Of a DNA stretch of 64,000 nucleotides, positions 1-64,000 are shown in pieces. Within the stretch, counting starts at the first letter, position 1; every line of letters begins with the position of its first letter. The stretch is from contig JAJEHX010000011.1 in assembly GCA_022823465.1 (NCBI GenBank), positions 1-64,000 on the forward strand, given 5' to 3'. Origin of the DNA: Candidatus Latescibacterota bacterium. GTDB lineage: Bacteria; JAAXHH01. The notes beneath the pieces were generated by a model that saw nothing but the letters and a program-made list of their open reading frames with translations, searched no databases and was not told where the DNA came from. A program made the translations under genes and the position numbers.

Positions 1-108
1 AAGATCATCTCCGATACCTTCTCATTTACTGAGATCAACGAGGCATTCACCTATGCGGGCGCGGGTTCTGCAATTCGAGTCGGCCTGGAATTCGACACCG
101 TTCGATGA
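1..108 (+). CDS. C-terminal end of a zinc-type (MDR) alcohol dehydrogenase, partial
   Basis: An open frame runs from the first base to a TGA at 106-108 and encodes 35 residues. It ends in EINEAFTYAGAGSAIRVGLE, which resembles the usual tail of medium-chain zinc-binding dehydrogenases, where an EINEAF helix is followed by a GxAIRxxLEF strand. The catalytic and Rossmann parts lie outside the window, so substrate and cofactor cannot be judged. The call rests on a short tail only; another MDR member (quinone reductase, threonine dehydrogenase) is possible. Confidence 0.5.
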   Translation, partial: KIISDTFSFTEINEAFTYAGAGSAIRVGLEFDTVR

Positions 109-275
109 ATACCGCGCTGTGGATTCGGAAATCAACAGTCGAATAATGTACCGCTGACAGGTTGATCAGACCGAGTGTTGTTTTCAGGGATTCAAGTAAG
201 TATTCAGCATTCGGCATTTCATTAAGGTCCGGAAGATAAATAGCTCCACGTGAATCCGTGCAAGGAGTCACCCCC

Positions 276-1082
276 ATGGCCATGACCGAAGAAGAACGTT
301 TCCGATTCGACCTTTCCGGTTTTCTCGTCCGTCCCGCGATTCTCACCGCGGAAGAAGTCAAAGAAATCCGCGAGCAAATCTACCTGATCAAGCACGATCC
401 TGAAACGCTACCGCCGGAACACCGCGACGTGCCGGGCGGACCGTCGAGCGTCCTGATCGATCATCCGGCCGTCGTGGACGTCATCGAGGAGATCATAAGC
501 CCGGATTTCCGGCTGGAGAACTGTTCCTGCGTGTGGCGCAAGAAGGGGGAAGAGCACGGGGATTTGCACGGGGGCGGTCCGAGACAGATCGATCCTATCT
601 TCGGCTACCGGGTGCAGCGAGAACAAATCTACGCCGGCATGGTGCGGGTGATCTTCGAGTTTACGGATATCCGGCTGGAGGACCAGAGCACGCACTTCGT
701 GGTGGGGAGTCACAAGGCGAATTTCCCCATGCATCCCGACCACATGTCCCTGGAACCGGGCAAGCGCAGCGAATTCCTGATGACTTATGCCTGCCCGGCG
801 GGCAGCGCCGTATTCTTCACCGAGAACACATGTCACGCCGGTCCCGTCTGGAACCGGGACGAGCCCCGCGTTACCGTCCTCAACGCCTATTCCCACCTGG
901 CCACCAACTGGCACCGCCTGAAGACGCCGCCGGAGGTCATTGCCGGACTACCCCGAGAGAAACAGGTCTATTTTCGTGAGCCGTGGATTGCAGATTTCAG
1001 GTCCAGTCCGGCCACGAGAAACACGGCGGATCGGTTCATAGGCAACGACGAACCGCCCATAAACTCCGATAACGAGCCGTAG
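276..1082 (+). CDS. Phytanoyl-CoA dioxygenase (PhyH) family protein
   Basis: This is a 268-residue protein of the Fe(II)/2-oxoglutarate dioxygenase fold. The proximal metal site is in the stretch HGDLHGGG (residues 94-101), so the H-x-D pair could be H94/D96, with H98 an alternative ligand. The distal His is H187 in a CHAGPVW motif, and the 2-oxoglutarate-binding Arg is probably R198. The start is the ATG at 276 because AGGAG lies at 263-267, 8 bases upstream; an in-frame GTG at 258 lies upstream of that site. Family members hydroxylate varied small molecules, and the substrate here is unknown. It is the first of three PhyH paralogues in the window, and its HGGG-type metal loop differs from the WHQD type of the one at 2989-3759. 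Confidence 0.85.
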   Translation: MAMTEEERFRFDLSGFLVRPAILTAEEVKEIREQIYLIKHDPETLPPEHRDVPGGPSSVLIDHPAVVDVIEEIISPDFRLENCSCVWRKKGEEHGDLHGGGPRQIDPIFGYRVQREQIYAGMVRVIFEFTDIRLEDQSTHFVVGSHKANFPMHPDHMSLEPGKRSEFLMTYACPAGSAVFFTENTCHAGPVWNRDEPRVTVLNAYSHLATNWHRLKTPPEVIAGLPREKQVYFREPWIADFRSSPATRNTADRFIGNDEPPINSDNEP

Positions 1083-1106
1083 CGGAAAAACTGTTTTCAC
1101 GAGAAA

Positions 1107-1625
1107 ATGGACTGGATTGCGACAAAACTAGTGATGGAGAATTTAGACCAACGCATAGACAAGTTCGAGTATCGTATGGACCGACAGGAAGACGGCCTGG
1201 GAGTTCTGGTAGAGGCTTGCGCCAGGAACGTAGCGATAGAGTTCGCGGATGATTTAGCCCAAGAACAGGGTCTCGAAATGGTCCGGGTGTTGAGCGGTGC
1301 CGAGATAAGGACATTGGCCAGATCGAAGGCCGCGAGGGACATACCCGCAAACGACCTGCGCAATTTCGGTGCCGCCGATCTGATCATCGAGGCCAGGGAT
1401 GAGGAGGGAGAGACCTGCTTCGTCGTCGTCGAAGTTTCGTATACCGCCAATGGGAGGGATACGAAACGGGCCATCAGGAACGCAGGTTTCATGTCCCGTT
1501 TTACCGGCAAACGCGCGTATTCCGTTGTGGCAGGTCTACGGAGAGACGACAGCATAGAGCATGCCATCGCGTCCGGGGACGTCCAGTGGTATCAACTGGC
1601 TCCTGAAGCACTTGAGGTAAGATAG
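1107..1625 (+). CDS. Small protein with N-terminal coiled coil and PD-(D/E)XK-like core, unknown function
   Basis: The product has 172 residues. The first 35 are charged and heptad-like (LDQRIDKFEYRMDRQED), suggesting a short coiled coil. The rest has an alpha/beta pattern in which ADLIIEA is followed by CFVVVEVSY, the D...ExK arrangement of the restriction-endonuclease-like fold, with Ser in place of the usual Lys. This resembles DUF3782-type uncharacterised proteins. The gene follows the PhyH gene after 24 bases on the same strand, so cotranscription is possible but a functional link is not evident. ATG 1134 is an alternative start. An active nuclease is doubtful given the missing Lys. Confidence 0.6.
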   Translation: MDWIATKLVMENLDQRIDKFEYRMDRQEDGLGVLVEACARNVAIEFADDLAQEQGLEMVRVLSGAEIRTLARSKAARDIPANDLRNFGAADLIIEARDEEGETCFVVVEVSYTANGRDTKRAIRNAGFMSRFTGKRAYSVVAGLRRDDSIEHAIASGDVQWYQLAPEALEVR

Positions 1626-1674
1626 CGGTGGCCTTTAGGACCATTGGGACGGCCGCCAGGGCCGACTGTGGCCC

Positions 1675-2892
1675 CTACGGCCGTACGACCGAACCGTCGG
1701 CTCTTCGATCCTCCGCGGCGTATCGAGGCCTGGCCGCTTCGTCTGCGTCGATGAGTTTTGTGGCCGCATCTTCGTCGATATCCAGCCCCAATCCAGGATT
1801 GTCGTTGGCGTAAAGGTGTCCGTCCTCCAGCACGCAGGCCCCGGGAAACGCCGCGTATTCTTCCTCGCTGAAGGTATTCTCTTCCTGGATCCCGAAACTC
1901 CAGCTAGCCATGTCGAGGTGGACGGCTGCGGCCTGGTTGACCGGGTCGTTGTCGCCCCCTTCCTGCCAGGCGGTGTTGATGCCGAATGATTCGCACAGGT
2001 TCGCGATCTTCCGGCACGGCGTGATGCCGCCCGCCTTGGATACACGCACGCGGACGTAGTCGATGAGACGCTCGGTGATGAGGGGCATCCATTCGTGGGG
2101 ATTGACGAAAAGCTCCCCCATGGCCTGCGGCGTCGTGCACTGTTCCCTGATCAGGCGGTACCACTGCACTTGTTCCGGCGGCAGTACGTCCTCCAGGAAG
2201 AAGATGCGGTAGGGTTCCAGGCGCTTGGACAGGGTCACGGCGGACTGCGGGCGCAGGTGTTCGTGCACGTCGTGGGTCAGCTTGGGGCCGAAACCGAGCT
2301 TCGAACGCAGGTACTCGAACATGTTCGGAATGGCCTCGATGTAGGCCTCGTCGTCGAAGACTTGGTCGGCGGGCCAGGCGTTGGCAGGGCGAGGCGCTTC
2401 GTCCGATGGAATGAATCCACCGCCGCCGTAACCACCCAGCTGGCAGCGCACCACGGGAAAACCTTCGTCGAGATAGCCTTGCACGGCTTCCAAGAGGGCC
2501 TCCGGCGTGCCGCCGCCCGCGTGGGCGTAGCAGGGCACGGCGCTCCGGCAGGCGCCGCCGAGGAGCTGATAGACGGGCATCCCGGCCTCTTTGCCCTTGA
2601 TGTCCCACAGGGCCATGTCTATCCCGGACAGGGCCGTGTTGGTGATGGCGCCGTTGCGCCAGTATCCGCTCGTGTAGAAGGTCTGCCAGGTGTCCTCGAT
2701 GCGGCTGACGTCGCGCCCGATGAGCTTCGGGGCGAGCATGGACTCGACGGCCTCGATGACGGCGCGCTGGTGGTAGTGGTCGCTCGCCGAACCGATGCCG
2801 TACAGCCCCGACTGGTTGGTTTCGATCTTGACGATGCCCCAGGTGCCGTTCGATCGGGTCCGGATGCACTTCACCCCGGTGATGGTGGTCAC
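1675..2892 (-). CDS. Enolase-superfamily protein, mannonate dehydratase (ManD/RspA)-like
   Basis: The product has 405 residues and the two-domain organisation of the enolase superfamily. Metal ligands can be placed: D208 in the HDVHEHL motif, E234 in FFLEDVL and E260 in MGELFV. H210 corresponds to the acid/base His of ManD. The C-terminus reads DRRADGSVVRP, similar to the tail of RspA/ManD proteins. At the position where ManD proteins usually carry a His near the seventh strand, this protein reads AWQEGGDNDPVNQ, so it may belong to a low-activity or different-substrate branch. It is the last gene of a minus-strand group with an SDR (3759-4517) and a PhyH (2989-3759), consistent with catabolism of a sugar acid or related polyol. 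Dehydratase of a sugar acid is an inference. Confidence 0.85.
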   Translation of the reverse strand: MTTITGVKCIRTRSNGTWGIVKIETNQSGLYGIGSASDHYHQRAVIEAVESMLAPKLIGRDVSRIEDTWQTFYTSGYWRNGAITNTALSGIDMALWDIKGKEAGMPVYQLLGGACRSAVPCYAHAGGGTPEALLEAVQGYLDEGFPVVRCQLGGYGGGGFIPSDEAPRPANAWPADQVFDDEAYIEAIPNMFEYLRSKLGFGPKLTHDVHEHLRPQSAVTLSKRLEPYRIFFLEDVLPPEQVQWYRLIREQCTTPQAMGELFVNPHEWMPLITERLIDYVRVRVSKAGGITPCRKIANLCESFGINTAWQEGGDNDPVNQAAAVHLDMASWSFGIQEENTFSEEEYAAFPGACVLEDGHLYANDNPGLGLDIDEDAATKLIDADEAARPRYAAEDRRADGSVVRP

Positions 2893-2988
2893 GGTCCGCT
2901 CCTTTGCATGCTGCTTCTACGCTTCTAATCGAATACGCGCCTGCTGATTCAGGTACTGTGGAATATGATCCGTCAGATGCTGGCGCTT

Positions 2989-3759
2989 CTAACCGCCCGT
3001 TACCCGCTCGCCGTCCACGAGAAAGGGTTCCGCATTGCTCCAGTTCCGCGTGCCGTCCTCGGTGAGTATCGGCTCGGCGGAGTACTGGGTGAGGTAAACG
3101 CGACGCCAACCGTCGGAGGTATTCGTGCTGCTGCGATGGAAGGAGACGCTGGAGAACACCAGGATGCTTCCGGCCGGCGCGATCACGGGTACACCGGGGT
3201 CATCGCCGTAATAACCGATCTTGTCGTTCGATTCGTCCAGAATGCTGTGTTCCTGGCGGTGGCGTGTTCCCGCGCGGGAAAAGGGAAGGACATAGACCGT
3301 GCCGTTCTCCTCGCTCACGTCGTCCAGGGCCGCCCAGCAGCTCATGTAGGGACGATGGTCGAACCCCACGTAGCCCGAGTCCTGGTGCCAGCCGAACTTC
3401 ATGCCGACCTCGGGGCCCTTCACCACGAACTGCTCGTGGAAGAGGTAGGCGGTATCGCCGAGCGTACTCCGGCAGATCTCGGCCATGAGATCGCTGAAGA
3501 TATACGGGCGCAAGCTGGGATTCTCCCGGTGCTTGTTGGAAACGAAATACCGTTTGCCCTTGTGGTTGATGCCCCGCGTAGTTTCGGACGCCTCGGCCAT
3601 CTGGGCTTCCATCTCGGCCGTCAGCCGGTCGCACTCCCCGCGGATGTACGCCAGCATCGCGTCATCTAGGGCCGACTCGAGGATGAAGTATCCTTCCTCC
3701 TGGTACTGCTGTTTTTGTGCATCGGTGATTTCGACTGGTGCGGACCTGATCTGCGTCAT
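2989..3759 (-). CDS. Phytanoyl-CoA dioxygenase (PhyH) family protein
   Basis: This 256-residue Fe(II)/2-oxoglutarate dioxygenase has a textbook metal triad: H125 and D127 in GWHQDSG, and H208 in VSFHRSS. R219 or R220 is the likely 2-oxoglutarate anchor. The ATG overlaps the stop of the upstream SDR gene in a TAATG arrangement (3757-3761), so translation is probably coupled. Together with the SDR and the ManD-like gene downstream, it looks like one step in oxidation of a small metabolite. The substrate cannot be deduced. No signal peptide is visible, so it should be cytoplasmic. Confidence 0.9.
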   Translation of the reverse strand: MTQIRSAPVEITDAQKQQYQEEGYFILESALDDAMLAYIRGECDRLTAEMEAQMAEASETTRGINHKGKRYFVSNKHRENPSLRPYIFSDLMAEICRSTLGDTAYLFHEQFVVKGPEVGMKFGWHQDSGYVGFDHRPYMSCWAALDDVSEENGTVYVLPFSRAGTRHRQEHSILDESNDKIGYYGDDPGVPVIAPAGSILVFSSVSFHRSSTNTSDGWRRVYLTQYSAEPILTEDGTRNWSNAEPFLVDGERVTGG

Positions 3760-4517
3760 TATCCTCGTCCTATGTAGGGCATGGTGGTCGCCATGACCGT
3801 GATGAACTGAACGTTGGCGTCGAGGGGCAGCCCGGCCATGAAGACGACGGCGTCGGCCACGTTCTGCACGTGCATCCGTGCCTCGGGTACCAGGTCGCCG
3901 TTGGGCTGCAGGATGCCTTCCTTCATACGCTCCGTCATCTCGGTGGCTGCATTGCCGATGTCGATCTGTCCGCAGGCGATGTTATACTTCCGGCCATCTA
4001 AGGAAGTCGAACGCGTCAAACCAGTTACGGCGTGCTTCGTGGCCGTGTATGGCGCTGAATTCGGCCGCGGGACCTGTGCGGAAACCGACCCGTTGTTGAT
4101 GATCCGTCCGCCCTGCGGGTCCTGGTCCTTCATGATCTTGAAGGCTTCCTTCGTGCAGAGGAAGGGACCTGTCAGGTTGACGTCCACCACGGTCTGCCAC
4201 TGCTCGGCAGTCAGGTCCTCGAGGAGGACTGCGGGGGCGCCCGTTCCCGCGTTGTTGAACAGCAGATCCAGCCGTCCGTAGACTTCTCTGGTCCGGGCGA
4301 AAAGCGCTTCGACTTCAGATGCGACGCCCACGTCCGTTGGGACGGCCAGCAACCGGTCGGCCTTGTCGCCGGCCTCGGAGATGGTGGATTCCAGCGCTTC
4401 TTTTCTCCTTCCGGCCAGGACCACGCTGTAACCGTTGTCAAGCAATGCCAGGGCACAGGACTTCCCAATACCCGATCCCGCGCCGGTGACGAGGGCGACT
4501 TTAGTAGAATCGCTCAT
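3759..4517 (-). CDS. Short-chain dehydrogenase/reductase (SDR) family oxidoreductase
   Basis: This is a classical SDR of 252 residues. The cofactor loop TGAGSGIG is at 11-18, NNAG at 88-91, N114 follows in VDVNLTG, and the catalytic Ser (S144 or S146), Y157 and K161 sit in [20 protein letters not shown]37-R38 after the second strand suggest NADP preference, which is an inference. The ATG at 4517 is chosen over an in-frame GTG at 4535 because CTCCC (GGGAG on the coding strand) lies at 4524-4528. The gene heads the three-gene group with a PhyH and a ManD-like enzyme, a pattern that suggests polyol, sugar-acid or alcohol oxidation. Confidence 0.9.
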
Positions 4518-4676
4518 GTTGCACTCCCTTAGCACGATAGTAGACGTTCACATTAAATCAGGGTTCGTCAAATCAGGGTTGTAGATACTTTGTATATACG
4601 CATGCTGGAGATGGCTGTCCTGGATTCCTGTCAGCAATGCAACTAACAAATCCATCAAGCTTCCGGCAATCCTTTT

Positions 4677-4734
4677 TCACGAATATGGATCCGAGGTCAT
4701 AAGGACATCATCCCTCACGAATACGGATCCGCGG
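4677..4734 (-). repeat. 38-bp-offset direct repeat of the 3' end of the DppC-type gene, including its stop codon
   Basis: TCACGAATACGGATCC at 4715-4730 is the reverse complement of the last codons plus TGA of the permease gene. A near-identical copy, TCACGAATATGGATCC, lies at 4677-4692, just beyond the gene end. Each copy therefore carries a stop codon in the permease orientation. It is one of a series of gene-tail repeats in this window, each with its own unit. Confidence 0.75.
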
Positions 4735-5803
4735 CATCCCGCAGGGCATCACCCAGGAAGTTGAAGGAGATCACCACGCCCAGCACCGGTGCGGCGGGGA
4801 AGAGCAGCCAGGGGTGGTTCAGGAGCACCGTCACGCGCTGCGCCTCCTCGAGCAGAACGCCCCAGCTGGTCATGGGCGGCCGGATGCCCAGGCCCAGGAA
4901 GCTCAGGGCCGTCTCGCCCAGGATCATGCCCGGGATGGCCAGTGTGGCCACGACGATGATGTGGCTGTAACAACCGGGTAGCAGGTGGCGCGAAATGATG
5001 TGCCAGTGTCCCGCGCCGGCGGAACGCGCCGCCGTCGTGTAGTCCTGCTCGCGGAAAACGAGCACCTTGCCCCTGACTTCGCGGGCCAGGCCGCCCCAGC
5101 TGATAATAGACAGGATGATCGTGATACCCAGGTAGGTCTCCACGCTCGTCCATCCGGCGGGGAGCGCCGCTCCGAGCGCCATCCAGAGTGGGATCGGAGG
5201 GAAGGAGGCCAGGATCTCGACGACGCGCTGCAGGGCGTGATCGATCCAGCCGCCGAAGTATCCTGACAGGGTGCCGAGGACGGATCCGAGGATCAGGCTG
5301 AGGAAGACGCCGATGATGCCCACCGTCAGCGAAACGCGGGCGCCGTGGAAGATGCGCGAGAGCAGGTCGCGACCCATGCGGTCCGTACCAAGCAGGTACA
5401 TGGGACCCTCGGAATGAACCAGCCTGAAATCTCCGCTGCCGTCCCGCGACAGAAACCGGACCGGGAAACGTTGCGTCCGATCCGTCTCGTACTCCAGTTC
5501 CAGGGTTACCGGGTTCTGCGTGGAAGTCAGTCCGTAGACGTAGAATCCGCCGGACCAGTCGAACTGTACTTCCTGGGGCGGAAGGTACCGGACTTGGATC
5601 CGGATGTCGTTATGATCGTACGGGGAGAAATACCCGGCGAATATGGCCACGAGGTAGAACATGCCGAGGATGACCGCCGCCGCGATCCCCATCCGGTTCT
5701 TCCGGAACCTGCGCCAGATCAGCGTGCGGTAGCTTAAGTAGCCCGCATCCTGTACCGCTTCTGTCTGGCCGGCTGTGGTTGCGGTCATGGGATTACTCCG
5801 CAT
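4715..5803 (-). CDS. Peptide-type ABC transporter permease (DppC/OppC-like)
   Basis: This 362-residue inner-membrane permease belongs to the binding-protein-dependent family. The first membrane segment is around residues 38-58 (IAAAVILGMFYLVAIFAGYF). A soluble stretch of about 90 residues follows, longer than in DppC and more like the extended OppC subfamily. The LLGTDRMGRD motif precedes the core membrane domain, and the EAA loop (AARSAGAGHWHIISRHLLP) contacts the ATPases. It is the last gene of the operon DppD-DppF-binding protein-DppB-DppC reading from 11100. Peptide, nickel or oligosaccharide cargo are all possible for this family. Confidence 0.9.
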   Translation of the reverse strand: MRSNPMTATTAGQTEAVQDAGYLSYRTLIWRRFRKNRMGIAAAVILGMFYLVAIFAGYFSPYDHNDIRIQVRYLPPQEVQFDWSGGFYVYGLTSTQNPVTLELEYETDRTQRFPVRFLSRDGSGDFRLVHSEGPMYLLGTDRMGRDLLSRIFHGARVSLTVGIIGVFLSLILGSVLGTLSGYFGGWIDHALQRVVEILASFPPIPLWMALGAALPAGWTSVETYLGITIILSIISWGGLAREVRGKVLVFREQDYTTAARSAGAGHWHIISRHLLPGCYSHIIVVATLAIPGMILGETALSFLGLGIRPPMTSWGVLLEEAQRVTVLLNHPWLLFPAAPVLGVVISFNFLGDALRDAADPYS

Positions 5804-5832
5804 TCTCCGTGCATTCGAACGTATATTCTGCG

Positions 5833-5895
5833 TGTTCTGCCGGGCTCACCGCCTGTTCTGCCGGACGCGCCGCCTGTTCTGCCGGACACGCCGCA
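5833..5895 (-). repeat. Three tandem 21-bp repeats behind the DppB-type gene
   Basis: Three consecutive 21-bp units start with TGTTCTGCCGG at 5833, 5854 and 5875. They lie in the gap between the DppC start and the DppB stop at 5927, that is, immediately 3' of DppB in its own orientation. The last two units differ at three positions. The sequence is not shared with other repeats in the window. Confidence 0.85.
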
Positions 5896-5926
5896 TACGT
5901 CCACGTTCTCTACACAGATGGCAGGT

Positions 5927-6913
5927 CTACTCATACCGTATCCTCGGGTCCGCCCAGGCCAGCGCGATGTCGGCCAGGATGTTGCCGATGATCAGGAGCA
6001 GGCTGAACATCATCAGCAGGGTGCCGGCCAGGTAGATGTCTTCGGCGACCAGGGCCCGCAATAGCAGCGGCCCCACCGTGGGCAGGCCCAGGACGATCGC
6101 CACGATTGTGGCCCCGGAGAGGATGTTCGGCAGGCTCATGCCCAGGATCGTGATCAGCGGGTTGATGGCGATGCGCGCCGCGTGCTTGATGACGACGACG
6201 GATTCCTTGAGGCCCTTGGCCCGGGCCGTCTGGACAAATGGCTGGCCGAGGACGTCCAGGAGATTGCCCCGCATGATGCGCATCAGGCCGGCCGTGCCGT
6301 TGATGCCCACTACAATGACCGGGATCCAGAGATGTTTCAGGAAATCGACGAGCTTGTCCCATGTCCAGGGCGCGCCTTCGTATTCGCTCGAAAAGAGGCC
6401 GAACAGGGGGATCCTGTAGATCTCGAACACGAAGACCAGGAGGGCCAGGGCCAGGAGGAACCCCGGCATGGACATGCCGATGAAGCTGATGAAGGACAGC
6501 ACGTTGTCGGACAGGCGGTACTGGTGGGTGGCCGAGTAGATGCCGATAGGGATCGCCACGGCGTAGGTGAACAACAGGGCGCCCAGGGCAATCAGCACAG
6601 TAAAGGCGAGCCGGTCCCAGATCAACTGGTTGACTTCCTGTTCGTATTCGAAGGATTCGCCGAAATCGCCCACGACGAAACCCGAGATCCAGTTCACGTA
6701 CTGCCGCCACATGGGCTGGTCCAGGCCGTAGCGTTCCCGCAACTCGTCGATGCGGGCGATGGAACTGCTGTCGCCGTACATCTCTTCCAGTTCCTGGATC
6801 TTGCGGTCCAGGAAGTCGCCCTCCGGCAACTGGATGATGACGAACCCGATCATCGAAATGGCCAGGAGGGTCGGGATGGCGAGGAGGCAGCGTTGTATGA
6901 CGTAGGTAATCAT
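5927..6913 (-). CDS. Peptide-type ABC transporter permease (DppB-like)
   Basis: The product is a 328-residue membrane protein typical of DppB. Membrane segment 1 is at about residues 9-28 (CLLAIPTLLAISMIGFVIIQ), followed by a periplasmic region and five more segments. The EAA motif QTARAKGLKESVVVIKHAAR lies near residue 235. It pairs with the DppC-like permease downstream to form the translocation pore. An insert of about 60 residues after the first helix (DFLDRKIQELEEMYGD...) contains a Glu-rich, possibly coiled stretch, as in the longer subfamily of this transporter type. It lies 66 bases after the binding-protein gene and is probably cotranscribed with it. Confidence 0.9.
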   Translation of the reverse strand: MITYVIQRCLLAIPTLLAISMIGFVIIQLPEGDFLDRKIQELEEMYGDSSSIARIDELRERYGLDQPMWRQYVNWISGFVVGDFGESFEYEQEVNQLIWDRLAFTVLIALGALLFTYAVAIPIGIYSATHQYRLSDNVLSFISFIGMSMPGFLLALALLVFVFEIYRIPLFGLFSSEYEGAPWTWDKLVDFLKHLWIPVIVVGINGTAGLMRIMRGNLLDVLGQPFVQTARAKGLKESVVVIKHAARIAINPLITILGMSLPNILSGATIVAIVLGLPTVGPLLLRALVAEDIYLAGTLLMMFSLLLIIGNILADIALAWADPRIRYE

Positions 6914-6979
6914 GGGTGATACAAATGGCTATGCCGCGGTCTGTGGATTGCCCGGAACGCGGTTTATGTGATCATCCCT

Positions 6980-8923
6980 TCAGTCGATGTAGAACTGTTC
7001 GGGAAAACTCGTCGCGGGGCCCACGATCGCCCACGGTCCGAGGATACCCGAGTCCGGTACGTTGTGGAAGTTGTTCTTCACGATGACGGGCTTGGGCGTG
7101 CGCGCCACGGTGCCCAGGTGAAAGGGTCCGTGCTCGATGTGGATCCGCACGGCGTCCTGTACGAGGCGGTGCCGGGCCTCCAGGTCCTTCTCGTGCTTGA
7201 TCCGGTCGTAGAGATCGAGCAGTTCCACCATGACGCCCGTGGGCGCTTCGCCCCTTTCGCCGCCCGACTCGTACCATTTGCCCACCTGGGGGTGCCAGTA
7301 CTTGCCGGACGTCGGAAATACCCAATCGGGGTAGGTGAACAGGTCCATCTCCGCCTCGCCGTGGAGATGGGCGGTGAACTCGCCCAGGTCCCGCCGCAGT
7401 TTCAGTTCGGCGCCGGGCGGCGTGTGGACGAGGACGTCCAGCCCCAGTTCCCGCCATCCCTCGGCCACGATCAGGGCGACGTCGTTTTCGTGGGCGATGT
7501 GCGCCGCCGCCGGCGCGTCCAGGACGAGGGTCAGCCGCTGTCCGTCGGGGCGGAGCCGGTACCCCTCGGCGTCGCGGCGGATAAGGCCCATCTCGTCCAG
7601 GAGCCGGTTCCCCGTCCGCAGGTCATAGTCCGCGTCGACGGCCTTCCACATTTCGAATAGCCGTGCGCCTTCTTCGCTCAGGAAATGCCATCCCTCCTCG
7701 CTCACGGTGGCGCCCTGCGGCGCTGCGAGTCCCTTAAAGGCAACGGCATTGCATTTCTCGCGGTCGATGGCCGCGGCGAGGGACTTACGGAACCGCTGGT
7801 CCCGAATCAGGCCGCGGAGGACCGGGTCGTTGTCAGACCAGTTCAGGTTGATCGCGGGGTCCGCGCCGGAGGCGCTCTCCCACAACTTGACACGGTAATC
7901 CCCCTTTTCCCGGCTCTCCATGAAGAGCGAGAAATCGCGGAGTTCGAGATCGCGGAACTGGCAGTCCACCTCGCCGGCCAAGACCCGCAGTACGCGGATC
8001 TGCGATTCGGGGACCAGGGTCGTGACCACGCGGTCGATGTAGGGCAGTTGCCGCCCGTCGTCGTCCACGACGTAGTAGTAGGGGTTGCGTTCCAGGATCA
8101 CCCGAAAACCGCCCTTCTCGATACGGGTGATCGTCCACGGCCACAGGGAGGGCTTTTCCGGGTTGCGCTGGGGCAGTCTGTGCTTCTCGTACAGGACGAA
8201 ATCGTCCACGTCGGCGTTGTGGTCCGGGTGGAACTGCTTCATGTAGTGTTCCGGCACGTTATATTCTTCGCTCCACCAGAAGCCGGTCGCCAGCCAAAGG
8301 GGCACGAGCCAGTTGGGTCCGGCGAACTTCATGACGATGGTGTAGTCGTCGGGGGTTTCGACTTCCATGGGCTTGCCGTCCACGAGGCACCATACGGGCG
8401 GCGGATACCGGTGGCGGTCGTCGAGACACAGGTCGTACCAGGTCTGGAAAGAGGCCGAGGTATAGGGATGGCCGTCGGACCAACGGACGCCCTCACGCAG
8501 TTTGAGCGTCAATACCGTGCCGTCCTCATTGAATGCCCACGATTCCGCCAGGCCCGGCTCGAGGCCCGTGGTCATCCGGTTCCACCGGATCAGCGGCGCG
8601 TATCCGGCAATCATCTTCCAGGAACCGAGATCGGTGTTGTTGTGTAGCTTCCGCCAGGTCCCGCCGTAGACCCCGGAACCGTCGTACCCTTCATAGTCGT
8701 TTTTGGCCACGAGGGGGTTGGCCGGTATCCGTTCCTGAAGGGGCGGCAGGGTGCCTTCTGCCACCCGCGCGGCCAATTCGGGCGCCTCCAGCGACGTTCG
8801 GTCTATGGTTCCGGAGATCGATGGACCCGAAGCGGATTTGCTATCACCGCCGGCGCAGGCCAGCATCCCGAACAGGGCCGTCAATGGCAGCACGTTCAGC
8901 AGCTTCTTTTGGTTTCGTCTCAT
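6980..8923 (-). CDS. Extracellular solute-binding protein, family 5 (lipoprotein)
   Basis: This is a large (647 residues) DppA/OppA-type substrate-binding protein. A lipoprotein signal peptide is visible: basic MRRNQKK, a hydrophobic core, then MLACAGGDS with Cys as the acylation site. Family-5 features include ESWAFNEDGTVLTLKLREGV and SDGHPYTSASFQTWYD. The ATG at 8923 is preferred over the GTG at 8938 because GGAG (8930-8933) precedes it by 6 bases. It is longer than E. coli DppA (about 535), like the subfamily paired with long permeases. It captures cargo in the periplasm for the two permeases downstream; the ligand is unknown. Confidence 0.9.
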   Translation of the reverse strand: MRRNQKKLLNVLPLTALFGMLACAGGDSKSASGPSISGTIDRTSLEAPELAARVAEGTLPPLQERIPANPLVAKNDYEGYDGSGVYGGTWRKLHNNTDLGSWKMIAGYAPLIRWNRMTTGLEPGLAESWAFNEDGTVLTLKLREGVRWSDGHPYTSASFQTWYDLCLDDRHRYPPPVWCLVDGKPMEVETPDDYTIVMKFAGPNWLVPLWLATGFWWSEEYNVPEHYMKQFHPDHNADVDDFVLYEKHRLPQRNPEKPSLWPWTITRIEKGGFRVILERNPYYYVVDDDGRQLPYIDRVVTTLVPESQIRVLRVLAGEVDCQFRDLELRDFSLFMESREKGDYRVKLWESASGADPAINLNWSDNDPVLRGLIRDQRFRKSLAAAIDREKCNAVAFKGLAAPQGATVSEEGWHFLSEEGARLFEMWKAVDADYDLRTGNRLLDEMGLIRRDAEGYRLRPDGQRLTLVLDAPAAAHIAHENDVALIVAEGWRELGLDVLVHTPPGAELKLRRDLGEFTAHLHGEAEMDLFTYPDWVFPTSGKYWHPQVGKWYESGGERGEAPTGVMVELLDLYDRIKHEKDLEARHRLVQDAVRIHIEHGPFHLGTVARTPKPVIVKNNFHNVPDSGILGPWAIVGPATSFPEQFYID

Positions 8924-8949
8924 TCTTGACTCCAACACGGGCGCACCGG

Positions 8950-8995
8950 TCGGCTCAAATCCCCAGCAGGGATCGGCTCAAATCCCCTGAAGGGA
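8950..8995 (-). repeat. Two tandem 23-bp repeats spanning the stop codon of the DppF-type gene
   Basis: TCGGCTCAAATCCCC occurs at 8950-8964 and again at 8973-8987, with similar flanks giving 23-bp units. The TCA at 8978-8980 is the stop codon of the ATPase gene in complement. The second copy, lying 3' of the gene, repeats the stop and the preceding codons. Confidence 0.8.
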
Positions 8996-9976
8996 CAGCG
9001 TGTCGCTGTAATGGCACGCTGCCCTGACGCCTCCGGGATAGGTTTTGAGTTCCGGTTCGGATTCCCGGCACAGGTCCGTGGCATACCGGCACCGGGGATG
9101 GAAATGACATCCCTTCGGCGGCGAAGCCGGATCGGGCACGTCACCGGTAAGCGCGATCCGCGACCGTTTCCGCTGTATCGCGGGATCCGCCACCGGCACG
9201 GCGGAAATCAGGGCTTCCGTATAGGGATGCAGTGGGTTGTGGTAGATTTGATCGGAGGGCCCCGTTTCCACGATGCGTCCCAGATACATGATCGCCACCC
9301 GGTCGCTGATGTGCTGCAGTACGCTCAGGTCGTGGGTGATGAAGATGTAGGACAGGCCCAGCCGGTCCTTCAGCGACGCCAGGAGATTCAGGATCTGGGA
9401 CTGGACCGACACGTCCAGCGCCGATACCGGTTCGTCGGCGATGACCAGTTCCGGCTGCAGGGACAGGGCCCGGGCGATGCCGATGCGCTGGCGCTGACCC
9501 CCGCTGAAGGCGTGGGGATAGCGGCGCATGTCTCCGGCGTTGAGACCCACGTCGGCCAGCAGGCCCGCCACCCGGTCCTCCATCTCCGACCCGCGGGCCA
9601 GCCCGTTCACCTTCAGGGGTTCTCCCACGATATCGCTCACCGTCATCCGTGGATTGAGCGACGAATTCGGATCCTGGAACACCATCTGCATGCGGTGCCG
9701 GTACGGACGCATTTCACGACGATCCAGGGGACCGAGGTTGGCTCGTTCCGGGCCGAAGAAGATATCCCCTTCCGTGGGCGGGGTCGTCTTGAGCACACAA
9801 CGGCCGAGGGTCGTCTTTCCGCATCCGCTCTCGCCCGCCAGTCCCAGTGTTTCCCCGATCCCGCACTGGAAATCGACGCCGTCCACCGCCCGGACGTCGC
9901 CCTGCTTGCGGCGCCAGAGGCCTTTTCGGATCGGAAAGTATTTTTTAAGGTTTCGGACGTCGAGTATGGTGGACAT
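8978..9976 (-). CDS. Peptide-type ABC transporter ATP-binding protein (DppF/OppF-like)
   Basis: This 332-residue ATPase has Walker A GESGCGKT (48-55), the signature [14 protein letters not shown], Walker [13 protein letters not shown] and a switch His in ITHDLS. The C-terminal oligopeptide-transporter domain carries Cys residues in [15 protein letters not shown], as in many Dpp/Opp ATPases. The basic stretch [18 protein letters not shown] is typical of DppF rather than DppD. The ATG at 9976 is chosen because it gives the normal family N-terminus; an in-frame GTG at 9988 is possible, and neither has a clear ribosome-binding site. It pairs with the DppD-like ATPase upstream. Confidence 0.92.
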
Positions 9977-10030
9977 GGGAGAAACCACTGTATAGCCCGG
10001 TTGATTGCGAATTCGATCGAAGTTGGTTTC

Positions 10031-10068
10031 GGCGATCTGGCATCACCGGGGCGATCCGGCATCACCGG
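10031..10068 (-). repeat. Two tandem 19-bp repeats behind the DppD-type gene
   Basis: GGCGATCTGGCATCACCG at 10031-10048 is followed by GGCGATCCGGCATCACCG at 10050-10067, a 19-bp period with one mismatch. The pair lies 19 bases beyond the stop of the DppD-type gene (10087). Confidence 0.75.
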
Positions 10069-10086
10069 ATGGACTGCGCGAGGCTT

Positions 10087-11100
10087 CTACACCTGCGCAT
10101 AGTTCTTTTCGATCCGGTCCGCGTGCCAGCACCGCGCGTAATGCCCCGGCTCGATTTCCTCTACCGGTGGCATCTGGCCGCATTGTTCTGTAGCGTAGCG
10201 GCAGCGCAGCGCGAAAGCGCAGCCTTCCGGGAGGTTGAGCGGAGACGGGACTGTACCCGGTATGGTGGACAGCTGCGAAGCCTTCTCGCGGTTGATCCGG
10301 GGCGCGGATTCGAGCAGTCCCCGGGTATAGGGATGGGCGGCCCGGTAGAATATCCGCTCGGGCGACCCGGTTTCCACCACCTGCCCCGCGTACATGATCA
10401 GGATCTCGTCGGCCATATCGGCGATCACGCCCAGATCGTGGGTGATCATCACGATGGCCATGTTCAGGTTGTTTTTCAGTTCCTTCAGCAGATCGAGGAT
10501 CTGTGCCTGGATCGTCACGTCCAGCGCCGTGGTTGGTTCATCGGCGATCAGCAACTCGGGCCCGCACGAAAGAGCCATGGCGATCATGGCGCGCTGCCGC
10601 ATGCCGCTGGAGAGTTCGTGGGGGTACTCGTCCACCCGCTGCTGCGGACCTGGTATTCCGACTTCGGCCAGGGCCTGTACCGCACGGGAACGGGCGGTCT
10701 CCCGGTCCATGCCGTGATGGAGGCGGAGGGCCTCGCCGATCTGGTTCCCCACGGTGTATACCGGGTTCAGGGCCGTCATGGGTTCCTGGAAGATCATGGA
10801 GATCCTGCGGCCCCTGATCCTGCGCATGGCATCGCCCCCCGGCTCGAGGGCGTGTATCTCGATCGACGAACCGCCCCCGGCATCATGATACACGATCTTT
10901 CCTTCCACGTAACCCGGTTTCGGCACAAGCTGCATGAGGGAAAGCCCCATCATGCTTTTGCCACAGCCGCTTTCACCGACCACGCCGAGAGTCCTGCCCC
11001 GCCGGATCTGAAACGAAACGTCGCGTACGGCCCGGACGGGACCGTCGTCTGTAGGGATTGTTGCGGACAGGTGTGATATATCAAGGAGGAGGTCGTCCAT
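10087..11100 (-). CDS. Peptide-type ABC transporter ATP-binding protein (DppD/OppD-like)
   Basis: The product has 337 residues, with Walker A GESGCGKS (42-49), signature LSSGMRQRAMIAMAL, Walker B LLIADEPTTALD and an ITHDLG switch. The Cys-containing C-terminal domain GCAFALRCRYATEQC is that of DppD/OppD proteins. It is the first gene of a five-gene minus-strand operon encoding a complete importer. The ATG lies only 8 bases downstream of the predicted -10 box and no Shine-Dalgarno sequence is visible, so the mRNA may be essentially leaderless. Confidence 0.92.
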   Translation of the reverse strand: MDDLLLDISHLSATIPTDDGPVRAVRDVSFQIRRGRTLGVVGESGCGKSMMGLSLMQLVPKPGYVEGKIVYHDAGGGSSIEIHALEPGGDAMRRIRGRRISMIFQEPMTALNPVYTVGNQIGEALRLHHGMDRETARSRAVQALAEVGIPGPQQRVDEYPHELSSGMRQRAMIAMALSCGPELLIADEPTTALDVTIQAQILDLLKELKNNLNMAIVMITHDLGVIADMADEILIMYAGQVVETGSPERIFYRAAHPYTRGLLESAPRINREKASQLSTIPGTVPSPLNLPEGCAFALRCRYATEQCGQMPPVEEIEPGHYARCWHADRIEKNYAQV

Positions 11101-11108
11101 ACAAGGTC

Positions 11109-11138
11109 ATTTTAACGCCCGGTTTGAAGAGATGTCAA
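11109..11138 (-). promoter_or_regulatory. Predicted sigma70-type promoter of the ABC importer operon
   Basis: On the minus strand a perfect TTGACA (11133-11138) is separated by 18 bases from TAAAAT (11109-11114, five of six matches to TATAAT). The expected transcription start near 11102 would be almost at the ATG of the DppD-type gene (11100), implying a leaderless or near-leaderless transcript. This is a motif match only. Confidence 0.5.
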
Positions 11139-11253
11139 GGTGTAACGGGCAGCGTCGAAGATGGAAGTTTGAAGACATGAATACGTTGGTTTGTATGGAG
11201 TAGAACTGTATCTTCCAATTACCCCTAACGGAATTACCGTGCTGGATTTATCC

Positions 11254-11259
11254 AAGGAG
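11254..11259 (+). promoter_or_regulatory. Ribosome-binding site fixing the start of the HisC-like gene
   Basis: AAGGAG lies 6 bases before the ATG at 11266. It decides for this start over in-frame ATG 11191, and leaves the twin-arginine motif at residues 13-14, where an export signal needs it. Confidence 0.75.
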
Positions 11260-11265
11260 TCGAAT

Positions 11266-12516
11266 ATGCATGCGTCAGAGACGGCCCGGAATGCCTGGAC
11301 ACGTCGAGGTTTCATGAAGGGCGCGCTAGCGGCCGGTACGGCCGGCGTCGCCCTGTCCATGTCGGACAGGATTGCCATGGCCACGCAATTGATCTCGGGC
11401 GGCAGGCCCAATATCGAAGCCATACGGGGTGTGGGCGTGCAGCCGGGTCTCGTACGCATGAGCCTGAATGAAAATCCGCTTGGACCGTCGCCCCGGGCCA
11501 TCGAAGCCATGGCGAACCGGCTGTTCGGCGTCAACCGCTACGGAACGGACCTGAGCGACCTGATGCAGGCTTTGTCGACCTTCGACGGGGTGGAATTGCC
11601 GGAGCCGGACAACTCCATGCGGCGCTCCTTTTTCCGGCCGCCTCCCGGACCGTTCATGTTGACCCCGGGATCCAGTCTCATCCTGGACCTGCTCTGCCTG
11701 GCCTATCTCAGCCGCAATGGCGGAGAAGTCATCGAGGCGGAGTACGGATACGGGTCCATTTCCCGCTCCGCCGGCGATTACAAGGACATGTTCGGCGTCG
11801 ACGTCAACATCGTACGGGCGCCGATGACGCCTGAATACAAGCACGACCTCGACGGGATGGCCTCCCTGGCGTCCGAGAAGACGTCACTGGTGGTCATCAC
11901 CAATCCGAACAATCCCACGGGCACGCTGCTGCAGCCCGATGAAATAGAAGCTTTCGTCAACAAGATCCCGTCTTCCGCTATCGTGGTCATCGACGAGGCC
12001 TATCTGCACTTCGCGGAGCAGGACCCGATTCCCTCGGCCATCCCCCTGGCCGTGAAATACGACAACGTGGTCGTAGTCAGGACCTTCTCCAAGGCCTATG
12101 CGCTGGCCGCCGTGAGACTGGGGTACTGCGTCGCGTCGCAGAAGGTCCAGGACGAATTGCGGAAGTACTACCAGGAAAGCCCTAACGCCCTGGCCAGCGT
12201 CGCAGGAGCGGCCGCGGTGCGGGACCTGGAGCATCTCCAGAAATCTCGCGAGGCGGTGTGGGACTTCAAGAAGCGTTGCTACGCGGCCTTCGACGAGATG
12301 GGGATCGAGTACCTGCCTTCCCAGGGCACGTTCGTGATGGCCGATTTGAAGCAGTCGGCAATGCAGGTGGTCCGGGAAATGCGTGCCCGCAATGTCTGGA
12401 TCAGTTCCCGGCGGCAGCGGGAATTCAGGAACTGGATCAGGGTTTCCGCCGGTACGGAGGCGGAAACCGAGGTCTTCATTCAGACCCTCAAGGACGTGCT
12501 GGCCAAGTCCAGTTGA
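11266..12516 (+). CDS. Tat-exported class I/II aminotransferase, histidinol-phosphate aminotransferase-like
   Basis: This 416-residue PLP enzyme resembles HisC. NPNNPTGT is at 213-220, DEAY around D243 would contact the PLP nitrogen, and K276 in TFSKAYALAAVRLGY is the expected Schiff-base Lys. The N-terminus is a twin-arginine signal: WTRRGFMKGA (11-20) followed by a small-residue hydrophobic stretch and an AMA cleavage-like site near residue 39. The enzyme should therefore be folded with its cofactor and exported to the periplasm, which rules out an ordinary role in histidine biosynthesis. Neighbours do not reveal the substrate. The gene tail overlaps a 19-bp tandem repeat. Confidence 0.88.
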   Translation: MHASETARNAWTRRGFMKGALAAGTAGVALSMSDRIAMATQLISGGRPNIEAIRGVGVQPGLVRMSLNENPLGPSPRAIEAMANRLFGVNRYGTDLSDLMQALSTFDGVELPEPDNSMRRSFFRPPPGPFMLTPGSSLILDLLCLAYLSRNGGEVIEAEYGYGSISRSAGDYKDMFGVDVNIVRAPMTPEYKHDLDGMASLASEKTSLVVITNPNNPTGTLLQPDEIEAFVNKIPSSAIVVIDEAYLHFAEQDPIPSAIPLAVKYDNVVVVRTFSKAYALAAVRLGYCVASQKVQDELRKYYQESPNALASVAGAAAVRDLEHLQKSREAVWDFKKRCYAAFDEMGIEYLPSQGTFVMADLKQSAMQVVREMRARNVWISSRRQREFRNWIRVSAGTEAETEVFIQTLKDVLAKSS

Positions 12517-12557
12517 CCCGGCCAAGTCCAACTGCCCCGGCCAAGTCCAGCTGACCC
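12501..12557 (+). repeat. Three tandem 19-bp repeats spanning the stop codon of the HisC-like gene
   Basis: GGCCAAGTCCAGTTGACCC (12501-12519), GGCCAAGTCCAACTGCCCC (12520-12538) and GGCCAAGTCCAGCTGACCC (12539-12557) follow each other directly. The first copy encodes the last residues and the TGA (12514-12516). A second short direct repeat, GGTTCCATCCGGCG, follows twice at about 12561-12594. Confidence 0.9.
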
Positions 12558-12616
12558 GGCCGGTTCCATCCGGCGCAGATGGTTCCATCCGGCGTGCCGG
12601 TACGTTTCATCCAAAG

Positions 12617-12650
12617 AAAAAGGGCGGGGTTCGTTTCCCCCGCCCTTTTT
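12617..12650. terminator. Bidirectional Rho-independent terminator
   Basis: AGGGCGGGG (12621-12629) pairs with CCCCGCCCT (12638-12646) around an 8-base loop. The stem is flanked by AAAA on the left and TTTT on the right, giving a U-tract on both transcripts. It lies between the convergent HisC-like gene (ends 12516) and ftsH (ends 12760) and can serve both. Confidence 0.85.
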
Positions 12651-12759
12651 ATATGCAAGTCCAATTGCAGATCTGGCAGATCTAATCGTACGCGCGGTTT
12701 TCTTATTCTTGCGCTTGTCTTTAATTCCTTGCGCCTGCCCCAACTCCCCGCCGGCGTTC

Positions 12760-14985
12760 CTAAGGTTTCGTCGACCTTACCGGAGCGGCGGGCTCTGCTT
12801 CCGGGTCCGGTGTTTCCACTGTCTCCTGTTCCTGGCCGTCCACGGTTACCGCACCGTTTCCGTCCCCGGGTTTCGTTTCCGATACGGCCTCTTCTCTAGC
12901 CTCATCCTTCGAGTTGGCTTCGCCGGCCTTGCCATCCTCAGCTACTGCCTGGGGCTCGGCAGTCGGCTGCGGCTCGGCCACTGCCTGCGGCTCGGCTACT
13001 GCCTGTGGTTCCCCGGTTTCCTGAGACTCCCCGGCTTCCTGAGTTTCGGCAGATGGCTGTGAACCGCCGGATTCATTCGTGTCAGGCTTAGGCGGCAGGG
13101 TCTTGCCTTCGATGAGCGCGGCTACTTCGTCCCGTGAAAGCGAGTCGCGCTCCAGCAGGGCTTTGGCCACGATATGAAGTTCGGACTCGTAGTCATTAAG
13201 CAGTTTTTCCACTCTCTCTCCGGCTACGGTCACGAACCGCTGGATTTCGTTGTCGATGCGGTGTGCGGTCGTTTCGCTGTAATTGGCCTGGTGGGCGATG
13301 TCCCGCCCGAGGAAGACCTCGTGTTCCTTCTCGCCCAGGGCCGTGGCGCCCAGTTCTTCGCTCATCCCCCAGTCGCATACCATGTGACGGGCGATCCGGG
13401 TTACCTGTTCGATGTCGTTCTGCGCGCCGGACGTAACCTCCCCGAAAACGATCTGCTCGGCCGCACGGCCGCCCAGCGCGGCGGCCATCGTGCCCAGGCA
13501 GTACGAACGGGACTGCAGATAGCGCTCTTCCGGCAGGGGGATGGTCACGCCCAGGCCCCTGCCCTGGGGCAGTATCGTCACCTTGTGCAGCGGGTCGATT
13601 TCGGGAATGAGTTCGAAGGCAAGGGCGTGGCCGGCCTCGTGGTAGGCCACGATCTCCCGTTCTTTGTCGCTGATCACGAGTTGCCGCTTCGAGCCCATCA
13701 TGATCTTTTCTTTCGCTTCTTCGAAGTCGTCGCTTGTTACGGAGGAGTGATCGTACCGCGCCGCGATCAGCGCCGCCTCGTTCACCATGTTGGCGAGGTC
13801 TGCTCCGACCATCCCGGGCACGCCTTTGGCCAGTACGTCCAGCTTGACCGAATCGTCGAGGGGGATGTTTCGGCCCTTCACGTGGATCTCCAGGATCTTT
13901 TCCCGGCCTACCACGTCGGGCCGGTCGACGACGATATGCCGGTCGAAGCGGCCGGGGCGAAGGAGCGCGGGGTCCAGCACGTCGGGGCGGTTCGTCGCGC
14001 CGATCACGATGATCGAATCCGTTTTCTCGAATCCGTCCAGCCCCACCAGCAACTGGTTCAGGGTCTGTTCACGCTCGTCGTGCCCGCCGCCGAGCCCGGC
14101 GCCCCTGTGGCGGCCGATGGCGTCGATTTCATCGATGAAAATGATGCACGGGGCGTTCTGACGGGCCTGGTCGAAGAGGTCGCGCACGCGGGAGGCGCCG
14201 ACGCCTACGAACATTTCCACGAAGTCGGAACCGCTCATGCTGAAGAAGGGCACGCCCGCCTCACCCGCCACGGCCTTTGCCAGCAGTGTCTTCCCCGTAC
14301 CCGGCGGACCCAGCAACAGGGCGCCTTTCGGTATACGGCCGCCGAGGGCGTGGAACTTCTCCGGGTTCTTCAGGAATTCCACGATTTCCTGCAGGTCGCG
14401 CTTGGCTTCGAGGACGCCCGCCACGTCGGCGAAGGTTATGGAGGGCCGGTCTTCCACGATCATCTTGGCCCGGCTCTTGCCGAAGGAGAACATGCCGCGC
14501 TGGCCCGATTGCATCTGCCGCAGGATGAATATCCAGAACCCGATCAACAGCAGCCAGGGCAGGGCGGCTATGAGGTAGCCGACCCAGTTGGTGGCCTCCG
14601 GCTCGGCCGTGACCATCACGTTTCTGGCCATGAGATCCGACACCAGTTCCGGGTCGTCGAAGGGGATGTACACCTTGAACTCGCGCAGGCTCTGGTTCGC
14701 GCCCTCGATCACGGCCGACGAGTTCTGGCGCAACGTGCCGGTGATCAGCTTCTCGGTGATGGTGACCTGCTCGATGTTGTCGGCTTCGAGAAACTGCTGG
14801 AACTGCGTATACGACACCGTTGCGACGTTGTCGCCGCGTCTGGGCAGGAACTGGGCGGCCATCAGGAAAAACAGGAAGAGTACGAGCCAGATCAGGATCG
14901 AGCGGTTCTTTTTCGTCTTGTCGGGCTGAGGCTGCCGTTCGTTTCGGGGCGGGGGTTGATTCCGGTCCTGCGGAGGCTGGGACAT
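12760..14985 (-). CDS. ftsH: ATP-dependent zinc metalloprotease FtsH
   Basis: FtsH is a membrane-anchored AAA+ protease degrading membrane proteins and short-lived regulators. The 741-residue product shows TM1 at about 29-48, a periplasmic domain, TM2 at about 135-155, Walker A GPPGTGKT (226-233), Walker B IIFIDEID (281-288), the second region of homology with the arginine finger (331-349) and the zinc motif HEAGH (449-453). It is about 100 residues longer than E. coli FtsH (644). The extra C-terminus is rich in Glu, Pro, Gln and Ala with six-residue AEPQAV-type repeats, encoded by 18-bp DNA repeats, and is probably disordered. The N-terminus also carries a polar Pro/Gln-rich extension of about 25 residues. 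Confidence 0.97.
12943..13014 (-). repeat. Four tandem 18-bp repeats inside the 3' part of ftsH
   Basis: Units beginning at 12943, 12961, 12979 and 12997 share the core CTGCCTGNGGCTCGGC with substitutions. They are in frame and encode repeated AEPQAV-like hexapeptides in the FtsH tail. The location near a gene 3' end matches the other tail repeats in this window, but here the copies stay coding. Confidence 0.8.
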
Positions 14986-15025
14986 GTCTGGTTGAAGACC
15001 TCGATTCGTTCGATGGGTTGGCGTC

Positions 15026-15634
15026 TTAGAATCCGGTGCAGATCGGCGCGGCGACGATGAGATGGCGAAGATCCAGGCTGCCCTCGGCGGGGTATTGCGA
15101 CCAGTCCCTGAACATGCTTCGGAGTTTGCCGCGCGCTTCCGAGAGCCTGCGTTTCACCGTGCCCACGGGGACATTCATCCTCGTGCTGACCTCGTCACAG
15201 GAATAACCGGTGAAATAGTACATGGCCACGGTACGCCTGAGCGCCTGGGAAAGCGTATCGACCGCCTTATGCAACCTGCGGTTGTTTGCCCGTTTCCGAT
15301 GCTCGTCTCCCGGCCAGGCCGCCTGGTACCCGGGCTCCACCTCGGACCACGCTTCTCCCTGGTTCCTGGGGTCGCCCGCATGGGCAAGGCACCGGTTGCG
15401 CGCGATGACGCGCAGCCACTGGGGAAACCGTTCCGGGTCGCGCAGGGAGGACAGACGCTGGTAAACGGCAAGCCACACGTCCTGTACGATGTCCTGTTCG
15501 TCCTGGCGGTTTCTGACCATGGAACCGACAACGCGCCTGATCTCCCGGTCATACCGTGTAACCAGCTTTTCGAAATCGTCCGGACAGCCGTTCAACACGC
15601 TATCGATGATGATCCCGTCTGCCGTATGCGCCAT
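15026..15634 (-). CDS. ECF-type RNA polymerase sigma factor
   Basis: This 202-residue sigma-70 family protein has region 2 around residues 20-85 (DEQDIVQDVWLAVYQ) and region 4 around 125-180 (a helix-turn-helix in YSCDEVSTRMNVPVGTVKRRL). Region 3 is missing, as in ECF sigma factors. The ATG at 15634 gives a normal length; an in-frame start at 15700 would add 22 basic residues. No anti-sigma factor gene is adjacent, so how it is controlled is not visible. Its gene precedes ftsH on the same strand with 40 bases between them. Confidence 0.88.
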   Translation of the reverse strand: MAHTADGIIIDSVLNGCPDDFEKLVTRYDREIRRVVGSMVRNRQDEQDIVQDVWLAVYQRLSSLRDPERFPQWLRVIARNRCLAHAGDPRNQGEAWSEVEPGYQAAWPGDEHRKRANNRRLHKAVDTLSQALRRTVAMYYFTGYSCDEVSTRMNVPVGTVKRRLSEARGKLRSMFRDWSQYPAEGSLDLRHLIVAAPICTGF

Positions 15635-15792
15635 TTCAATTACCCTGCGTTTGTGGGTTGCGTACCTCGATGAAGCGCGGAAACGCACCGTGAAAACCAT
15701 TCACTATATAAGAGGGTCCGGAACGTAAAATGGTTCGGTTTTTTTCGCACCGGTCCAACCCGCCGTTAATATACCTGAAAATAACAGTCTCG

Positions 15793-17136
15793 TCAAGCAG
15801 CCCCGGCTGCCCTTTCGTTGGCGGAGACCACGCGAATTTCGCGGGTCAGACCGATCAGTCCCACCAGGTTCGGAAACATCATGCAGGCGACCATGATATC
15901 GCCGAGGTCCCAGATCACCCGAGCCTCGTATACCGCCCCGAAGAAGGCGGCCACGCACCACGTGATCCTGATGCCCCAGACCACGCTCCGGGAATCCGTC
16001 ACGAACCGTAGCCCCTGCTCGGCGTAGTAGGACCAGGTGACCATCGTGGTGAATCCGAACATCAGGGAGCAGAGCGCGACAATGGCTCCTCCGAAGGGGA
16101 TCGAGGTGTTGAGCGCGGATGCCACGAGGGCGGTACTGATCTCACCATTGTGCCAGACGCCGGCGATGACTACCGTTACGGCGGTCATGGAGCATACGAT
16201 AATCGTGTCGATGAAGACACCGATCATGGAAATGTAGCCCTGTCGCAGCGGGTTGCTCGTCTGCGCGGCGCTGTGGGCGATCCCCGCGCTGCCGAGGCCG
16301 GCCTCGCTGGAGATGACACCCCTGCGAATACCGTACTGAATCGTCCGGGCAAGTGTAGCGCCGGCGAACCCTCCGACCGCGGCCATGGGGGTGAACGCGC
16401 TTTCCACGATCAGCCAGAGGGCGGCCGGCAGCGCGTCGAGGTGCATGATGACGACGTACCCCACGCTGGCCGCGTAAACGAGCACCATGGTAGGCACGAG
16501 CCGCTCGGCGACGAGTCCGATGCGCTTGATCCCGCCGATGATGACCACGGCCAGGATGACGGTCAGCAGGAGGCCGGTGATCCACTTGGCCACGTCGAAC
16601 TGGGTGCTCATCACGAGGGCGATGGAATTCGCCTGGCCGATGTTGCCGCCGCCCAGGCCGCCCAGCGTGGCGCAAAGGGCGAAGATCGCGCCAATGGTGG
16701 GCAGGTTCAGCCCTTCCTTCAGGTAGGACATGGGGCCGCCGAGCATGAGGCCGTCCCGGGTCTTGCCGCGGTATCGCAGGGCCAGTACGGTTTCAGCGTA
16801 CTTCGTCGCCATGCCAAGGGGCGCCATGGCCGCCATCCAGAAGGCGGCGCCCGGTCCACCGACCGCAATGGCCGTCGCCACCCCCGCGATGTTTCCGTTG
16901 CCGATGGTCGCCGCCATGGCGGTGGTCAAAGCCTGGAAGGGCGATATGTCGCCGGAGTCCTGCTCGCCTTTGTCCCGCCGCAGGGCGCCCCGCATGACCA
17001 GTCCGACTGCCGTGCCGAACTTTCGGAACTGGACTCCTCTGCTGGCGAAGGTGAGCATGAGGCCCAGGACGGCTAGCACGCCGATCGTCCAGGGGCCCCA
17101 CATGAAATCGGATATCACGCGCAGGACGGCATCCAT
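15793..17136 (-). CDS. Sodium:alanine/glycine symporter, AGCS family
   Basis: This 447-residue inner-membrane protein has about ten hydrophobic segments. The family motif is clear: PFQALTTAMAATIGNGNIAG near residues 65-85, GGPGAAFWMA after it, and RRGVISSEAGLGSAGIAHSA near 275. AGCS proteins couple sodium entry to uptake of alanine or glycine. The gene stands alone between the ECF sigma gene and the divergent Gfo/Idh gene. Substrate choice between alanine, glycine and other small amino acids cannot be read from the sequence by eye. Confidence 0.93.
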   Translation of the reverse strand: MDAVLRVISDFMWGPWTIGVLAVLGLMLTFASRGVQFRKFGTAVGLVMRGALRRDKGEQDSGDISPFQALTTAMAATIGNGNIAGVATAIAVGGPGAAFWMAAMAPLGMATKYAETVLALRYRGKTRDGLMLGGPMSYLKEGLNLPTIGAIFALCATLGGLGGGNIGQANSIALVMSTQFDVAKWITGLLLTVILAVVIIGGIKRIGLVAERLVPTMVLVYAASVGYVVIMHLDALPAALWLIVESAFTPMAAVGGFAGATLARTIQYGIRRGVISSEAGLGSAGIAHSAAQTSNPLRQGYISMIGVFIDTIIVCSMTAVTVVIAGVWHNGEISTALVASALNTSIPFGGAIVALCSLMFGFTTMVTWSYYAEQGLRFVTDSRSVVWGIRITWCVAAFFGAVYEARVIWDLGDIMVACMMFPNLVGLIGLTREIRVVSANERAAGAA

Positions 17137-17369
17137 GGCGTACCTCTTTCGCTGGTGGCGTGTTGCAGAAGTTTGGGTGACAGGCGCAATCCGGAGTCAG
17201 GTTTAATCTACTTCGCTTCACGGGTTAGACAAGGCGAAAGACGCCGGGGCGCCATCTGACTTCGGATCGTTGTTTTGGTTGTCTCCCGAAATGGGGCGTT
17301 TTATCTTGGATGTCCGCGTCCATCACGGTTCAATGTTCGTATCCGTCATCGGTTCAAAACGGAGTGCTC

Positions 17370-18512
17370 GTGACTGACCGTACCTACGGCGTCTTGCTGG
17401 TCAGTTTCAGCAGGCACAGCCACCAAAGCAGTTTCGTGCCCGCCTTCGTGGACCATCCCCGGATCCGCATCGTCGGGGTCGCGGACGACGCGGATATAGA
17501 TCCCTATCTCAAACCGTTGAACCGGTCCTGGGCCGAGCGGCTGGACGTGCCCTGTCACGAGGGGATCGAAGCGGCTGTTCGCCGTGCCGAGGTCGACATC
17601 GTGAGCATCGGCCACGAAATCGAGCGGCGGTCCGAAATCGCCAGGCTGGCGGCCGGCGCGGGCAAGCATCTGTGGATCGACAAGTACATCGGCGCCAATA
17701 TGCCGGAGTGTCGCGCCGTGGTCGACGCCGTAGAAAGGTCAGGCGTCACAACCATCCTTCCCAGTTACATTTACAACGATCTGATAAACCAGAGCAAAAG
17801 GATGATCGATACGGGTTTTCTGGGCGAGCTGACGGCGATGCACGTGGACATTCTGTTCGGCAAGGGGATCCCCCGGCCCATATCGAAGGAGCAGCGGAAA
17901 CCCGGGTTCCTGCCGGCGGGAAGATGGAAGTTCCCAGATATAAAACGCGAGATTCTGACGGTCGGCGCCTATGCCGTCGCCCTGGTGCAGCAGTGCTTCG
18001 ATCCCATTGTCGAAGTGTACGGACAGGGGGGCGCCCACTTCTTCCCGGAACACGCCGCCCATGGCGCGGACGATTTCGGGACGCTGTCCCTCGTGGACCG
18101 GTCGGGCCGGGTGGCCACCATTTCCGCCGGGCGGAACGGCATCGCGTCGCACGGCGCGGGAGGGCCCAACCAGGCTTTTCTATTCGGCACGAAAGGCACG
18201 GGACGGGTCGACGGAAAGCGCCCAGGCATCGATACGCATCTGAGAAACCGAATCGTGGACGGCGATTACAGCGTCGATAGCGACGATCCCATGCAGTGGC
18301 ACAGCGGTCCGCCGACCCTGCTGACCTCCACGGGACTGGAATTCACCCGCGCCGCCCTGGATGATCTGGTCCACGCGTTGGACACTGGCGGCCGGCCCCG
18401 TTTCACCGTGCATGACGCGCGGGACCACATGGAGGTCCTGCTGGCGGGTTATGAATCCATCGTCCGGGAACAGCCCGTCCGTCTGCCCTTGCGCGGCGAG
18501 GAGGCGGCGTGA
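17370..18512 (+). CDS. Gfo/Idh/MocA family oxidoreductase
   Basis: This 380-residue NAD(P)-dependent oxidoreductase-like protein begins with a Rossmann strand (YGVLLVSF) whose nucleotide loop lacks the standard GxGxxG, reading SFSRHSHQSS instead. HLWIDKYIGANM takes the place of the usual EKP motif. The GTG at 17370 is preferred because CGGAG lies at 17360-17364 and the Rossmann strand follows at once; ATG 17310 is the upstream alternative. The degenerate motifs suggest a divergent or non-catalytic member. It overlaps the next gene by four bases (GTGA), implying a joint function. Confidence 0.75.
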   Translation: MTDRTYGVLLVSFSRHSHQSSFVPAFVDHPRIRIVGVADDADIDPYLKPLNRSWAERLDVPCHEGIEAAVRRAEVDIVSIGHEIERRSEIARLAAGAGKHLWIDKYIGANMPECRAVVDAVERSGVTTILPSYIYNDLINQSKRMIDTGFLGELTAMHVDILFGKGIPRPISKEQRKPGFLPAGRWKFPDIKREILTVGAYAVALVQQCFDPIVEVYGQGGAHFFPEHAAHGADDFGTLSLVDRSGRVATISAGRNGIASHGAGGPNQAFLFGTKGTGRVDGKRPGIDTHLRNRIVDGDYSVDSDDPMQWHSGPPTLLTSTGLEFTRAALDDLVHALDTGGRPRFTVHDARDHMEVLLAGYESIVREQPVRLPLRGEEAA

Positions 18513-19390
18513 GAGCCATAGACGGGCTGGTCATTGGCGGTCCACGGGACTTCGACCGCTTCCGGGAGGATCTGGAAGGGCAGGACGGGTTGGTATTCGC
18601 CGGGACGTCCGGCGGTTCGCGCACTGGCGCAAGGGGAGGCGCAGACGCAGACGGCGATGGCGCTGCGGTCGAGCCCCTGAGTGATGCCATCGAAAAATAC
18701 CGGCCTCGGAACGCCCTTGTACTCTCACCCTACCGGGGCATGTCCACGGATGTGGCGCGCCTGATGGAAAATGGAGTCGACGTACGAACCGCCGGTCCAC
18801 TGCCCGCGAGCTCCCGTGTTCGCAGGCCACCCATTACGGAAACGCACCGGTCCGATCCGGGGTTCTCCGCGATGCTGGAAGCGAGCCGGCATGCCGATTT
18901 CGGGGATCCGGTGTATCTTCGATTAGTTTCTTCGCCGGAAGGCGGAAAATGGCAGAGATGGTGGTGCGTCTTCCAGATGTGCAGGAAGGCCGCGGCGCTA
19001 CTGGATACACCTCTGCGGCGGGTCTATGTCGCGGCGGCGGGGAATGCGCCCCGGTTGCACGTGTCCATCACGCTGAAAACCGTTCGCAATTCCACCGGTC
19101 ACCTGCTGGTCGCGCCGAGTGGGGCCGGGCTGCAGGACGATCTGTTTTTCCTGGGAACCGGTGGTACGCTCTCGGACGATCCCCTGCTCAATCAGCCCGG
19201 GATGTACGGGCAAATGAACTACCATATGTTGTCGAGACCGGCCCGGCGGCGCCTGGCCGATCTGTGGCGCGATGACGCGGTAGTTTCTATGACAGGCGAT
19301 GAACAGCGTTTCTACCAGGATCTCCTCCGTGCGATCGGCGACTCGTGCCGGTCGGGCAGAGGCGTCTGCCTGGAATATCCTGGGGCCTGA
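18509..19390 (+). CDS. Uncharacterised protein coupled to a Gfo/Idh/MocA oxidoreductase
   Basis: The product has 293 residues and starts at a GTG overlapping the preceding stop (GTGA), which indicates translational coupling. The N-terminus (MRAIDGLVIGGPRDF) looks like the first strand of a Rossmann-like fold. The middle and C-terminal parts contain GKWQRWWCVFQMCRKAAALL and a beta-rich stretch (RRVYVAAAGNAPRLHVSITL) reminiscent of the C-terminal dimerisation domain of Gfo/Idh proteins. Residues 33-60 are a low-complexity Gly/Ala/Asp-rich linker. I do not recognise the family. It may form a hetero-complex with the upstream protein. Confidence 0.6.
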   Translation: MRAIDGLVIGGPRDFDRFREDLEGQDGLVFAGTSGGSRTGARGGADADGDGAAVEPLSDAIEKYRPRNALVLSPYRGMSTDVARLMENGVDVRTAGPLPASSRVRRPPITETHRSDPGFSAMLEASRHADFGDPVYLRLVSSPEGGKWQRWWCVFQMCRKAAALLDTPLRRVYVAAAGNAPRLHVSITLKTVRNSTGHLLVAPSGAGLQDDLFFLGTGGTLSDDPLLNQPGMYGQMNYHMLSRPARRRLADLWRDDAVVSMTGDEQRFYQDLLRAIGDSCRSGRGVCLEYPGA

Positions 19391-19438
19391 ACCGATCGGC
19401 AGCGGCGTCTGCCTGGAGTATCCCGCGGCCTGAATTGA
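19352..19438 (+). repeat. 43-bp direct repeat of the 3' end of the preceding gene, including its stop codon
   Basis: GGCGTCTGCCTGGAATATCC (19361-19380), which leads into the TGA at 19388-19390, is repeated as GGCGTCTGCCTGGAGTATCC at 19404-19423, followed by another GGCCTGA at 19427-19433. The offset is 43 bases, so the copied tail and stop are out of frame with the gene. Confidence 0.85.
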
Positions 19439-19488
19439 TCGGGACCGGAGTCGAGCGCGTGAGTACGCCTTAAGGAAACCGTCATACC

Positions 19489-20478
19489 ATGACCGTAGCT
19501 TCTCCAGCCGTTGCCGATGTCGATTCGGAAGAGACCGGCCATGCGTCTCTGCCCTTTTTTAGCCGCATGCTGAAGAACCGCATGGTCTGCGCGGGCGGCG
19601 GCATGGTCCTTTTTCTGTTGATCCTCGCACTGGCCGCGCCCTTCCTCACCGGCCTCGGTTATCTCCACGACCCCATGCAACAAATGCCCGAAGGCCTGGA
19701 CGCCGACGGGCTGCCGATTCCACCTGGAGCACCCTTCCTCCTCGGCACGGACCAGCTCGGACGGGACATGCTCGCCCGCCTGGTACACGGAACGCGCATC
19801 TCCCTCTTCGTGGGTATCGTGGCCATGCTCACCGCCGTAATCGTGGGCGTGACCGTAGGCTTGCTTGCGGGATATCGCGGCGGATGGCTCAACACGGTGC
19901 TGATGCGCGGCACCGACGTGATGATGACGATCCCCGGCCTGCTTCTGGCCATCGCCTTTGCCGGACTGATGGACGGGCGCGTGATTCACCTGCATCCCGA
20001 GTGGCTGGACTGGCACGGGCTGGACATTACGCTCAAACGGGGACTGGTCAGCGTGTTCCTCGTCATCGGCCTCGTCAGCTGGACCTGGATCGCCCGCACC
20101 ATCCGCAGCCAGGTGCTTGTACTAAAAAACCGGGAGTTCGTCACGTCCTCCCGGGCCATCGGCTGTTCGGACGTCCGCATCATGGTCAGGCATCTGCTGC
20201 CCAACGTCCTTCCCCTGATCATCGTACTCGGATCCCTGGCCACGGCGAACACCGTCCTGCTCGACGCAGGACTGAGCTATCTCGGGGTCGGCGTGCCGCC
20301 GCCCGCGCCTTCCTGGGGTACCATGATCGCGGAGGGCCAGCCCTATTTCATCGTCTCACCCCACCTCACCATGGCCCCTGGCGTCGCCATCATCGTAGCC
20401 GTGGTGGGATTCAACCTGTTGGGGCAGGGCCTGCAGGAGGTACTGGACCCCTACGTAAAGGAGGGACAGGGGGGATGA
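19489..20478 (+). CDS. Peptide-type ABC transporter permease (DppC-like), second cassette
   Basis: This 329-residue permease starts with a cytosolic tail and TM1 near residues 41-63. The FLLGTDQLGRDMLARLVHG motif precedes the core domain. The EAA loop (SSRAIGCSDVRIMVRHLLPN) is in the second half. It is the first gene of a second importer cassette (DppC, binding protein, DppB) on the plus strand. No ATPase genes lie beside it, unlike the cassette at 4715-11100. Confidence 0.9.
   Translation: MTVASPAVADVDSEETGHASLPFFSRMLKNRMVCAGGGMVLFLLILALAAPFLTGLGYLHDPMQQMPEGLDADGLPIPPGAPFLLGTDQLGRDMLARLVHGTRISLFVGIVAMLTAVIVGVTVGLLAGYRGGWLNTVLMRGTDVMMTIPGLLLAIAFAGLMDGRVIHLHPEWLDWHGLDITLKRGLVSVFLVIGLVSWTWIARTIRSQVLVLKNREFVTSSRAIGCSDVRIMVRHLLPNVLPLIIVLGSLATANTVLLDAGLSYLGVGVPPPAPSWGTMIAEGQPYFIVSPHLTMAPGVAIIVAVVGFNLLGQGLQEVLDPYVKEGQGG
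20459..20465 (+). promoter_or_regulatory. Strong ribosome-binding site in front of a possible alternative start
   Basis: AGGAGGG ends 9 bases before the ATG at 20475, which overlaps the TGA of the permease gene (ATGA). The frame from 20475 stays open through the 15-bp repeats into the binding-protein gene, so this site could start a protein with 55 extra N-terminal residues. Confidence 0.5.
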
Positions 20479-20528
20479 GCGGGACCATGGGTGGCTGCGG
20501 TTCATACTTTTCTGCGCGTACTCGTGCG

Positions 20529-20618
20529 CGAACCAGCCTTGTACGAATCAGCCTTACGCGTATCAACCTTTCGCGAACCAGCCTTGTGCGCATCATCCTT
20601 TCGCGTATCAGCTATGCG
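20529..20618 (+). repeat. Six tandem 15-bp repeats between a permease gene and a binding-protein gene
   Basis: Units start at 20529, 20544, 20559, 20574, 20589 and 20604, each of the form CG-A/T/C-A-C/T-CANCCTTNNG. In the frame of the downstream gene they would encode an R-T/I-S/N/I-L-V/T/S pentapeptide repeat. They lie 50 bases behind the permease stop. Confidence 0.9.
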
Positions 20619-20639
20619 TGTATACACAATGTATCTACA

Positions 20640-22253
20640 ATGCCAGATGCCCGGTTGCTCCTTCTCTTATGCCTGGCGGTCCTTTTCCTGACCGGTTCCT
20701 GCTCCCCAGACGCCCGTTCCGAACGGCTGCATCCCGAGGAGAACGTCCTGCGGATTGCCGTGCCTTCGGATCCCCGTTCACTAGATCCCGCTATCGCCTA
20801 TGACGTGGTGACCTGGCCGCTCGTGCGCACCCTGTTCCACGGTCTGGTCGACTACGACGACGACCTGAACCTGGTCCCCTGGCACGCCCGTTCGTGGTCG
20901 ATCTCCGAGGATGGCCGGACTATTACCTTCAAATTGCGCCAGGATATCCGGTTTTCGAACGGCCGGCCGATTACCTCCGAAGATTTCGCCTACTCCCTCG
21001 AGCGGATTCTGAATCCGGCCACCAGGTCCCCCGGGCAGGGATTCTATCGGAATATCGTCGGCGCGAGGGCGTTTCAGAACGGATCGGCAGACCGGGTCTC
21101 CGGCCTGCGCACACCCGACCTCGAGACCCTTGAAATCGAGCTGGTCCATCCCGACCTGCCCTTTCTCTACTGTATCGCCATGCCCTTCGCCTACGCCGTG
21201 CCCCGCGAAGAAGTGGAACGGCGCGGGGACAAGTTCGGCCGGTATCCCGTGGGAGCCGGACCCTTCACGCTGGCGGCCTGGCAGCGTGGAACGCGCATGC
21301 GGCTGGAGAAGAGTCCGTCCTACTACCGCGCGGACGAAATCCGGCTGGAAGCCATCGAGTTGATGGTCGGGGGGAACGAGACCCTGCACATGATGATGTT
21401 CGAGCGGGGCGAGCTGGATATCGCGAGCGTTACGTCGACGGGGATACCGGACGCGGACTTCATCCGGGTTATGAAAGATCCCGAGCTCAGCAAACGCGTC
21501 GCCCAGCAGCCGTTGAACGCTATCCAATACCTGTCTATGAACACCGAGCTGCCGCCCTTCGATAACGTGAACGTGCGCAGGGCGGTCAACCACGCCATCG
21601 ACCGCAGGCGTATCGTGAGCCTGATCAGCGACCGGGGGATTCTCGCCCGCGGCGTGCTGCCGCCCGGCATGCCGGGATTCAACGAAGCGCTCGAAGGGTA
21701 CGAATACGACCCGGGAAAGGCGCGGGAACTGCTCAGTGCAGCGGGGTATCCGAATGGTTTCACCACCGAGCTCATGATCACGGCCCAAAGCGGCATAGAC
21801 ACCAAGATCGGACAGGCGGTGCAGCAGGATCTCGCGGCGGTCGGCATCACCGTGGAGATCAGGCCGGTGACCGGTCCTACGCGGATCGAAGCGACGGGCC
21901 GGCGTGGCACGGTGCCCTTCTCCACTTTCGGCTGGTACCAGGACTACCCGGATCCGAGTAATTTCCTGGACGTGCTGCTGAATGGCGACCGGATCACCGA
22001 GGTACACAGCACCAATGTGGCGTTTTATGATAATGAACGGGTCAACGCTTTACTGAACGAAGCGTCCTCCAGTACCGACCAGGCCCGTCGGCTGGCCCTG
22101 TACCAGGAAGCGGAGCGGCTGATCGTGGACGACGCTCCATGGGTCTTTCTGTACTACCCTCAGATGTATTTGCTCCGGCAGCCCTGGCTGAAGGGACTGA
22201 AGCTTAATCCCGTCTGGCCCATCCGGTACGAAATGATGTGGATCGAACCATGA
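20640..22253 (+). CDS. Extracellular solute-binding protein, family 5 (lipoprotein), second cassette
   Basis: This 537-residue periplasmic substrate-binding protein has the size of classical DppA/OppA. From ATG 20640 a lipoprotein signal is immediate: MPDARLLLLLCLAVLFLTGSC, with Cys at residue 21. The family signature appears in DPRSLDPAIAYDVVTWPLVRTLF and in GRTITFKLRQDIRFSNGRPI. The start is uncertain: ATG 20640 lacks a ribosome-binding site, whereas ATG 20475 has an excellent one but would place a 55-residue Arg-rich pentapeptide repeat before the signal peptide. I prefer 20640 on signal-peptide grounds. It supplies cargo to the flanking permeases. Confidence 0.85.
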   Translation: MPDARLLLLLCLAVLFLTGSCSPDARSERLHPEENVLRIAVPSDPRSLDPAIAYDVVTWPLVRTLFHGLVDYDDDLNLVPWHARSWSISEDGRTITFKLRQDIRFSNGRPITSEDFAYSLERILNPATRSPGQGFYRNIVGARAFQNGSADRVSGLRTPDLETLEIELVHPDLPFLYCIAMPFAYAVPREEVERRGDKFGRYPVGAGPFTLAAWQRGTRMRLEKSPSYYRADEIRLEAIELMVGGNETLHMMMFERGELDIASVTSTGIPDADFIRVMKDPELSKRVAQQPLNAIQYLSMNTELPPFDNVNVRRAVNHAIDRRRIVSLISDRGILARGVLPPGMPGFNEALEGYEYDPGKARELLSAAGYPNGFTTELMITAQSGIDTKIGQAVQQDLAAVGITVEIRPVTGPTRIEATGRRGTVPFSTFGWYQDYPDPSNFLDVLLNGDRITEVHSTNVAFYDNERVNALLNEASSSTDQARRLALYQEAERLIVDDAPWVFLYYPQMYLLRQPWLKGLKLNPVWPIRYEMMWIEP

Positions 22254-22284
22254 AGCCCGACCAAAACCATAAAAGGGTGCCGCC

Positions 22285-23205
22285 ATGTTGAGCAGAATCC
22301 TGCGCCGGCTGGGCTGGGCCGCCGTGGTCCTGTGGGGGACCACGGTAATTACGTTTCTGATCGTCCACGCGGTTCCGGCCGACCCGGTCAGGGTATACGC
22401 CGGGGCAAACGCGGACGCGGAGACGATCGAACGCATCCGCTCGGAACTGGGATTCGACAATCCGCTGGCCGTGCAGTACGGACGCTACGTCGGCAACCTG
22501 CTGCGGGGCGACCTGGGTACCTCCCTGGTGACGGGAGAACGGGTGCTGGACGCCATTCTGATCCGATTCCCCGTAACTTTCTCCCTGGCCCTGACCGCAG
22601 TTTGCCTGTGGATGCTGATGAGCGTACCCTTGGGCGTCCTGACGGCGAAGTACCGGGGCCGGGCCATCGACCGGACGGTGCTGATCGTATCCCTGGTCGC
22701 CATATCCCTGCCCGTATTCTGGCTTGCCCGCATGCTGCAGTACTACCTGGCCTATCGGACCGGGGTTTTTCCGGTGGGCGGCTTTGCCGGCTGGACCCAC
22801 ATCATCCTGCCCGCGGCGACCCTCGCCCTGGTGATTACGGGTTATTACGCCCGTCTGGTCCATACGAATATGGTGGAGGTGCTGAACGCCGACTACGTGC
22901 GCGTGGCCCGCGCCAAGGGGATCCCCGAGTATGTCGTGCTGTTCAAGCATGGGCTGCGAAACGCGGTGATTCCCGTTATCACCATCCTGGGCCTCGACAT
23001 GGCCGCCCTCATGGGCGGCGTGGTGTTCACCGAGAACGTATTCGCCCTGCCCGGACTGGGTGTCCTGGCCCTGCAATCGGTCTTCAATCTCGACGTACCC
23101 ATGATCATGGGCGTCGTGCTCTTTTCGGCCGCGATGGTGGTCTGCGCCAATATCGTGGTGGATTTCGTGTATATGTGGATCGATCCCAGGGTCGAAGGGG
23201 TGTAG
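22285..23205 (+). CDS. Peptide-type ABC transporter permease (DppB-like), second cassette
   Basis: The product is a 306-residue permease. TM1 lies near residues 9-30, followed by the family stretch IRSELGFDNPLAVQYGRYVG and LLRGDLGTSLVTGERV. The EAA loop is VARAKGIPEYVVLFKHGLRN. It follows the binding-protein gene by 31 bases and completes the membrane part of the second importer. Energising ATPases must come from elsewhere, possibly the DppD/DppF pair at 8978-11100. Confidence 0.92.
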   Translation: MLSRILRRLGWAAVVLWGTTVITFLIVHAVPADPVRVYAGANADAETIERIRSELGFDNPLAVQYGRYVGNLLRGDLGTSLVTGERVLDAILIRFPVTFSLALTAVCLWMLMSVPLGVLTAKYRGRAIDRTVLIVSLVAISLPVFWLARMLQYYLAYRTGVFPVGGFAGWTHIILPAATLALVITGYYARLVHTNMVEVLNADYVRVARAKGIPEYVVLFKHGLRNAVIPVITILGLDMAALMGGVVFTENVFALPGLGVLALQSVFNLDVPMIMGVVLFSAAMVVCANIVVDFVYMWIDPRVEGV

Positions 23206-23269
23206 CGTTCCGCGGATCGAAAGTGCACTGATACAGGCAGGTGCTCGCCGGAGCGCATGCCGGCGCGGA

Positions 23270-23365
23270 TCAGGACAGCAGCGTGGACGGCCGTCGGGAG
23301 CGCAGTACGGACGGTCTTCAGGACAGCAGCGCGGACAACCGTCAGGACAGCAGGGCCGAAGTCAG
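23270..23365 (-). repeat. Four tandem 24-bp repeats spanning the stop codon of the FrnE-like gene
   Basis: Units start at 23270, 23294, 23318 and 23342, with the plus-strand core TCAGGACAGCAGCG. The copy at 23342 contains the stop codon and last codons of the FrnE-like gene. Because the period is a multiple of three, two of the three downstream copies place further TGA stops in the same frame. Confidence 0.9.
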
Positions 23366-23974
23366 CAGGTCCACCACCAGTTCTTCTTCTTCGTACCCGT
23401 AGGCCAGCCACAACTGGTTGTCGTCGTGCTCCAGGATCATGGTGGGGAACTTGTCGGCGTGGAGGGACCGGCGCAACTCGAAGTCCCCGTGGAGCAGTTC
23501 GTCGGTCTGGGTCGAGACGAGGTCTTCGGAGAAACGCTGCGTATCCAGGTTCAGTTCCCCGGCGAGTTGGACAAGGGTTTCCGCGTCCGATGGATTACGG
23601 GCCTCGAGATAATAGGCGTGCTGGATGGCCTGAAACATCGCCTCGATCCCGTCCGGCCGCTGCATCCCGGCGGCGATGACCGCCCGGCAGGCCGGGTAGG
23701 TCGATCTCCTGGGCTCGCAGTCCTTCCAGAAATCCCAGTTGAATTTCGCCCCCGCACGCTCGGCGACCAGCCGCCACTGGGACTGCACGTAAGCCCGGGT
23801 TTCCTCGGGCATGGGTTCTTCCGAATCCCGGGCCAGGCCGCCCATGACGTAGCGTATGGGTATATCGTCCGGGAGCACGCCGGAAACCGCCTCCAGCACC
23901 GGACTGAAACCCCAGCACCAGGAACACATGGGATCGGCGATGTAGTAGAGCACGTCGCGTTGCATGATACCCAT
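23342..23974 (-). CDS. DsbA-family (FrnE-like) thiol oxidoreductase
   Basis: This 210-residue thioredoxin-fold protein has an N-terminal DPMCSWCWGFSPV motif; C17 and C20 form the CxxC site, and the SWC spacing is characteristic of FrnE/DsbA-like cytoplasmic proteins. No signal peptide is present, so it should act in the cytosol. Such proteins are proposed to handle disulfides or oxidative stress. ATG 23965 (fourth codon) is an alternative start. It is divergent from the GH172 gene. The gene tail overlaps a 24-bp repeat array. Confidence 0.85.
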   Translation of the reverse strand: MGIMQRDVLYYIADPMCSWCWGFSPVLEAVSGVLPDDIPIRYVMGGLARDSEEPMPEETRAYVQSQWRLVAERAGAKFNWDFWKDCEPRRSTYPACRAVIAAGMQRPDGIEAMFQAIQHAYYLEARNPSDAETLVQLAGELNLDTQRFSEDLVSTQTDELLHGDFELRRSLHADKFPTMILEHDDNQLWLAYGYEEEELVVDLLTSALLS

Positions 23975-24072
23975 TCGTCAAGTCGCCAATTACCATTCAA
24001 AAAGCCCTGTGCGAGCGCTAACACGGAACGTATTATAGTGAAGCCGAGATCAATTTAACAAGAGTATATATC

Positions 24073-24080
24073 AGGAGGAG
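24073..24080 (+). promoter_or_regulatory. Strong ribosome-binding site of the DUF2961/GH172 gene
   Basis: AGGAGGAG ends 8 bases before ATG 24089 and confirms that start. It is among the best Shine-Dalgarno matches in the window. Confidence 0.7.
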
Positions 24081-24088
24081 ATGCGCAT

Positions 24089-25177
24089 ATGTTCAACGGA
24101 CTGGGCATGGACATGGGAAACCTGTCTCGTTTGTCGCGCGCCAAGACGCGGTCCATATCGCCGGAAAACACGGACGGCGGAAAGGGCCGGGGCGGCATGG
24201 CCACGGAGGGTACGGGAGCCCACAACGCGCGGCACCTGGGGCAGGGCTGGAAAATCTCCCCTTCCTTCGACATAGAAGCCGGCGAAACACTGACCATGGC
24301 AGATATCGAAGGGTCGGGGGCCATACAGCATATCTGGCTGACGCCCACCGGCCACTGGCGTTTCGCTATCCTTCGCATCTACTGGGACGACGAGGAGCAT
24401 CCGTCAGTGGAGTGCCCCGTCGGCGACTTCTTCGCCTGCGGCTGGAGTGAATACGCCCACGTGTCTTCCCTCGCCGTGTGCGTGAACCCGGCCAGTTCGT
24501 TCAACTGCTACTGGGAAATGCCCTTCCGCAAACGTTGCCGCATCACGCTGGAGAACATCGCCGACGAGAAGATGCGCGTGTACTACCAGATCGACTACAC
24601 GCTGACCGAGGTGCCCGAGGACATCGGCTATTTCCACGCGAATTTCAGGCGGGTGAACCCGATTCCGTACAAGGAAGTGTACACCATTGTCGACGGTGTG
24701 AAGGGACATGGCCATTACGTCGGCACCTACATGGCGTGGGGGTCCAACAGCAACGGATGGTGGGGCGAGGGCGAGATCAAGTTCTACATCGACGGGGACG
24801 ACGAATTTCCGACGATCTGCGGGACGGGCGTCGAGGACTACTTCTGCGGTTCGTACAATTTCGATATCGACGGCCGGTACGTGGAATACACTACCCCCTA
24901 CGCAGGCATGCCCCAGGTCATCCGGCCCGACGGCATGTACAAGTCCCAGCAGCGGTTCGGCATGTACCGGTGGCACGTGTCGGATCCCGTGCGGTTCGAG
25001 GAGGACCTCAGGGTAACGATCCAGGCGCTGGGCTGGCGGCAATTGCTCGGTTTTGCCGAAGGCGGGCCCTACCAGGCGCTCCAGGACGATGTCGCTTCGG
25101 TGGCCTTCTGGTACCAGACTCTGCCGAGTGAACCCTTCCCGGCGCTGCCGGAAAGGGACCGGCTGGAAGTCATCTGA
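24089..25177 (+). CDS. DUF2961 (GH172-type) protein
   Basis: The product has 362 residues. Recognisable family stretches are ITLTMADIEGSGAIQHIWLT-like text near residues 70-90, LRIYWDDEEHPSVECPVGDF, and GTGVEDYFCGSYNF near 247-260. DUF2961 proteins include fructan and arabinan-active glycosidases of family GH172, built of two jelly-roll domains and assembled into large oligomers. E and D residues in DDEEHPSVE and GTGVEDYF are candidates for the catalytic pair, an inference from family comparison. No signal peptide is seen, so it may act on imported sugars. A putative MFS exporter/importer follows. Confidence 0.85.
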   Translation: MFNGLGMDMGNLSRLSRAKTRSISPENTDGGKGRGGMATEGTGAHNARHLGQGWKISPSFDIEAGETLTMADIEGSGAIQHIWLTPTGHWRFAILRIYWDDEEHPSVECPVGDFFACGWSEYAHVSSLAVCVNPASSFNCYWEMPFRKRCRITLENIADEKMRVYYQIDYTLTEVPEDIGYFHANFRRVNPIPYKEVYTIVDGVKGHGHYVGTYMAWGSNSNGWWGEGEIKFYIDGDDEFPTICGTGVEDYFCGSYNFDIDGRYVEYTTPYAGMPQVIRPDGMYKSQQRFGMYRWHVSDPVRFEEDLRVTIQALGWRQLLGFAEGGPYQALQDDVASVAFWYQTLPSEPFPALPERDRLEVI

Positions 25178-25188
25178 GATATCGTTGC

Positions 25189-25270
25189 GCGGCCGTTCGG
25201 AGCGAATACGGGGCCGCGGGAGGAGTAAAGTTACACGCGGCCGTACGGCACGTGCACCGGGCCGCGGGAG
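25189..25270 (+). repeat. 48-bp-offset direct repeat between the GH172 and MFS genes
   Basis: GCGGCCGTTCGG...GGGGCCGCGGGAG (25189-25222) is repeated at 25237-25270 with the same ends and a diverged middle. The copies begin 12 bases behind the GH172 stop. The GGGAG of the second copy serves as the ribosome-binding site of the MFS gene (ATG 25275). Confidence 0.75.
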
Positions 25271-25274
25271 CATA

Positions 25275-26528
25275 ATGGAACCGGAACAGCTTCAGTCGGT
25301 CCGCAGCCGGATCACGAACACCCTTTTCGTCACCCAGGCCCTGTTCGGCGCCACACAGGTCGCGGCTTTCACCGTGGTACCCATCCTGTCGGCGCAACTG
25401 GCCGACAGCGAGCGCATGACGGGCGTGCCCATGACCATCGCCTTTCTCGCCCGCTCGATCAGCGCCTTCCCCTTCGGCTGGATCATGGACCGCCTGGGCC
25501 GCCGGGCCGGGCTGACGGCCGGTTATCTCTCGTCCCTTATCGCAGCCGCGACGAGTTTCCTCAGCGTGGCCGTCCATTCCTTCGTGGGATTCTGCGTCGC
25601 GTCCTTCTTCGCCGGCATGGCCCGCAGTTCCGCCGAGCAGGCCCGGTTCATCGGCGCCGAAATCTATCCCGAGTCCGAACGGGCGCGCATCATCGGCAGA
25701 ATCGTTTCCGCCGGTACGATCAGCGCCATCGGTGGCGCCATGATGGTGGCGCCGGCGGGGATCTGGATCGCGCAATACGGCTATCCGCCCATGTCGGGTC
25801 CCTTCGTCGTCGGCGTGGGCCTGAGCCTGGCGGCGATCCTGCTTACCGTCTTTCTCGTTCGCCCCGACCCGCTGGATCTCGCCCGGCGTATCAGACCTTC
25901 CACCGAATCGGAAATCGACGAGTCGACCGCCCGTCCCGTACGGGAAATCCTCCGTAACGTGCACGTCCGGTACGGGATCGCGGCCATGGTCATCGGCCAG
26001 TTCGTCATGACGCTGCTCATGGTGATCACGCCACTGCACATGAATCACCACAACCATGGCACGTGGCTGATCTCGTGGGTCATCATGGCTCACGCCATCG
26101 GCATGTTCGGCGTGTCCGGCATAACCGGTCGCCTGATCATGCGATGGGGACAGCACAACGTGATCATATGGGGCATGATCATCCTCGTCGTGTCTTGCGT
26201 GATCGCGCCCATATCGCCCCGGTTCATTCCGCTCACGATCGCCCTATTCCTCCTGGGCCTGGGATGGAACTTCTGCTTCATCGCCGGCTCGTCCCTGCTG
26301 TCCAACGCACTTGCCCCGCTGGAACGGGGACGCGTTCAGGGCGTCAACGAGATGTACATCGCACTGGCGGCGAGTTCCGCCAGCCTGGTCACGGGATTCC
26401 TCTTCGAACTGGGTGGGATGTTGTTGCTGGCGGTGATTGGAACGGCCTTCTCCGTCGGCCTGGGGTTCTGCAGCCTGCTTTACTCTAGGAAAACAGGGCG
26501 GGGAATGCGGGCGGAAGCGGCTGGTTGA
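25275..26528 (+). CDS. Major facilitator superfamily transporter
   Basis: This 417-residue protein has about 12 membrane segments. The loop between TM2 and TM3 carries the MFS motif as GWIMDRLGRRAGL. Residues 20-45 and 390-410 are typical end helices. The start at ATG 25275 is chosen because it places TM1 near the N-terminus and is preceded by GGGAG at 25266-25270; an open frame reaching back to 25053 encodes Arg-rich residues antisense in character to nothing known and is not credible. The substrate is unknown. Position after GH172 suggests carbohydrate transport, which is a weak inference. Confidence 0.88.
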   Translation: MEPEQLQSVRSRITNTLFVTQALFGATQVAAFTVVPILSAQLADSERMTGVPMTIAFLARSISAFPFGWIMDRLGRRAGLTAGYLSSLIAAATSFLSVAVHSFVGFCVASFFAGMARSSAEQARFIGAEIYPESERARIIGRIVSAGTISAIGGAMMVAPAGIWIAQYGYPPMSGPFVVGVGLSLAAILLTVFLVRPDPLDLARRIRPSTESEIDESTARPVREILRNVHVRYGIAAMVIGQFVMTLLMVITPLHMNHHNHGTWLISWVIMAHAIGMFGVSGITGRLIMRWGQHNVIIWGMIILVVSCVIAPISPRFIPLTIALFLLGLGWNFCFIAGSSLLSNALAPLERGRVQGVNEMYIALAASSASLVTGFLFELGGMLLLAVIGTAFSVGLGFCSLLYSRKTGRGMRAEAAG

Positions 26529-26589
26529 TCCTCTGTCCGGTATTCGGCAGGAAGGTGCGGTCCGATATCTGACAGGAGTTCAGGTGAGC

Positions 26590-26680
26590 GCGGTCTTGCG
26601 GCATCTGTCCGAATTGGCAGGTGGTCTTGCGAGGTCTGGCCGATTTGGTCGTGGTCTCGCGAGGTCTGGCCGATCTGCTA
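26590..26680 (-). repeat. Three tandem 30-bp repeats spanning the stop codon of the FMN oxidase gene
   Basis: Units GTGGTCTTGCGAGGTCTGGC (from 26621) and GTGGTCTCGCGAGGTCTGGC (from 26651) differ at few positions over 30 bases, and a more diverged copy occupies 26590-26620. The CTA at 26678-26680 is the stop codon of the minus-strand oxidase gene, at the edge of the last unit. Confidence 0.85.
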
Positions 26681-27844
26681 CGGGGATTCCGGTTGAACCG
26701 GCGCGGGAATCTCGTCCACGGTAGCACAGCCCAGGTTGGCCATGTTGACTTCAAGGTCGGCCTTCAGGATCTCGAAGGCGTGATCACCGCCGGTTTTACC
26801 GAAAGCCCCCACGCCGTACATGAACGCGCGGCCGAGCATGACGAAATCCGCGCCCAGGGAGAGCGCCCGGATGATGTCCAGGCCGGTGCGCACGCCGCTG
26901 TCGAACAGGATGCGCGCCCGTCCGTTTACTTGACGCACGATGGGCGGCAGCGCGTCGATGGCGGCGAGCGTGCCGTCAAACTGGCGGGCTCCGTGGTTCG
27001 AGACCTGGATGCCGTCCACCCCCACCTCGATCCCCTTCTCCGCGTCATCGGGATGCATGATGCCCTTGACGATCACCGGTCCGTTCCAGAGATCGCGAAC
27101 TTCGCTGATGTATTGCCAGTCGAGGGTACCGCCCAATTCCCGGCCTACGTAACTCGCCACCTCTCCCATCTGCTTCGAATCCGCATACTTTTCAATGGCC
27201 CTGAGCCTGGGCAGTCCGGCGATCAGGGTCTCGACGGTCCAGGTGGGATGTTTCAGCGCTTCGTACACGAACCGGGCCGTGATCCGGGGCGGCGTTTCGA
27301 GCCCGGCCCGGCTGGTCCGTTCCCTGCGGCTGCCCACGGGTACGTCCGCGGTCACCACCAGCGTATGGAACCCCGCATCCATCGCACGCCGCAACAGATC
27401 ATCCCGTATTTCCCGTCGCCTGGGCGGATAGAGTTGAAACCAGCCCATGTCGCCCACGATGGGGCCGACCGACTCGGGCGATTGCGTGGCAACCGTACTC
27501 AGGCAGTATGGAAAGCGGTATTTCGCGGCCGAAGCGGCCAGGATGAACTCGGCGCGGGGCCACATGAGTCCGGTCAGTCCCACCGGAGACACGCCGAAGG
27601 GCACGCTGTAGGTACGGCCGAAGAGCGTCTTGGTCGGATCGGGTTTCAGATCGCCCTTCATGAACACCGGCGCGAGGGTGACTTCCGCCATGCGCTCGAG
27701 GTTCCTGGCGACCGCGCGTTCGTCTCCCGTGCCGCAGTCTAGATACTCCCAGGCGATGTGAGGCAGCCTTTTACGCGTCAGTCTTCGCAGATCGCTTACG
27801 GCGGGGTACCGTTGCAGCCGCCGTTTGAATCGCTTTTCATTCAT
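26678..27844 (-). CDS. FMN-dependent alpha-hydroxy-acid oxidase/dehydrogenase
   Basis: This 388-residue TIM-barrel flavoenzyme belongs to the lactate dehydrogenase (LldD), glycolate oxidase and lactate monooxygenase group. The active-site motif SNHGARQFDGTLAAIDALPP supplies the catalytic His and substrate Arg, and DSGVRTGLDIIRALSLGADF binds the FMN phosphate. FGVSPVGLTGLMWP near residue 85 is the usual FMN-contact segment. It oxidises a 2-hydroxy acid to a 2-oxo acid; the electron acceptor (oxygen or quinone) cannot be told. It is convergent with the MFS gene and divergent from the M3 peptidase gene. Confidence 0.92.
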   Translation of the reverse strand: MNEKRFKRRLQRYPAVSDLRRLTRKRLPHIAWEYLDCGTGDERAVARNLERMAEVTLAPVFMKGDLKPDPTKTLFGRTYSVPFGVSPVGLTGLMWPRAEFILAASAAKYRFPYCLSTVATQSPESVGPIVGDMGWFQLYPPRRREIRDDLLRRAMDAGFHTLVVTADVPVGSRRERTSRAGLETPPRITARFVYEALKHPTWTVETLIAGLPRLRAIEKYADSKQMGEVASYVGRELGGTLDWQYISEVRDLWNGPVIVKGIMHPDDAEKGIEVGVDGIQVSNHGARQFDGTLAAIDALPPIVRQVNGRARILFDSGVRTGLDIIRALSLGADFVMLGRAFMYGVGAFGKTGGDHAFEILKADLEVNMANLGCATVDEIPAPVQPESP

Positions 27845-27986
27845 GCGTTCCGTTCCGCTCCGGCAGGAAATGATAGGTTGATTTAAGCCATGGCATTTCG
27901 TAATTTGCTACGGTTCTCGCGCCTGCATCCCGGCGCCGATCGTACCCAAAGATAAACGTACGCATTAAAAAGGCAAGGCGATCAGA

Positions 27987-30101
27987 ATGGATAAGAATCC
28001 GCTACTCGACTGGGACGATCTTCCCCCCTTCGACCAGATCGAGACCCATCACATCGAACCCGGCATCCGCGCTATGCTCGATGCCTGCGAACAGGCCGTC
28101 GCCCGGCTCGAGGAGACGGCGCCGATCACCTGGCGAGAATTGATGGATCCGCTCGAGAAAATCGAGGATGACCTGGGCCGTACCTGGGGCATCGTGTCCC
28201 ACCTGCACGGAGTGAAGAATTCGCCCGAACTGCGGGAGGTCTATGATCCCCTGCTCGCGGAAGTGGTCAAGTTCAGCAATCGGTTCGGGCAAAGCAAGCC
28301 TCTGTACCAGAGCTATTGCGCGTTGCGGGACAGCGGGGAAGCGCGGGGTTTCGACCCCGCCCAGCGGAGGATCCTGGAATCGGCCATTCGCGAAGCCGAG
28401 TTGAATGGCGTGGGCCTGGATGACGATGACCGCGACCGGTATAACGAGATCAGCCAGCGGCTGGCGGAACTGAGCACGAAGTTCTCGAACAACGTCCTCG
28501 ACGCGACCAAGGCCTTCAAGGTCACGCTGACGAAGACCGAAGAAGTCGACGGTCTTCCCGAAACCCTGCTCGAACTGGCCGCCGACACGGCCAGGCAGGA
28601 AGGGCACGATCAGGCCACCGCTTCGGACGGTCCCTGGGTCCTCACGCTGGACTATCCGAGCTTCATGCCGTTCATGCAGCACAGCAAGCGCCGCGACCTG
28701 CGGGAGAAGATGTACCGCGCCTTCATTTCCAAGGCTTCGGACGGCCAGTTGGACAATACCGACGTAGCCAGGGAGATCATTGCCCTAAGGATCGAAAAAT
28801 CCAAACTGCTCGGTTTCGATACCTTCGCGGAATTGAGCCTGAGCCGGAAAATGGCGACCGACGCCGGATCCGTGCGGAACCTGCTCGATGAATTACGCAC
28901 GGCGGGCCGCGGTGCGGCCGAGCGGGACATGGAGGCGTTGCAGGCGCTGGCCGAAGTGGACGGCGACGACGAAATGAAGCACTGGGACGTCCCCTACTGG
29001 TCGGAACGGCTTCGAGAGGCACGCTACGACCTGAAGGACGAAGAGCTGAGGCCTTATTTTCCGTTGCCGCGCGTGTTGAGTGGATTGTTCGAACTGACGG
29101 AACGCCTTTTCGGTGTGCGCCTGGAGGAGACGACCGGCGAAGCGCCGGTGTGGCACGAGGACGTTCAGTATTTTCGGGTGCTCAACGACCGGGACGAACC
29201 TATGGCGGCCTTCTACCTGGATCCCTACAGCCGTCCGGCGGAGAAGCAGGGCGGTGCGTGGATGGATACGCTCGTGGGCCGGAGCGCGGTCATGGCTTCC
29301 GGCGGGCAGACGGCCCGACTGCCCGTGGCTTACATGATCTGCAACCAGGGCAAGCCCGTCGGCGGCAAGCCGTCCCTTATGACGTTCCGGGAGGTGGAGA
29401 CCCTGTTTCACGAGTTCGGTCACGCCCTCCAGCACATGCTGACCACCATTGACTATGGCATGGCGTCGGGCATATCCAACGTGGAGTGGGACGCGGTGGA
29501 AATCGCCAGCCAGTTCATGGAAAACTGGTGTTACGACCGGGGCACGCTGAAGGGCCTGGCTCGCCACTACGAGACGGACGAGCCGCTCCCCGATGAAATC
29601 ATCGACCGCCTGCTCGGCGCCAGGACCTTCCGGGAAGGCAGCAACACGCTCAGGCAGGTGAACTTCGGCCTGCTCGACATGGAACTGCACGAACACTTCG
29701 ATCCGGAGGGAACGGATACGATCCTGGACGTGCAGCGGAAGATCGACGCGGAGACGCTGATCCTGCCATCGCTGGAAGAAGACCGGTTCTTCTGTTCGTT
29801 CTCTCATATCTTCGCGGGCGGATACGCCGCGGGATACTACAGTTACAAGTGGTCGGAAGTGCTCAGCGCGGACGCCTTTTCCGCCTTCGAAGAAGCGGGG
29901 CTGGAAAATGACGGGGAGATGCGCCGCTTGGGCAGGCGGTTCCGCGATACCATCCTCGCCCTCGGCGGCAGCCGGCATCCTATGGATGTCTTCAGGGACT
30001 TCCGCGGAAGGGAACCGACCACTGATGCGTTGCTGCGGCAGGGCGGACTGGTGGAAGCGGGCGTGAAAGCCAGTTCGGAAGCGGGCTCGGCGGCGTCCTG
30101 A
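27987..30101 (+). CDS. prlC: M3-family zinc oligopeptidase (oligopeptidase A-like)
   Basis: This 704-residue cytoplasmic metallopeptidase resembles oligopeptidase A. The zinc motif is HEFGH, with H475, E476 and H479, and the third ligand is expected in NVEWDAVEIASQFMENW about 25 residues later. GGYAAGYYSYKWSEV near the C-terminus is the conserved substrate-binding Tyr region of M3 peptidases. There is no signal peptide. It degrades short peptides, matching the peptide-type importers in the window. It follows a 142-base divergent spacer. Confidence 0.95.
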   Translation: MDKNPLLDWDDLPPFDQIETHHIEPGIRAMLDACEQAVARLEETAPITWRELMDPLEKIEDDLGRTWGIVSHLHGVKNSPELREVYDPLLAEVVKFSNRFGQSKPLYQSYCALRDSGEARGFDPAQRRILESAIREAELNGVGLDDDDRDRYNEISQRLAELSTKFSNNVLDATKAFKVTLTKTEEVDGLPETLLELAADTARQEGHDQATASDGPWVLTLDYPSFMPFMQHSKRRDLREKMYRAFISKASDGQLDNTDVAREIIALRIEKSKLLGFDTFAELSLSRKMATDAGSVRNLLDELRTAGRGAAERDMEALQALAEVDGDDEMKHWDVPYWSERLREARYDLKDEELRPYFPLPRVLSGLFELTERLFGVRLEETTGEAPVWHEDVQYFRVLNDRDEPMAAFYLDPYSRPAEKQGGAWMDTLVGRSAVMASGGQTARLPVAYMICNQGKPVGGKPSLMTFREVETLFHEFGHALQHMLTTIDYGMASGISNVEWDAVEIASQFMENWCYDRGTLKGLARHYETDEPLPDEIIDRLLGARTFREGSNTLRQVNFGLLDMELHEHFDPEGTDTILDVQRKIDAETLILPSLEEDRFFCSFSHIFAGGYAAGYYSYKWSEVLSADAFSAFEEAGLENDGEMRRLGRRFRDTILALGGSRHPMDVFRDFRGREPTTDALLRQGGLVEAGVKASSEAGSAAS

Positions 30102-30123
30102 CCTCGACCGGCGGATTTCCACC

Positions 30124-31200
30124 ATGAAAGACCCCGTTCGCATCGGCATGATCGGCGCCGGGCACATCGCCTGTTCCCACGCGGAGGCGTGGCGGAAAGA
30201 AGCGACGCTTTTCGCGGTGACCAGCCGGCGGATGGACAGTGCCCGAACCCTGGCAGAACGGTATGGCATTCCCCACGTGTGCCGGGACGTGGCCGAATTG
30301 CTGAATCGCGGGGACATCGACGCCATCGGTATCACCACCCCCCACCATCTGCATCACCCGATCGCTTTGGCGGCCATGGAGGCCGGTAAGTCGGTCTTCT
30401 GCGAGAAACCCCTTGCGCTGAACGGGTTACAGGCACGGGAGATGTGGTCGGCTGCCCAGCGCTGCGAGGTTAAAACGGGTGTGCAGTCGGGTATGCGGCT
30501 GTTCCCGGCCCTCCGGCTTTTGTCCCGTCTGCTGCGCGGGGGCAAGGCCGGAAGGCTCCACACCTTCGACGCCCACTGGTCCTTCGACTGGGCCAGGCAG
30601 CCCGATTTCCCACTGACCTGGCGGTTCCGGCGGGCCGAGGCGGGTACCGGCGCCCTGGGCGACCTCGCGGTATACATGATCGATGCTGCGAGGTGGCTGA
30701 TCGGTGAGATCATGCAGGTGAACGCGGAGTTGGCCACATACGTGCCGCATCGTCCCCTGCTGACTTCGAATGAGCATTTCGGTGAACTGCGCCGGATGCA
30801 TCGAGATGGGGAGCTGGACATTCCTGGCGAGACGGGGCGAGTGGAAAATGACGACGTCTGTCAATTGATACTGCGGTTCGAAAACGGGGCCCGCGGGTCG
30901 ATCAGGGCGAGCAGGCTGCACCAGGAACATTCCATACGGGTAGATTGTGAGCGAACGTCCTATTGCTGGCAGATGGAGGGCGGCGGACGCCTGATGGAAC
31001 GTGCGTCGGAGGGCGCGTACACGCCTGTGGAGCCCCCCGAAACGCCAGGCGACGACACCATCGTCACGACTTTTCTCAACAACATCCGGCAGGATGAGAA
31101 CGAGGCGCCTACCTTCCGGGACGGCCTGGCGGCCCAACTCGTAATCGACGCCGCGGTGAAGTCCCACGAAACGGGCGGGTGGGTCGATGTCGAATGCTGA
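30124..31200 (+). CDS. Gfo/Idh/MocA family oxidoreductase
   Basis: The product has 358 residues. The dinucleotide loop reads IGMIGAGHIACSH at the N-terminus and the EKPLALN motif is near residue 98. A canonical beta-sheet C-terminal domain follows. This is a regular, likely active NAD(P)-dependent sugar or cyclitol dehydrogenase. It starts 22 bases after the peptidase gene. The substrate is not apparent. Confidence 0.9.
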   Translation: MKDPVRIGMIGAGHIACSHAEAWRKEATLFAVTSRRMDSARTLAERYGIPHVCRDVAELLNRGDIDAIGITTPHHLHHPIALAAMEAGKSVFCEKPLALNGLQAREMWSAAQRCEVKTGVQSGMRLFPALRLLSRLLRGGKAGRLHTFDAHWSFDWARQPDFPLTWRFRRAEAGTGALGDLAVYMIDAARWLIGEIMQVNAELATYVPHRPLLTSNEHFGELRRMHRDGELDIPGETGRVENDDVCQLILRFENGARGSIRASRLHQEHSIRVDCERTSYCWQMEGGGRLMERASEGAYTPVEPPETPGDDTIVTTFLNNIRQDENEAPTFRDGLAAQLVIDAAVKSHETGGWVDVEC

Positions 31201-31217
31201 AGGGTAGAGCGAAGGGT

Positions 31218-32018
31218 ATGAATCTTGCGCGAAAAAGAGCGCAAATGCCCTCCGGGACAGCGGAAATTCTGAACAGGCGTACGCTTGCTTCCTCGCACCG
31301 GAGGCTGGACGAAGTGCTCCGACCCGGAATGCGCGTATTGGACGTTGGCTGTGGAACCGGGGCGATCACAGGGGGTATATTTGAAGTAACCGATCCCGGT
31401 TTAACCGTAGGTTTTGATATCGATGTCAATCTCGTCCGTCAGGCACATGAATCGCACACGCACGGCCCGTGTTATGTTGTGGCAGACCTTTACCGTGTCC
31501 CATTTACCAGGATCTTCGACCTGGCGAACGCAGCCAGGGTCTTGCAATGGCTTTCAGATCCCGGCAGGGCGATTGAATCCTGCATAAGCGCAACTAAGCC
31601 GGGCGGCCTGTTTCTGGCGCTGGATTACAATCACGAGAAGATCGCATGGGACCCCCGTCCTCCATTAAGTGTGAGGCTGTTTTACGATGCGTTTCTGGCC
31701 TGGCGGTCCGATGCCGGCATGGACAACGCGATTGCCGACCATCTCGCTTCTGAATTCGGACGGCTGGGCATTGCTGATATACGGGTTACCGAACAACACG
31801 AACGCTCCGACAGTTTGCACGCCAATGACAAATCCCGTCTCGCCATCTGGTCGTCAGTCGCCGCCACGCGTGGCCATCAGATGGTAAGAGACGGGTATCT
31901 TTCCGAACTGCAAAGAGAAAAAGCAGAAGAGGACTATCTTGAATGGATCGACACGACGGCTGTTTCTCAAACGCTATATCTGCTGTCAGTTGAAGGATGT
32001 GCTCCCGGTTGCAGTTGA
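31218..32018 (+). CDS. SAM-dependent class I methyltransferase
   Basis: This 266-residue protein has motif I VLDVGCGTGAITGG, an acidic end of strand 2 in VGFDIDVN, and motif IV in DLANAARVLQWLSDPGRAIE. The C-terminal third is less typical and ends in EGCAPGCS. The start is unsettled: ATG 31194 overlaps the previous stop, and ATG 31218 has purine-rich sequence upstream. Base composition is somewhat less GC-rich than the neighbouring genes, which might reflect transfer. It sits just upstream of mqnB and mqnD, but it does not look like the menaquinone methyltransferase MenG, so a link is speculative. Confidence 0.82.
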   Translation: MNLARKRAQMPSGTAEILNRRTLASSHRRLDEVLRPGMRVLDVGCGTGAITGGIFEVTDPGLTVGFDIDVNLVRQAHESHTHGPCYVVADLYRVPFTRIFDLANAARVLQWLSDPGRAIESCISATKPGGLFLALDYNHEKIAWDPRPPLSVRLFYDAFLAWRSDAGMDNAIADHLASEFGRLGIADIRVTEQHERSDSLHANDKSRLAIWSSVAATRGHQMVRDGYLSELQREKAEEDYLEWIDTTAVSQTLYLLSVEGCAPGCS

Positions 32019-32097
32019 ACCCGTCACGCAGGTCGGGAGCCCATCAGGTGGTGTTGGTATATTGGGCCACATGCAGTAATTCAGGTGCCGCACATTG

Positions 32098-32865
32098 ATG
32101 AATCTCGATTATCTGCTCATATCCGCGACGAAAATGGAACAGGCGTGCATCCGCGATCAGGTGGATGTGTCCACCGTGGTTCATCCACAGGACCGGCCCT
32201 GGCACCTTGGTACGTGGTTGGGGAAGACGGTGCTCCTGATCAAGGGCGGCGTGGGGCAGGTCAACACGGCCGCGGCCCTGACCCTTGCGCTGACTCGCCA
32301 TGATCCCGCCGTAATCCTGCAATTCGGTGTGGGCGGCGCATACGTGCAGTCGGGGCTCGAGATCGGCGATCTCGCCATCGCCACGGAGGAATGCTACGGC
32401 GATACCGGGGTCCTGACACCGGAAGGCTGGATGGGCCTGGAGGGGATGGGCTTTCCCATGCTTCCCGCCCGGACCGACTCCCATGGGAGGACGCTCAGGG
32501 AGCCCCTGTACAACAGGATACCGCTCGACGCCGCGCGCGCGGAGCGAATCCGGCAATGCCTGGAATCCGGGCTGGAAGGGGAAGCAGCGTATAAGATCTT
32601 TACCGGCCCCTTTGTCACCGTACAGCAATGCAGTGGCGTCCAGTCGGTCGGCGATACGCTGGCGGATCGATTTGGGGGAATATGCGAGAACATGGAAGGC
32701 GCAGCAGCGGCCCACGTTTCCATTGCGAACGATATTCCCTTCGTAGAGATTCGCGGCATCAGCAACCAGGTAGTCGACCGGGATCTGTCCGGATGGGACC
32801 TGCCCCTCGCAGTCCGTCGTTGCCAGCAGGCGGTAGAACTGATCGTAAAACACGGGGTCCGCTGA
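32098..32865 (+). CDS. mqnB: Futalosine hydrolase (MqnB)
   Basis: MqnB removes the nucleobase of futalosine or its relative in the futalosine route to menaquinone. The 255-residue nucleoside-phosphorylase-fold protein shows the glycine-rich GGVGQVNTAAALT near residue 50, VGGAY-containing ILQFGVGGAY, the ribose-binding Glu in CENMEGAAAAHV, and IRGISNQVVDRD with the catalytic Asp. The next gene is a clear mqnD, and this pairing is what favours futalosine hydrolase over MTA/SAH nucleosidase. ATG 32098 is used; TTG 32095 is immediately upstream. Confidence 0.85.
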   Translation: MNLDYLLISATKMEQACIRDQVDVSTVVHPQDRPWHLGTWLGKTVLLIKGGVGQVNTAAALTLALTRHDPAVILQFGVGGAYVQSGLEIGDLAIATEECYGDTGVLTPEGWMGLEGMGFPMLPARTDSHGRTLREPLYNRIPLDAARAERIRQCLESGLEGEAAYKIFTGPFVTVQQCSGVQSVGDTLADRFGGICENMEGAAAAHVSIANDIPFVEIRGISNQVVDRDLSGWDLPLAVRRCQQAVELIVKHGVR

Positions 32866-32941
32866 TGCGCCGCACGCGTCTGAAGTCTACTTTTTCAGGT
32901 ACTTTCCGCACCTTTGGTTCCGCACGTAAACAGGTAGTATC

Positions 32942-33769
32942 ATGACCGCCCTGTCCCTCGGATATTCGCCCTGTCCCAACGACACGTTCATCTTCTGCGC
33001 CATGGCGCAGGGCAGAATTCCCGATGCGCCTCCGTGCCGGGAAGTACTGGAGGATATCGAAACCCTGAATTCCCTGGCCCTGGAGCGCAGGCTGGACCTG
33101 ACTAAAATCTCGTTCCACGCCCTCGGCCACCTCCGGGACCACTATGTCCTGCTCCGGGCCGGCGGGGCCCTGGGCAGGGGATGCGGCCCCCTGGTGGTTT
33201 CAAGGGAGCCGTGTTCGCCGGACCGGTTGAAGGGTAGGAGAATCGCGCTGCCCGGCCGGCTGACCACCGCGGCGCTGCTACTGCGACTCTTCGATCCTTC
33301 CCTGGATCAACTGGTCTACCTGCCATTCGACGAAATCATGCCGGCCTGCGGGCGCGGCGACGTCGACGCCGGCGTGATCATCCACGAGAGCCGGTTCACC
33401 TTTGGTGAATACGGCCTGTCCAAGGTGATCGACCTGGGGGCATGGTGGGAGGAAGAAACAGGGCACCCGATACCGCTGGGGGGTATACTCGCGCGGCGGG
33501 ACCTGGGAGGCGCGATGCACGCACGGCTCGACCGGTCGATTAAATCGAGTATTGAGTACGCATTTACCCATCCCGCGGAAGTGCGGCCCTATATACGGCG
33601 ACATGCCCAGGAGATGGACGAATCGGTCATGCAGCAGCACATCGACCTTTACGTAAACCAGTATTCACTGCAGTACGGTGACGACGGGGAAGCGGCGATC
33701 CGCGACCTGTACGACCGGGCCGAGCGGGCGGATATCATCCCGTCTTCTCCTCATGATCTTTTCGAATGA
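32942..33769 (+). CDS. mqnD: 1,4-dihydroxy-6-naphthoate synthase (MqnD)
   Basis: MqnD converts cyclic dehypoxanthinyl futalosine to 1,4-dihydroxy-6-naphthoate in menaquinone biosynthesis. The 275-residue periplasmic-binding-protein-fold enzyme has the highly characteristic start LGYSPCPNDTFIFCAMAQGR, then LTKISFHALGHL, GCGPLVVS and DAGVIIHESRFTF. It is 76 bases downstream of mqnB. mqnA, mqnC and mqnE are not in the window. It implies a menaquinone-based respiratory chain. Confidence 0.95.
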   Translation: MTALSLGYSPCPNDTFIFCAMAQGRIPDAPPCREVLEDIETLNSLALERRLDLTKISFHALGHLRDHYVLLRAGGALGRGCGPLVVSREPCSPDRLKGRRIALPGRLTTAALLLRLFDPSLDQLVYLPFDEIMPACGRGDVDAGVIIHESRFTFGEYGLSKVIDLGAWWEEETGHPIPLGGILARRDLGGAMHARLDRSIKSSIEYAFTHPAEVRPYIRRHAQEMDESVMQQHIDLYVNQYSLQYGDDGEAAIRDLYDRAERADIIPSSPHDLFE

Positions 33770-33838
33770 TCGCCGCGTTTGGAAAACGAATTCGCCCGAT
33801 GGGCGGCAGATAACCCGACAGCACTGAAAGGATTCATC

Positions 33839-34651
33839 ATGCACATATTGATCATGACGGACATGGAAGGCGTCAGCGGCATCGTAGCCTGGGACCAGGT
33901 CACGGGTGGGAAGCCCATGTACGAGGAAGGCCGCCGTCTTTACACGGAGGAGATCAATGCGGCCGTTCGGGGCGCCCGGGCCGCGGGGGCGGAAGAAATC
34001 GTGGTGGTGGACTGCCACGGCGCGGGTGGAGACTGGACCTTCAATTCGCTGGTGCCCGAACTGCTCGATACCGGATGTGAATGGGTCGCGAAACATCCCT
34101 GGTCGCGTTACACGGAAATGTTCGAGACGGGATGCGACGCCGCGGTATTCGTCGGTATGCACGCCCGGGCAAACACGCCGGACGGCGTGATGTGCCATAC
34201 GATCTCGACGACAGGCTGGCGCAGCCTGCGATTCAACAGTGACGAAGTGGGCGAGGTCGGTATCAACGCAGCACTCTGCGGCCACTACGGCTGTCCCGTG
34301 CTGCTGGTTACCGGCGATGAGGCCGTGTGCCGCGAATCCAAAGAGTTGCTGGGAGACAACCTGCCGGTCGTGGCCGTAAAGCGGGGCCTGTCGAGATACT
34401 CGGCCAGGCAGATTCCCCCGGTCCGCGCAAGGCAGATGATAGAGGACGGCACGCGTACGGCGTTGCAGGACCTGCCGGACATCAAGCCCTACGTGCCGGC
34501 CACGCCCACGAAGGTCACCATCGAACTGGACACCGTGGACAACGCAGCCCATTACAAGGGCAGGCCGGGCGTTTCGTTCCCCGACGACCTGACCGTCGTC
34601 AGCGAGGGCCGGGACTGGATGGAGGCCTGGAACCAGATCTGGGGTTGGTAG
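33839..34651 (+). CDS. M55-family D-aminopeptidase
   Basis: This 270-residue zinc peptidase is similar to DppA of Bacillus. D8 and E10 in ILIMTDMEGVSGI are metal ligands, and VVVDCHGAG carries the third (His). AVFVGMHARANTPDGVMCHT contains the active-site His. The ATG at 33839 is supported by AAAGGA at 33827-33832. M55 enzymes release D-amino acids from peptides, for example from peptidoglycan fragments. The stop (34649-34651) directly abuts the stop of the convergent epimerase gene with no bases between. Confidence 0.93.
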   Translation: MHILIMTDMEGVSGIVAWDQVTGGKPMYEEGRRLYTEEINAAVRGARAAGAEEIVVVDCHGAGGDWTFNSLVPELLDTGCEWVAKHPWSRYTEMFETGCDAAVFVGMHARANTPDGVMCHTISTTGWRSLRFNSDEVGEVGINAALCGHYGCPVLLVTGDEAVCRESKELLGDNLPVVAVKRGLSRYSARQIPPVRARQMIEDGTRTALQDLPDIKPYVPATPTKVTIELDTVDNAAHYKGRPGVSFPDDLTVVSEGRDWMEAWNQIWGW

Positions 34652-35473
34652 TTATGGTAGCTGTTCCATCAGGTTCCGGATAAACCGCAGATCGGACCGG
34701 GCGAGATCGCAGACCGTGTCCACGGGAACGCCTCCATATTCGCTGTGCATGGTGACTGGCCCGTCGAAACCCTGGGCCTTCAGCGTGGACAGCGCCGTGT
34801 TCCAGTCCCCGAAGCCCGTACCCAGCCGGACCACGTCGACTTCCCACCGCCTTTGACCATCACGAACGTGCAGCACTCGTGTCAGGTCCTTGAAGGACAT
34901 GACGGACAGGTACTCCCTGACGATGTTGAGGGCCATGTCGATCGGTTCCCCGCAGATGGACAGGTGTCCCACGTCCGAGAACACCCCGACGTGTTCGGGA
35001 TCGAATCCCTGGACGACCTGCATGACGGCGGACGAATTCAGTCCCATGGAGTGGCCCGAGTGGTTGTGCACGACCGTTTTCACGCCGGTCCTCTCGGATA
35101 GCGCCTGAAACCCTTCCAGCTCTTTCCGCGCGCGATCCAGTTCCACCCAGTAATCGGACCCCGGCGACCAGTGCCAGTACCCGAGCTTGATGTGCCGCAC
35201 GCCGTTCTCCCCGCAGGCCTGGTAGTATCTCTCCGCGTAATCCAGCCTGGCCGTGGTGAAATCCCCCGGCGCGGTCACGAGGGGAATGGACAGTCCCTCG
35301 TCCGCCAGAATGCGAGCGGCTTCCGGCAGCACTCGGTCTATATTGGCCGGGTTCACGGGATATCCGTCGCGCACGCACAGATCGGCGCCTGTAACCCCCA
35401 CGCTCTTCAGTTTTTCTGCGACTTCCGGAATGGACAGTCCCTCGAGATGCTTGGTGAACATGATGAACTGCAT
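34652..35473 (-). CDS. Sugar phosphate isomerase/epimerase-like TIM-barrel protein
   Basis: The product has 273 residues and resembles the xylose-isomerase-like AP_endonuc_2 family. Likely metal ligands are the Glu/His/Asp residues at strand ends, such as KTVVHNHSGHSMG, VGVFSDVGHLSICG and MHSEYGG. The ATG at 35473 follows GGGGA and an 17-base gap from the upstream DUF6785-type gene; a longer open frame to 36097 lies antisense-phase over that gene and is not used. Substrates of this family are ketoses, inositols or related compounds. Confidence 0.85.
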   Translation of the reverse strand: MQFIMFTKHLEGLSIPEVAEKLKSVGVTGADLCVRDGYPVNPANIDRVLPEAARILADEGLSIPLVTAPGDFTTARLDYAERYYQACGENGVRHIKLGYWHWSPGSDYWVELDRARKELEGFQALSERTGVKTVVHNHSGHSMGLNSSAVMQVVQGFDPEHVGVFSDVGHLSICGEPIDMALNIVREYLSVMSFKDLTRVLHVRDGQRRWEVDVVRLGTGFGDWNTALSTLKAQGFDGPVTMHSEYGGVPVDTVCDLARSDLRFIRNLMEQLP

Positions 35474-35490
35474 GCGTTGATTCCCCTTTC

Positions 35491-37506
35491 TCAGTAGGAC
35501 TCCCAGCGATGCGGCCGGTCCGGGAACCAGGCCAGGTCGACCCCCATGGCGGCCAGTTGCCAGAAGAGGTAGGCGAGCAGGATACCAATAAACATCCTCC
35601 GGACCTTCTGGTAAAGGGCAGGACCACCAATGCGGAAAACGACTGTCTGGATCAGCCAGGCCAGAAAGATGGTGAAGAAGGCGTTTTTGACCGGGGCGGA
35701 CATGACGACGACCATGCCAATGGGGTGAAGCGGCCACCAGGGCAGGAGAAAACGGCCGGCCAGGAGCACGATCATCATCACCACGCCGCTGCCGAAGAAT
35801 AGGATTTCGAGATCGCTGATCCGCGTGGCGTTGTTGACCCACGTCACGATCAGGTTGTAGAAATTGATGCCCCGCACCGTACCCAGGTCGGTTCGCAGGT
35901 TCTGGGCGCCGTACATGTTCCCGGCATGGATGACGTAGCCAATGGAGGCCACGGCACTCAGGCAGAAGGCCACGGCCACGCCGGCGAAGAGATGTTTTGC
36001 CTTGGGCGCCGTGGAGGGACCGTCCGTTTCTGATCCGCTTGTGGGTATGCCGGTCGTTGTACTGTGTGCGGTTTGAGACACGGCCCGTTGCCGCCACTGG
36101 GATTTGAGCCAGGCCACGTGGGACGTCCCGATCATGGTGAAGGTGCGCCAGTTGCGGGCAAACCCGTTGGCCATGCCCAGCGTGGTCAGGTCGCCATGGC
36201 TGATCTGGGACGATCCCACGATAGCGATGGAGAACTGGTGGCTGTTTATAGGCAGGTCGAGCGTGACCACGCCCGTTTCCGCCACGACCCGGGCCAGGGC
36301 GATGTAGAAGATGAACAGCAGGGCGATGAACAGCGCCATGATGGGCAGGGACAGGCCGGCGGCGTACAGCCAGCAGACGATAAAGACCAGTCCGAGCAGC
36401 AATCCGAATACCGCGGTACGGTAGGAGAACAGCTCCTCGTTATCGTCCAGTTCGCCCTTCCGGCCCAGGGCGTGCCGCCAGACCGACCTGAGGTGCCTTC
36501 GGGCCATCCACAGGCCGAAGAGGACGAAGGTGACCAGCCCGGCGATGGACTGGATGCCGGCCAGCCCGCCGTGGATGATGGTGCCCGAGGTGGAACCGAT
36601 CCCCACCATGTTGAGCGCGCCTTCCTGGAACACATAGAACACAAGGAACAACCACATGCTGAGCAGCACGTCCCGGTTGACGAAGATCAGCAGGCACAGG
36701 ACGAAGACGTTCACGCGGAAGACGAGCGCTGGAAAGGCCGGGTCCAGGGTCAATGACTGCGAATGCTCCGCCATGAATGGAATCGGGGGCCATGGACCCC
36801 AGAACGAGGCTATATTCCACGCCATGGCGAAGGACATGGCTATCGCTCCCACCTGTAACCAGCGGTTGTTTCCCTCCCCTTTCCCGCTGCCCAGCGAGAT
36901 CAGGTGCAGGCCCACCTCACCCAGGGGAAACTGGAGCCGTTCGTGTTCGACCCACTGCTTCCTGAGCATGACGACGATGCACGCACCCACGAACAGCAGG
37001 ATCAGAATGAAGGAACCCCACCAGAACAGGGGCGAAAGCCAGGCGGCCCAGGGGATGGACTGGCCGGACGGCAAGCCCTCGTAGAAGACCCTGGCCGCCG
37101 ACCGGTCGCTAAGCACCAGCCATTCGGGCAGATAGGGAAAGAAGATGGACTCCCAGCTGTTTTCGGCAGAAGCGAAATAGAAGGGCGCCGTGATCACGAC
37201 GAGCAGGTACTTCGTCATGGCCTGGTCGGGTACCGTGGAGGCGATCCACCCCATGGCGAATATCATGATCATTTCGTAGAGAGAAAGGGCCGACGCGGGA
37301 CGTATCCGCGCGACCAGGACGTTGGGCAGCAGTACGCAGCACAGGAAAGGGACGAGGAACACCGGCGGGAGATGGGTCGCCGCAGGTTCGTATCCGATCT
37401 GGTTGGCGCTGTATTCCCCCGTGAAGCCGATGAAAACCGAAAGCGCGGCCCCGATGAGGATAGCCCGAAAAGATCGGATACGTTGGAGGAATGTCGGTGT
37501 CATCAA
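35491..37506 (-). CDS. Polytopic membrane protein of the DUF6785/DUF6784 type
   Basis: This 671-residue protein has roughly 14 hydrophobic segments, for example AILIGAALSVFIGFTGEY near residue 15, PPVFLVPFLCCVLLPNVLV near 47 and WLSPLFWWGSFILILLFVG near 160. A conserved cytosolic stretch EHERLQFPLGEVGL follows, and a polar loop near 475-500 separates two halves. I recognise it as a large uncharacterised membrane family, possibly distantly related to oligopeptide transporters; the transport role is inferred. It is probably cotranscribed with the epimerase gene downstream (17-base gap), which hints at a sugar-like substrate. Confidence 0.75.
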   Translation of the reverse strand: MMTPTFLQRIRSFRAILIGAALSVFIGFTGEYSANQIGYEPAATHLPPVFLVPFLCCVLLPNVLVARIRPASALSLYEMIMIFAMGWIASTVPDQAMTKYLLVVITAPFYFASAENSWESIFFPYLPEWLVLSDRSAARVFYEGLPSGQSIPWAAWLSPLFWWGSFILILLFVGACIVVMLRKQWVEHERLQFPLGEVGLHLISLGSGKGEGNNRWLQVGAIAMSFAMAWNIASFWGPWPPIPFMAEHSQSLTLDPAFPALVFRVNVFVLCLLIFVNRDVLLSMWLFLVFYVFQEGALNMVGIGSTSGTIIHGGLAGIQSIAGLVTFVLFGLWMARRHLRSVWRHALGRKGELDDNEELFSYRTAVFGLLLGLVFIVCWLYAAGLSLPIMALFIALLFIFYIALARVVAETGVVTLDLPINSHQFSIAIVGSSQISHGDLTTLGMANGFARNWRTFTMIGTSHVAWLKSQWRQRAVSQTAHSTTTGIPTSGSETDGPSTAPKAKHLFAGVAVAFCLSAVASIGYVIHAGNMYGAQNLRTDLGTVRGINFYNLIVTWVNNATRISDLEILFFGSGVVMMIVLLAGRFLLPWWPLHPIGMVVVMSAPVKNAFFTIFLAWLIQTVVFRIGGPALYQKVRRMFIGILLAYLFWQLAAMGVDLAWFPDRPHRWESY

Positions 37507-37542
37507 AGGGTTACGGGGATTGGATCAGGCACAAGCTGACGA

Positions 37543-37621
37543 GTCCGCCCGGTTCGCCTGGTCCGCCGGTTCGCCCGGTTCGCACGGTCGGTTGCGAACG
37601 GCCGGGTGCGAACGGCCGGGT
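37543..37621 (-). repeat. Two short repeat families behind the NhaC gene
   Basis: GCGAACGGCCGGGT occurs twice in tandem (37594-37607 and 37608-37621), 8 bases beyond the NhaC stop. Immediately further on, GTCCGCCCGGTTCGCCTG (37543) and GTCCGCCGGTTCGCCCG (37561) form a second, 17-18-bp pair. All lie in the 123-base gap before the upstream-facing DUF6785-type gene. Confidence 0.75.
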
Positions 37622-37629
37622 GCAGACCA

Positions 37630-39036
37630 TCACGTCCACACGGTCAGCCCCATGACCAGGTATACCACGCCCGTCAATACGGCGGGGATCATCGCATAGG
37701 GAATCTGGGTCCTGACGTGATCGATATGATCCGAGGCCGCACCCGTCGAGGCGAGAATGGAGGTGTCGGAAAGCGGTGAGCAGTGATCGCCGAAGACGCC
37801 GCCTCCGGCCACGGCCGCAATGGTCGCGTATACGATGTCGGTCAATGCGTCCCCCGAGTAGACCAGGGCCACGGGCACCGCGATCGGCAGCATGATGGCG
37901 AAAGTGCCCCAGGACGTCCCCGTTGAAAAGGCCATTATGGCGGCCAGCAGATAGGTAGCCAGGGGAAGCATGGACGGGGTGAGGAAATCCCTCGTAATCG
38001 ATACCATGTAGTCGGCCGTGCCCATGTCTTTGCTCAACTGGTTGATGGTGTAGGCGAAAGCCAGGATCATGATGGCCGGCATGATACCCTTGATGCCCGT
38101 CATTGCCGTGTCCATGATGTCGTTCAGCCGGATGCCCTGGATGCGGATCGATACGCCGAGGAAAATGACGACGGCCAGATAGGCTTCCAGCGTCTTCGCG
38201 GACCCCGTGAGGATAAAGGATCCCAGGACGATGACGATGATCAGGATGACGGGCAGGATGAAATTCAGGAACAGGCGCGGCTTGATTTCCGGAAACAAGG
38301 GTGTTTCGGTCAGTTCCCGGCCGATGAGCGGAACCGCGCCGTCTCTGAGCACCTTGCCTTCGTCCATGGCCCTGCGTTCCGCTTTTTTCATGGGACCGAA
38401 TTCGGGGATCAACCCGGCGCCGATCAGACCGACCATAATGACGGCGGCGATCGCATAGATGTTATAGGGAATGGAATGAATGAAGGCGTTCAACGCGTCG
38501 CCGGCATCGGCAATGGGGCCCATGCCGATGGTGAGTCCCGAGATGTAGATCGCCCAGCCCGTGAAGGGCATGAGGACGATGACCGGGGCGGAGGTGGAAT
38601 CGGCGATATAGGCCAGTTTCTCCCTCGATATCCGCGCCTTGTCGGCCAGGCTGCGCATCGTGGTCCCGACGAATAGCGGGCTGAAGTAGTCGCTGAAGAA
38701 GACGAACATGCCCAGCATCCACGTCCAGAGCTGTACGCCCTTGCGCGACAGCTGCCGGTACGCCACGAACCGGGTGAAGGTCTGGATGGCGCCGGTCCGG
38801 ATGAAGAAGGCGATCATGATGCCGATGCAGATCTCGAGGAGAAACACCCAGGAAAAACTGGTGTTTCCGATGGCGTTGATCATCAGCTGGGAGAACCCCA
38901 GGGGCCCCTGGCCCGAGATCAGGACACCCACGAGGCAGGCCACCGCCAGGGAATACACGGCGTTCCGGGTTGCAAAGGCCAGCACGATGGCGAGGGCCGG
39001 TGGCACGATGGAGAGTATGCCGAGGTTGGTTTCCAT
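37630..39036 (-). CDS. Na+/H+ antiporter, NhaC family
   Basis: The product is a 468-residue inner-membrane protein with about 11-12 hydrophobic segments. GQGPLGFSQLMINAIGNTSF near residue 45, SDYFSPLFVGTTMRSLADK near 115 and ASTGAASDHIDHVRTQIPYA near the C-terminus are stretches typical of NhaC proteins, and GDHCSPLSDTSILAS is the conserved loop. It would exchange sodium for protons, possibly with a carboxylate such as malate-lactate in some relatives. Its product fits with sodium use by the AGCS symporter. Confidence 0.9.
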   Translation of the reverse strand: METNLGILSIVPPALAIVLAFATRNAVYSLAVACLVGVLISGQGPLGFSQLMINAIGNTSFSWVFLLEICIGIMIAFFIRTGAIQTFTRFVAYRQLSRKGVQLWTWMLGMFVFFSDYFSPLFVGTTMRSLADKARISREKLAYIADSTSAPVIVLMPFTGWAIYISGLTIGMGPIADAGDALNAFIHSIPYNIYAIAAVIMVGLIGAGLIPEFGPMKKAERRAMDEGKVLRDGAVPLIGRELTETPLFPEIKPRLFLNFILPVILIIVIVLGSFILTGSAKTLEAYLAVVIFLGVSIRIQGIRLNDIMDTAMTGIKGIMPAIMILAFAYTINQLSKDMGTADYMVSITRDFLTPSMLPLATYLLAAIMAFSTGTSWGTFAIMLPIAVPVALVYSGDALTDIVYATIAAVAGGGVFGDHCSPLSDTSILASTGAASDHIDHVRTQIPYAMIPAVLTGVVYLVMGLTVWT

Positions 39037-39207
39037 GGCGGTTCCTGGTTTTAGAACATGGATGGGATCTCAATTAAGAAACATCTATCAAGTGCCACAG
39101 GCAACAACCTATATTACCTTGGCCATTGAGAATCTGGAGCGCCGAGTTCCGGTTTCTACGCTGAACGCCCTTTGTCTCCGTGAGATCACCCCAGAGGATC
39201 AGAATCC

Positions 39208-40005
39208 ATGGATCGCCTCAGCTTCATGCTTATCGATCCCCCATCTCGGTGGGGCGGGACTATTGACGACACCTTCGGATTCATAAGATCCAGCGGATAC
39301 ACCGGTGTGGAGCTGAACCTCACTACCGAGCTGGTCGGCCGGCTTGATGAAGTCGAACGCGCCGCCCACGGGAATGATCTGCGCGTTGTGTCCCTGCTCA
39401 CGGGTGTGGCATACGAGGAAGGGCTTTGTCTCAGTGCGCCAGACGCGTCTATTCGCGAACGGACCGTAGCGCGGCTGCTGGAGAACCTGGAGACCGCGGA
39501 GCGGTTCAATGCCATCCTGGTGGTTGGACTGCTTCAGGGACTGCGTTCCGACGAGCCGGATCCCGCGGTTGCCAACGGGCGGATCGTTTCCTGTCTCCAA
39601 CGCGTGGGGCGGGAGGCCGAAGCGAGGGGCATAGACATTGTGATCGAGCCGGTAAATCACCTGCAGGTGGGGTTCAATCACAGCGTGGGAGAAGTCCGGG
39701 ACCTGATCAGCGCCATCGGATCGAGCGCCTTTCATCCCATGGTCGACACGATCCACATGAACATCGAAGAGACCTCGCTCGTGCAGCCGATTCACGACTG
39801 CGGCGCCGCGCTCAGGCACGTGCATCTCTGTGAAAGCCACGGCGGACTTCCGGGCACCGGCCGCATAGACTTCGCGGAAGTGCACGGCGCCCTGGAAGAC
39901 ATCGGTTATCCGCACTTCGCTTCGGTGAAGGTCTACCGAAAGGCCGGGTTACGGGAGGCTGCGAAGGAGAGTATGGCTTTCTTCAGGAGATTGAAGTCCG
40001 GGTAG
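39208..40005 (+). CDS. Sugar phosphate isomerase/epimerase-like TIM-barrel protein
   Basis: This 265-residue protein is of the hydroxypyruvate isomerase/AP_endonuc_2 type. Metal ligands are expected at E in GIDIVIEPVNHLQVGFNHS, D in HPMVDTIHMNIEE and H in LRHVHLCESHGGLPG, the usual set for this fold. It stands between divergent NhaC and convergent Gfo/Idh genes. The substrate is unknown, but such epimerases often work with Gfo/Idh dehydrogenases on ketoses or inositols. Confidence 0.87.
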   Translation: MDRLSFMLIDPPSRWGGTIDDTFGFIRSSGYTGVELNLTTELVGRLDEVERAAHGNDLRVVSLLTGVAYEEGLCLSAPDASIRERTVARLLENLETAERFNAILVVGLLQGLRSDEPDPAVANGRIVSCLQRVGREAEARGIDIVIEPVNHLQVGFNHSVGEVRDLISAIGSSAFHPMVDTIHMNIEETSLVQPIHDCGAALRHVHLCESHGGLPGTGRIDFAEVHGALEDIGYPHFASVKVYRKAGLREAAKESMAFFRRLKSG

Positions 40006-40055
40006 GTTCGCTGGCCTCCGGGGTCGTAGGTCCCCAGGCAGAGATCCGGAGCGGT

Positions 40056-40087
40056 TTGCTGATCTGATGGGTTGCTGATCCGATGGA
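40056..40087. repeat. Two tandem 16-bp repeats between convergent genes
   Basis: TTGCTGATCTGATGGG (40056-40071) is followed directly by TTGCTGATCCGATGGA (40072-40087). They lie in the 106-base gap between the 3' ends of the epimerase (40005) and Gfo/Idh (40112) genes. No terminator hairpin with a U-tract is apparent in the gap. Confidence 0.65.
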
Positions 40088-40111
40088 CCAGCTTTGGCGC
40101 AGGAAGGGCCG

Positions 40112-41128
40112 TCAGGGCCATTCCGGCTTTTGCGGCAGGCCGGTGCGGATGGATTTGAGTCCCGCTTCGCATACGGCCACGACGCGGGCGCCGATCCGGG
40201 CGGGGATCGGGTTTTCCATTTTACCGTCGAGCGTATCCAGGAAGTAGACGACAGACCGGCCCCAGCCGTGGCCACCCACGGCGGCATCGTCGGAAGCGTT
40301 AGGAAGCGTGACCGGGTCCTCGCCTCTCCGGTACAGCTTTCCATTCCACAGCGTCCCTTCCGTACCGTAGACGGCCAGCATGCCGCCTCCCATGCCGTGG
40401 CCCGAGCAGCCGCTGGAAACGAACACCTTTCCGAGCACCCCATTCTCGAATTTCAGCATGACGATATAGCAGTCGTCCGAGGGAAACTCGGGCACGCTCA
40501 GCTTGCTGCTGTAGGCGAAGACCTCGCTGACCGGCGAATCCACGGTAGACAACATGTTGTCGATTGGATGACAACCGCCGCCAAGGAGTATGTTCTGTGG
40601 GTTCTCCCGGTCGATCCGCCACGGCGTGTGACCCCGGCCCCCCGGATGATAGATGGACCACATGTCGTGGATGTAGTCGCCCTGGACGAAGAAAATGTCC
40701 CCGATCTCACCTGATCGGGCCGCCTGGGACATTTCCCGCCAGGGATACATGTAACGGATGGTATGATCCGTCATCACCGTCAGGCCCGTCCGGTCGGCGG
40801 CCTCGATGATGCGCCGGGCGTCTGCTACCGTCGTGGCCAGCGGCTTCTCCACGAGGGCATGGGCGCCTGATTCCAGAGCCATGATGGTCTGATCGGCGTG
40901 CAGATGGTCCGGTCCGGCCACGGCGACGACGTCCGGCCGCGTATCCGCGATCAGTGATCCGAGGTCGTCACCGGTAACGGCATCGGGGTAGAGCGACCTG
41001 GCCGCGGCAAGCTTCTCACCGGCAGGGTCGAACAGGCCGGTCACCCGGGCACGTCCGCTCTGCTCGGCCACGTGGGCGACGTACTTTCCCGCGCTGCCGC
41101 AGCCGCTGAGGAGTATGGAGTAGGTCAT
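40112..41128 (-). CDS. Gfo/Idh/MocA family oxidoreductase
   Basis: This 338-residue enzyme has the Rossmann loop LLSGCGSAGKYVAH at the N-terminus and the EKPLATT motif near residue 94. GGGCHPIDNMLST is the C-terminal domain region with the conserved His of active family members (substrate-binding). It follows the amidohydrolase gene after 20 bases on the same strand. It is likely an active NAD(P)-dependent sugar or cyclitol dehydrogenase. Confidence 0.9.
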   Translation of the reverse strand: MTYSILLSGCGSAGKYVAHVAEQSGRARVTGLFDPAGEKLAAARSLYPDAVTGDDLGSLIADTRPDVVAVAGPDHLHADQTIMALESGAHALVEKPLATTVADARRIIEAADRTGLTVMTDHTIRYMYPWREMSQAARSGEIGDIFFVQGDYIHDMWSIYHPGGRGHTPWRIDRENPQNILLGGGCHPIDNMLSTVDSPVSEVFAYSSKLSVPEFPSDDCYIVMLKFENGVLGKVFVSSGCSGHGMGGGMLAVYGTEGTLWNGKLYRRGEDPVTLPNASDDAAVGGHGWGRSVVYFLDTLDGKMENPIPARIGARVVAVCEAGLKSIRTGLPQKPEWP

Positions 41129-41148
41129 GGAAGTGTTCGTCAGGGCGC

Positions 41149-42558
41149 TTACTTTTCTTTTACCTGCTCCAGCCTGGTCTGGTACTTGTCGTACAGATCA
41201 GTGTGCTTGCTGCTGATATCGACCGGCCGGCCCTGGATAAAGGCCTGTTCCACCTGCGTCATGATCTCGAGCGGGTCTCCGTCGGTCACGATCAATGTGG
41301 CGTCCTTGCCCGTCTCCAGGGAACCCAGCCTGTCCTCTACGCCCAGGATGCGCGCGGGATAGAGGGTGACGGACTTGAGCGCTTCTTCCTTCGGCAGGCC
41401 GTAGGCCGCCGCGGTCGCGGCGTGATACGGGAGGTTCCGCACATTCGAACCGCCGCCGCCTTCAAGCCAGACCCTCCGTTCGCCGATGCAGAAGTCCAGG
41501 CCGGCTTCATACAGCTTCAGGGCATTGGTGAAGGGCGTGTCGTAGGGTTCCCAACGCCGTGCGGGCACATAATGCACGGCGCCGATGATCACGGGGATCT
41601 CATGTTCCTTCAGCCGATCCGCTACCCGCCAGACATCGGCGCCGCCGACCATGATGATCCTCAGGTCTTCGGCGAGGGCCCAGTCGATGGCGGCGTGGAT
41701 CTGTTTCTCTTCAGAAGCGTGGACGAAAACAGGCAGTTCCTTCTTGAGCACGGGGATCATCGACTCCCAGCCGAGATCCGAGGGATGAGAAGGCCCTCCG
41801 CCGCGCTCGGCCTCTTTCGCGATCATATACGCCCGGGCTTGGCGAAAGGCGTCGCGCAACTTCGTCAGGCTTTCCTGTCGCGCCTCGATCTGCTTTTCCC
41901 GGCTGTCCGCGCCGGGAAAGTCGAATACGCGGTAGGAAGGCCACCGCACGTGAAGGCCCACCGTGGCATCCAGGGTCATGTCTTCGGTGGTCCATCCGTC
42001 CAGCGCAATCAGACCGGAAAGACCGGCGATCAGCCCTCCGCTCGGCATGGTCAGGGCGGTCAGGATCCCGTTCGCCCGCCCCACTGGGAAGTACTCGCTG
42101 TCCGGATTTACGGCGGTAACCGCGCGGACGCTCGGGGTAATGTCCCCGATTTCGACGTTGTCGTGGGTCGCCCGTACCGAGCCGATCTCGGTGAGGCCCA
42201 GGGTGGTGGGCGCGGCGATCAGGCCGGGATAAACATGTTTCCCCGTAACGTCGATTACCTGGGTGTTTTCCGGCAGGGCCAGGTCGGTCCCTATACCGGT
42301 AATGACGCCGGACTCGAACAGCACCGTGGCGCCCTCGATGACGTCGCCGCTCACGGTATGTACGGTTCCGCCGGTCAACGCGATGGGATGCGCCTGCGGT
42401 CCGGCCGGCCTTTGTTTCGAGGCCGCGGCATCCTGGACCATGGGACCGGCCGTGAGTCCAAGTGCCAACAAAAGAACCATCGTTTCCATCCACCAGCCGC
42501 CGTCAGCGGACTTCGTTGAAGGGATCTTCCCCAGTACTAAGCGGGGTATCGCTATCAT
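41149..42558 (-). CDS. Amidohydrolase-like protein with missing N-terminal metal motif, exported
   Basis: This 469-residue protein has an imidazolonepropionase-like amidohydrolase fold. Where active enzymes read PGLIDAHTH, this one reads PGLIAAPTT (residues 111-119), so the first metal pair is absent. The start at 42558 is set by CCTCC (GGAGG) at 42566-42570. It gives a 25-residue polar lead before a hydrophobic signal segment (METMVLLLALGLTAGPMVQDAAA), implying export. The gene is 40 bases downstream of the larger amidohydrolase gene. The pair may form one complex, with this member as the degenerate partner; that is inference. Confidence 0.8.
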   Translation of the reverse strand: MIAIPRLVLGKIPSTKSADGGWWMETMVLLLALGLTAGPMVQDAAASKQRPAGPQAHPIALTGGTVHTVSGDVIEGATVLFESGVITGIGTDLALPENTQVIDVTGKHVYPGLIAAPTTLGLTEIGSVRATHDNVEIGDITPSVRAVTAVNPDSEYFPVGRANGILTALTMPSGGLIAGLSGLIALDGWTTEDMTLDATVGLHVRWPSYRVFDFPGADSREKQIEARQESLTKLRDAFRQARAYMIAKEAERGGGPSHPSDLGWESMIPVLKKELPVFVHASEEKQIHAAIDWALAEDLRIIMVGGADVWRVADRLKEHEIPVIIGAVHYVPARRWEPYDTPFTNALKLYEAGLDFCIGERRVWLEGGGGSNVRNLPYHAATAAAYGLPKEEALKSVTLYPARILGVEDRLGSLETGKDATLIVTDGDPLEIMTQVEQAFIQGRPVDISSKHTDLYDKYQTRLEQVKEK

Positions 42559-42598
42559 TTTCAGGCCTCCATTCGCCGGGAAACCGGCATGTACGCGT

Positions 42599-45568
42599 CT
42601 ATGCGTCGGACGCTTCGTCGTCGGTTTCGGGCGATTTGAGCAGTTTCTGGATCAGCCTGGTCCGTTCCTTCTCCACCTCGATGCGCATCAGCCTGTCCTC
42701 ATCGACGTGGAAGTATTTCCTACCGTCGATCCAGGTCTGTTCGCACTTCGTATACGTGGACAGGGGATGGCCGTTCCAGATCACAAAATCGGCGTCCTTG
42801 CCCGCTTCGAGGGAACCAACCCAGGGATCGATGGCCAGTTGCTTTGCCGCGTTCAACGTGACGAATTTCAGGGCTTCCACCTCGTCGACCCCGCCGTATT
42901 TTACCGCCTTCGCGGCCTCGGTGTTCAGTCTCCGGGCGAGTTCATCGCTGTCGGAATTGAAGGTGACCAGTACGCCCGCGTCGTGCATCAGGGCCCCGTT
43001 ATATGGAATGGCGTCGTACGCTTCCACCTTGAAGGCCCACCAGTCGCTGAAGGCGGACGCTCCGGCTCCGTGGGCGGCGAGTTCGGGCGCGACCTTGTAC
43101 CCCTCAAGCACATGCTGGAAGGTACTGATCGTGAAACCGAAGTCTTCGGCCACCCGAAGGAGCATCAGGATCTCGTCCTGGCGATAGGAATGGCAGTGGA
43201 CCAGGCGTTCTCCCGTGAGGATCTCATGCAGCGTTTCCAGTTCCAGGTCGCGCCGGGGCGGTACGACGCCGGACTTGTCCTCAAGGGCGTTGTACCGGTC
43301 CCACGCCTGCTGGTATTCCTGTGCCGCGCGGAAACGATCCCGGATGATCTGTTCGACGCCCATGCGGGTCTGGGGATACCGGTCGCTGAGGACGCGCCAG
43401 TTGCTGCGCTTGACGTTCTCGCCCAAGGCAAACTTGATCCCCGGCCTGGCCCCGGTGAACTTGAGTGCCTCGGGACCCATCCCCCACCTCAGCTTGATGA
43501 CCTGGTTCTTGCCACCGATCGGATTGGCAGAGCCGTGCAGGATGTTGGCCGCGGTGAGACCACCGGCCAGCTCCCGGTACATGGCGATATCGTAGCTGTC
43601 GATTACGTCTCCGATGCCCACCTCGGCGGTCACGGCCTGCGTCCCTTCGTTGATGCCCTCCAGGATGGCCGTGTGCGAATGGGCGTCGATGATGCCGGGC
43701 GTGACGTGTTTGCCGGTTCCATCGATTTCCACGGCGCTTTCCGGTGCTTCGAGGCCTGTGCCTACTTCCGCGATCTTGCCATCGCGGATCAGCACATCCG
43801 CGTTCTCCAGCTTGCCACGATCGTCCAGAGTCCACACCGTGGCGTTCCGCACGATGACGTATTCCGGCTGTGCAGGCGGGTTGTTTCTACCGAATGCGCC
43901 TGGCGGATACAGGGTGGGAGGTTCGGTGATTTCCGCAGGCACCGGCATGTTGGATGTTTCCACTTCGTGCGCCGCGGTCCTGGCGGCGGACCAGCTCAGG
44001 CTTTCGCCGTTGGGCCGTACCACGCGACCTGCGACGCGATCGCCTTGGATCGAACCGGAGAATCGCCAGACACCGGCTTCCCCAAGCGCTTCGTCTTCCA
44101 CGCTGAATGCAATGCGCGCATCGTCCAGTTCCATGCGGTCCGCCTTGATGGTGGCCCCGTCCTGGTCTATCGTTCCCCTGAGCGCGCCGAGCGTACCGTC
44201 GATGGACAGCGACAGGCTGTCCTCCTGCACGACGACCGCCCATGTGCCACGGGGATCGACGAACGGCCGGGGCGAGATCACGTGTCGGTTACCCGCGACC
44301 CACACGTCCTGCACCCCAACGTTCTCCGCGAACAGGGGGCCATCGGTGATGGTCATGTTGGCCAGTTTGCCTGGCTCCAGAGTTCCGAGATGGCGGCTGA
44401 GACCGAGCATGGACGCGGGGGTCGTGGTCAACGCGGCCAGCGCGGCTTCATAATCCAGCCCGTGCTCGATCGCCTCACGCACCCGGTCGTGAAAACCAGC
44501 GCTTTTGCCTAGTCTTGTACTGCTCAGCGCGATGGGTATCCCGGCCCGGTGCAACTGACCTGGATTCCCGGGCGCCAGTTCCCAGTGCCGTAGTTCTTCC
44601 AGGGTAACATCCACGGCGTCTTCCGGCGTGGAAACGGAGAGGTCCTCCGACCGGGGAAAATCAAGAGGGAGGATGATGGGGGCGCCTGCTTCGCGGACCG
44701 CTTCCAGCATGCGATACTCATGGCCGCTCCCCCTGACGAGGAATCGTAGACCGAATTCCTCGGCCAGACGGACCGCGCGCAGGAAGGCATGATCGTCATC
44801 GACGCTCATGAGTACGGCCTGGCCGCGGGCGATCACCCCGTCCAGCGCCGCCAGCGCGTCGTTGTCCTCCGGGCGGTCCTGCCGGGGATTCGTGGCGTAG
44901 GCCGCGTGGGCGTTCCGGTACCATTGCGCGTCGAGGATTGTCTGCCGCATCAGCGCCACGACGCCCATCATTGACGCCGGATAAGTGCGGTTCCGGTTTC
45001 GTTTCATGCGAACATGTTGGAAGACGCCGCGCTTCAGGAGGTTCTCGTTGGGCGTCCCGCTGCCCAGGTTGACGGCCGCGCTGCTTCCCGCGAAAACACC
45101 GCGGTCCGCCACGACCATGGCTGCCGCGAATCCGGACTGCCGCAGCCTGGCGATCTCCGCCTCACTGACACGATATGCATCGGCTGCCGAGCGTTCGGGA
45201 CGGACCGAGGGATTCCAGTAGGCGGAACCCGCGGTCTCGTCCTCGCCCGCTTCAGACAGCCCGGCCTGCGTGAACATCTCGATCAGGCCAGGATAAATGG
45301 TCATGCCGGAGTAATCCCATCGCCGGGCATCCGGTGGGATGTCGGCGGACGCTCCCGCCGCCACGATCAGTCCGTCCCGGATGACCACGACCCCCTTGTC
45401 GATCACGAGATCGGGCCGGACGTATATCCGCGCATTCTCCAGGGCGTGGACCCTGGAAGGGTTCTCGCGCAGGCCCGCCTGCGGCGCCGTCTGCTGGGCT
45501 TCCGCGACGAGGTTTACCGCCCCGGCCAGCAGTACGGCCGGGACTATAATCCAATACTTCTTCAACAT
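42599..45568 (-). CDS. Large exported protein with two amidohydrolase domains
   Basis: The product has 989 residues and a signal peptide (MLKKYWIIVPAVLLAGAVNLVAEA). The N-terminal half is a degenerate amidohydrolase domain: the metal motif is PGLIEMFTQAG instead of PGLIDAHTH. The C-terminal half is complete, with DAHSHTA (His at 630 and 632), LVHCHSYRQDEIL, ISTFQHVLEGY and LVTFNSDSDEL carrying expected metal ligands. The start at 45568 is supported by AGGAGG at 45575-45580. Such paired domain proteins are common in Bacteroidota and Gemmatimonadota-like genomes; the substrate (perhaps a cyclic peptide or amide) is unknown. Confidence 0.87.
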   Translation of the reverse strand: MLKKYWIIVPAVLLAGAVNLVAEAQQTAPQAGLRENPSRVHALENARIYVRPDLVIDKGVVVIRDGLIVAAGASADIPPDARRWDYSGMTIYPGLIEMFTQAGLSEAGEDETAGSAYWNPSVRPERSAADAYRVSEAEIARLRQSGFAAAMVVADRGVFAGSSAAVNLGSGTPNENLLKRGVFQHVRMKRNRNRTYPASMMGVVALMRQTILDAQWYRNAHAAYATNPRQDRPEDNDALAALDGVIARGQAVLMSVDDDHAFLRAVRLAEEFGLRFLVRGSGHEYRMLEAVREAGAPIILPLDFPRSEDLSVSTPEDAVDVTLEELRHWELAPGNPGQLHRAGIPIALSSTRLGKSAGFHDRVREAIEHGLDYEAALAALTTTPASMLGLSRHLGTLEPGKLANMTITDGPLFAENVGVQDVWVAGNRHVISPRPFVDPRGTWAVVVQEDSLSLSIDGTLGALRGTIDQDGATIKADRMELDDARIAFSVEDEALGEAGVWRFSGSIQGDRVAGRVVRPNGESLSWSAARTAAHEVETSNMPVPAEITEPPTLYPPGAFGRNNPPAQPEYVIVRNATVWTLDDRGKLENADVLIRDGKIAEVGTGLEAPESAVEIDGTGKHVTPGIIDAHSHTAILEGINEGTQAVTAEVGIGDVIDSYDIAMYRELAGGLTAANILHGSANPIGGKNQVIKLRWGMGPEALKFTGARPGIKFALGENVKRSNWRVLSDRYPQTRMGVEQIIRDRFRAAQEYQQAWDRYNALEDKSGVVPPRRDLELETLHEILTGERLVHCHSYRQDEILMLLRVAEDFGFTISTFQHVLEGYKVAPELAAHGAGASAFSDWWAFKVEAYDAIPYNGALMHDAGVLVTFNSDSDELARRLNTEAAKAVKYGGVDEVEALKFVTLNAAKQLAIDPWVGSLEAGKDADFVIWNGHPLSTYTKCEQTWIDGRKYFHVDEDRLMRIEVEKERTRLIQKLLKSPETDDEASDA

Positions 45569-45640
45569 GGTTTTCCTCCTGAACAAACGATTCGGTATGT
45601 CGTTGAAATCCAAAGTTACACAATAAGTTACGTAAAACTA

Positions 45641-46165
45641 CTACATCAATTGTTCAACGACCTTCTCCAATGCCTGGTCGATACGGTCGGAGAGGCCTTT
45701 ACCGTCGAGCCGGCCAATGGGATGATCGATTTCGATGATGGGATAATCTCCGTGGCCCAGTTGCTCCGCCATGACCCTCGCGGTGTGTGCAAAGTTCGAT
45801 GTGCACAACAGCGCGGACGGCAGTTCAAGGTGCTCGAGCATGAGGGCATCGTGCATGCTGCACGCGCTGCAGGACCCTCAGTCGCCGACACCCACCAGCG
45901 CGAAATTGCACCGCCGCACGATGAGATCGGTCATCTCCTCCGACAGTACGCGGCTCGCGCTTTCCTTGGTGTATTCGAGGGCTTCCACGGGATGATTCAG
46001 GCGCTTGCGCAAGCGCTCGAAGACGCCGCGCAGGACCACATCCGAATTGGGCTTGCCGTTACCCACCAGTGCGGCGACGGTGTGTCGGGAACCGAGTGGA
46101 CGCCTGGCCAGCCGAAGGGCCGAGGCGCTGGCGGAGGCTGTGGGATCTACGAGGGTTACGGGCAT
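45641..46165 (-). CDS. UGSC-family selenoprotein with an in-frame TGA (selenocysteine)
   Basis: A 95-codon frame from ATG 46165 meets TGA at 45878-45880 and continues in the same frame to a normal stop at 45641, giving 174 residues if TGA is read as Sec. The junction reads GVGD-U-GSCSACSMHDA, the hallmark UGSC motif: Sec96, Cys99, with a further Cys102. Upstream text (ALVGNGKPNSDVVL, RRCNFALVGVGD) and downstream text (SALLCTSNFAHTARVMAEQL) match my memory of UGSC-family (seleno)proteins on both sides, which argues against a nonsense mutation. The U/C pair implies a thiol/selenol redox or detoxification role; the reaction is unknown. It is the last gene of a three-gene operon. Confidence 0.88.
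45841..45880 (-). promoter_or_regulatory. Candidate bacterial SECIS hairpin after the selenocysteine codon
   Basis: Starting 13 bases after the TGA, CGTGCA (45859-45864) pairs with TGCACG (45850-45855) around a GCA loop. The outer bases TGAGGG (45875-45880) and CCCTCA (45841-45846) could also pair and enclose it. Position and size agree with bacterial SECIS elements, which lie in the coding sequence just behind UGA. The loop lacks an obvious bulged U, so the identity is tentative. Confidence 0.45.
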
Positions 46166-46226
46166 GTTCTCTGTCCCAGATGCTGTCGGTCGCCGATGGA
46201 TCGGCGGACCCGGTTTTAAGTCGCTT

Positions 46227-47231
46227 CTAAGTGGCGATGCGGTGGGTCACCGGCCTGGATCCGGCGCCCCGGCCCGATCCCAGCCAGGGCGGGATAATGG
46301 CGGAGTGTCCGCCGGCCGACCCGCCTGCAAATACAATCCAGATTCCTTCAAGGTCCGGCGTCAGCGTGATGCGTTCATCGAATGCCAGGTCGTCGTGCCG
46401 TCCCGTTGCATGGATTTCACGGCCTGTGGCCGCTGTCCGTTCAAACAGCGCTTCGCGGATCATCTGCCGGGTCCACCCGGCCTGGCTGAAGACCGACCGG
46501 TGTTCCGGGCAGATAACAAATACGATGGCGGCGCCGGCGTAATTGGTCGTTCGGGCGACCCGGGCAAAAGATTCGACCAGGCCTTCGGGTTCGTCATTCA
46601 CGTGGTCGGCCACGGAATGCGGGGCTTCTGCGGCGAGAACCGATACGGCGCTTTCACCCGGTGGAACGCCCAGTTCTTCGCCCTGGATCGGCCAGTCGCC
46701 GCATTGGGCTTCCGGCAGGCAGTACGCAATGCGTCCGGCGTGGGCTACAGTAGCCCGGTCCAGGTCTCCGGGCACGCTTCCGACGACATTCCGGATGACC
46801 AGGTTCAAGGCCCGTCCCACCGTGAGGTTAGACCGATTTCCCGCACCGAGCACGGCGGTATCCGTATTGAACCGCAGCGATTCCACGACAGGGCCATGGA
46901 CGACGACCAGTGGCGCCGCCCCGCCCGTGCTGGCCGATGGACCCACGATATTGAATGCCGGATCCAGTACGGCCTCGACCGCGGCCAGGACGACAGGGAA
47001 CAGCGCCTCGGTACATCCCGCCATGACCGCGTTCGCCGCCACCAGTTCGGCGGAGACAGACCTCTTCCGTTCGGGCACCGTGCCAATTTCCCGGACTGGT
47101 TCAATTCCGTGCGCGGCCAGCATCCGGTCTATGCGATCGCGGGTAGGCGGCACAACGGGAAGGCCGTCCGACCAGCCCCGGTCAAAGGCATACTCTATGG
47201 CGTCGATTTCAGATTCGACCTGGTGGACCAT
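46227..47231 (-). CDS. Conserved partner protein of the UGSC selenoprotein
   Basis: This 334-residue soluble protein is recognised from its motifs as the type found next to or fused with UGSC domains: RGWSDGLPVVPPTRDRIDRM (19-38), AANAVMAGC (65-73), GGAAPLVVVHGPV (103-115) and GNRSNLTVGRALNLVIRNVV (131-150). FVFAGG-like text, IWIVFAGGSAGGHSAIIPPW, ends the protein. C73 in the AGC motif is a candidate reactive Cys. The ATG at 47231 begins the conserved region; the open frame upstream to 47405 overlaps the cytochrome gene and is not used. It lies 61 bases before the selenoprotein gene. Function is unknown. Confidence 0.8.
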   Translation of the reverse strand: MVHQVESEIDAIEYAFDRGWSDGLPVVPPTRDRIDRMLAAHGIEPVREIGTVPERKRSVSAELVAANAVMAGCTEALFPVVLAAVEAVLDPAFNIVGPSASTGGAAPLVVVHGPVVESLRFNTDTAVLGAGNRSNLTVGRALNLVIRNVVGSVPGDLDRATVAHAGRIAYCLPEAQCGDWPIQGEELGVPPGESAVSVLAAEAPHSVADHVNDEPEGLVESFARVARTTNYAGAAIVFVICPEHRSVFSQAGWTRQMIREALFERTAATGREIHATGRHDDLAFDERITLTPDLEGIWIVFAGGSAGGHSAIIPPWLGSGRGAGSRPVTHRIAT

Positions 47232-47239
47232 CGGTAGGG

Positions 47240-47632
47240 TTACTTGCCGTAGTAATTTTCCAGATAGGTCAATATCGTGTCTTCGGTTTTCTTGTCGAAC
47301 TTCTTCAATCCCTTTTCTGCCTGCATCCACCGGATGGCGTCCAGCCACTCCGCGCGGTTCGCCCGGTAGGAGCGGATGATCTGTGTGGGATGGCACTGGG
47401 CGCATTCCCGCTCTACGACCGGATAGCCGTCGCCCATGATCAGCCTGGTCCGTTGGTTCAACTCCAGTCCCGTCTTCGGGTCGAACATCGCCACCGGCTT
47501 GGCCGCCTCGGCCCTGGCATTGGCCAGCGCGATTTTCGATCTTTCCGCTTCATAATAGATCAGGCCGATTACTATGGCATCGAGAACGATGACAAACGCG
47601 ATCTGGCCAAGGACCCGCAGAAAGGGGTTCAT
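47240..47632 (-). CDS. Membrane-anchored monohaem cytochrome c
   Basis: The product has 130 residues: an N-terminal membrane anchor (about 8-27, LGQIAFVIVLDAIVIGLIYY), a charged linker and one haem motif, CAQCH at 77-81. M103 in AIRWMQAEKG is the likely distal ligand. The ATG at 47632 has AGGAG in front. It ends 8 bases before the UGSC partner gene, so cotranscription is very likely. It could pass electrons between the menaquinone chain or a PQQ enzyme and the selenoprotein pair, which is inference. Confidence 0.85.
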   Translation of the reverse strand: MNPFLRVLGQIAFVIVLDAIVIGLIYYEAERSKIALANARAEAAKPVAMFDPKTGLELNQRTRLIMGDGYPVVERECAQCHPTQIIRSYRANRAEWLDAIRWMQAEKGLKKFDKKTEDTILTYLENYYGK

Positions 47633-47678
47633 GGACTACTCCTGTGACTCAACATGTAGAGCATAAAGTGGCTACCGG

Positions 47679-47738
47679 GCGTTATCCCGTTCTTGTACCC
47701 TGTGCTATCTCCTTCCTGTACCGAGGCGCTATCTCGGT
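47679..47738 (-). repeat. About 24-bp repeats spanning the stop codon of the TonB receptor gene
   Basis: GCGTTATCCCGTTCTTGTACC (from 47679), GTGCTATCTCCTTCCTGTACC (from 47702) and GCGCTATCTCGGTCC (from 47726) are similar in series with a 23-24-base period. The CTA at 47729-47731 is the stop codon of the receptor gene, contained in the last copy. Confidence 0.7.
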
Positions 47739-49924
47739 CCCACATTGATGGGCAGGCCGAATCCTACGTACCACGTCCTGCCCGCCGCCGGTTCAAAGAA
47801 GCGGTCCCCGAAGGCGTTGGGCACGATGGAACCATTGTAACGCGTGTCGAACAGGTTGTTGACGCCGGCGAAGAGGACGCCGCCGATCACATCACCATTA
47901 TAGGTTATTCCGGCCCGCAAATCAACGAGCGCGTAGCCGTCGTTGACGAAGTCGGATTCCGGCTTGCTGCTTCCCGGTGCGGGGCCGTTGAAGTCGTTGG
48001 CGAAGTACTCCGCGGTCCACTGCGCGTTCAATTCCAGGAAGGAGCCGCTTCCCGGATGGGCATAGGTGAATCCGGCGAACAGGTGATGGGGCGGCACGCC
48101 GGGCACCCTGTTGCCCGATAGCTGGTATCGCCGTGTGGTTTCGTCGGCCTCTCGTTCGACTTCAAAATCGTCGAACTCGAACTGCATCGCGGTGTAGGCC
48201 AGCGCCAAATCTAGCGCGGGCTGTGGAGACCAGGTCAGCTTCAGTTCAATGCCCCGGTTACGCGTCTTGCCGGCGTTTCGGTAGAAGATCTCGTCCGTGT
48301 CGGGATCGTCGATCTGGAAGGGCTGGAGCATGTTGCTGATACTATAGGCGAACAGGGCCGCGTCGTAGCTCACCCCCGCGTCGGGCAGGAAACCCTTCAC
48401 GCCGGCTTCGAAGCCGCGCAGTCGTTCCGGTTCCAGATCCGGATTGAATCCGCCTGCCTGCGTGGGCCGGTTGCTCAGTTCAGACGTGGTAGGAGTCTGG
48501 AAAGCGGTGGAAAAGTTTCCGTAGAACCCCGTGAGGGGAGCCGGGCGGAACGCTACGCCCAACTGGGGACTGAACTGCGCCATGTTCCGCGTGCCCGAGT
48601 CATCGGTCTGATCAGAGAGAAACCGGTCTGTCGCTTCGAACCCGAACCGGTCGTAGCGCCCGCCGGCGGTCAGGACGACATCCGGACGTGGCGACCATTC
48701 GAGTTCTATGAAAGGACCGAGTCCGTTCACGTTCTCGTCCTGGTCCAGCCTGAGGTCTCCCAGCGAAAGCTCGTCGAATATGCGCCCATCGGCCAGCGTT
48801 CCCACGAGGTCGCCGGGTATGCCGCCGTTCCCGTATTCGCGACGTTCGTCCCGCTGGATCTCCAGGTCCAGTCCGGCGGTCAGCCTCAACTCACCGGTTC
48901 CAACCGCGGCCTGGTGGCTGTAAACGCCCCGGGCACCGGCCCCCCGGCGATCGAGATCGATGACCCTGCCCGGGATGGGATTGAACAGCGAGCGCCCCAT
49001 CCCGAATACCGTGATCTCTCCCTGCCTGTCGTCTGTTTCGTACCTCAAAGACACGCCGCCCTGGGTCTGCTTGACCCGTTTCGAGGCGCCCTGCCGCTGG
49101 ACGAAGGATCGCGCGCTGGCCGGATTCGTCTCGGCGGTGGTTTTGTCCAGCGAACTCGGATTGAACTGGTAGGGCGCGTTAAAATAGTTGATCACGGAGG
49201 TCAGATGCCAGGCCCCGTTGATCGCCCTTGTACCCACTACGTTGATGCCGGTCGACCGCGCGAAGGCGTGGTCGCGGAACCCGTCGAACCAGAGCGAGTT
49301 GTAATTGACGAAAAACCGGTTGTCGCCGGCGCTGCCGGCCGCCTTGCCCTGTATGCGCCGAAGGCCGTGGGAGCCGGTGATGAAGCGCGGCGTGACTTCC
49401 AGCGGCGCGTCCGGGGCACCTTCGGTACGGATCTGGATGACGCCGCCCGCCGCGTTGCCGTACAGCGATGAACTCGGGCCGCGCAGCACCTCGATCTGTC
49501 CTGCCGAGGTGAGATCCAGGTTATTGAGTTGGGACTGGCCGTCGGCCATAGTCAGCGGAATGCCGTCCAGCACCACTTTAACACCGCGCACACCGAAGGA
49601 AGCCCGGCTTCCCAGGCCCCTGATGCTGATCCGGTCGCCCTGCGACACGTTGTTGCGGTTGTGCACGATGATGCCGGGCAGGCTGCGGACGCTTTCCTCC
49701 AGCGACAGCCCCGGTTCGGCAAGCTGGATCGCGTCCCGGTCCACCCGGTCCACGGCATAGGGTATGTCGAGGACATTCCGGACGTAGCGGGTAGCAGAGA
49801 CTTCGATGGGTGGAAGGACGTGATCTACGGAAACGTCTGTGGTATCCGAAGTGGACTGCTGCCAGGCGAAGGCGGGAGACAGGGGCAGAAGGAGTGCGAT
49901 ACAGGCCGGAAGGATGGTTTTCAT
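47729..49924 (-). CDS. TonB-dependent outer-membrane receptor
   Basis: This 731-residue protein has a cleavable signal peptide (MKTILPACIALLLPLSPAFA). The plug domain follows (SVRSLPGIIVHNRNNVSQGD, ISIRGLGSRASFGVRGVKVV, IEVLRGPSSSLYGNAAGGV). The rest is a long beta-barrel with alternating hydrophobic strands and an aromatic end, WYVGFGLPINVGPR. It imports a scarce ligand (siderophore, vitamin B12, or sugar) with energy from TonB; none can be chosen from the sequence. It lies 96 bases upstream of the cytochrome-UGSC operon on the same strand. Confidence 0.93.
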   Translation of the reverse strand: MKTILPACIALLLPLSPAFAWQQSTSDTTDVSVDHVLPPIEVSATRYVRNVLDIPYAVDRVDRDAIQLAEPGLSLEESVRSLPGIIVHNRNNVSQGDRISIRGLGSRASFGVRGVKVVLDGIPLTMADGQSQLNNLDLTSAGQIEVLRGPSSSLYGNAAGGVIQIRTEGAPDAPLEVTPRFITGSHGLRRIQGKAAGSAGDNRFFVNYNSLWFDGFRDHAFARSTGINVVGTRAINGAWHLTSVINYFNAPYQFNPSSLDKTTAETNPASARSFVQRQGASKRVKQTQGGVSLRYETDDRQGEITVFGMGRSLFNPIPGRVIDLDRRGAGARGVYSHQAAVGTGELRLTAGLDLEIQRDERREYGNGGIPGDLVGTLADGRIFDELSLGDLRLDQDENVNGLGPFIELEWSPRPDVVLTAGGRYDRFGFEATDRFLSDQTDDSGTRNMAQFSPQLGVAFRPAPLTGFYGNFSTAFQTPTTSELSNRPTQAGGFNPDLEPERLRGFEAGVKGFLPDAGVSYDAALFAYSISNMLQPFQIDDPDTDEIFYRNAGKTRNRGIELKLTWSPQPALDLALAYTAMQFEFDDFEVEREADETTRRYQLSGNRVPGVPPHHLFAGFTYAHPGSGSFLELNAQWTAEYFANDFNGPAPGSSKPESDFVNDGYALVDLRAGITYNGDVIGGVLFAGVNNLFDTRYNGSIVPNAFGDRFFEPAAGRTWYVGFGLPINVGPR

Positions 49925-49978
49925 CGTGAACCGAATCGATGCGGCGGGGCGGACCGCAGATCCGCCCCGCGATGGCCA

Positions 49979-50608
49979 TTAATCCAATGCACGAATCTTG
50001 ACGTTCTTGAAGCGGATCTTGCCCTGGCCGAAGGCCTGCAGGACGACGACCCCGCTGTAGTGGGAGGAATCCTGGATCTTGACCGCTTCTTCGCCGTTCA
50101 GGTTAACGGTAATGTCCCGGCCGTCCGCGGTGATGACCATGGTGTTCCACTGGCCCTCGGTGGACGGTACCGGTTCATACTTTGCCAGCGCCACGATGCT
50201 GCCCGTGGTATAACCCGAACTGTGGGTGTCCGCGATGTTGATCTCGTAGAAGGAATACTGGTTCACCCGCGCCCCGGTATCGCGCGGTCCCCGGACGAAT
50301 ACGCCGCTGTTGTGCCCTGCGTCCTGGTTGAACTGCACGCTCAACTCGAAATTGGTAAACTCGTCGTAGGTACCGATGTACCCGGGACCCCGGCCCGTCA
50401 CCTCCCCGGTGATCATGCCGTCCTCTACCGCCCAGGTGGCCGTGCCGCCCCGGTGGGTCCATCCCAGGAGCGTATTGCCGTCAAAGAGTGACTTCCACCC
50501 CGCCTCTTTCTCCGCGTCGGTCAGCATATTGTCTTGCGCGGCGGCCGTTCCGTGAAAACCGGCCAGGATCAGGACGGCGGCTGCCGCGCTCCACAGGTAG
50601 CGTTTCAT
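49979..50608 (-). CDS. Secreted DUF1080 (3-keto-disaccharide hydrolase-type) protein
   Basis: This 209-residue protein has a signal peptide (MKRYLWSAAAAVLILAGFHGTAAAQ). The jelly-roll domain shows GWKSLFDGNTLLGWTHRGG at the N-terminus and typical beta-sandwich strands (FELSVQFNQDAGHNSGVFVR). DUF1080 proteins are concanavalin-like glycan-binding or keto-glycoside hydrolase domains. It lies between the TonB receptor and the PQQ dehydrogenase, all on the same strand, compatible with periplasmic carbohydrate processing. Confidence 0.88.
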   Translation of the reverse strand: MKRYLWSAAAAVLILAGFHGTAAAQDNMLTDAEKEAGWKSLFDGNTLLGWTHRGGTATWAVEDGMITGEVTGRGPGYIGTYDEFTNFELSVQFNQDAGHNSGVFVRGPRDTGARVNQYSFYEINIADTHSSGYTTGSIVALAKYEPVPSTEGQWNTMVITADGRDITVNLNGEEAVKIQDSSHYSGVVVLQAFGQGKIRFKNVKIRALD

Positions 50609-50683
50609 TACATGTCTCCTCTACAATTAGCCCAATTCGGTAATAAGCTCTCTCGCTGTGCGTGCAGCTGTCTTGCCAGACGG

Positions 50684-52693
50684 CTATTCGCCTTCCTCGG
50701 CTTCGGGCTCCTCGCCCAGTTTCAACGCGACCAGTTCGGCGGGATGGCCGCTGCCGCCTATCGTCATGACGATGTACTGCACGTCGTTGTGCATGTAGGT
50801 CATGGGCATGCCGCTCTGGGAGGCGGGCAGTTCGATCGAAGCCACGACCTCGCCCGTCGCCTTGTCGTAGGCATGGAAGTAGGGAGAGCCGCCGTATCCC
50901 TCTCCGGCGAACAGCAGCGTGCTCGTCACCAGGGACCCGATCCGGGTGGCCTTGCCGGTCTTCGGCAGCTCGACGCCGGCGAGTTCGGGCAGATCTTTGA
51001 TGGCCTGCGGCGTGTCGCCGTTAGGCGCCATCCACACGTGGTCGCCTGAATTCATGTCGACTGCGGTGATGCGGCCCCAGGGCGGCTTGACCAGCGGGAT
51101 CTCGCCGAAGACGCGCGGAGCCCTCAGGCCGGCCGAGAAATAATCCATGTCGGATTCCTCGGGATCCGGCGCCCGCAAGGCCAGTTTGGAAATACTGGTG
51201 TTGGACGGGATGAAGTTCACGCCGGAAACCGGATCCAAACAGGTCATGTTCCAGTTGACCCCGCCATTGGCGCCCGGAATCTGAATAGTACCGATCGTGC
51301 CATCCGGCGCTTCCGCGAGGGATGGAGGGGTATACAACGGGCCGTAGCGGTGGTTCGCCATCAGGTTGATCGCCTCCTGGCGCACCGCTGGCGTAAAATC
51401 AACCAGGTCGTCCTCGGAAATGCCCTGGTGCTCCCATGGAGCGGGTTTGACCGGTATGGGCTGCGTCGGCGAAGCCCGGTCGCCGGGTACGTCCGAGGGC
51501 GGGACGTCCGTTTCGGGCATGTCCCAGATGGGCTCGCCGGTCACCCGGTCGAAGACGTAGGAGTAGCCCTGCTTGGTATTCTGGATTACGATCTGGCGAG
51601 CCTCGCCGTCGATGGTTACGTCGGCCAGGATCGGCGCAGCGGGATTGTCATAGTCCCAGATGTCGTGATGGACGATCTGGAAGTGCCAGATTTTCTCGCC
51701 GGTCCGGTAATCGACCGCCACCAGGCTGTTCGCGAACAGGTTGTCGCCGAGGCGGTGGCCACCATAGTAGTCGTTCGTCGGCGCCTCTATGGGCAGATAG
51801 GCATAGCCCAACTCGGCATCGACGGAGATGGAGGTCCACACGCCGGCGTTGCCGGTATAGGCCTTCGAATTCTGTTCCCAGGTTTCGGAGCCCTCTTCGC
51901 CTTCGTCCGGAATGACTTTGAACTTCCAGAGAATGGCGCCTGTACGGGCGTCATAGGCCACGACGTCGCCCGGCGAGTTGGTCATCGACCTGGGCCGGAA
52001 TCCCGCGGCCAGGGCCGGCGGAACGAGGATGATGTCCTCCACGACCGTCGCGGGAGAAGTATTCGCAAGGTTACCCACGGGCGTGACGTTCTCCGCATTG
52101 CGCCATCCATCCATCATGTCGACGACGCCGTTGTTGCCGAAACCGGCTACAGGAATCCCCGTATCGGCGTCCAGGGCGACCAGGTAGAACCCCCGGGTGA
52201 TCAGGATGACCCGGTTATCGCCCTGTCCATCGGTCCAGAAGGAAACGCCGCGACCGGAGTTGCGGCGCGGAGCCGAGGCCCACCGCTCCTGGTCTTCCAC
52301 GGGACGGTAGGTCCACATCGTTTCGCCCGTCTCCGGCTCGATGGCCATGGCGCTACGCCGCGTTCCCGCGGTGGAATACAACATCCCGTCCACATAGATG
52401 GGCACGGGCTGGGCGTAGAATTCGGGCCGTGGACCGTAGTTGTCCTGTTTCCATCGCCAGGCCACTTCGAGACGCTCCACGTTCTCCGCGTTGACCTGAT
52501 CCAGCGGGGAATATCGCGTGTAGGCCAGGTCGCGGCCCAGCATGCGCCATTCGCTGTCAGACTGTTCGACGGAGATGATCCTGCCCTGCGGTCTCTGGGC
52601 CGCGGGTTCGCAGGCTGAATTTACCACGAACGCCAGGGCCAGTACGATCACCGGCGGCGCCCAACGGAACATTCGGAAAGATCGACTAATCAC
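50684..52693 (-). CDS. PQQ-dependent dehydrogenase (quinoprotein), lipoprotein
   Basis: This 669-residue eight-bladed beta-propeller quinoprotein of the membrane PQQ glucose/quinate-type group lacks a transmembrane domain. PQQ-binding blades are seen in LEVAWRWKQDNYGPR, GRTSAMAIEPETGETMWTYR-like text and RTGAILWKFK. The N-terminus is a lipoprotein signal ending in FVVNSACEPA with Cys as acyl site. GTG 52693 is supported by GGGAGG at 52700-52705, 6 bases upstream. No cytochrome domain is fused, so electrons go to a separate carrier, possibly the anchored cytochrome at 47240. Confidence 0.9.
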   Translation of the reverse strand: MISRSFRMFRWAPPVIVLALAFVVNSACEPAAQRPQGRIISVEQSDSEWRMLGRDLAYTRYSPLDQVNAENVERLEVAWRWKQDNYGPRPEFYAQPVPIYVDGMLYSTAGTRRSAMAIEPETGETMWTYRPVEDQERWASAPRRNSGRGVSFWTDGQGDNRVILITRGFYLVALDADTGIPVAGFGNNGVVDMMDGWRNAENVTPVGNLANTSPATVVEDIILVPPALAAGFRPRSMTNSPGDVVAYDARTGAILWKFKVIPDEGEEGSETWEQNSKAYTGNAGVWTSISVDAELGYAYLPIEAPTNDYYGGHRLGDNLFANSLVAVDYRTGEKIWHFQIVHHDIWDYDNPAAPILADVTIDGEARQIVIQNTKQGYSYVFDRVTGEPIWDMPETDVPPSDVPGDRASPTQPIPVKPAPWEHQGISEDDLVDFTPAVRQEAINLMANHRYGPLYTPPSLAEAPDGTIGTIQIPGANGGVNWNMTCLDPVSGVNFIPSNTSISKLALRAPDPEESDMDYFSAGLRAPRVFGEIPLVKPPWGRITAVDMNSGDHVWMAPNGDTPQAIKDLPELAGVELPKTGKATRIGSLVTSTLLFAGEGYGGSPYFHAYDKATGEVVASIELPASQSGMPMTYMHNDVQYIVMTIGGSGHPAELVALKLGEEPEAEEGE

Positions 52694-52948
52694 ACGCTGC
52701 CTCCCATGATGCGAGTGTAGTGGTACGGCGAATTACAGGCACAAGATTTTGCAGAACAGGGAAGCCCGGAAACACGGTGTAAGGACCGGCCGGGATACCT
52801 TGTATACAAATTGAGCGATGTTTGCATTGAAAAGAGAATTCCCGCAAGTATCTCACCAATGTATTGGTCCGGTTTTCCGATGTAAAGCCCTTTATGGAAG
52901 GAGTCACGCAACCATAACTGCGTGAACATCGATTCCGACTGGTAAACT
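52694..52948. other. 255-base intergenic stretch without recognised features
   Basis: This AT-richer gap separates the PQQ dehydrogenase start from the HAD gene end. Open frames of 79-88 codons on the minus strand here have no family features and overlap each other, so I do not call them. The ribosome-binding site of the PQQ gene at 52700-52705 is inside; an upstream promoter for it probably also lies here but no clear -35/-10 pair was found. Confidence 0.5.
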
Positions 52949-53557
52949 TCAACCCGGCGGTGTGTGCTTCTCCAACGCCAGCTTCAGACGCCCGATCGTC
53001 GTGTAATGATGTCCGGTCATGCCGATTTCAGCCGCGGCGGCTACGTTCTCGGCCCTGTCATCGATAAACAAAGCCTCGTTAGCCTTGATATCGAGAAGCT
53101 TAAGGGCCGCGTTGTATATTTCGGGATGAGGCTTGACATGTCCAATGGAAGAGGAATTGACAACGTGGTCGAAGGCGCGGTCGATACCCAGTCGCTGGAG
53201 ATCGGAGTCAAGCCGGGTCGTGGCATTGGAAATCAGGACCAACCTGTAACGCGTGCGGCATCGTTGCAACAATCCAAGCACATCCGAATCGATCTCGCCC
53301 GGCGAGAGGGACCACAACCGCACTCCTTCCCCGGCGTCGGCTTCGGGGAATCGATAGCGCAGCCTGTCAACGATCTCCCTCCTCCAGCTTTCATCGGTAA
53401 TCTGGCCGGTCGTTGCGCGAAGCAGCAATTCGGGTTCGAAGGCGGTATTCGGAAGCGCATCACGCGGAAGACCCCCAGCGGTTTCCGCCTGAGTAAAAAT
53501 CCCGGGATCCCACCTGCGTACGACGCCGTCGAGGTCAGTAAGAATCGCCTTAATCAT
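52949..53557 (-). CDS. HAD-superfamily hydrolase
   Basis: This 202-residue phosphatase-like protein has motif I DLDGVVRRW (first Asp at residue 8), motif II Ser/Thr in LVLISNATT, Lys in GHVKPHPEIYNAAL and motif IV FIDDRAENV. It is a small HAD enzyme such as phosphoglycolate- or sugar-phosphate phosphatase. The ATG at 53557 follows the LVIVD gene stop by 7 bases; a GTG at 53575 would overlap that gene. Confidence 0.88.
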   Translation of the reverse strand: MIKAILTDLDGVVRRWDPGIFTQAETAGGLPRDALPNTAFEPELLLRATTGQITDESWRREIVDRLRYRFPEADAGEGVRLWSLSPGEIDSDVLGLLQRCRTRYRLVLISNATTRLDSDLQRLGIDRAFDHVVNSSSIGHVKPHPEIYNAALKLLDIKANEALFIDDRAENVAAAAEIGMTGHHYTTIGRLKLALEKHTPPG

Positions 53558-53564
53558 TCTCGGA

Positions 53565-55367
53565 TCAGTTTCCACGCGGCCACGGCGTACCCGGCGGACC
53601 GAAATCCGGTTCGCCCAACACGGGCGTCGACAGGCAGTAGAATCCGTGGTTGGTGAACAGCCAGACCAGGTTGCGGTCGTATTCGACGTAAATGCCGTGG
53701 GTCAGATTGCCCAGCGCATAGCCTGGGGTCCGGGAGGGATCGAACTTCGGTACGAAGTAGGCCGTAATCTTCGGATCGGAAAGATCAGAGACATCGAAAA
53801 CCTGTACGCCGGCGTTGTAGAAGGCATAGAGCAGGATGTCGTCTTTCGGCGTTCCGGGCTGGGTATAGTAGCCGCTTCGTTTCGGTCCGAAACTCCCGCG
53901 TCGCTGCACGAAATCCGTGAATGGCGCATCTGCGGGCGGCACGGGCCTGGGCAGCGTGCCGAGCAGTCTGGGACTGGCCGGATCGTTTACATCGATCATG
54001 AAGATGTCTTTGTAGGGCTCCCAGCCGTCTTCGTTCAGTGGATATCCGGAGAAATAAACCACCCCGGTCTGCTCCACCTGGGTCACGTTGATGTAGTCCC
54101 CTTCCGTTCCTGCGACGCTGGGCGGGAAGTTGAGATGCCCCAGCGCCTTGATTTCGGCCGGATCCGAGATGTCCAGTACGTAGAATCCCAGCCCGCCCAT
54201 GGCGGCGTATCCGTACCTGCCTCCTGCTTCAACCGGTTTGGGCATGAATATCGACATGCGCGCGCCGAACCAGGAAGTGCGGTTTCCGGCGCGGGGATTG
54301 GCCCGGTAGGCGGCTTCGTCGTCCGGATCGCCCAGTTTCTGTCCCGGTACGTTGAACTGGCTGATAAACTCCGGATTGGCCGGGTCGGACAGGTCCCAAG
54401 CCTGATAGCCCGCGGAATACAGGTCGCTCGGGTATTCGGTCAGCGCGTATTCCGCGCTCGGCGCCGCGGCGACGAACATGTACTCTCCCCCGTGATAGGC
54501 CGGGATGTCCCGCACGCCGGAACCCTGTTGCTGTCCCACGGGCGCATCGGGATGCTGGTAATCCGTGGTCGTCTCCGACAGCAGGACCCAGTCATCCGGC
54601 AGGGGGCCGTTCATCTCATATACCTTGAACCCCTTGAGATGATTGGCGCGGCGGATCGCGTCCACCCTGTCCGGTTCCGCGCGCTTGTCACTCAGCACGC
54701 CGAAGCGCCGGATCTCGAAGGCTTGCACCATGACGTACTTGCCCAGGTCCTCGTTCCACTGGATGGACGCGGCGCCGAACATGTCGTCTTCCGCATAGGG
54801 ATTTACTTCTTCGCCGGGACCTTCCCCGGTCCACGTGCTGCCCTTCTCGTGCACGACCTTGAGGTCCCGCGGATCGGTGATGTCATAGATTTTCAGGGCG
54901 CGCCGCACGTACTGGTACATGTATCGGCGGCCGTCGAAATCCACGATGTTCTGCCAGGTATGGAAGGGCTCGACGGTAATCGGGTAATAGGCCTCGACAG
55001 TCATATCTTTCGCGTATTGGTTCGTGTCCCAGTAGTCCAGCTGGCCTTCGAAGGGTTTGGGTTCGTGCTGATGGGGCGTTGCCTCGGGGTAGATGAACCG
55101 GCCTGTCTCCGGATCCATCCCGTAGCTGGCGGGATCGGGTTCGGAGGGCGTTCGATCTTCCATCAGCGCGTCGGTTCGGAGGACGTATTCGTCGGTTATT
55201 GACGGTGCGGTCGGAGTTTCACTTTCGGGGTCAGGGTCGGGCGAGGATCCGCAGCCGGTAACCATCGCTCCGCTTAGAACGAGTGCGACCATCGTCGTCG
55301 CGGAGCGGCCCAGGCCAAAGCTTCGTATTCCAGTGTCGAAACCAGCAAGTTTCAGCGCGATTTCCAT
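53565..55367 (-). CDS. LVIVD-repeat beta-propeller lipoprotein
   Basis: This 600-residue surface or periplasmic protein has a long N-terminal lipoprotein signal: a polar lead, a hydrophobic core (TTMVALVLSGAM) and VTGCGSSPD with the lipobox Cys. The mature part has repeated motifs of the LVIVD type, such as GFYVLDISDPAEIKALGHL and DVNDPASPRLLGTLP, each likely a propeller blade. Function is unknown; such proteins may bind ligands or polymers. It precedes the HAD gene by 7 bases. Confidence 0.85.
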   Translation of the reverse strand: MEIALKLAGFDTGIRSFGLGRSATTMVALVLSGAMVTGCGSSPDPDPESETPTAPSITDEYVLRTDALMEDRTPSEPDPASYGMDPETGRFIYPEATPHQHEPKPFEGQLDYWDTNQYAKDMTVEAYYPITVEPFHTWQNIVDFDGRRYMYQYVRRALKIYDITDPRDLKVVHEKGSTWTGEGPGEEVNPYAEDDMFGAASIQWNEDLGKYVMVQAFEIRRFGVLSDKRAEPDRVDAIRRANHLKGFKVYEMNGPLPDDWVLLSETTTDYQHPDAPVGQQQGSGVRDIPAYHGGEYMFVAAAPSAEYALTEYPSDLYSAGYQAWDLSDPANPEFISQFNVPGQKLGDPDDEAAYRANPRAGNRTSWFGARMSIFMPKPVEAGGRYGYAAMGGLGFYVLDISDPAEIKALGHLNFPPSVAGTEGDYINVTQVEQTGVVYFSGYPLNEDGWEPYKDIFMIDVNDPASPRLLGTLPRPVPPADAPFTDFVQRRGSFGPKRSGYYTQPGTPKDDILLYAFYNAGVQVFDVSDLSDPKITAYFVPKFDPSRTPGYALGNLTHGIYVEYDRNLVWLFTNHGFYCLSTPVLGEPDFGPPGTPWPRGN

Positions 55368-55380
55368 CCATATCCTCGTT

Positions 55381-56481
55381 TCAGGGCTTGGCTTCCATGG
55401 GCGTGACGAGTCTGCCGATCCCCTCGATCTCCATTTCCACCACGTCGCCCGGCATGAGGTACTCGGGCGGATTGCGGGCGCGCCCCACGCCGTCCGGCGT
55501 GCCCGTGGCGATCACGTCGCCTGGATACAGGGTTTGCACGGAGGTCAGATACCGGATGATGTGCGCTTCATCGTAGATCATGTAGCTGGTATTGCTGTCC
55601 TGCTTGATCACGCCGTTGACCCAGGTCCGGATCTCGAGGTCGTCGTGCTGGATGAACTCCTTGGGCACGATGTACGGACCGAAGGGCGCCGCGCGGTCGC
55701 TGCTTTTGCTGTTGAACCAGTTCGGACCGGGAAACATCCGGTTTATGGGTTTCAGCCCGGAGCCGCCCCGTCGGCTGACGTCGAACACAATGCTGTAGCC
55801 GAAGACATAGTCGTGGGCGTTTTCGAGGGTCAGGTCCAGGGCCGGTCTTCCGATGATGATGGCCAGTTCGACTTCCCAGTCGATGTTCACGTCCTTCGGC
55901 ACGTAATACGGTTCGCCCGGATCGATGATGGTGGAGCGGGGCGACTTGGCGAAGAAATATGGTTCCTCGGCGTCCACGTCCACTTCCACGGCGGCGAATC
56001 CCGCACCGCCGATGGCCGATTCCTCCATCTCATCCGCGTGAGCCCGGTAATTGGCCGCGGCGGCCAGCAAGTTGTAGGGATACTTGATCGGCGCTTTGAT
56101 GGATACGTCCGCCGGGTCGAAGACGAAGGCCAGGCCCTCGTTCGAAAGCCTGTTTTCCGCCCCCATGTAGTTCGCGATCGTGTACATGCGGGTGGACACG
56201 GCGTCGTACTGCTCGATCAACGCGCGCATTTCCTTGGGAATGGAAACGACGGGCAGACTCAGTTGCCCGGTGACGTGGGCATTCGCCTCGTGGAGGTCCA
56301 TCAGCCTGTCCCGGACCGACATGCCGATCCGGATCGTCCCGGCGGCTTCGAAGGTGGCGAGCTTGAAGGGCGTGTCCGGCTGGTCGGATACCTGGGACCG
56401 GGCTGAATCAGGGAAGACCAGGAAGAGCATGATGGCCGCAAGCACGGCGGTGACAAGTGGAAAGCGAAACGAAAAGGCCAT
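55381..56481 (-). CDS. Fumarylacetoacetate hydrolase-fold protein with signal peptide
   Basis: The product has 366 residues. FAH-fold motifs are NIDWEVELAIIIGRPALDL, YSIVFDVSRRGGSGL and the C-terminal DVIATGTPDGVGRARNPPEY with the metal ligand region. Metal ligands are expected at E in WEVELA and D in FDVSRR. The first 30 residues (MAFSFRFPLVTAVLAAIMLF LVFPDSARS, split here) look like a cleavable signal peptide, unusual for this normally cytosolic family. It lies 13 bases before the LVIVD gene, so it may act in the periplasm on a beta-diketone or related compound. Confidence 0.87.
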   Translation of the reverse strand: MAFSFRFPLVTAVLAAIMLFLVFPDSARSQVSDQPDTPFKLATFEAAGTIRIGMSVRDRLMDLHEANAHVTGQLSLPVVSIPKEMRALIEQYDAVSTRMYTIANYMGAENRLSNEGLAFVFDPADVSIKAPIKYPYNLLAAAANYRAHADEMEESAIGGAGFAAVEVDVDAEEPYFFAKSPRSTIIDPGEPYYVPKDVNIDWEVELAIIIGRPALDLTLENAHDYVFGYSIVFDVSRRGGSGLKPINRMFPGPNWFNSKSSDRAAPFGPYIVPKEFIQHDDLEIRTWVNGVIKQDSNTSYMIYDEAHIIRYLTSVQTLYPGDVIATGTPDGVGRARNPPEYLMPGDVVEMEIEGIGRLVTPMEAKP

Positions 56482-56670
56482 AAAGAGTCTCCTGTTTGAC
56501 TGGCTATCCAGCGTGTGTTCGGTGGCTTTGAGGAAGACACTGCGCGGAATCGCGGAAATATGGATTCAATGACACACAATATTCCGGGCTGCGTAGTCAC
56601 GGGGACAACGAGGCGCAGATGTCTAAAGGAAGGGAACGACGCTGAGATGATCGTAACGAAAGAAATCGGA

Positions 56671-56745
56671 TCGGGGCGGGGAGATTTGAACTCCCGACCT
56701 CCTGCTCCCGAAGCAGGCGCGCTGACCGGGCTGCGCTACGCCCCG
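56671..56745 (-). tRNA. tRNA-Pro (anticodon CGG)
   Basis: On the minus strand the acceptor arm CGGGGCG pairs with CGCCCCG, followed by A as discriminator. The anticodon loop is TTCGGGA between CCTGC and GCAGG, giving anticodon CGG. The T arm contains GTTCAAAT. The 3' CCA is not encoded. It lies 49 bases from the second tRNA-Pro. Confidence 0.93.
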
Positions 56746-56794
56746 ATATATGACCGAACAAGGGGCAAGGACCCGGCGGGCTGCCTTGCCGAAA

Positions 56795-56868
56795 TCGGGG
56801 CGACTGGATTTGAACCAGCGACCACCAGCCCCCCATGCTGGTGCGCTACCTGACTGCGCTACGCCCCG
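56795..56868 (-). tRNA. tRNA-Pro (anticodon GGG)
   Basis: The same acceptor arm CGGGGCG/CGCCCCG plus A is present. The anticodon stem CCAGC/GCTGG encloses the loop ATGGGGG, giving anticodon GGG. The T arm has GGTTCAAATCC. CCA is not encoded. Together the two tRNAs read CCG and CCC/CCU codons. Confidence 0.92.
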
Positions 56869-56915
56869 AAAACTTCGGCGTATAATGTACGATGCGGAGG
56901 GGTTTCAGGCAAGGG

Positions 56916-57863
56916 TTATTTTCGCGATCGAGCCGCGGATCCGCGTGGCCCCATGCGGTTTCGAGCCTGCTCGACAAACCAGTGGTGATCGGCGCGGATC
57001 AGGGATTCGTCCCGCTCTTCCGTCGCGAGAAAGTCGAGCTTATTCACCGTGCGCATCGCCGTATACAGATCCCACCAGGGCAGGTCCCCGAAGTCCACTG
57101 GATTCACGGATTCGTAGTGGCGCGTGAAGGTGTCCATGATTTCCGGACCGAAGAGCATCAGGATTTCGAATCGGGCGTTCGAAACGTCGAAGAGGGGATC
57201 CCCCCGGCGGGTGTCCTCCCAGTCGATGACCGCCGTGAGGCGTCCATCCTGCCAGAGCGTGTTCCCGGGCCAGTAGTCGCCGTGCAGGACGACCGGAGGA
57301 TTCGGACGAGGCAGCGGCCAGCATGGAACAAGCAGATCGAGCAATGCACGTTCGTCGGTTGAGACAATGTCCGGATCTCCTTGTCTTCCAAGCGATTCGG
57401 TGCAGTCATCCTCCAGTCTCAGCAGGAAGTCGAGATCCCGGCCGGCCGTGGCCATCCGGTGGATCCTGGCCAGTTCACGGGCCATCTGCCTCACGTAGTC
57501 CGCGGGGTCTTCAGGCTTCAGGTCGGTAACGCCTTCCACGTACTCCACCACGAGGGACGGCGTGGGAAACAGGGGATCGGTAACGTCCAGGTAGACCGGA
57601 GCCGGGGAAGCCAGGCCTGCCGAGTGGGCCAACTGAAGCACGCGGTATTCGTCCGACGCCACGTTGGGATTCTGCTTGAGATCGACCGCTCCGTGCAGAC
57701 GGTGAATGAGTTTTCTGATCGCACCGTCTTCGGTTTCGAGTTCAAGGACCGTTACATCGGCCGAATAACCGCCGGGCAGGCTGCGATGGTTCCTCAATCT
57801 GGCTTGTGGATCGAATCTATGGACCAGTTTCTTGAATCTGCGAGATGCTGCTACGGTTGCCAT
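56916..57863 (-). CDS. Aminoglycoside phosphotransferase (APH)-family kinase-like protein
   Basis: This 315-residue protein kinase-like enzyme has the catalytic loop VVLHGDYWPGNTLW (Brenner-type HGDxxxxN) and the metal-binding IDWEDTRRGDPLFDVSN after it. Such proteins phosphorylate small molecules (choline, homoserine, macrolides, sugars). No resistance role is implied. It lies 54 bases after the sulfatase-fold gene on the same strand and beside the tRNA pair. Confidence 0.9.
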   Translation of the reverse strand: MATVAASRRFKKLVHRFDPQARLRNHRSLPGGYSADVTVLELETEDGAIRKLIHRLHGAVDLKQNPNVASDEYRVLQLAHSAGLASPAPVYLDVTDPLFPTPSLVVEYVEGVTDLKPEDPADYVRQMARELARIHRMATAGRDLDFLLRLEDDCTESLGRQGDPDIVSTDERALLDLLVPCWPLPRPNPPVVLHGDYWPGNTLWQDGRLTAVIDWEDTRRGDPLFDVSNARFEILMLFGPEIMDTFTRHYESVNPVDFGDLPWWDLYTAMRTVNKLDFLATEERDESLIRADHHWFVEQARNRMGPRGSAARSRK

Positions 57864-57917
57864 GTGTCGTCTGCCGCCGCGGCCGGGAGACCGGTCACTC
57901 CATTTTGCCGCGGGGTG

Positions 57918-59366
57918 TTATGCTCCCGGGTAGTCAATCGCCCACTTGCCTTCGAGGTTCCCACTGCCGCTCGTGCTGCTCCAGAGGGACACGACGTCAT
58001 CCGGCGCGTTGTGTTCCGCAAGGTGAGCAATAAACAGCGCGTGCAGGTCATCCAATGTATCCCCGTTTTCGGCGGCGATATTGTTGTGGGCCAGCCGGTC
58101 ACTCGAAAGATCGTAGAGTTCGGGCCTGCCGTCGGCTCCGACCGGCGCGTAACCCCACTGATCCGTGACGAGAAATGGGGTAGTGGCCCGCCGAGGCAGG
58201 CCGCCGCCCGGTTCCGCGATATGGCAGCCGCTGACCGCGTAGTCGCGATGGGCCGGCCGGCGGTCCAGCACCGCTCCGGCAAAGGAGATCCCGTCGAGAG
58301 GCTTCGGTGGATCGACCGTGACACCGGCCAAGTCGCAGAGACTGGGGAACAGGTCGATCGTCTGAGTGATCAACGGGAGTTGTGCCCCCCGGGGTACGTC
58401 GCCTCCGGCGAGCATCAGCATGACGTGGCCGATCTCCGGATAAATGGGCCAGTACCTTCCGTCGTCCTCCTGGATGTTGGATTTCCCGGTCCGGCCGTGT
58501 TCGCCGATGGACATGCCGTGATCCGACATGACGACCACGATGGTGTCATCCCACAGGTCCAGATCGTCGATCTTCTGGAGGACCTGGCCGATGTGCCGGT
58601 CCACGAGTTCCGTCTCCGCCGCATAGTGGGCCCACAGGTTCTGGAGTTCTTCCGGCGTATAGGCGGACGACGGTCCGTAGTTCGGATGGAGCATGGGCGG
58701 GCCTTCGTAATCCGGATCATAGCGCCGCACCAGGTATTCCGGCGGATCCCAGGGTTCATGGGGATCGAAGAAATCCACCCAAAGGAAGAACGGAGAGGAT
58801 TCGGCGTTTTCCTCGAGCCAGCGGATGGCGGTCTGAGCGGTCCCCGCCGAGAACACATCAGATTCATAACGGTAGTACCGGTTGATCCAGCGGTGCTGGT
58901 TGACGAGCGTATGCCCGCGGTACCTGGGGTTTACGCGTGTCTTATCGTCTTGGACGACGGCTTCGACGGGGTCGTTGAGATGGAGCAGCGGCTTGTCCCC
59001 TTCCTGTCCACGGTTCTGATACGCCGCGTCGAAACCATCCGTAAACCGTGCCTTGAACAGGTGGGGACAGTCGCAGATCAACTGCGTGGCATACCCGTGC
59101 TCTCCGAGCATCCTGCCCGCGTGGTTCGGTCCGCTCAGGTCGATGGGCTGCCAGCCGTAGTGAGGCCATCCCGTTACGCCCGTCGCGAAATCGGTGCGAT
59201 GGGGGATCGTGGGGAAGCTACCCATGTGGGCCCTTGTGATTTCCGTCGCCCGTTCCGCCCCGAAACGGTCGAGCTCAGGCGTTCGCACCGGGCGTTGTGC
59301 CCGGTTTCCCAGGTTGTCGTGCCGGAAGGTATCCGTGATCAGTACGACGATGTTCTTTGGCATCAT
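57918..59366 (-). CDS. Sulfatase-fold (alkaline phosphatase superfamily) protein with a Thr at the nucleophile position
   Basis: This 482-residue protein has NIVVLITDTFRHDNLG at the N-terminus (metal-binding D) and VVVMSDHGMSIGEHG for the second metal site. Sulfatases carry C/S-x-P-S-R, modified to formylglycine; here the stretch is GSFPTIPHRTDFATG, so Thr (T53) precedes x-P-x-R. Thr nucleophiles are used by phosphodiesterases and phosphoglycerol transferases of this superfamily. The enzyme may thus be a phosphoesterase rather than a sulfatase. There is no signal peptide. Starts 59366 and 59363 (MM) are equivalent. Confidence 0.85.
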   Translation of the reverse strand: MMPKNIVVLITDTFRHDNLGNRAQRPVRTPELDRFGAERATEITRAHMGSFPTIPHRTDFATGVTGWPHYGWQPIDLSGPNHAGRMLGEHGYATQLICDCPHLFKARFTDGFDAAYQNRGQEGDKPLLHLNDPVEAVVQDDKTRVNPRYRGHTLVNQHRWINRYYRYESDVFSAGTAQTAIRWLEENAESSPFFLWVDFFDPHEPWDPPEYLVRRYDPDYEGPPMLHPNYGPSSAYTPEELQNLWAHYAAETELVDRHIGQVLQKIDDLDLWDDTIVVVMSDHGMSIGEHGRTGKSNIQEDDGRYWPIYPEIGHVMLMLAGGDVPRGAQLPLITQTIDLFPSLCDLAGVTVDPPKPLDGISFAGAVLDRRPAHRDYAVSGCHIAEPGGGLPRRATTPFLVTDQWGYAPVGADGRPELYDLSSDRLAHNNIAAENGDTLDDLHALFIAHLAEHNAPDDVVSLWSSTSGSGNLEGKWAIDYPGA

Positions 59367-59465
59367 GGCGCTCTCTTGTTCAGGGATCGTGGGTTGCTAA
59401 GAGTTGGTCATCGTAAGCGTGATTTCTCCGGTCATCGATTATTGTTGTCCGCGAAGGTTCCGCAT

Positions 59466-60311
59466 TTATCCGGCGATCTTGCAGGTTTCCAGGTAAAGGT
59501 CCACAGAGGCTTTCAGGGTCATCTCGCCGCGCATTACCTGGTCTTCATAGGCACGGTACCAGCCGGGAATCAGTGATCGGGCCTCACGGAATTCGGAGAG
59601 GATGAGCCGAGCGAAATCTCCGCTTTCCTCCAGGTAGCCGCTATCGTGAAAGTCCGCGATGGCCCTTTCACGATCGTAGTCCAGTCGGATGATCTCCGCC
59701 TGCCACGCACCGTCCTCGTGTGTCAATTGCGCATAGGCCGCACGGGGATCGCGGTCGAAGGGCGCGCCCACCGCACCCACGTTGACGACCAGGGTATCGT
59801 CCACGGTCCGGATCAACGGGCGATGCGTGTGTCCCACCACAAGAACGGCCGGCGCCGGCGCGATTTTCCCGCGCAGCGATTCCTCCGAATCATCGGGGAA
59901 GATGCCTTTTCGATCGCCCAGCATGGAGGCATGCACCATCCTGATTTCATCCCCGGCGTCATCTGCCATATCCCATTGAACGGGCAGGGCGGTAAGCGGT
60001 TCGACCAGGCCGTCCAACTGCTCATACGTCCACTTCGCGTGCCGGATGATTTCGAATTCGGGCCCCTGGCCGGGCAAGTCATCCGTCACGTATTTCAGGA
60101 CGTATCGTTCGTGGTTACCCCGTATCACGCCCCAGTCTTCGGCTTCGGCGCGGGCCAGTACGCGTTCGGTGCAGGAACGGGGGTTCGGTCCCCGGTTGAT
60201 GATGTCGCCCGCGACGAGCACGCGATCGGGACGCCAGCGATCGATATGGTCGAGGACGGTTTCCAGCGCGTCCAGGTTGCTGTGCACGTCGGCGAATACG
60301 GCGATCTTCAT
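59466..60311 (-). CDS. Calcineurin-like metallophosphoesterase
   Basis: This 281-residue enzyme has all motifs of the family: FADVHSN (D8, H10), GDIINRGPN, RGNHERY and GHTHRP. It resembles cytosolic YfcE- or ApaH-type phosphoesterases that cleave phosphodiesters or dinucleoside polyphosphates. Its ATG (60309-60311) overlaps the stop of the dimethylformamidase-beta-like gene by four bases, so it belongs to the same operon. Confidence 0.93.
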   Translation of the reverse strand: MKIAVFADVHSNLDALETVLDHIDRWRPDRVLVAGDIINRGPNPRSCTERVLARAEAEDWGVIRGNHERYVLKYVTDDLPGQGPEFEIIRHAKWTYEQLDGLVEPLTALPVQWDMADDAGDEIRMVHASMLGDRKGIFPDDSEESLRGKIAPAPAVLVVGHTHRPLIRTVDDTLVVNVGAVGAPFDRDPRAAYAQLTHEDGAWQAEIIRLDYDRERAIADFHDSGYLEESGDFARLILSEFREARSLIPGWYRAYEDQVMRGEMTLKASVDLYLETCKIAG

Positions 60312-62545
60312 GGGTTTCGGGGCTGATCGAAAGATTCGGTAGCCAGGAACCGGCGCAGCACGTTGGCCACGATCCGCGAAATGTCGTTGTCGGCTTCGTT
60401 GTACAGCAGGCTGCCGCAGAAGGTGATGGACCCCGTAGAAAAGAGCTGACCGCCGGAGTCCGATTTCTGATACACCATGTCCGCCCGGACCAGTTTTTCG
60501 ATTGGTTCTCCAGACCAGGTCGTGATATGGGTAAGCAACTCTTCGGGAACGGGAATGAAAGATTCGTGATGGTTCTCTGAACTTGCGATGACGTGGATGT
60601 TCTCGGGTGTTCCCAGTCGATGGTCGGCCCGATCGAGTTCAAATCCGGCGGCCCCGTTGCCGCTGAATCCGTAACCGCCCACGGTATCGCTCTCCACGCC
60701 TTCGAATATCCACGCGGTCTCCGGGTTGGCGCGGGCGTTCGGATCGATTCGGTAGAACGATCCATGGAAATTGCCCTGGGCCGAAAACCCGACTCCGGCG
60801 AGTTGCTGCGGGGGCCGGTTGTTCCTGCGCCAGAGTCCGCCGTAACCGCCGTCAAAGGCCTGGAAGTACTCGCCCGGTTCGGCCGCCCAGGCCCGGATCC
60901 CCCCTTCGTTCCGACGGATTTCGAGGGTTCCGTTGCCTTCCGGGTGCACGGCGATGCGCCAGTAGAAGCCGTTTCCGCCCAGGTACATGAAATGCCCGCC
61001 CTGTTCCCGGTACTGCTGCAGCGCGTCGAGGGTGCGCGGCGTATGGTACTCCGGATGGGAGCCTGTCGTGACGGCGCGGTACCCCCTGATCGCGTCGATA
61101 CCCTCGTCATGCAGTTCCTGGTCGGTGACGATGTCGAAGGGGATGTTCATCTTTTCGAGCCACGCGTATATGTGGGTGTCCGCCTGCAGGTGGCGCAGCC
61201 CGGAGCAGTCTCCTTCCGTTGCGCCGAAGGTGATGTAACCCGGGCGGAGCGAGAAGAGGGGCCGTCGGTGGTTCGCATGGCAGATACCGCTGCCATCCGT
61301 GTGAAAGTTATAGGTGGACAATCCGTATTCCGGGTGAACGGCGGGATTCCAGGGATAGGCCTTCCACTCGCTGATCCGGTCGAGCCACGATGGATCGAAA
61401 TTGGGCCGGGCGTGATTGCCGTAGATGGTATAGGTGAATGTGGAGGCCAGTACGCACAGGTCCGCCCTGGGCCGGCCCAGGGGCGGGCAGACGTAGAAGG
61501 GCATCAGGTCTTCGTGCTCCCCGCACCGGATCCTGGCCGCGTAGAGCCCCGACCTCAGGTCGTCCGGGATCGCAAAGGTAAAGTCAGTCTCCCAGCCGAA
61601 GTCGTAGATATCGTCTTCATGAAAGTGTATTGCGCCGTACTGCTCCGGCGCGTGCTTCCAGGACATCTCCTCGCCGGTCCAGGTGGATCCGGTCATGGCG
61701 CGGGCCGGCATGTTGACCAGGCGGCCATGCAGCGCCAGCGGTCCGACGTCCACGACCCGGGTCGAACGCGTATCCCTGGCGAAGTCCCACTTGGCCCATG
61801 CGCCTTGATGGTTTTCGACGTCGTATTCGCGGTCGTCGATTTCTTCAACGGGAAGATCGACGATGGAAGGCCCTTCGATCTTCCCGTTGAAGTGGCCGTT
61901 GACGGGATCGCCGTCCACGGCGCCGAATATACACCGGGCCATGTTCTTGATGGGAACGGATCCAATGGCTGCCGCCGTGTAGCTGGACGTTCCGGCTGGA
62001 AGGTCCAGCGCGCGGCACCCCACGCTCATGGTGCCGTTTACGTCATCGTAATTGGCCCACACCCTGTACCACCGCCTGGCCTTGACCGATTCGCCGCGGC
62101 AGGCGGCGGTGGTCTCCGCCTCCCGGTTCGACGGTGAACGGGCGACCGCAGTGACGGCGCCGCGGTTCAGGCACAGGCTGAGGACCGGTTGCCGTCCGGC
62201 ATCACCGATACTGATGATGCCCTGCCGCGCTCTTTCGGGGGTCGTCGGCCAGATCGTGGCCGAAATGAAGACGCCACGCGGGTCCCGGAATCGGCCGTCG
62301 AGCGAGATGACGGCGTATGAGCCCGGGTAGAAAGGCTGAGACCTGGAAGGGAATTCGCCGCCGAAGGGCAGGTCCACGTCCTCCAGTTGCTGGCCGGGAC
62401 CGGCGGGATTGGGATCGGCGCAGATCACGCGAACGAGGCTGGCGCGAAAGGGCGCCTGCGCGTGGCTGCTTACCTTGAAAGCGATTTCGTCACCGGGCCG
62501 GCCGGACAACCGGTCGGTGTAACCCAGCAGGGGAATGGCAGACAT
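60308..62545 (-). CDS. N,N-dimethylformamidase large (beta) subunit-like protein
   Basis: The product has 745 residues, close to the dimethylformamidase large subunit (about 760). IPLLGYTDRLSGRPGDEIAF is the typical N-terminus. A laminin-G-like region lies around residues 130-280, with a C-terminal class-I-amidotransferase-like domain (GYRAVTTGSHPEYHTPRTLD, GGHFMYLGGNGFYW). The small alpha subunit of known dimethylformamidases is absent, so an amide other than dimethylformamide is likely the substrate. The ATG overlaps the PhyH stop (TGATG), and its own stop overlaps the phosphoesterase start. Confidence 0.85.
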   Translation of the reverse strand: MSAIPLLGYTDRLSGRPGDEIAFKVSSHAQAPFRASLVRVICADPNPAGPGQQLEDVDLPFGGEFPSRSQPFYPGSYAVISLDGRFRDPRGVFISATIWPTTPERARQGIISIGDAGRQPVLSLCLNRGAVTAVARSPSNREAETTAACRGESVKARRWYRVWANYDDVNGTMSVGCRALDLPAGTSSYTAAAIGSVPIKNMARCIFGAVDGDPVNGHFNGKIEGPSIVDLPVEEIDDREYDVENHQGAWAKWDFARDTRSTRVVDVGPLALHGRLVNMPARAMTGSTWTGEEMSWKHAPEQYGAIHFHEDDIYDFGWETDFTFAIPDDLRSGLYAARIRCGEHEDLMPFYVCPPLGRPRADLCVLASTFTYTIYGNHARPNFDPSWLDRISEWKAYPWNPAVHPEYGLSTYNFHTDGSGICHANHRRPLFSLRPGYITFGATEGDCSGLRHLQADTHIYAWLEKMNIPFDIVTDQELHDEGIDAIRGYRAVTTGSHPEYHTPRTLDALQQYREQGGHFMYLGGNGFYWRIAVHPEGNGTLEIRRNEGGIRAWAAEPGEYFQAFDGGYGGLWRRNNRPPQQLAGVGFSAQGNFHGSFYRIDPNARANPETAWIFEGVESDTVGGYGFSGNGAAGFELDRADHRLGTPENIHVIASSENHHESFIPVPEELLTHITTWSGEPIEKLVRADMVYQKSDSGGQLFSTGSITFCGSLLYNEADNDISRIVANVLRRFLATESFDQPRNP

Positions 62546-63357
62546 CAGTTACCCGGGAGGAGTTCGTCGCCCGGCCGCCGCTCCCTGTACCCGCACACCA
62601 TAAGGCCGGGCCGGCCGAAGCTCTGCCCGTATTCCTGCCTGTTGTCGGGATTCCGGTAGCCCATGCGCACGAGCCGCCGGGGCGCCCGGGTCTGATTGAT
62701 GTAGGAGCCGTGCACGGTGTCGATGCAGAACAGGACCACGTCCCCCGCCCTGGCCGGAACGGGCACCGTGTTTTCCAGCTTGTACTCGTCCGTAGGCAGA
62801 TGGGGCGCGCAGGGACCCTCTTCCGTTTCGGTGATGTGCTGCAGATGGCCCGATTTGTGCGAGCCGGCCAGGAAGCGGATCTCTCCGTTTTCATGGCAGG
62901 TGTCGTCCAGGTGCACGAGGACGTCGATGTACCGGCCGTCGTGATGGCCGTAGAAGGGGTTGTCCTGGTGCAGGGGAAAGGGGTGGCCGGTCTGGGGCGG
63001 CTTGATATGCAAGGTGGTGTGGTGAAGCTCTACGTCCGGACCAAGCAACTGCGACAGGGCCTCTACCAGCCGCGGATTGGCTACCGCCCTGGACCACGCC
63101 TGGGAATAGAAGTGCAGGTCGTGCATGGCCGTAAGCCTGGATTTGGCCTCGGTTTCCGGATCCATGTAGGCCAGGCGCCAGGGACCGTTCCATCCGGGGC
63201 TCGTGAACGCCCAGTCTTCGACGAGCCGGTCCATCTGGTCCGAAAGTTCCGCCGTTTCTTCCGGCGTGAATACCTCTGGGATGTGGAGAAACCCATTTTC
63301 ATGGTAGAACGCGATCTGCTCGTCGCTCAGCACGGTTTGTTCCATGACCATGGTCAT
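62545..63357 (-). CDS. Phytanoyl-CoA dioxygenase (PhyH) family protein
   Basis: This 270-residue Fe(II)/2-oxoglutarate dioxygenase has H130 and D132 in FPLHQDNPF, H216 in DTVHGSY and R227 or R228 as the 2-oxoglutarate anchor. The start at 63357 is supported by AAGGAG with an 8-base spacer; two further in-frame ATGs follow. Its stop overlaps the ATG of the dimethylformamidase-like gene (TGATG), so the three genes PhyH, amidase-like and phosphoesterase form a coupled operon. Oxidative attack on an N-alkyl amide before hydrolysis is a plausible but unproven scheme. Confidence 0.9.
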   Translation of the reverse strand: MTMVMEQTVLSDEQIAFYHENGFLHIPEVFTPEETAELSDQMDRLVEDWAFTSPGWNGPWRLAYMDPETEAKSRLTAMHDLHFYSQAWSRAVANPRLVEALSQLLGPDVELHHTTLHIKPPQTGHPFPLHQDNPFYGHHDGRYIDVLVHLDDTCHENGEIRFLAGSHKSGHLQHITETEEGPCAPHLPTDEYKLENTVPVPARAGDVVLFCIDTVHGSYINQTRAPRRLVRMGYRNPDNRQEYGQSFGRPGLMVCGYRERRPGDELLPGN

Positions 63358-63407
63358 CGCTGATTCTCCTTGTTTGGTTTTGCGTGCAGGGAGATGAAGG
63401 CCATTAC

Positions 63408-63436
63408 AATGTAGCGTTTTCGATCCCGGCAGGCAA
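63408..63436 (-). promoter_or_regulatory. Weak candidate sigma70-type promoter of the PhyH operon
   Basis: On the minus strand TTGCCT (63431-63436) and TACATT (63408-63413) are 17 bases apart, each with four of six consensus matches. It is in the right place, about 50 bases upstream of the PhyH start, but weak. Confidence 0.3.
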
Positions 63437-63452
63437 TCCTATTTGACACTAT

Positions 63453-64000
63453 CTAACGGTACACTTCAGACAAAAGCTCGTAGGACCGCAGCCGGGCGTC
63501 GAAATCATGGGTGATGGTGACGGCCATGACCTCTTCGGTCCCGAACTGGCCGGCGAGCCGGTCTATGGTATCCCGGACCTGATCCGGGCTGCCCACGGCC
63601 GCGAGACGGAACTTGTCGTCAAGAAAGGCTCTTTCGGGCTCGCTAAAGGTGTGCTTTTCGGCCTCCTCCACGGTGGGTACGACGTTGCTGGGCCTGCCCG
63701 ATGCGAAGCGGGCAAAGAGCAGGTCCCGGCTGAGAGCGAGGCGTTGGGCCTCCGCCTCGGTGTCGGCGCAGATGACGTTGATCGCGATACAGGTTCCCGG
63801 TTCAGGTGACTGGCTGGACGGTTCGAAGTGGTGGCGGTAGAATTCGAGGATGCGCGGGTCGATGTTGCTGTTGATGAACAGGGCGAAATTGTACGGGAGT
63901 CCCAGCCGGGCCGCCAGCATCGCGCTCTCAGGGCTGGATCCGAGCATCCAGACAGGGGGCGGGGACTGGATAGGCGGCGTGACGCGCGGTTCGAAATCCC
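63453..64000 (-). CDS. LLM-class flavin-dependent oxidoreductase, partial
   Basis: The frame continues across the right edge of the window; residues upstream of the in-frame ATG at 63947 include PPVWMLGSSPESA, the family segment seen in bacterial luciferase-like monooxygenases. The visible 181 residues cover the C-terminal half of the TIM barrel (VRDTIDRLAGQFGTEEVMAV near the end). These enzymes use reduced flavin, FMNH2 or F420, to oxidise small molecules. It may belong to the PhyH operon (96-base gap, same strand). Confidence 0.85.
   Translation of the reverse strand, partial: DFEPRVTPPIQSPPPVWMLGSSPESAMLAARLGLPYNFALFINSNIDPRILEFYRHHFEPSSQSPEPGTCIAINVICADTEAEAQRLALSRDLLFARFASGRPSNVVPTVEEAEKHTFSEPERAFLDDKFRLAAVGSPDQVRDTIDRLAGQFGTEEVMAVTITHDFDARLRSYELLSEVYR

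Follow-up and report, generated by a model that had tools for sequence, protein, structure and literature searches.

A predicted UGSC-family selenoprotein with a constant partner gene, and its likely kinship with the selenocysteine domain of GrdB

Results

Organization of the locus

The window analysed here, a stretch of 64,000 nucleotides from a Candidatus Latescibacterota bacterium (contig JAJEHX010000011.1 of assembly GCA_022823465.1), carries on its minus strand two open reading frames, at 45878..46165 (95 aa, ending ...GVGD at a TGA) and at 45641..45856 (71 aa, beginning MHDAL...). Both lie where the original prediction had placed them, and standard translation does leave the broken gene that it had expected of normal annotation. 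When TGA 45880-45878 is read as a residue, as it had further proposed, a single minus-strand frame of 174 codons results, running from ATG 46165 to TAG 45641, with selenocysteine (Sec) as residue 96 in the context ...RRCNFALVGVGD-U-GSCSACSMHDALML... and with the seven residues GSCSACS separating the two frames.

Directly upstream of this gene lies P2, a gene of an unnamed family, for which we take ATG 47231 as the probable start in preference to a longer, 392-aa frame opening at 47405, because the latter overlaps the gene upstream. A small c-type cytochrome and a TonB-dependent receptor precede P2, and two amidohydrolases lie downstream of the UGSC gene (Table 1). Seven loci of the genus preserve the order TonB receptor, cytochrome, P2, UGSC, two amidohydrolases. 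In L047, a 3.3-kb contig attributed to a gammaproteobacterium, the end of the receptor gene, the cytochrome, P2 and UGSC are found together, an arrangement that may reflect transfer or mis-binning. To judge from isolate names, the close relatives (Candidatus Latescibacterota or Gemmatimonadetes MAGs) would be sponge-associated bacteria.

Table 1. Features of the UGSC-P2 locus (positions in the window)
Feature	Coordinates	Strand	Basis
UGSC-family gene, predicted selenoprotein, 174 aa	45641..46165	-	PF24696 E=1.8e-41; AF2 mean pLDDT 92.8
In-frame TGA, predicted Sec96, in GVGD-U-GSC-SAC	45878..45880	-	TGA in all 13 gene-bearing phylum genomes; otherwise Cys
bSECIS apical hairpin CGUGC-AGCAU-GCACG	45850..45864	-	40/41 Sec vs 0/68 Cys genes; covariation
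P2, partner gene of an unnamed family, 334 aa	46227..47231	-	adjoins UGSC in 80/80 + 30/30 loci; AF2 pLDDT 85.7
Small c-type cytochrome (CAQCH), 130 aa	47240..47632	-	NF052246 SorB-like, sub-threshold; synteny including L047
TonB-dependent receptor	47729..49924	-	PF00593/PF07715; synteny
Amidohydrolase, two amidohydrolase stretches, own AGGAGG site	42599..45568	-	PF01979/PF07969; synteny in 7 genus loci
Second amidohydrolase	41149..42558	-	PF01979/PF07969; synteny

The read-through product is a member of the UGSC family

The 174-residue product aligns with the Pfam UGSC family over residues 5-173 (profile positions 2-170 of 172), with a score of 142.5 bits, well over the gathering cut-off of 25 bits. 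Since the match spans the full profile, sequence is conserved on both sides of the TGA to an extent that exceeds chance, which bears out what had been noticed from the letters alone. The assignment to the UGSC family likewise stands on the Pfam score, although the NCBI equivalog model NF041046 was matched at 115.3 bits, under its curated cut-off of 125.

UGSC selenoproteins are already known from the GOS survey of 2008, in which 255 UGSC-containing proteins were counted among the sea's most abundant selenoproteins (PMC2398784), as well as from NF041046 and PF24696, and the gene in the window is a further member. The GOS data also include a domain, labelled 'Unknown_1', in fusion with UGSC, which is a candidate for being P2. 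It shares with the family the GVGD-U-GSC motif, the full-length Pfam match, the interchange of Sec and Cys and a SECIS element. It differs in falling under the equivalog cut-off and in having an extra Cys (SAC, residue 102), which is also present in most Sec forms and missing from most Cys forms. The present analysis adds to the known family its constant partner and a likely kinship with GrdB.

The in-frame TGA is conserved and alternates with cysteine

A search of 16 genomes from the phylum found the gene in 13, always with a single TGA in frame, in the same position and with open frames on either side of it. Among 80 loci drawn from GTDB genomes, a set that was pattern-driven and favours Cys forms, the position is occupied by TGA in 9 and by Cys in 71, and in all the homologues examined only these two residues occur there, as would be expected from the selenocysteine reading originally put forward. 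An evenly drawn sample of 397 actinobacterial genomes yielded UGSC in 29 (27 of them over the cut-off), mostly with one TGA. On the gene tree, three changes between Sec and Cys are counted, and the hypothesis of only one such change could not be rejected (p=0.10). No relatives were found on viral contigs.

The genome is also equipped to insert Sec: the prediction that the bacterium would carry SelA, SelB, SelC and SelD proved right for all four, each over its curated cut-off, in an assembly of 3.86 Mb that is 98% complete. The scores were 491.8 bits for selA (cut-off 267.9), 350 for selB (cut-off 242), 254 for selD (cut-off 125) and 70.6 for the tRNA-Sec gene selC (gathering score 47), whose anticodon is TCA according to ARAGORN and which lies some 160 bases past selB on contig C31. 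SelB over the cut-off was not found in two incomplete relatives that bear the gene (87% and 85% complete). It is present in several Cys-form organisms, and Cys forms are not generally devoid of it. The selD gene of the source genome (L016:1399-3756, contig C46) has no in-frame stop and carries an N-terminal pyridine nucleotide-disulfide oxidoreductase domain; it is probably of the Ndh-SelD type described from the GOS data (PMC2398784).

A conserved hairpin follows the TGA

A bSECIS hairpin, to which the original prediction had pointed as a check, lies at positions 17-31 counted from the UGA (45864-45850) and is encoded by the GSCSACS codons between the two frames together with the first codons of the downstream frame. 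It consists of a 5-bp stem and the 5-nt loop AGCAU (45859-45855), with a spacing of 18 nt from UGA to loop, and thus agrees with the published bSECIS model, which specifies an upper stem of 4-16 bp, a loop of 3-9 nt with G in its first two positions and a distance of 16-37 nt from the UGA (PMC13188914). Of 41 Sec genes, 40 have a 5-bp stem topped by an [AG]G loop, as against none of 68 Cys genes. Three Sec genes (L143, L154 and L167) have the compensatory pair G21-C27 in place of C21-G27; they encode Trp instead of Cys102, with a matching change at the third position of codon 104 that is silent in L143 and L154. The covariation score of the helix (0.114) exceeds that of shuffled alignments (0.068), was reached by 0 of 500 shuffles and falls when the helix is slid by 1-3 columns. 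Because of the kinship among these sequences, the counts are not independent. Identity of synonymous codons among 14 orthologues peaks directly after the TGA (0.87 versus 0.64; degeneracy-matched p=1.6e-4).

On single-sequence grounds the energy criterion for a bSECIS is ambiguous, because the minimum-energy fold prefers other pairs; its stability is not unusual (z 0.02 at 60 nt, -1.37 at 40 nt). The perfect hairpin match is the only one in the window, and the hairpin would also arise in 13% of cases if the peptide were recoded at random with synonymous codons. The strength of the case for a functional hairpin is therefore comparative, resting on aligned sequences and not on single-sequence folding. 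Since Cys forms have lost both the hairpin and the protein stretch C-S-(M/L/V)-H-D, comparison of the sequences suggests that this stretch is kept because of the SECIS hairpin that it encodes. A UGSC paralogue in another genome (L164, G512) has an in-frame TGA and is devoid of the consensus hairpin; it could use another SECIS type or be a decaying copy.

The only formal ground for regarding the TGA as a true stop, in a decayed UGSC gene or through a sequencing error, is that standard translation yields two broken frames. Against it stand the same TGA in all 13 relatives' genes, in independent assemblies and with frames open on both sides, the restriction of homologues to Cys or Sec at that position, the complete selenocysteine machinery of the genome and the covariation of the hairpin. 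We accordingly reject a pseudogene or error, whose probability we regard as negligible, and conclude from the comparative sequence evidence that the locus almost certainly encodes a genuine UGSC-family selenoprotein.

P2 is a constant partner of UGSC

P2 adjoins UGSC in all 80 GTDB loci and in all 30 further loci (110 in all), and within the phylum it occurs in exactly the 13 genomes that have UGSC. In the draw of 397 actinobacterial genomes, P2 and UGSC were each found in 29 and both in 27; the UGSC-only genomes are weak, sub-threshold matches, and the two P2-only genomes are G750, with a fragment, and G582, with a strong match. In G582, P2 was matched strongly four times on one contig (C272), in two tandem pairs, and UGSC was not found in that genome. 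Gene order varies: P2 precedes UGSC in the group to which the window belongs, in a Burkholderiales locus and in most Sec-form Actinobacteria, and UGSC precedes P2, typically with a 4-base overlap, in most Cys-form Actinobacteria. To judge from this distribution of sequences, functional pairing of UGSC and P2 is very probable.

The P2 protein had no reliable match in Pfam, NCBIfam or PDB. DGLP and Cys73 are among the positions that never vary. The best PDB matches to its fold model, which were cyclic amide hydrolases (Toblerone fold) and certain YjgF/Rid proteins, were rejected as unreliable (TM-scores about 0.2-0.3).

UGSC resembles the selenocysteine domain of GrdB

In the AF2 model of UGSC (mean pLDDT 92.8), strands and helices alternate in the order E-H-E-H-E-H-E-H-E-H. 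Foldseek retrieved no close solved structure, and its PDB neighbours include flavodoxins and not thioredoxins, so that the model points to a flavodoxin/Rossmann-like rather than a thioredoxin-like domain. The thioredoxin-like fold supposed in the GOS paper (PMC2398784) is thus unsupported by either analysis. UGSC does share with thioredoxin-like UxxC selenoproteins (Trx-like, DsbA-like) a UxxC at a helix N-terminus, whereas its predicted fold differs from theirs.

A profile of 29 UGSC proteins was aligned by hhalign with one of 21 GrdB/PrdB-like proteins with a probability of 95% (E=3.9e-8, 131 columns), so that the Sec residues coincide, LP/GIP pairs with GIP and HPIG with HPVG. The score of 61.0 compares with at most 19.9 in 30 column-shuffled controls and 19.75 in a reversed control; an earlier comparison with four GrdB sequences was in register and weak (E 0.004-0.015). 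In the review literature, glycine binding and ammonia release are assigned to the GrdB subunit, and PrdB is given as its homologue (PMC13188914). With GrdB, the selenoprotein that binds the substrate in glycine/sarcosine/betaine reductase, and with PrdB of D-proline reductase, UGSC would share a homologous Sec domain in which Sec follows the same strand at the same helix start, and the downstream GIP and HP(I/V)G motifs are common to all. Unlike GrdB, UGSC is devoid of a roughly 300-residue N-terminal part and is partnered by P2, which is unrelated to GrdE, the companion subunit of GrdB. GrdE was considered as a relative of P2 and rejected, there being no profile similarity (E=0.094) and no match to PF09338.

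We thus consider homology between UGSC and the Sec domain at the C-terminus of GrdB to be likely. A Pfam scan cannot reveal this relation, because the GRDB model (PF07355) ends just before the GrdB Sec; the UGSC protein has no PF07355 match, and a search of the source genome for GRDB-family proteins found none. In the literature, as far as the sources were accessible, we found UGSC and GrdB mentioned together and no paper linking them. Taken jointly, the selenoprotein, its functional pairing with P2 and the homology to GrdB make up a claim that we still hold to be likely, if a shade less so than the homology by itself.

Discussion

A possible role for UGSC and P2

If these relationships hold, a sequence of events can be proposed. 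SelB, bound to the hairpin just 3' of the UGA, would deliver Sec-tRNA-Sec, so that a 174-residue protein would be made instead of one stopping at residue 95. In the modelled flavodoxin/Rossmann-like domain, Sec96 would sit at the N-terminus of the helix that follows the third strand, with Cys99 as the likely resolving residue. UGSC and P2 may form a complex in which P2 would bind or activate a small organic molecule as substrate; attack on it by the Sec96 selenolate could then cleave a C-N (or similar C-X) bond reductively, whereupon a Se-S bond to Cys99 would form and a reductant would reset Sec96. The CxxCH cytochrome encoded upstream of P2 in the same direction is a possible electron carrier.

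We infer from this that UGSC and P2 constitute a two-component reductive enzyme of the GrdB/PrdB type. The reductive-cleavage chemistry must be put forward tentatively, at somewhat less than even chance; glycine-reductase chemistry in particular is only an analogy, because P2 is unrelated to GrdE and a GRDB-family protein was not found in the genome. In broader terms, we lean slightly towards regarding UGSC and P2 as the two subunits of selenoenzymes that form a so far undescribed class within the GrdB superfamily, with a minimal Sec domain and a new, non-GrdE partner acting on a small molecule in sponge-associated bacteria, Actinobacteria and Proteobacteria.

Two other functions were weighed against this. 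The pair might be a catabolic enzyme acting on an activated substrate (a CoA-thioester or amide) through a thio- or seleno-ester intermediate on Cys or Sec, and not an amine reductase. Gene neighbours speak for it: the Cys-form actinobacterial pairs sit in catabolic clusters with NDMA-dependent alcohol dehydrogenases of mycofactocin type (two, at L073:2829-3947 and L112:2869-3981, scoring over the cut-off of TIGR03989), a PaaK-like CoA ligase, a luciferase-like monooxygenase, an amidohydrolase, an SDR and oligopeptide transporters, the Burkholderiales pair lies beside a family III CoA-transferase and an acyl-CoA dehydrogenase, and two amidohydrolases come after the pair in the window. These neighbours differ among loci, however, and around the Sec-form actinobacterial pairs they are mixed, with none recurring strongly, and we judge a function of this kind rather unlikely.

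A slightly poorer chance still is given to UGSC being a thiol or selenol oxidoreductase (an antioxidant or disulfide reductase) of the thioredoxin-like fold assumed in the 2008 GOS paper, with P2 as its client or regulator. The UxxC/CxxC motif at a helix N-terminus speaks for it; the high-confidence model, however, matches flavodoxin-like domains and not thioredoxins, and the UGSC profile aligns with GrdB. A protein of this fold could nonetheless have a redox-only role. With a thioredoxin fold unlikely, the constant partner and the kinship with GrdB turn an "unknown redox protein" into a two-subunit enzyme that can be tested.

GrdB- and PrdB-like genes in Actinobacteria

Full-length GrdB genes with an in-frame TGA occur beside grdE in Actinobacteria, as confirmed by matches to PF07355 and PF09338. 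In L169-L183 the GrdB gene directly follows grdE, and ordinary annotation would truncate it, because PF07355 stops before the Sec. Also common in Actinobacteria are short proteins of PrdB/GrdB-like type whose genes have a TGA in frame within a UxxC motif (UPVCH, UPLCN or UPACT; L187-L198, L134, L135 and L138); PF07355 was matched in 76 of the 397 genomes.
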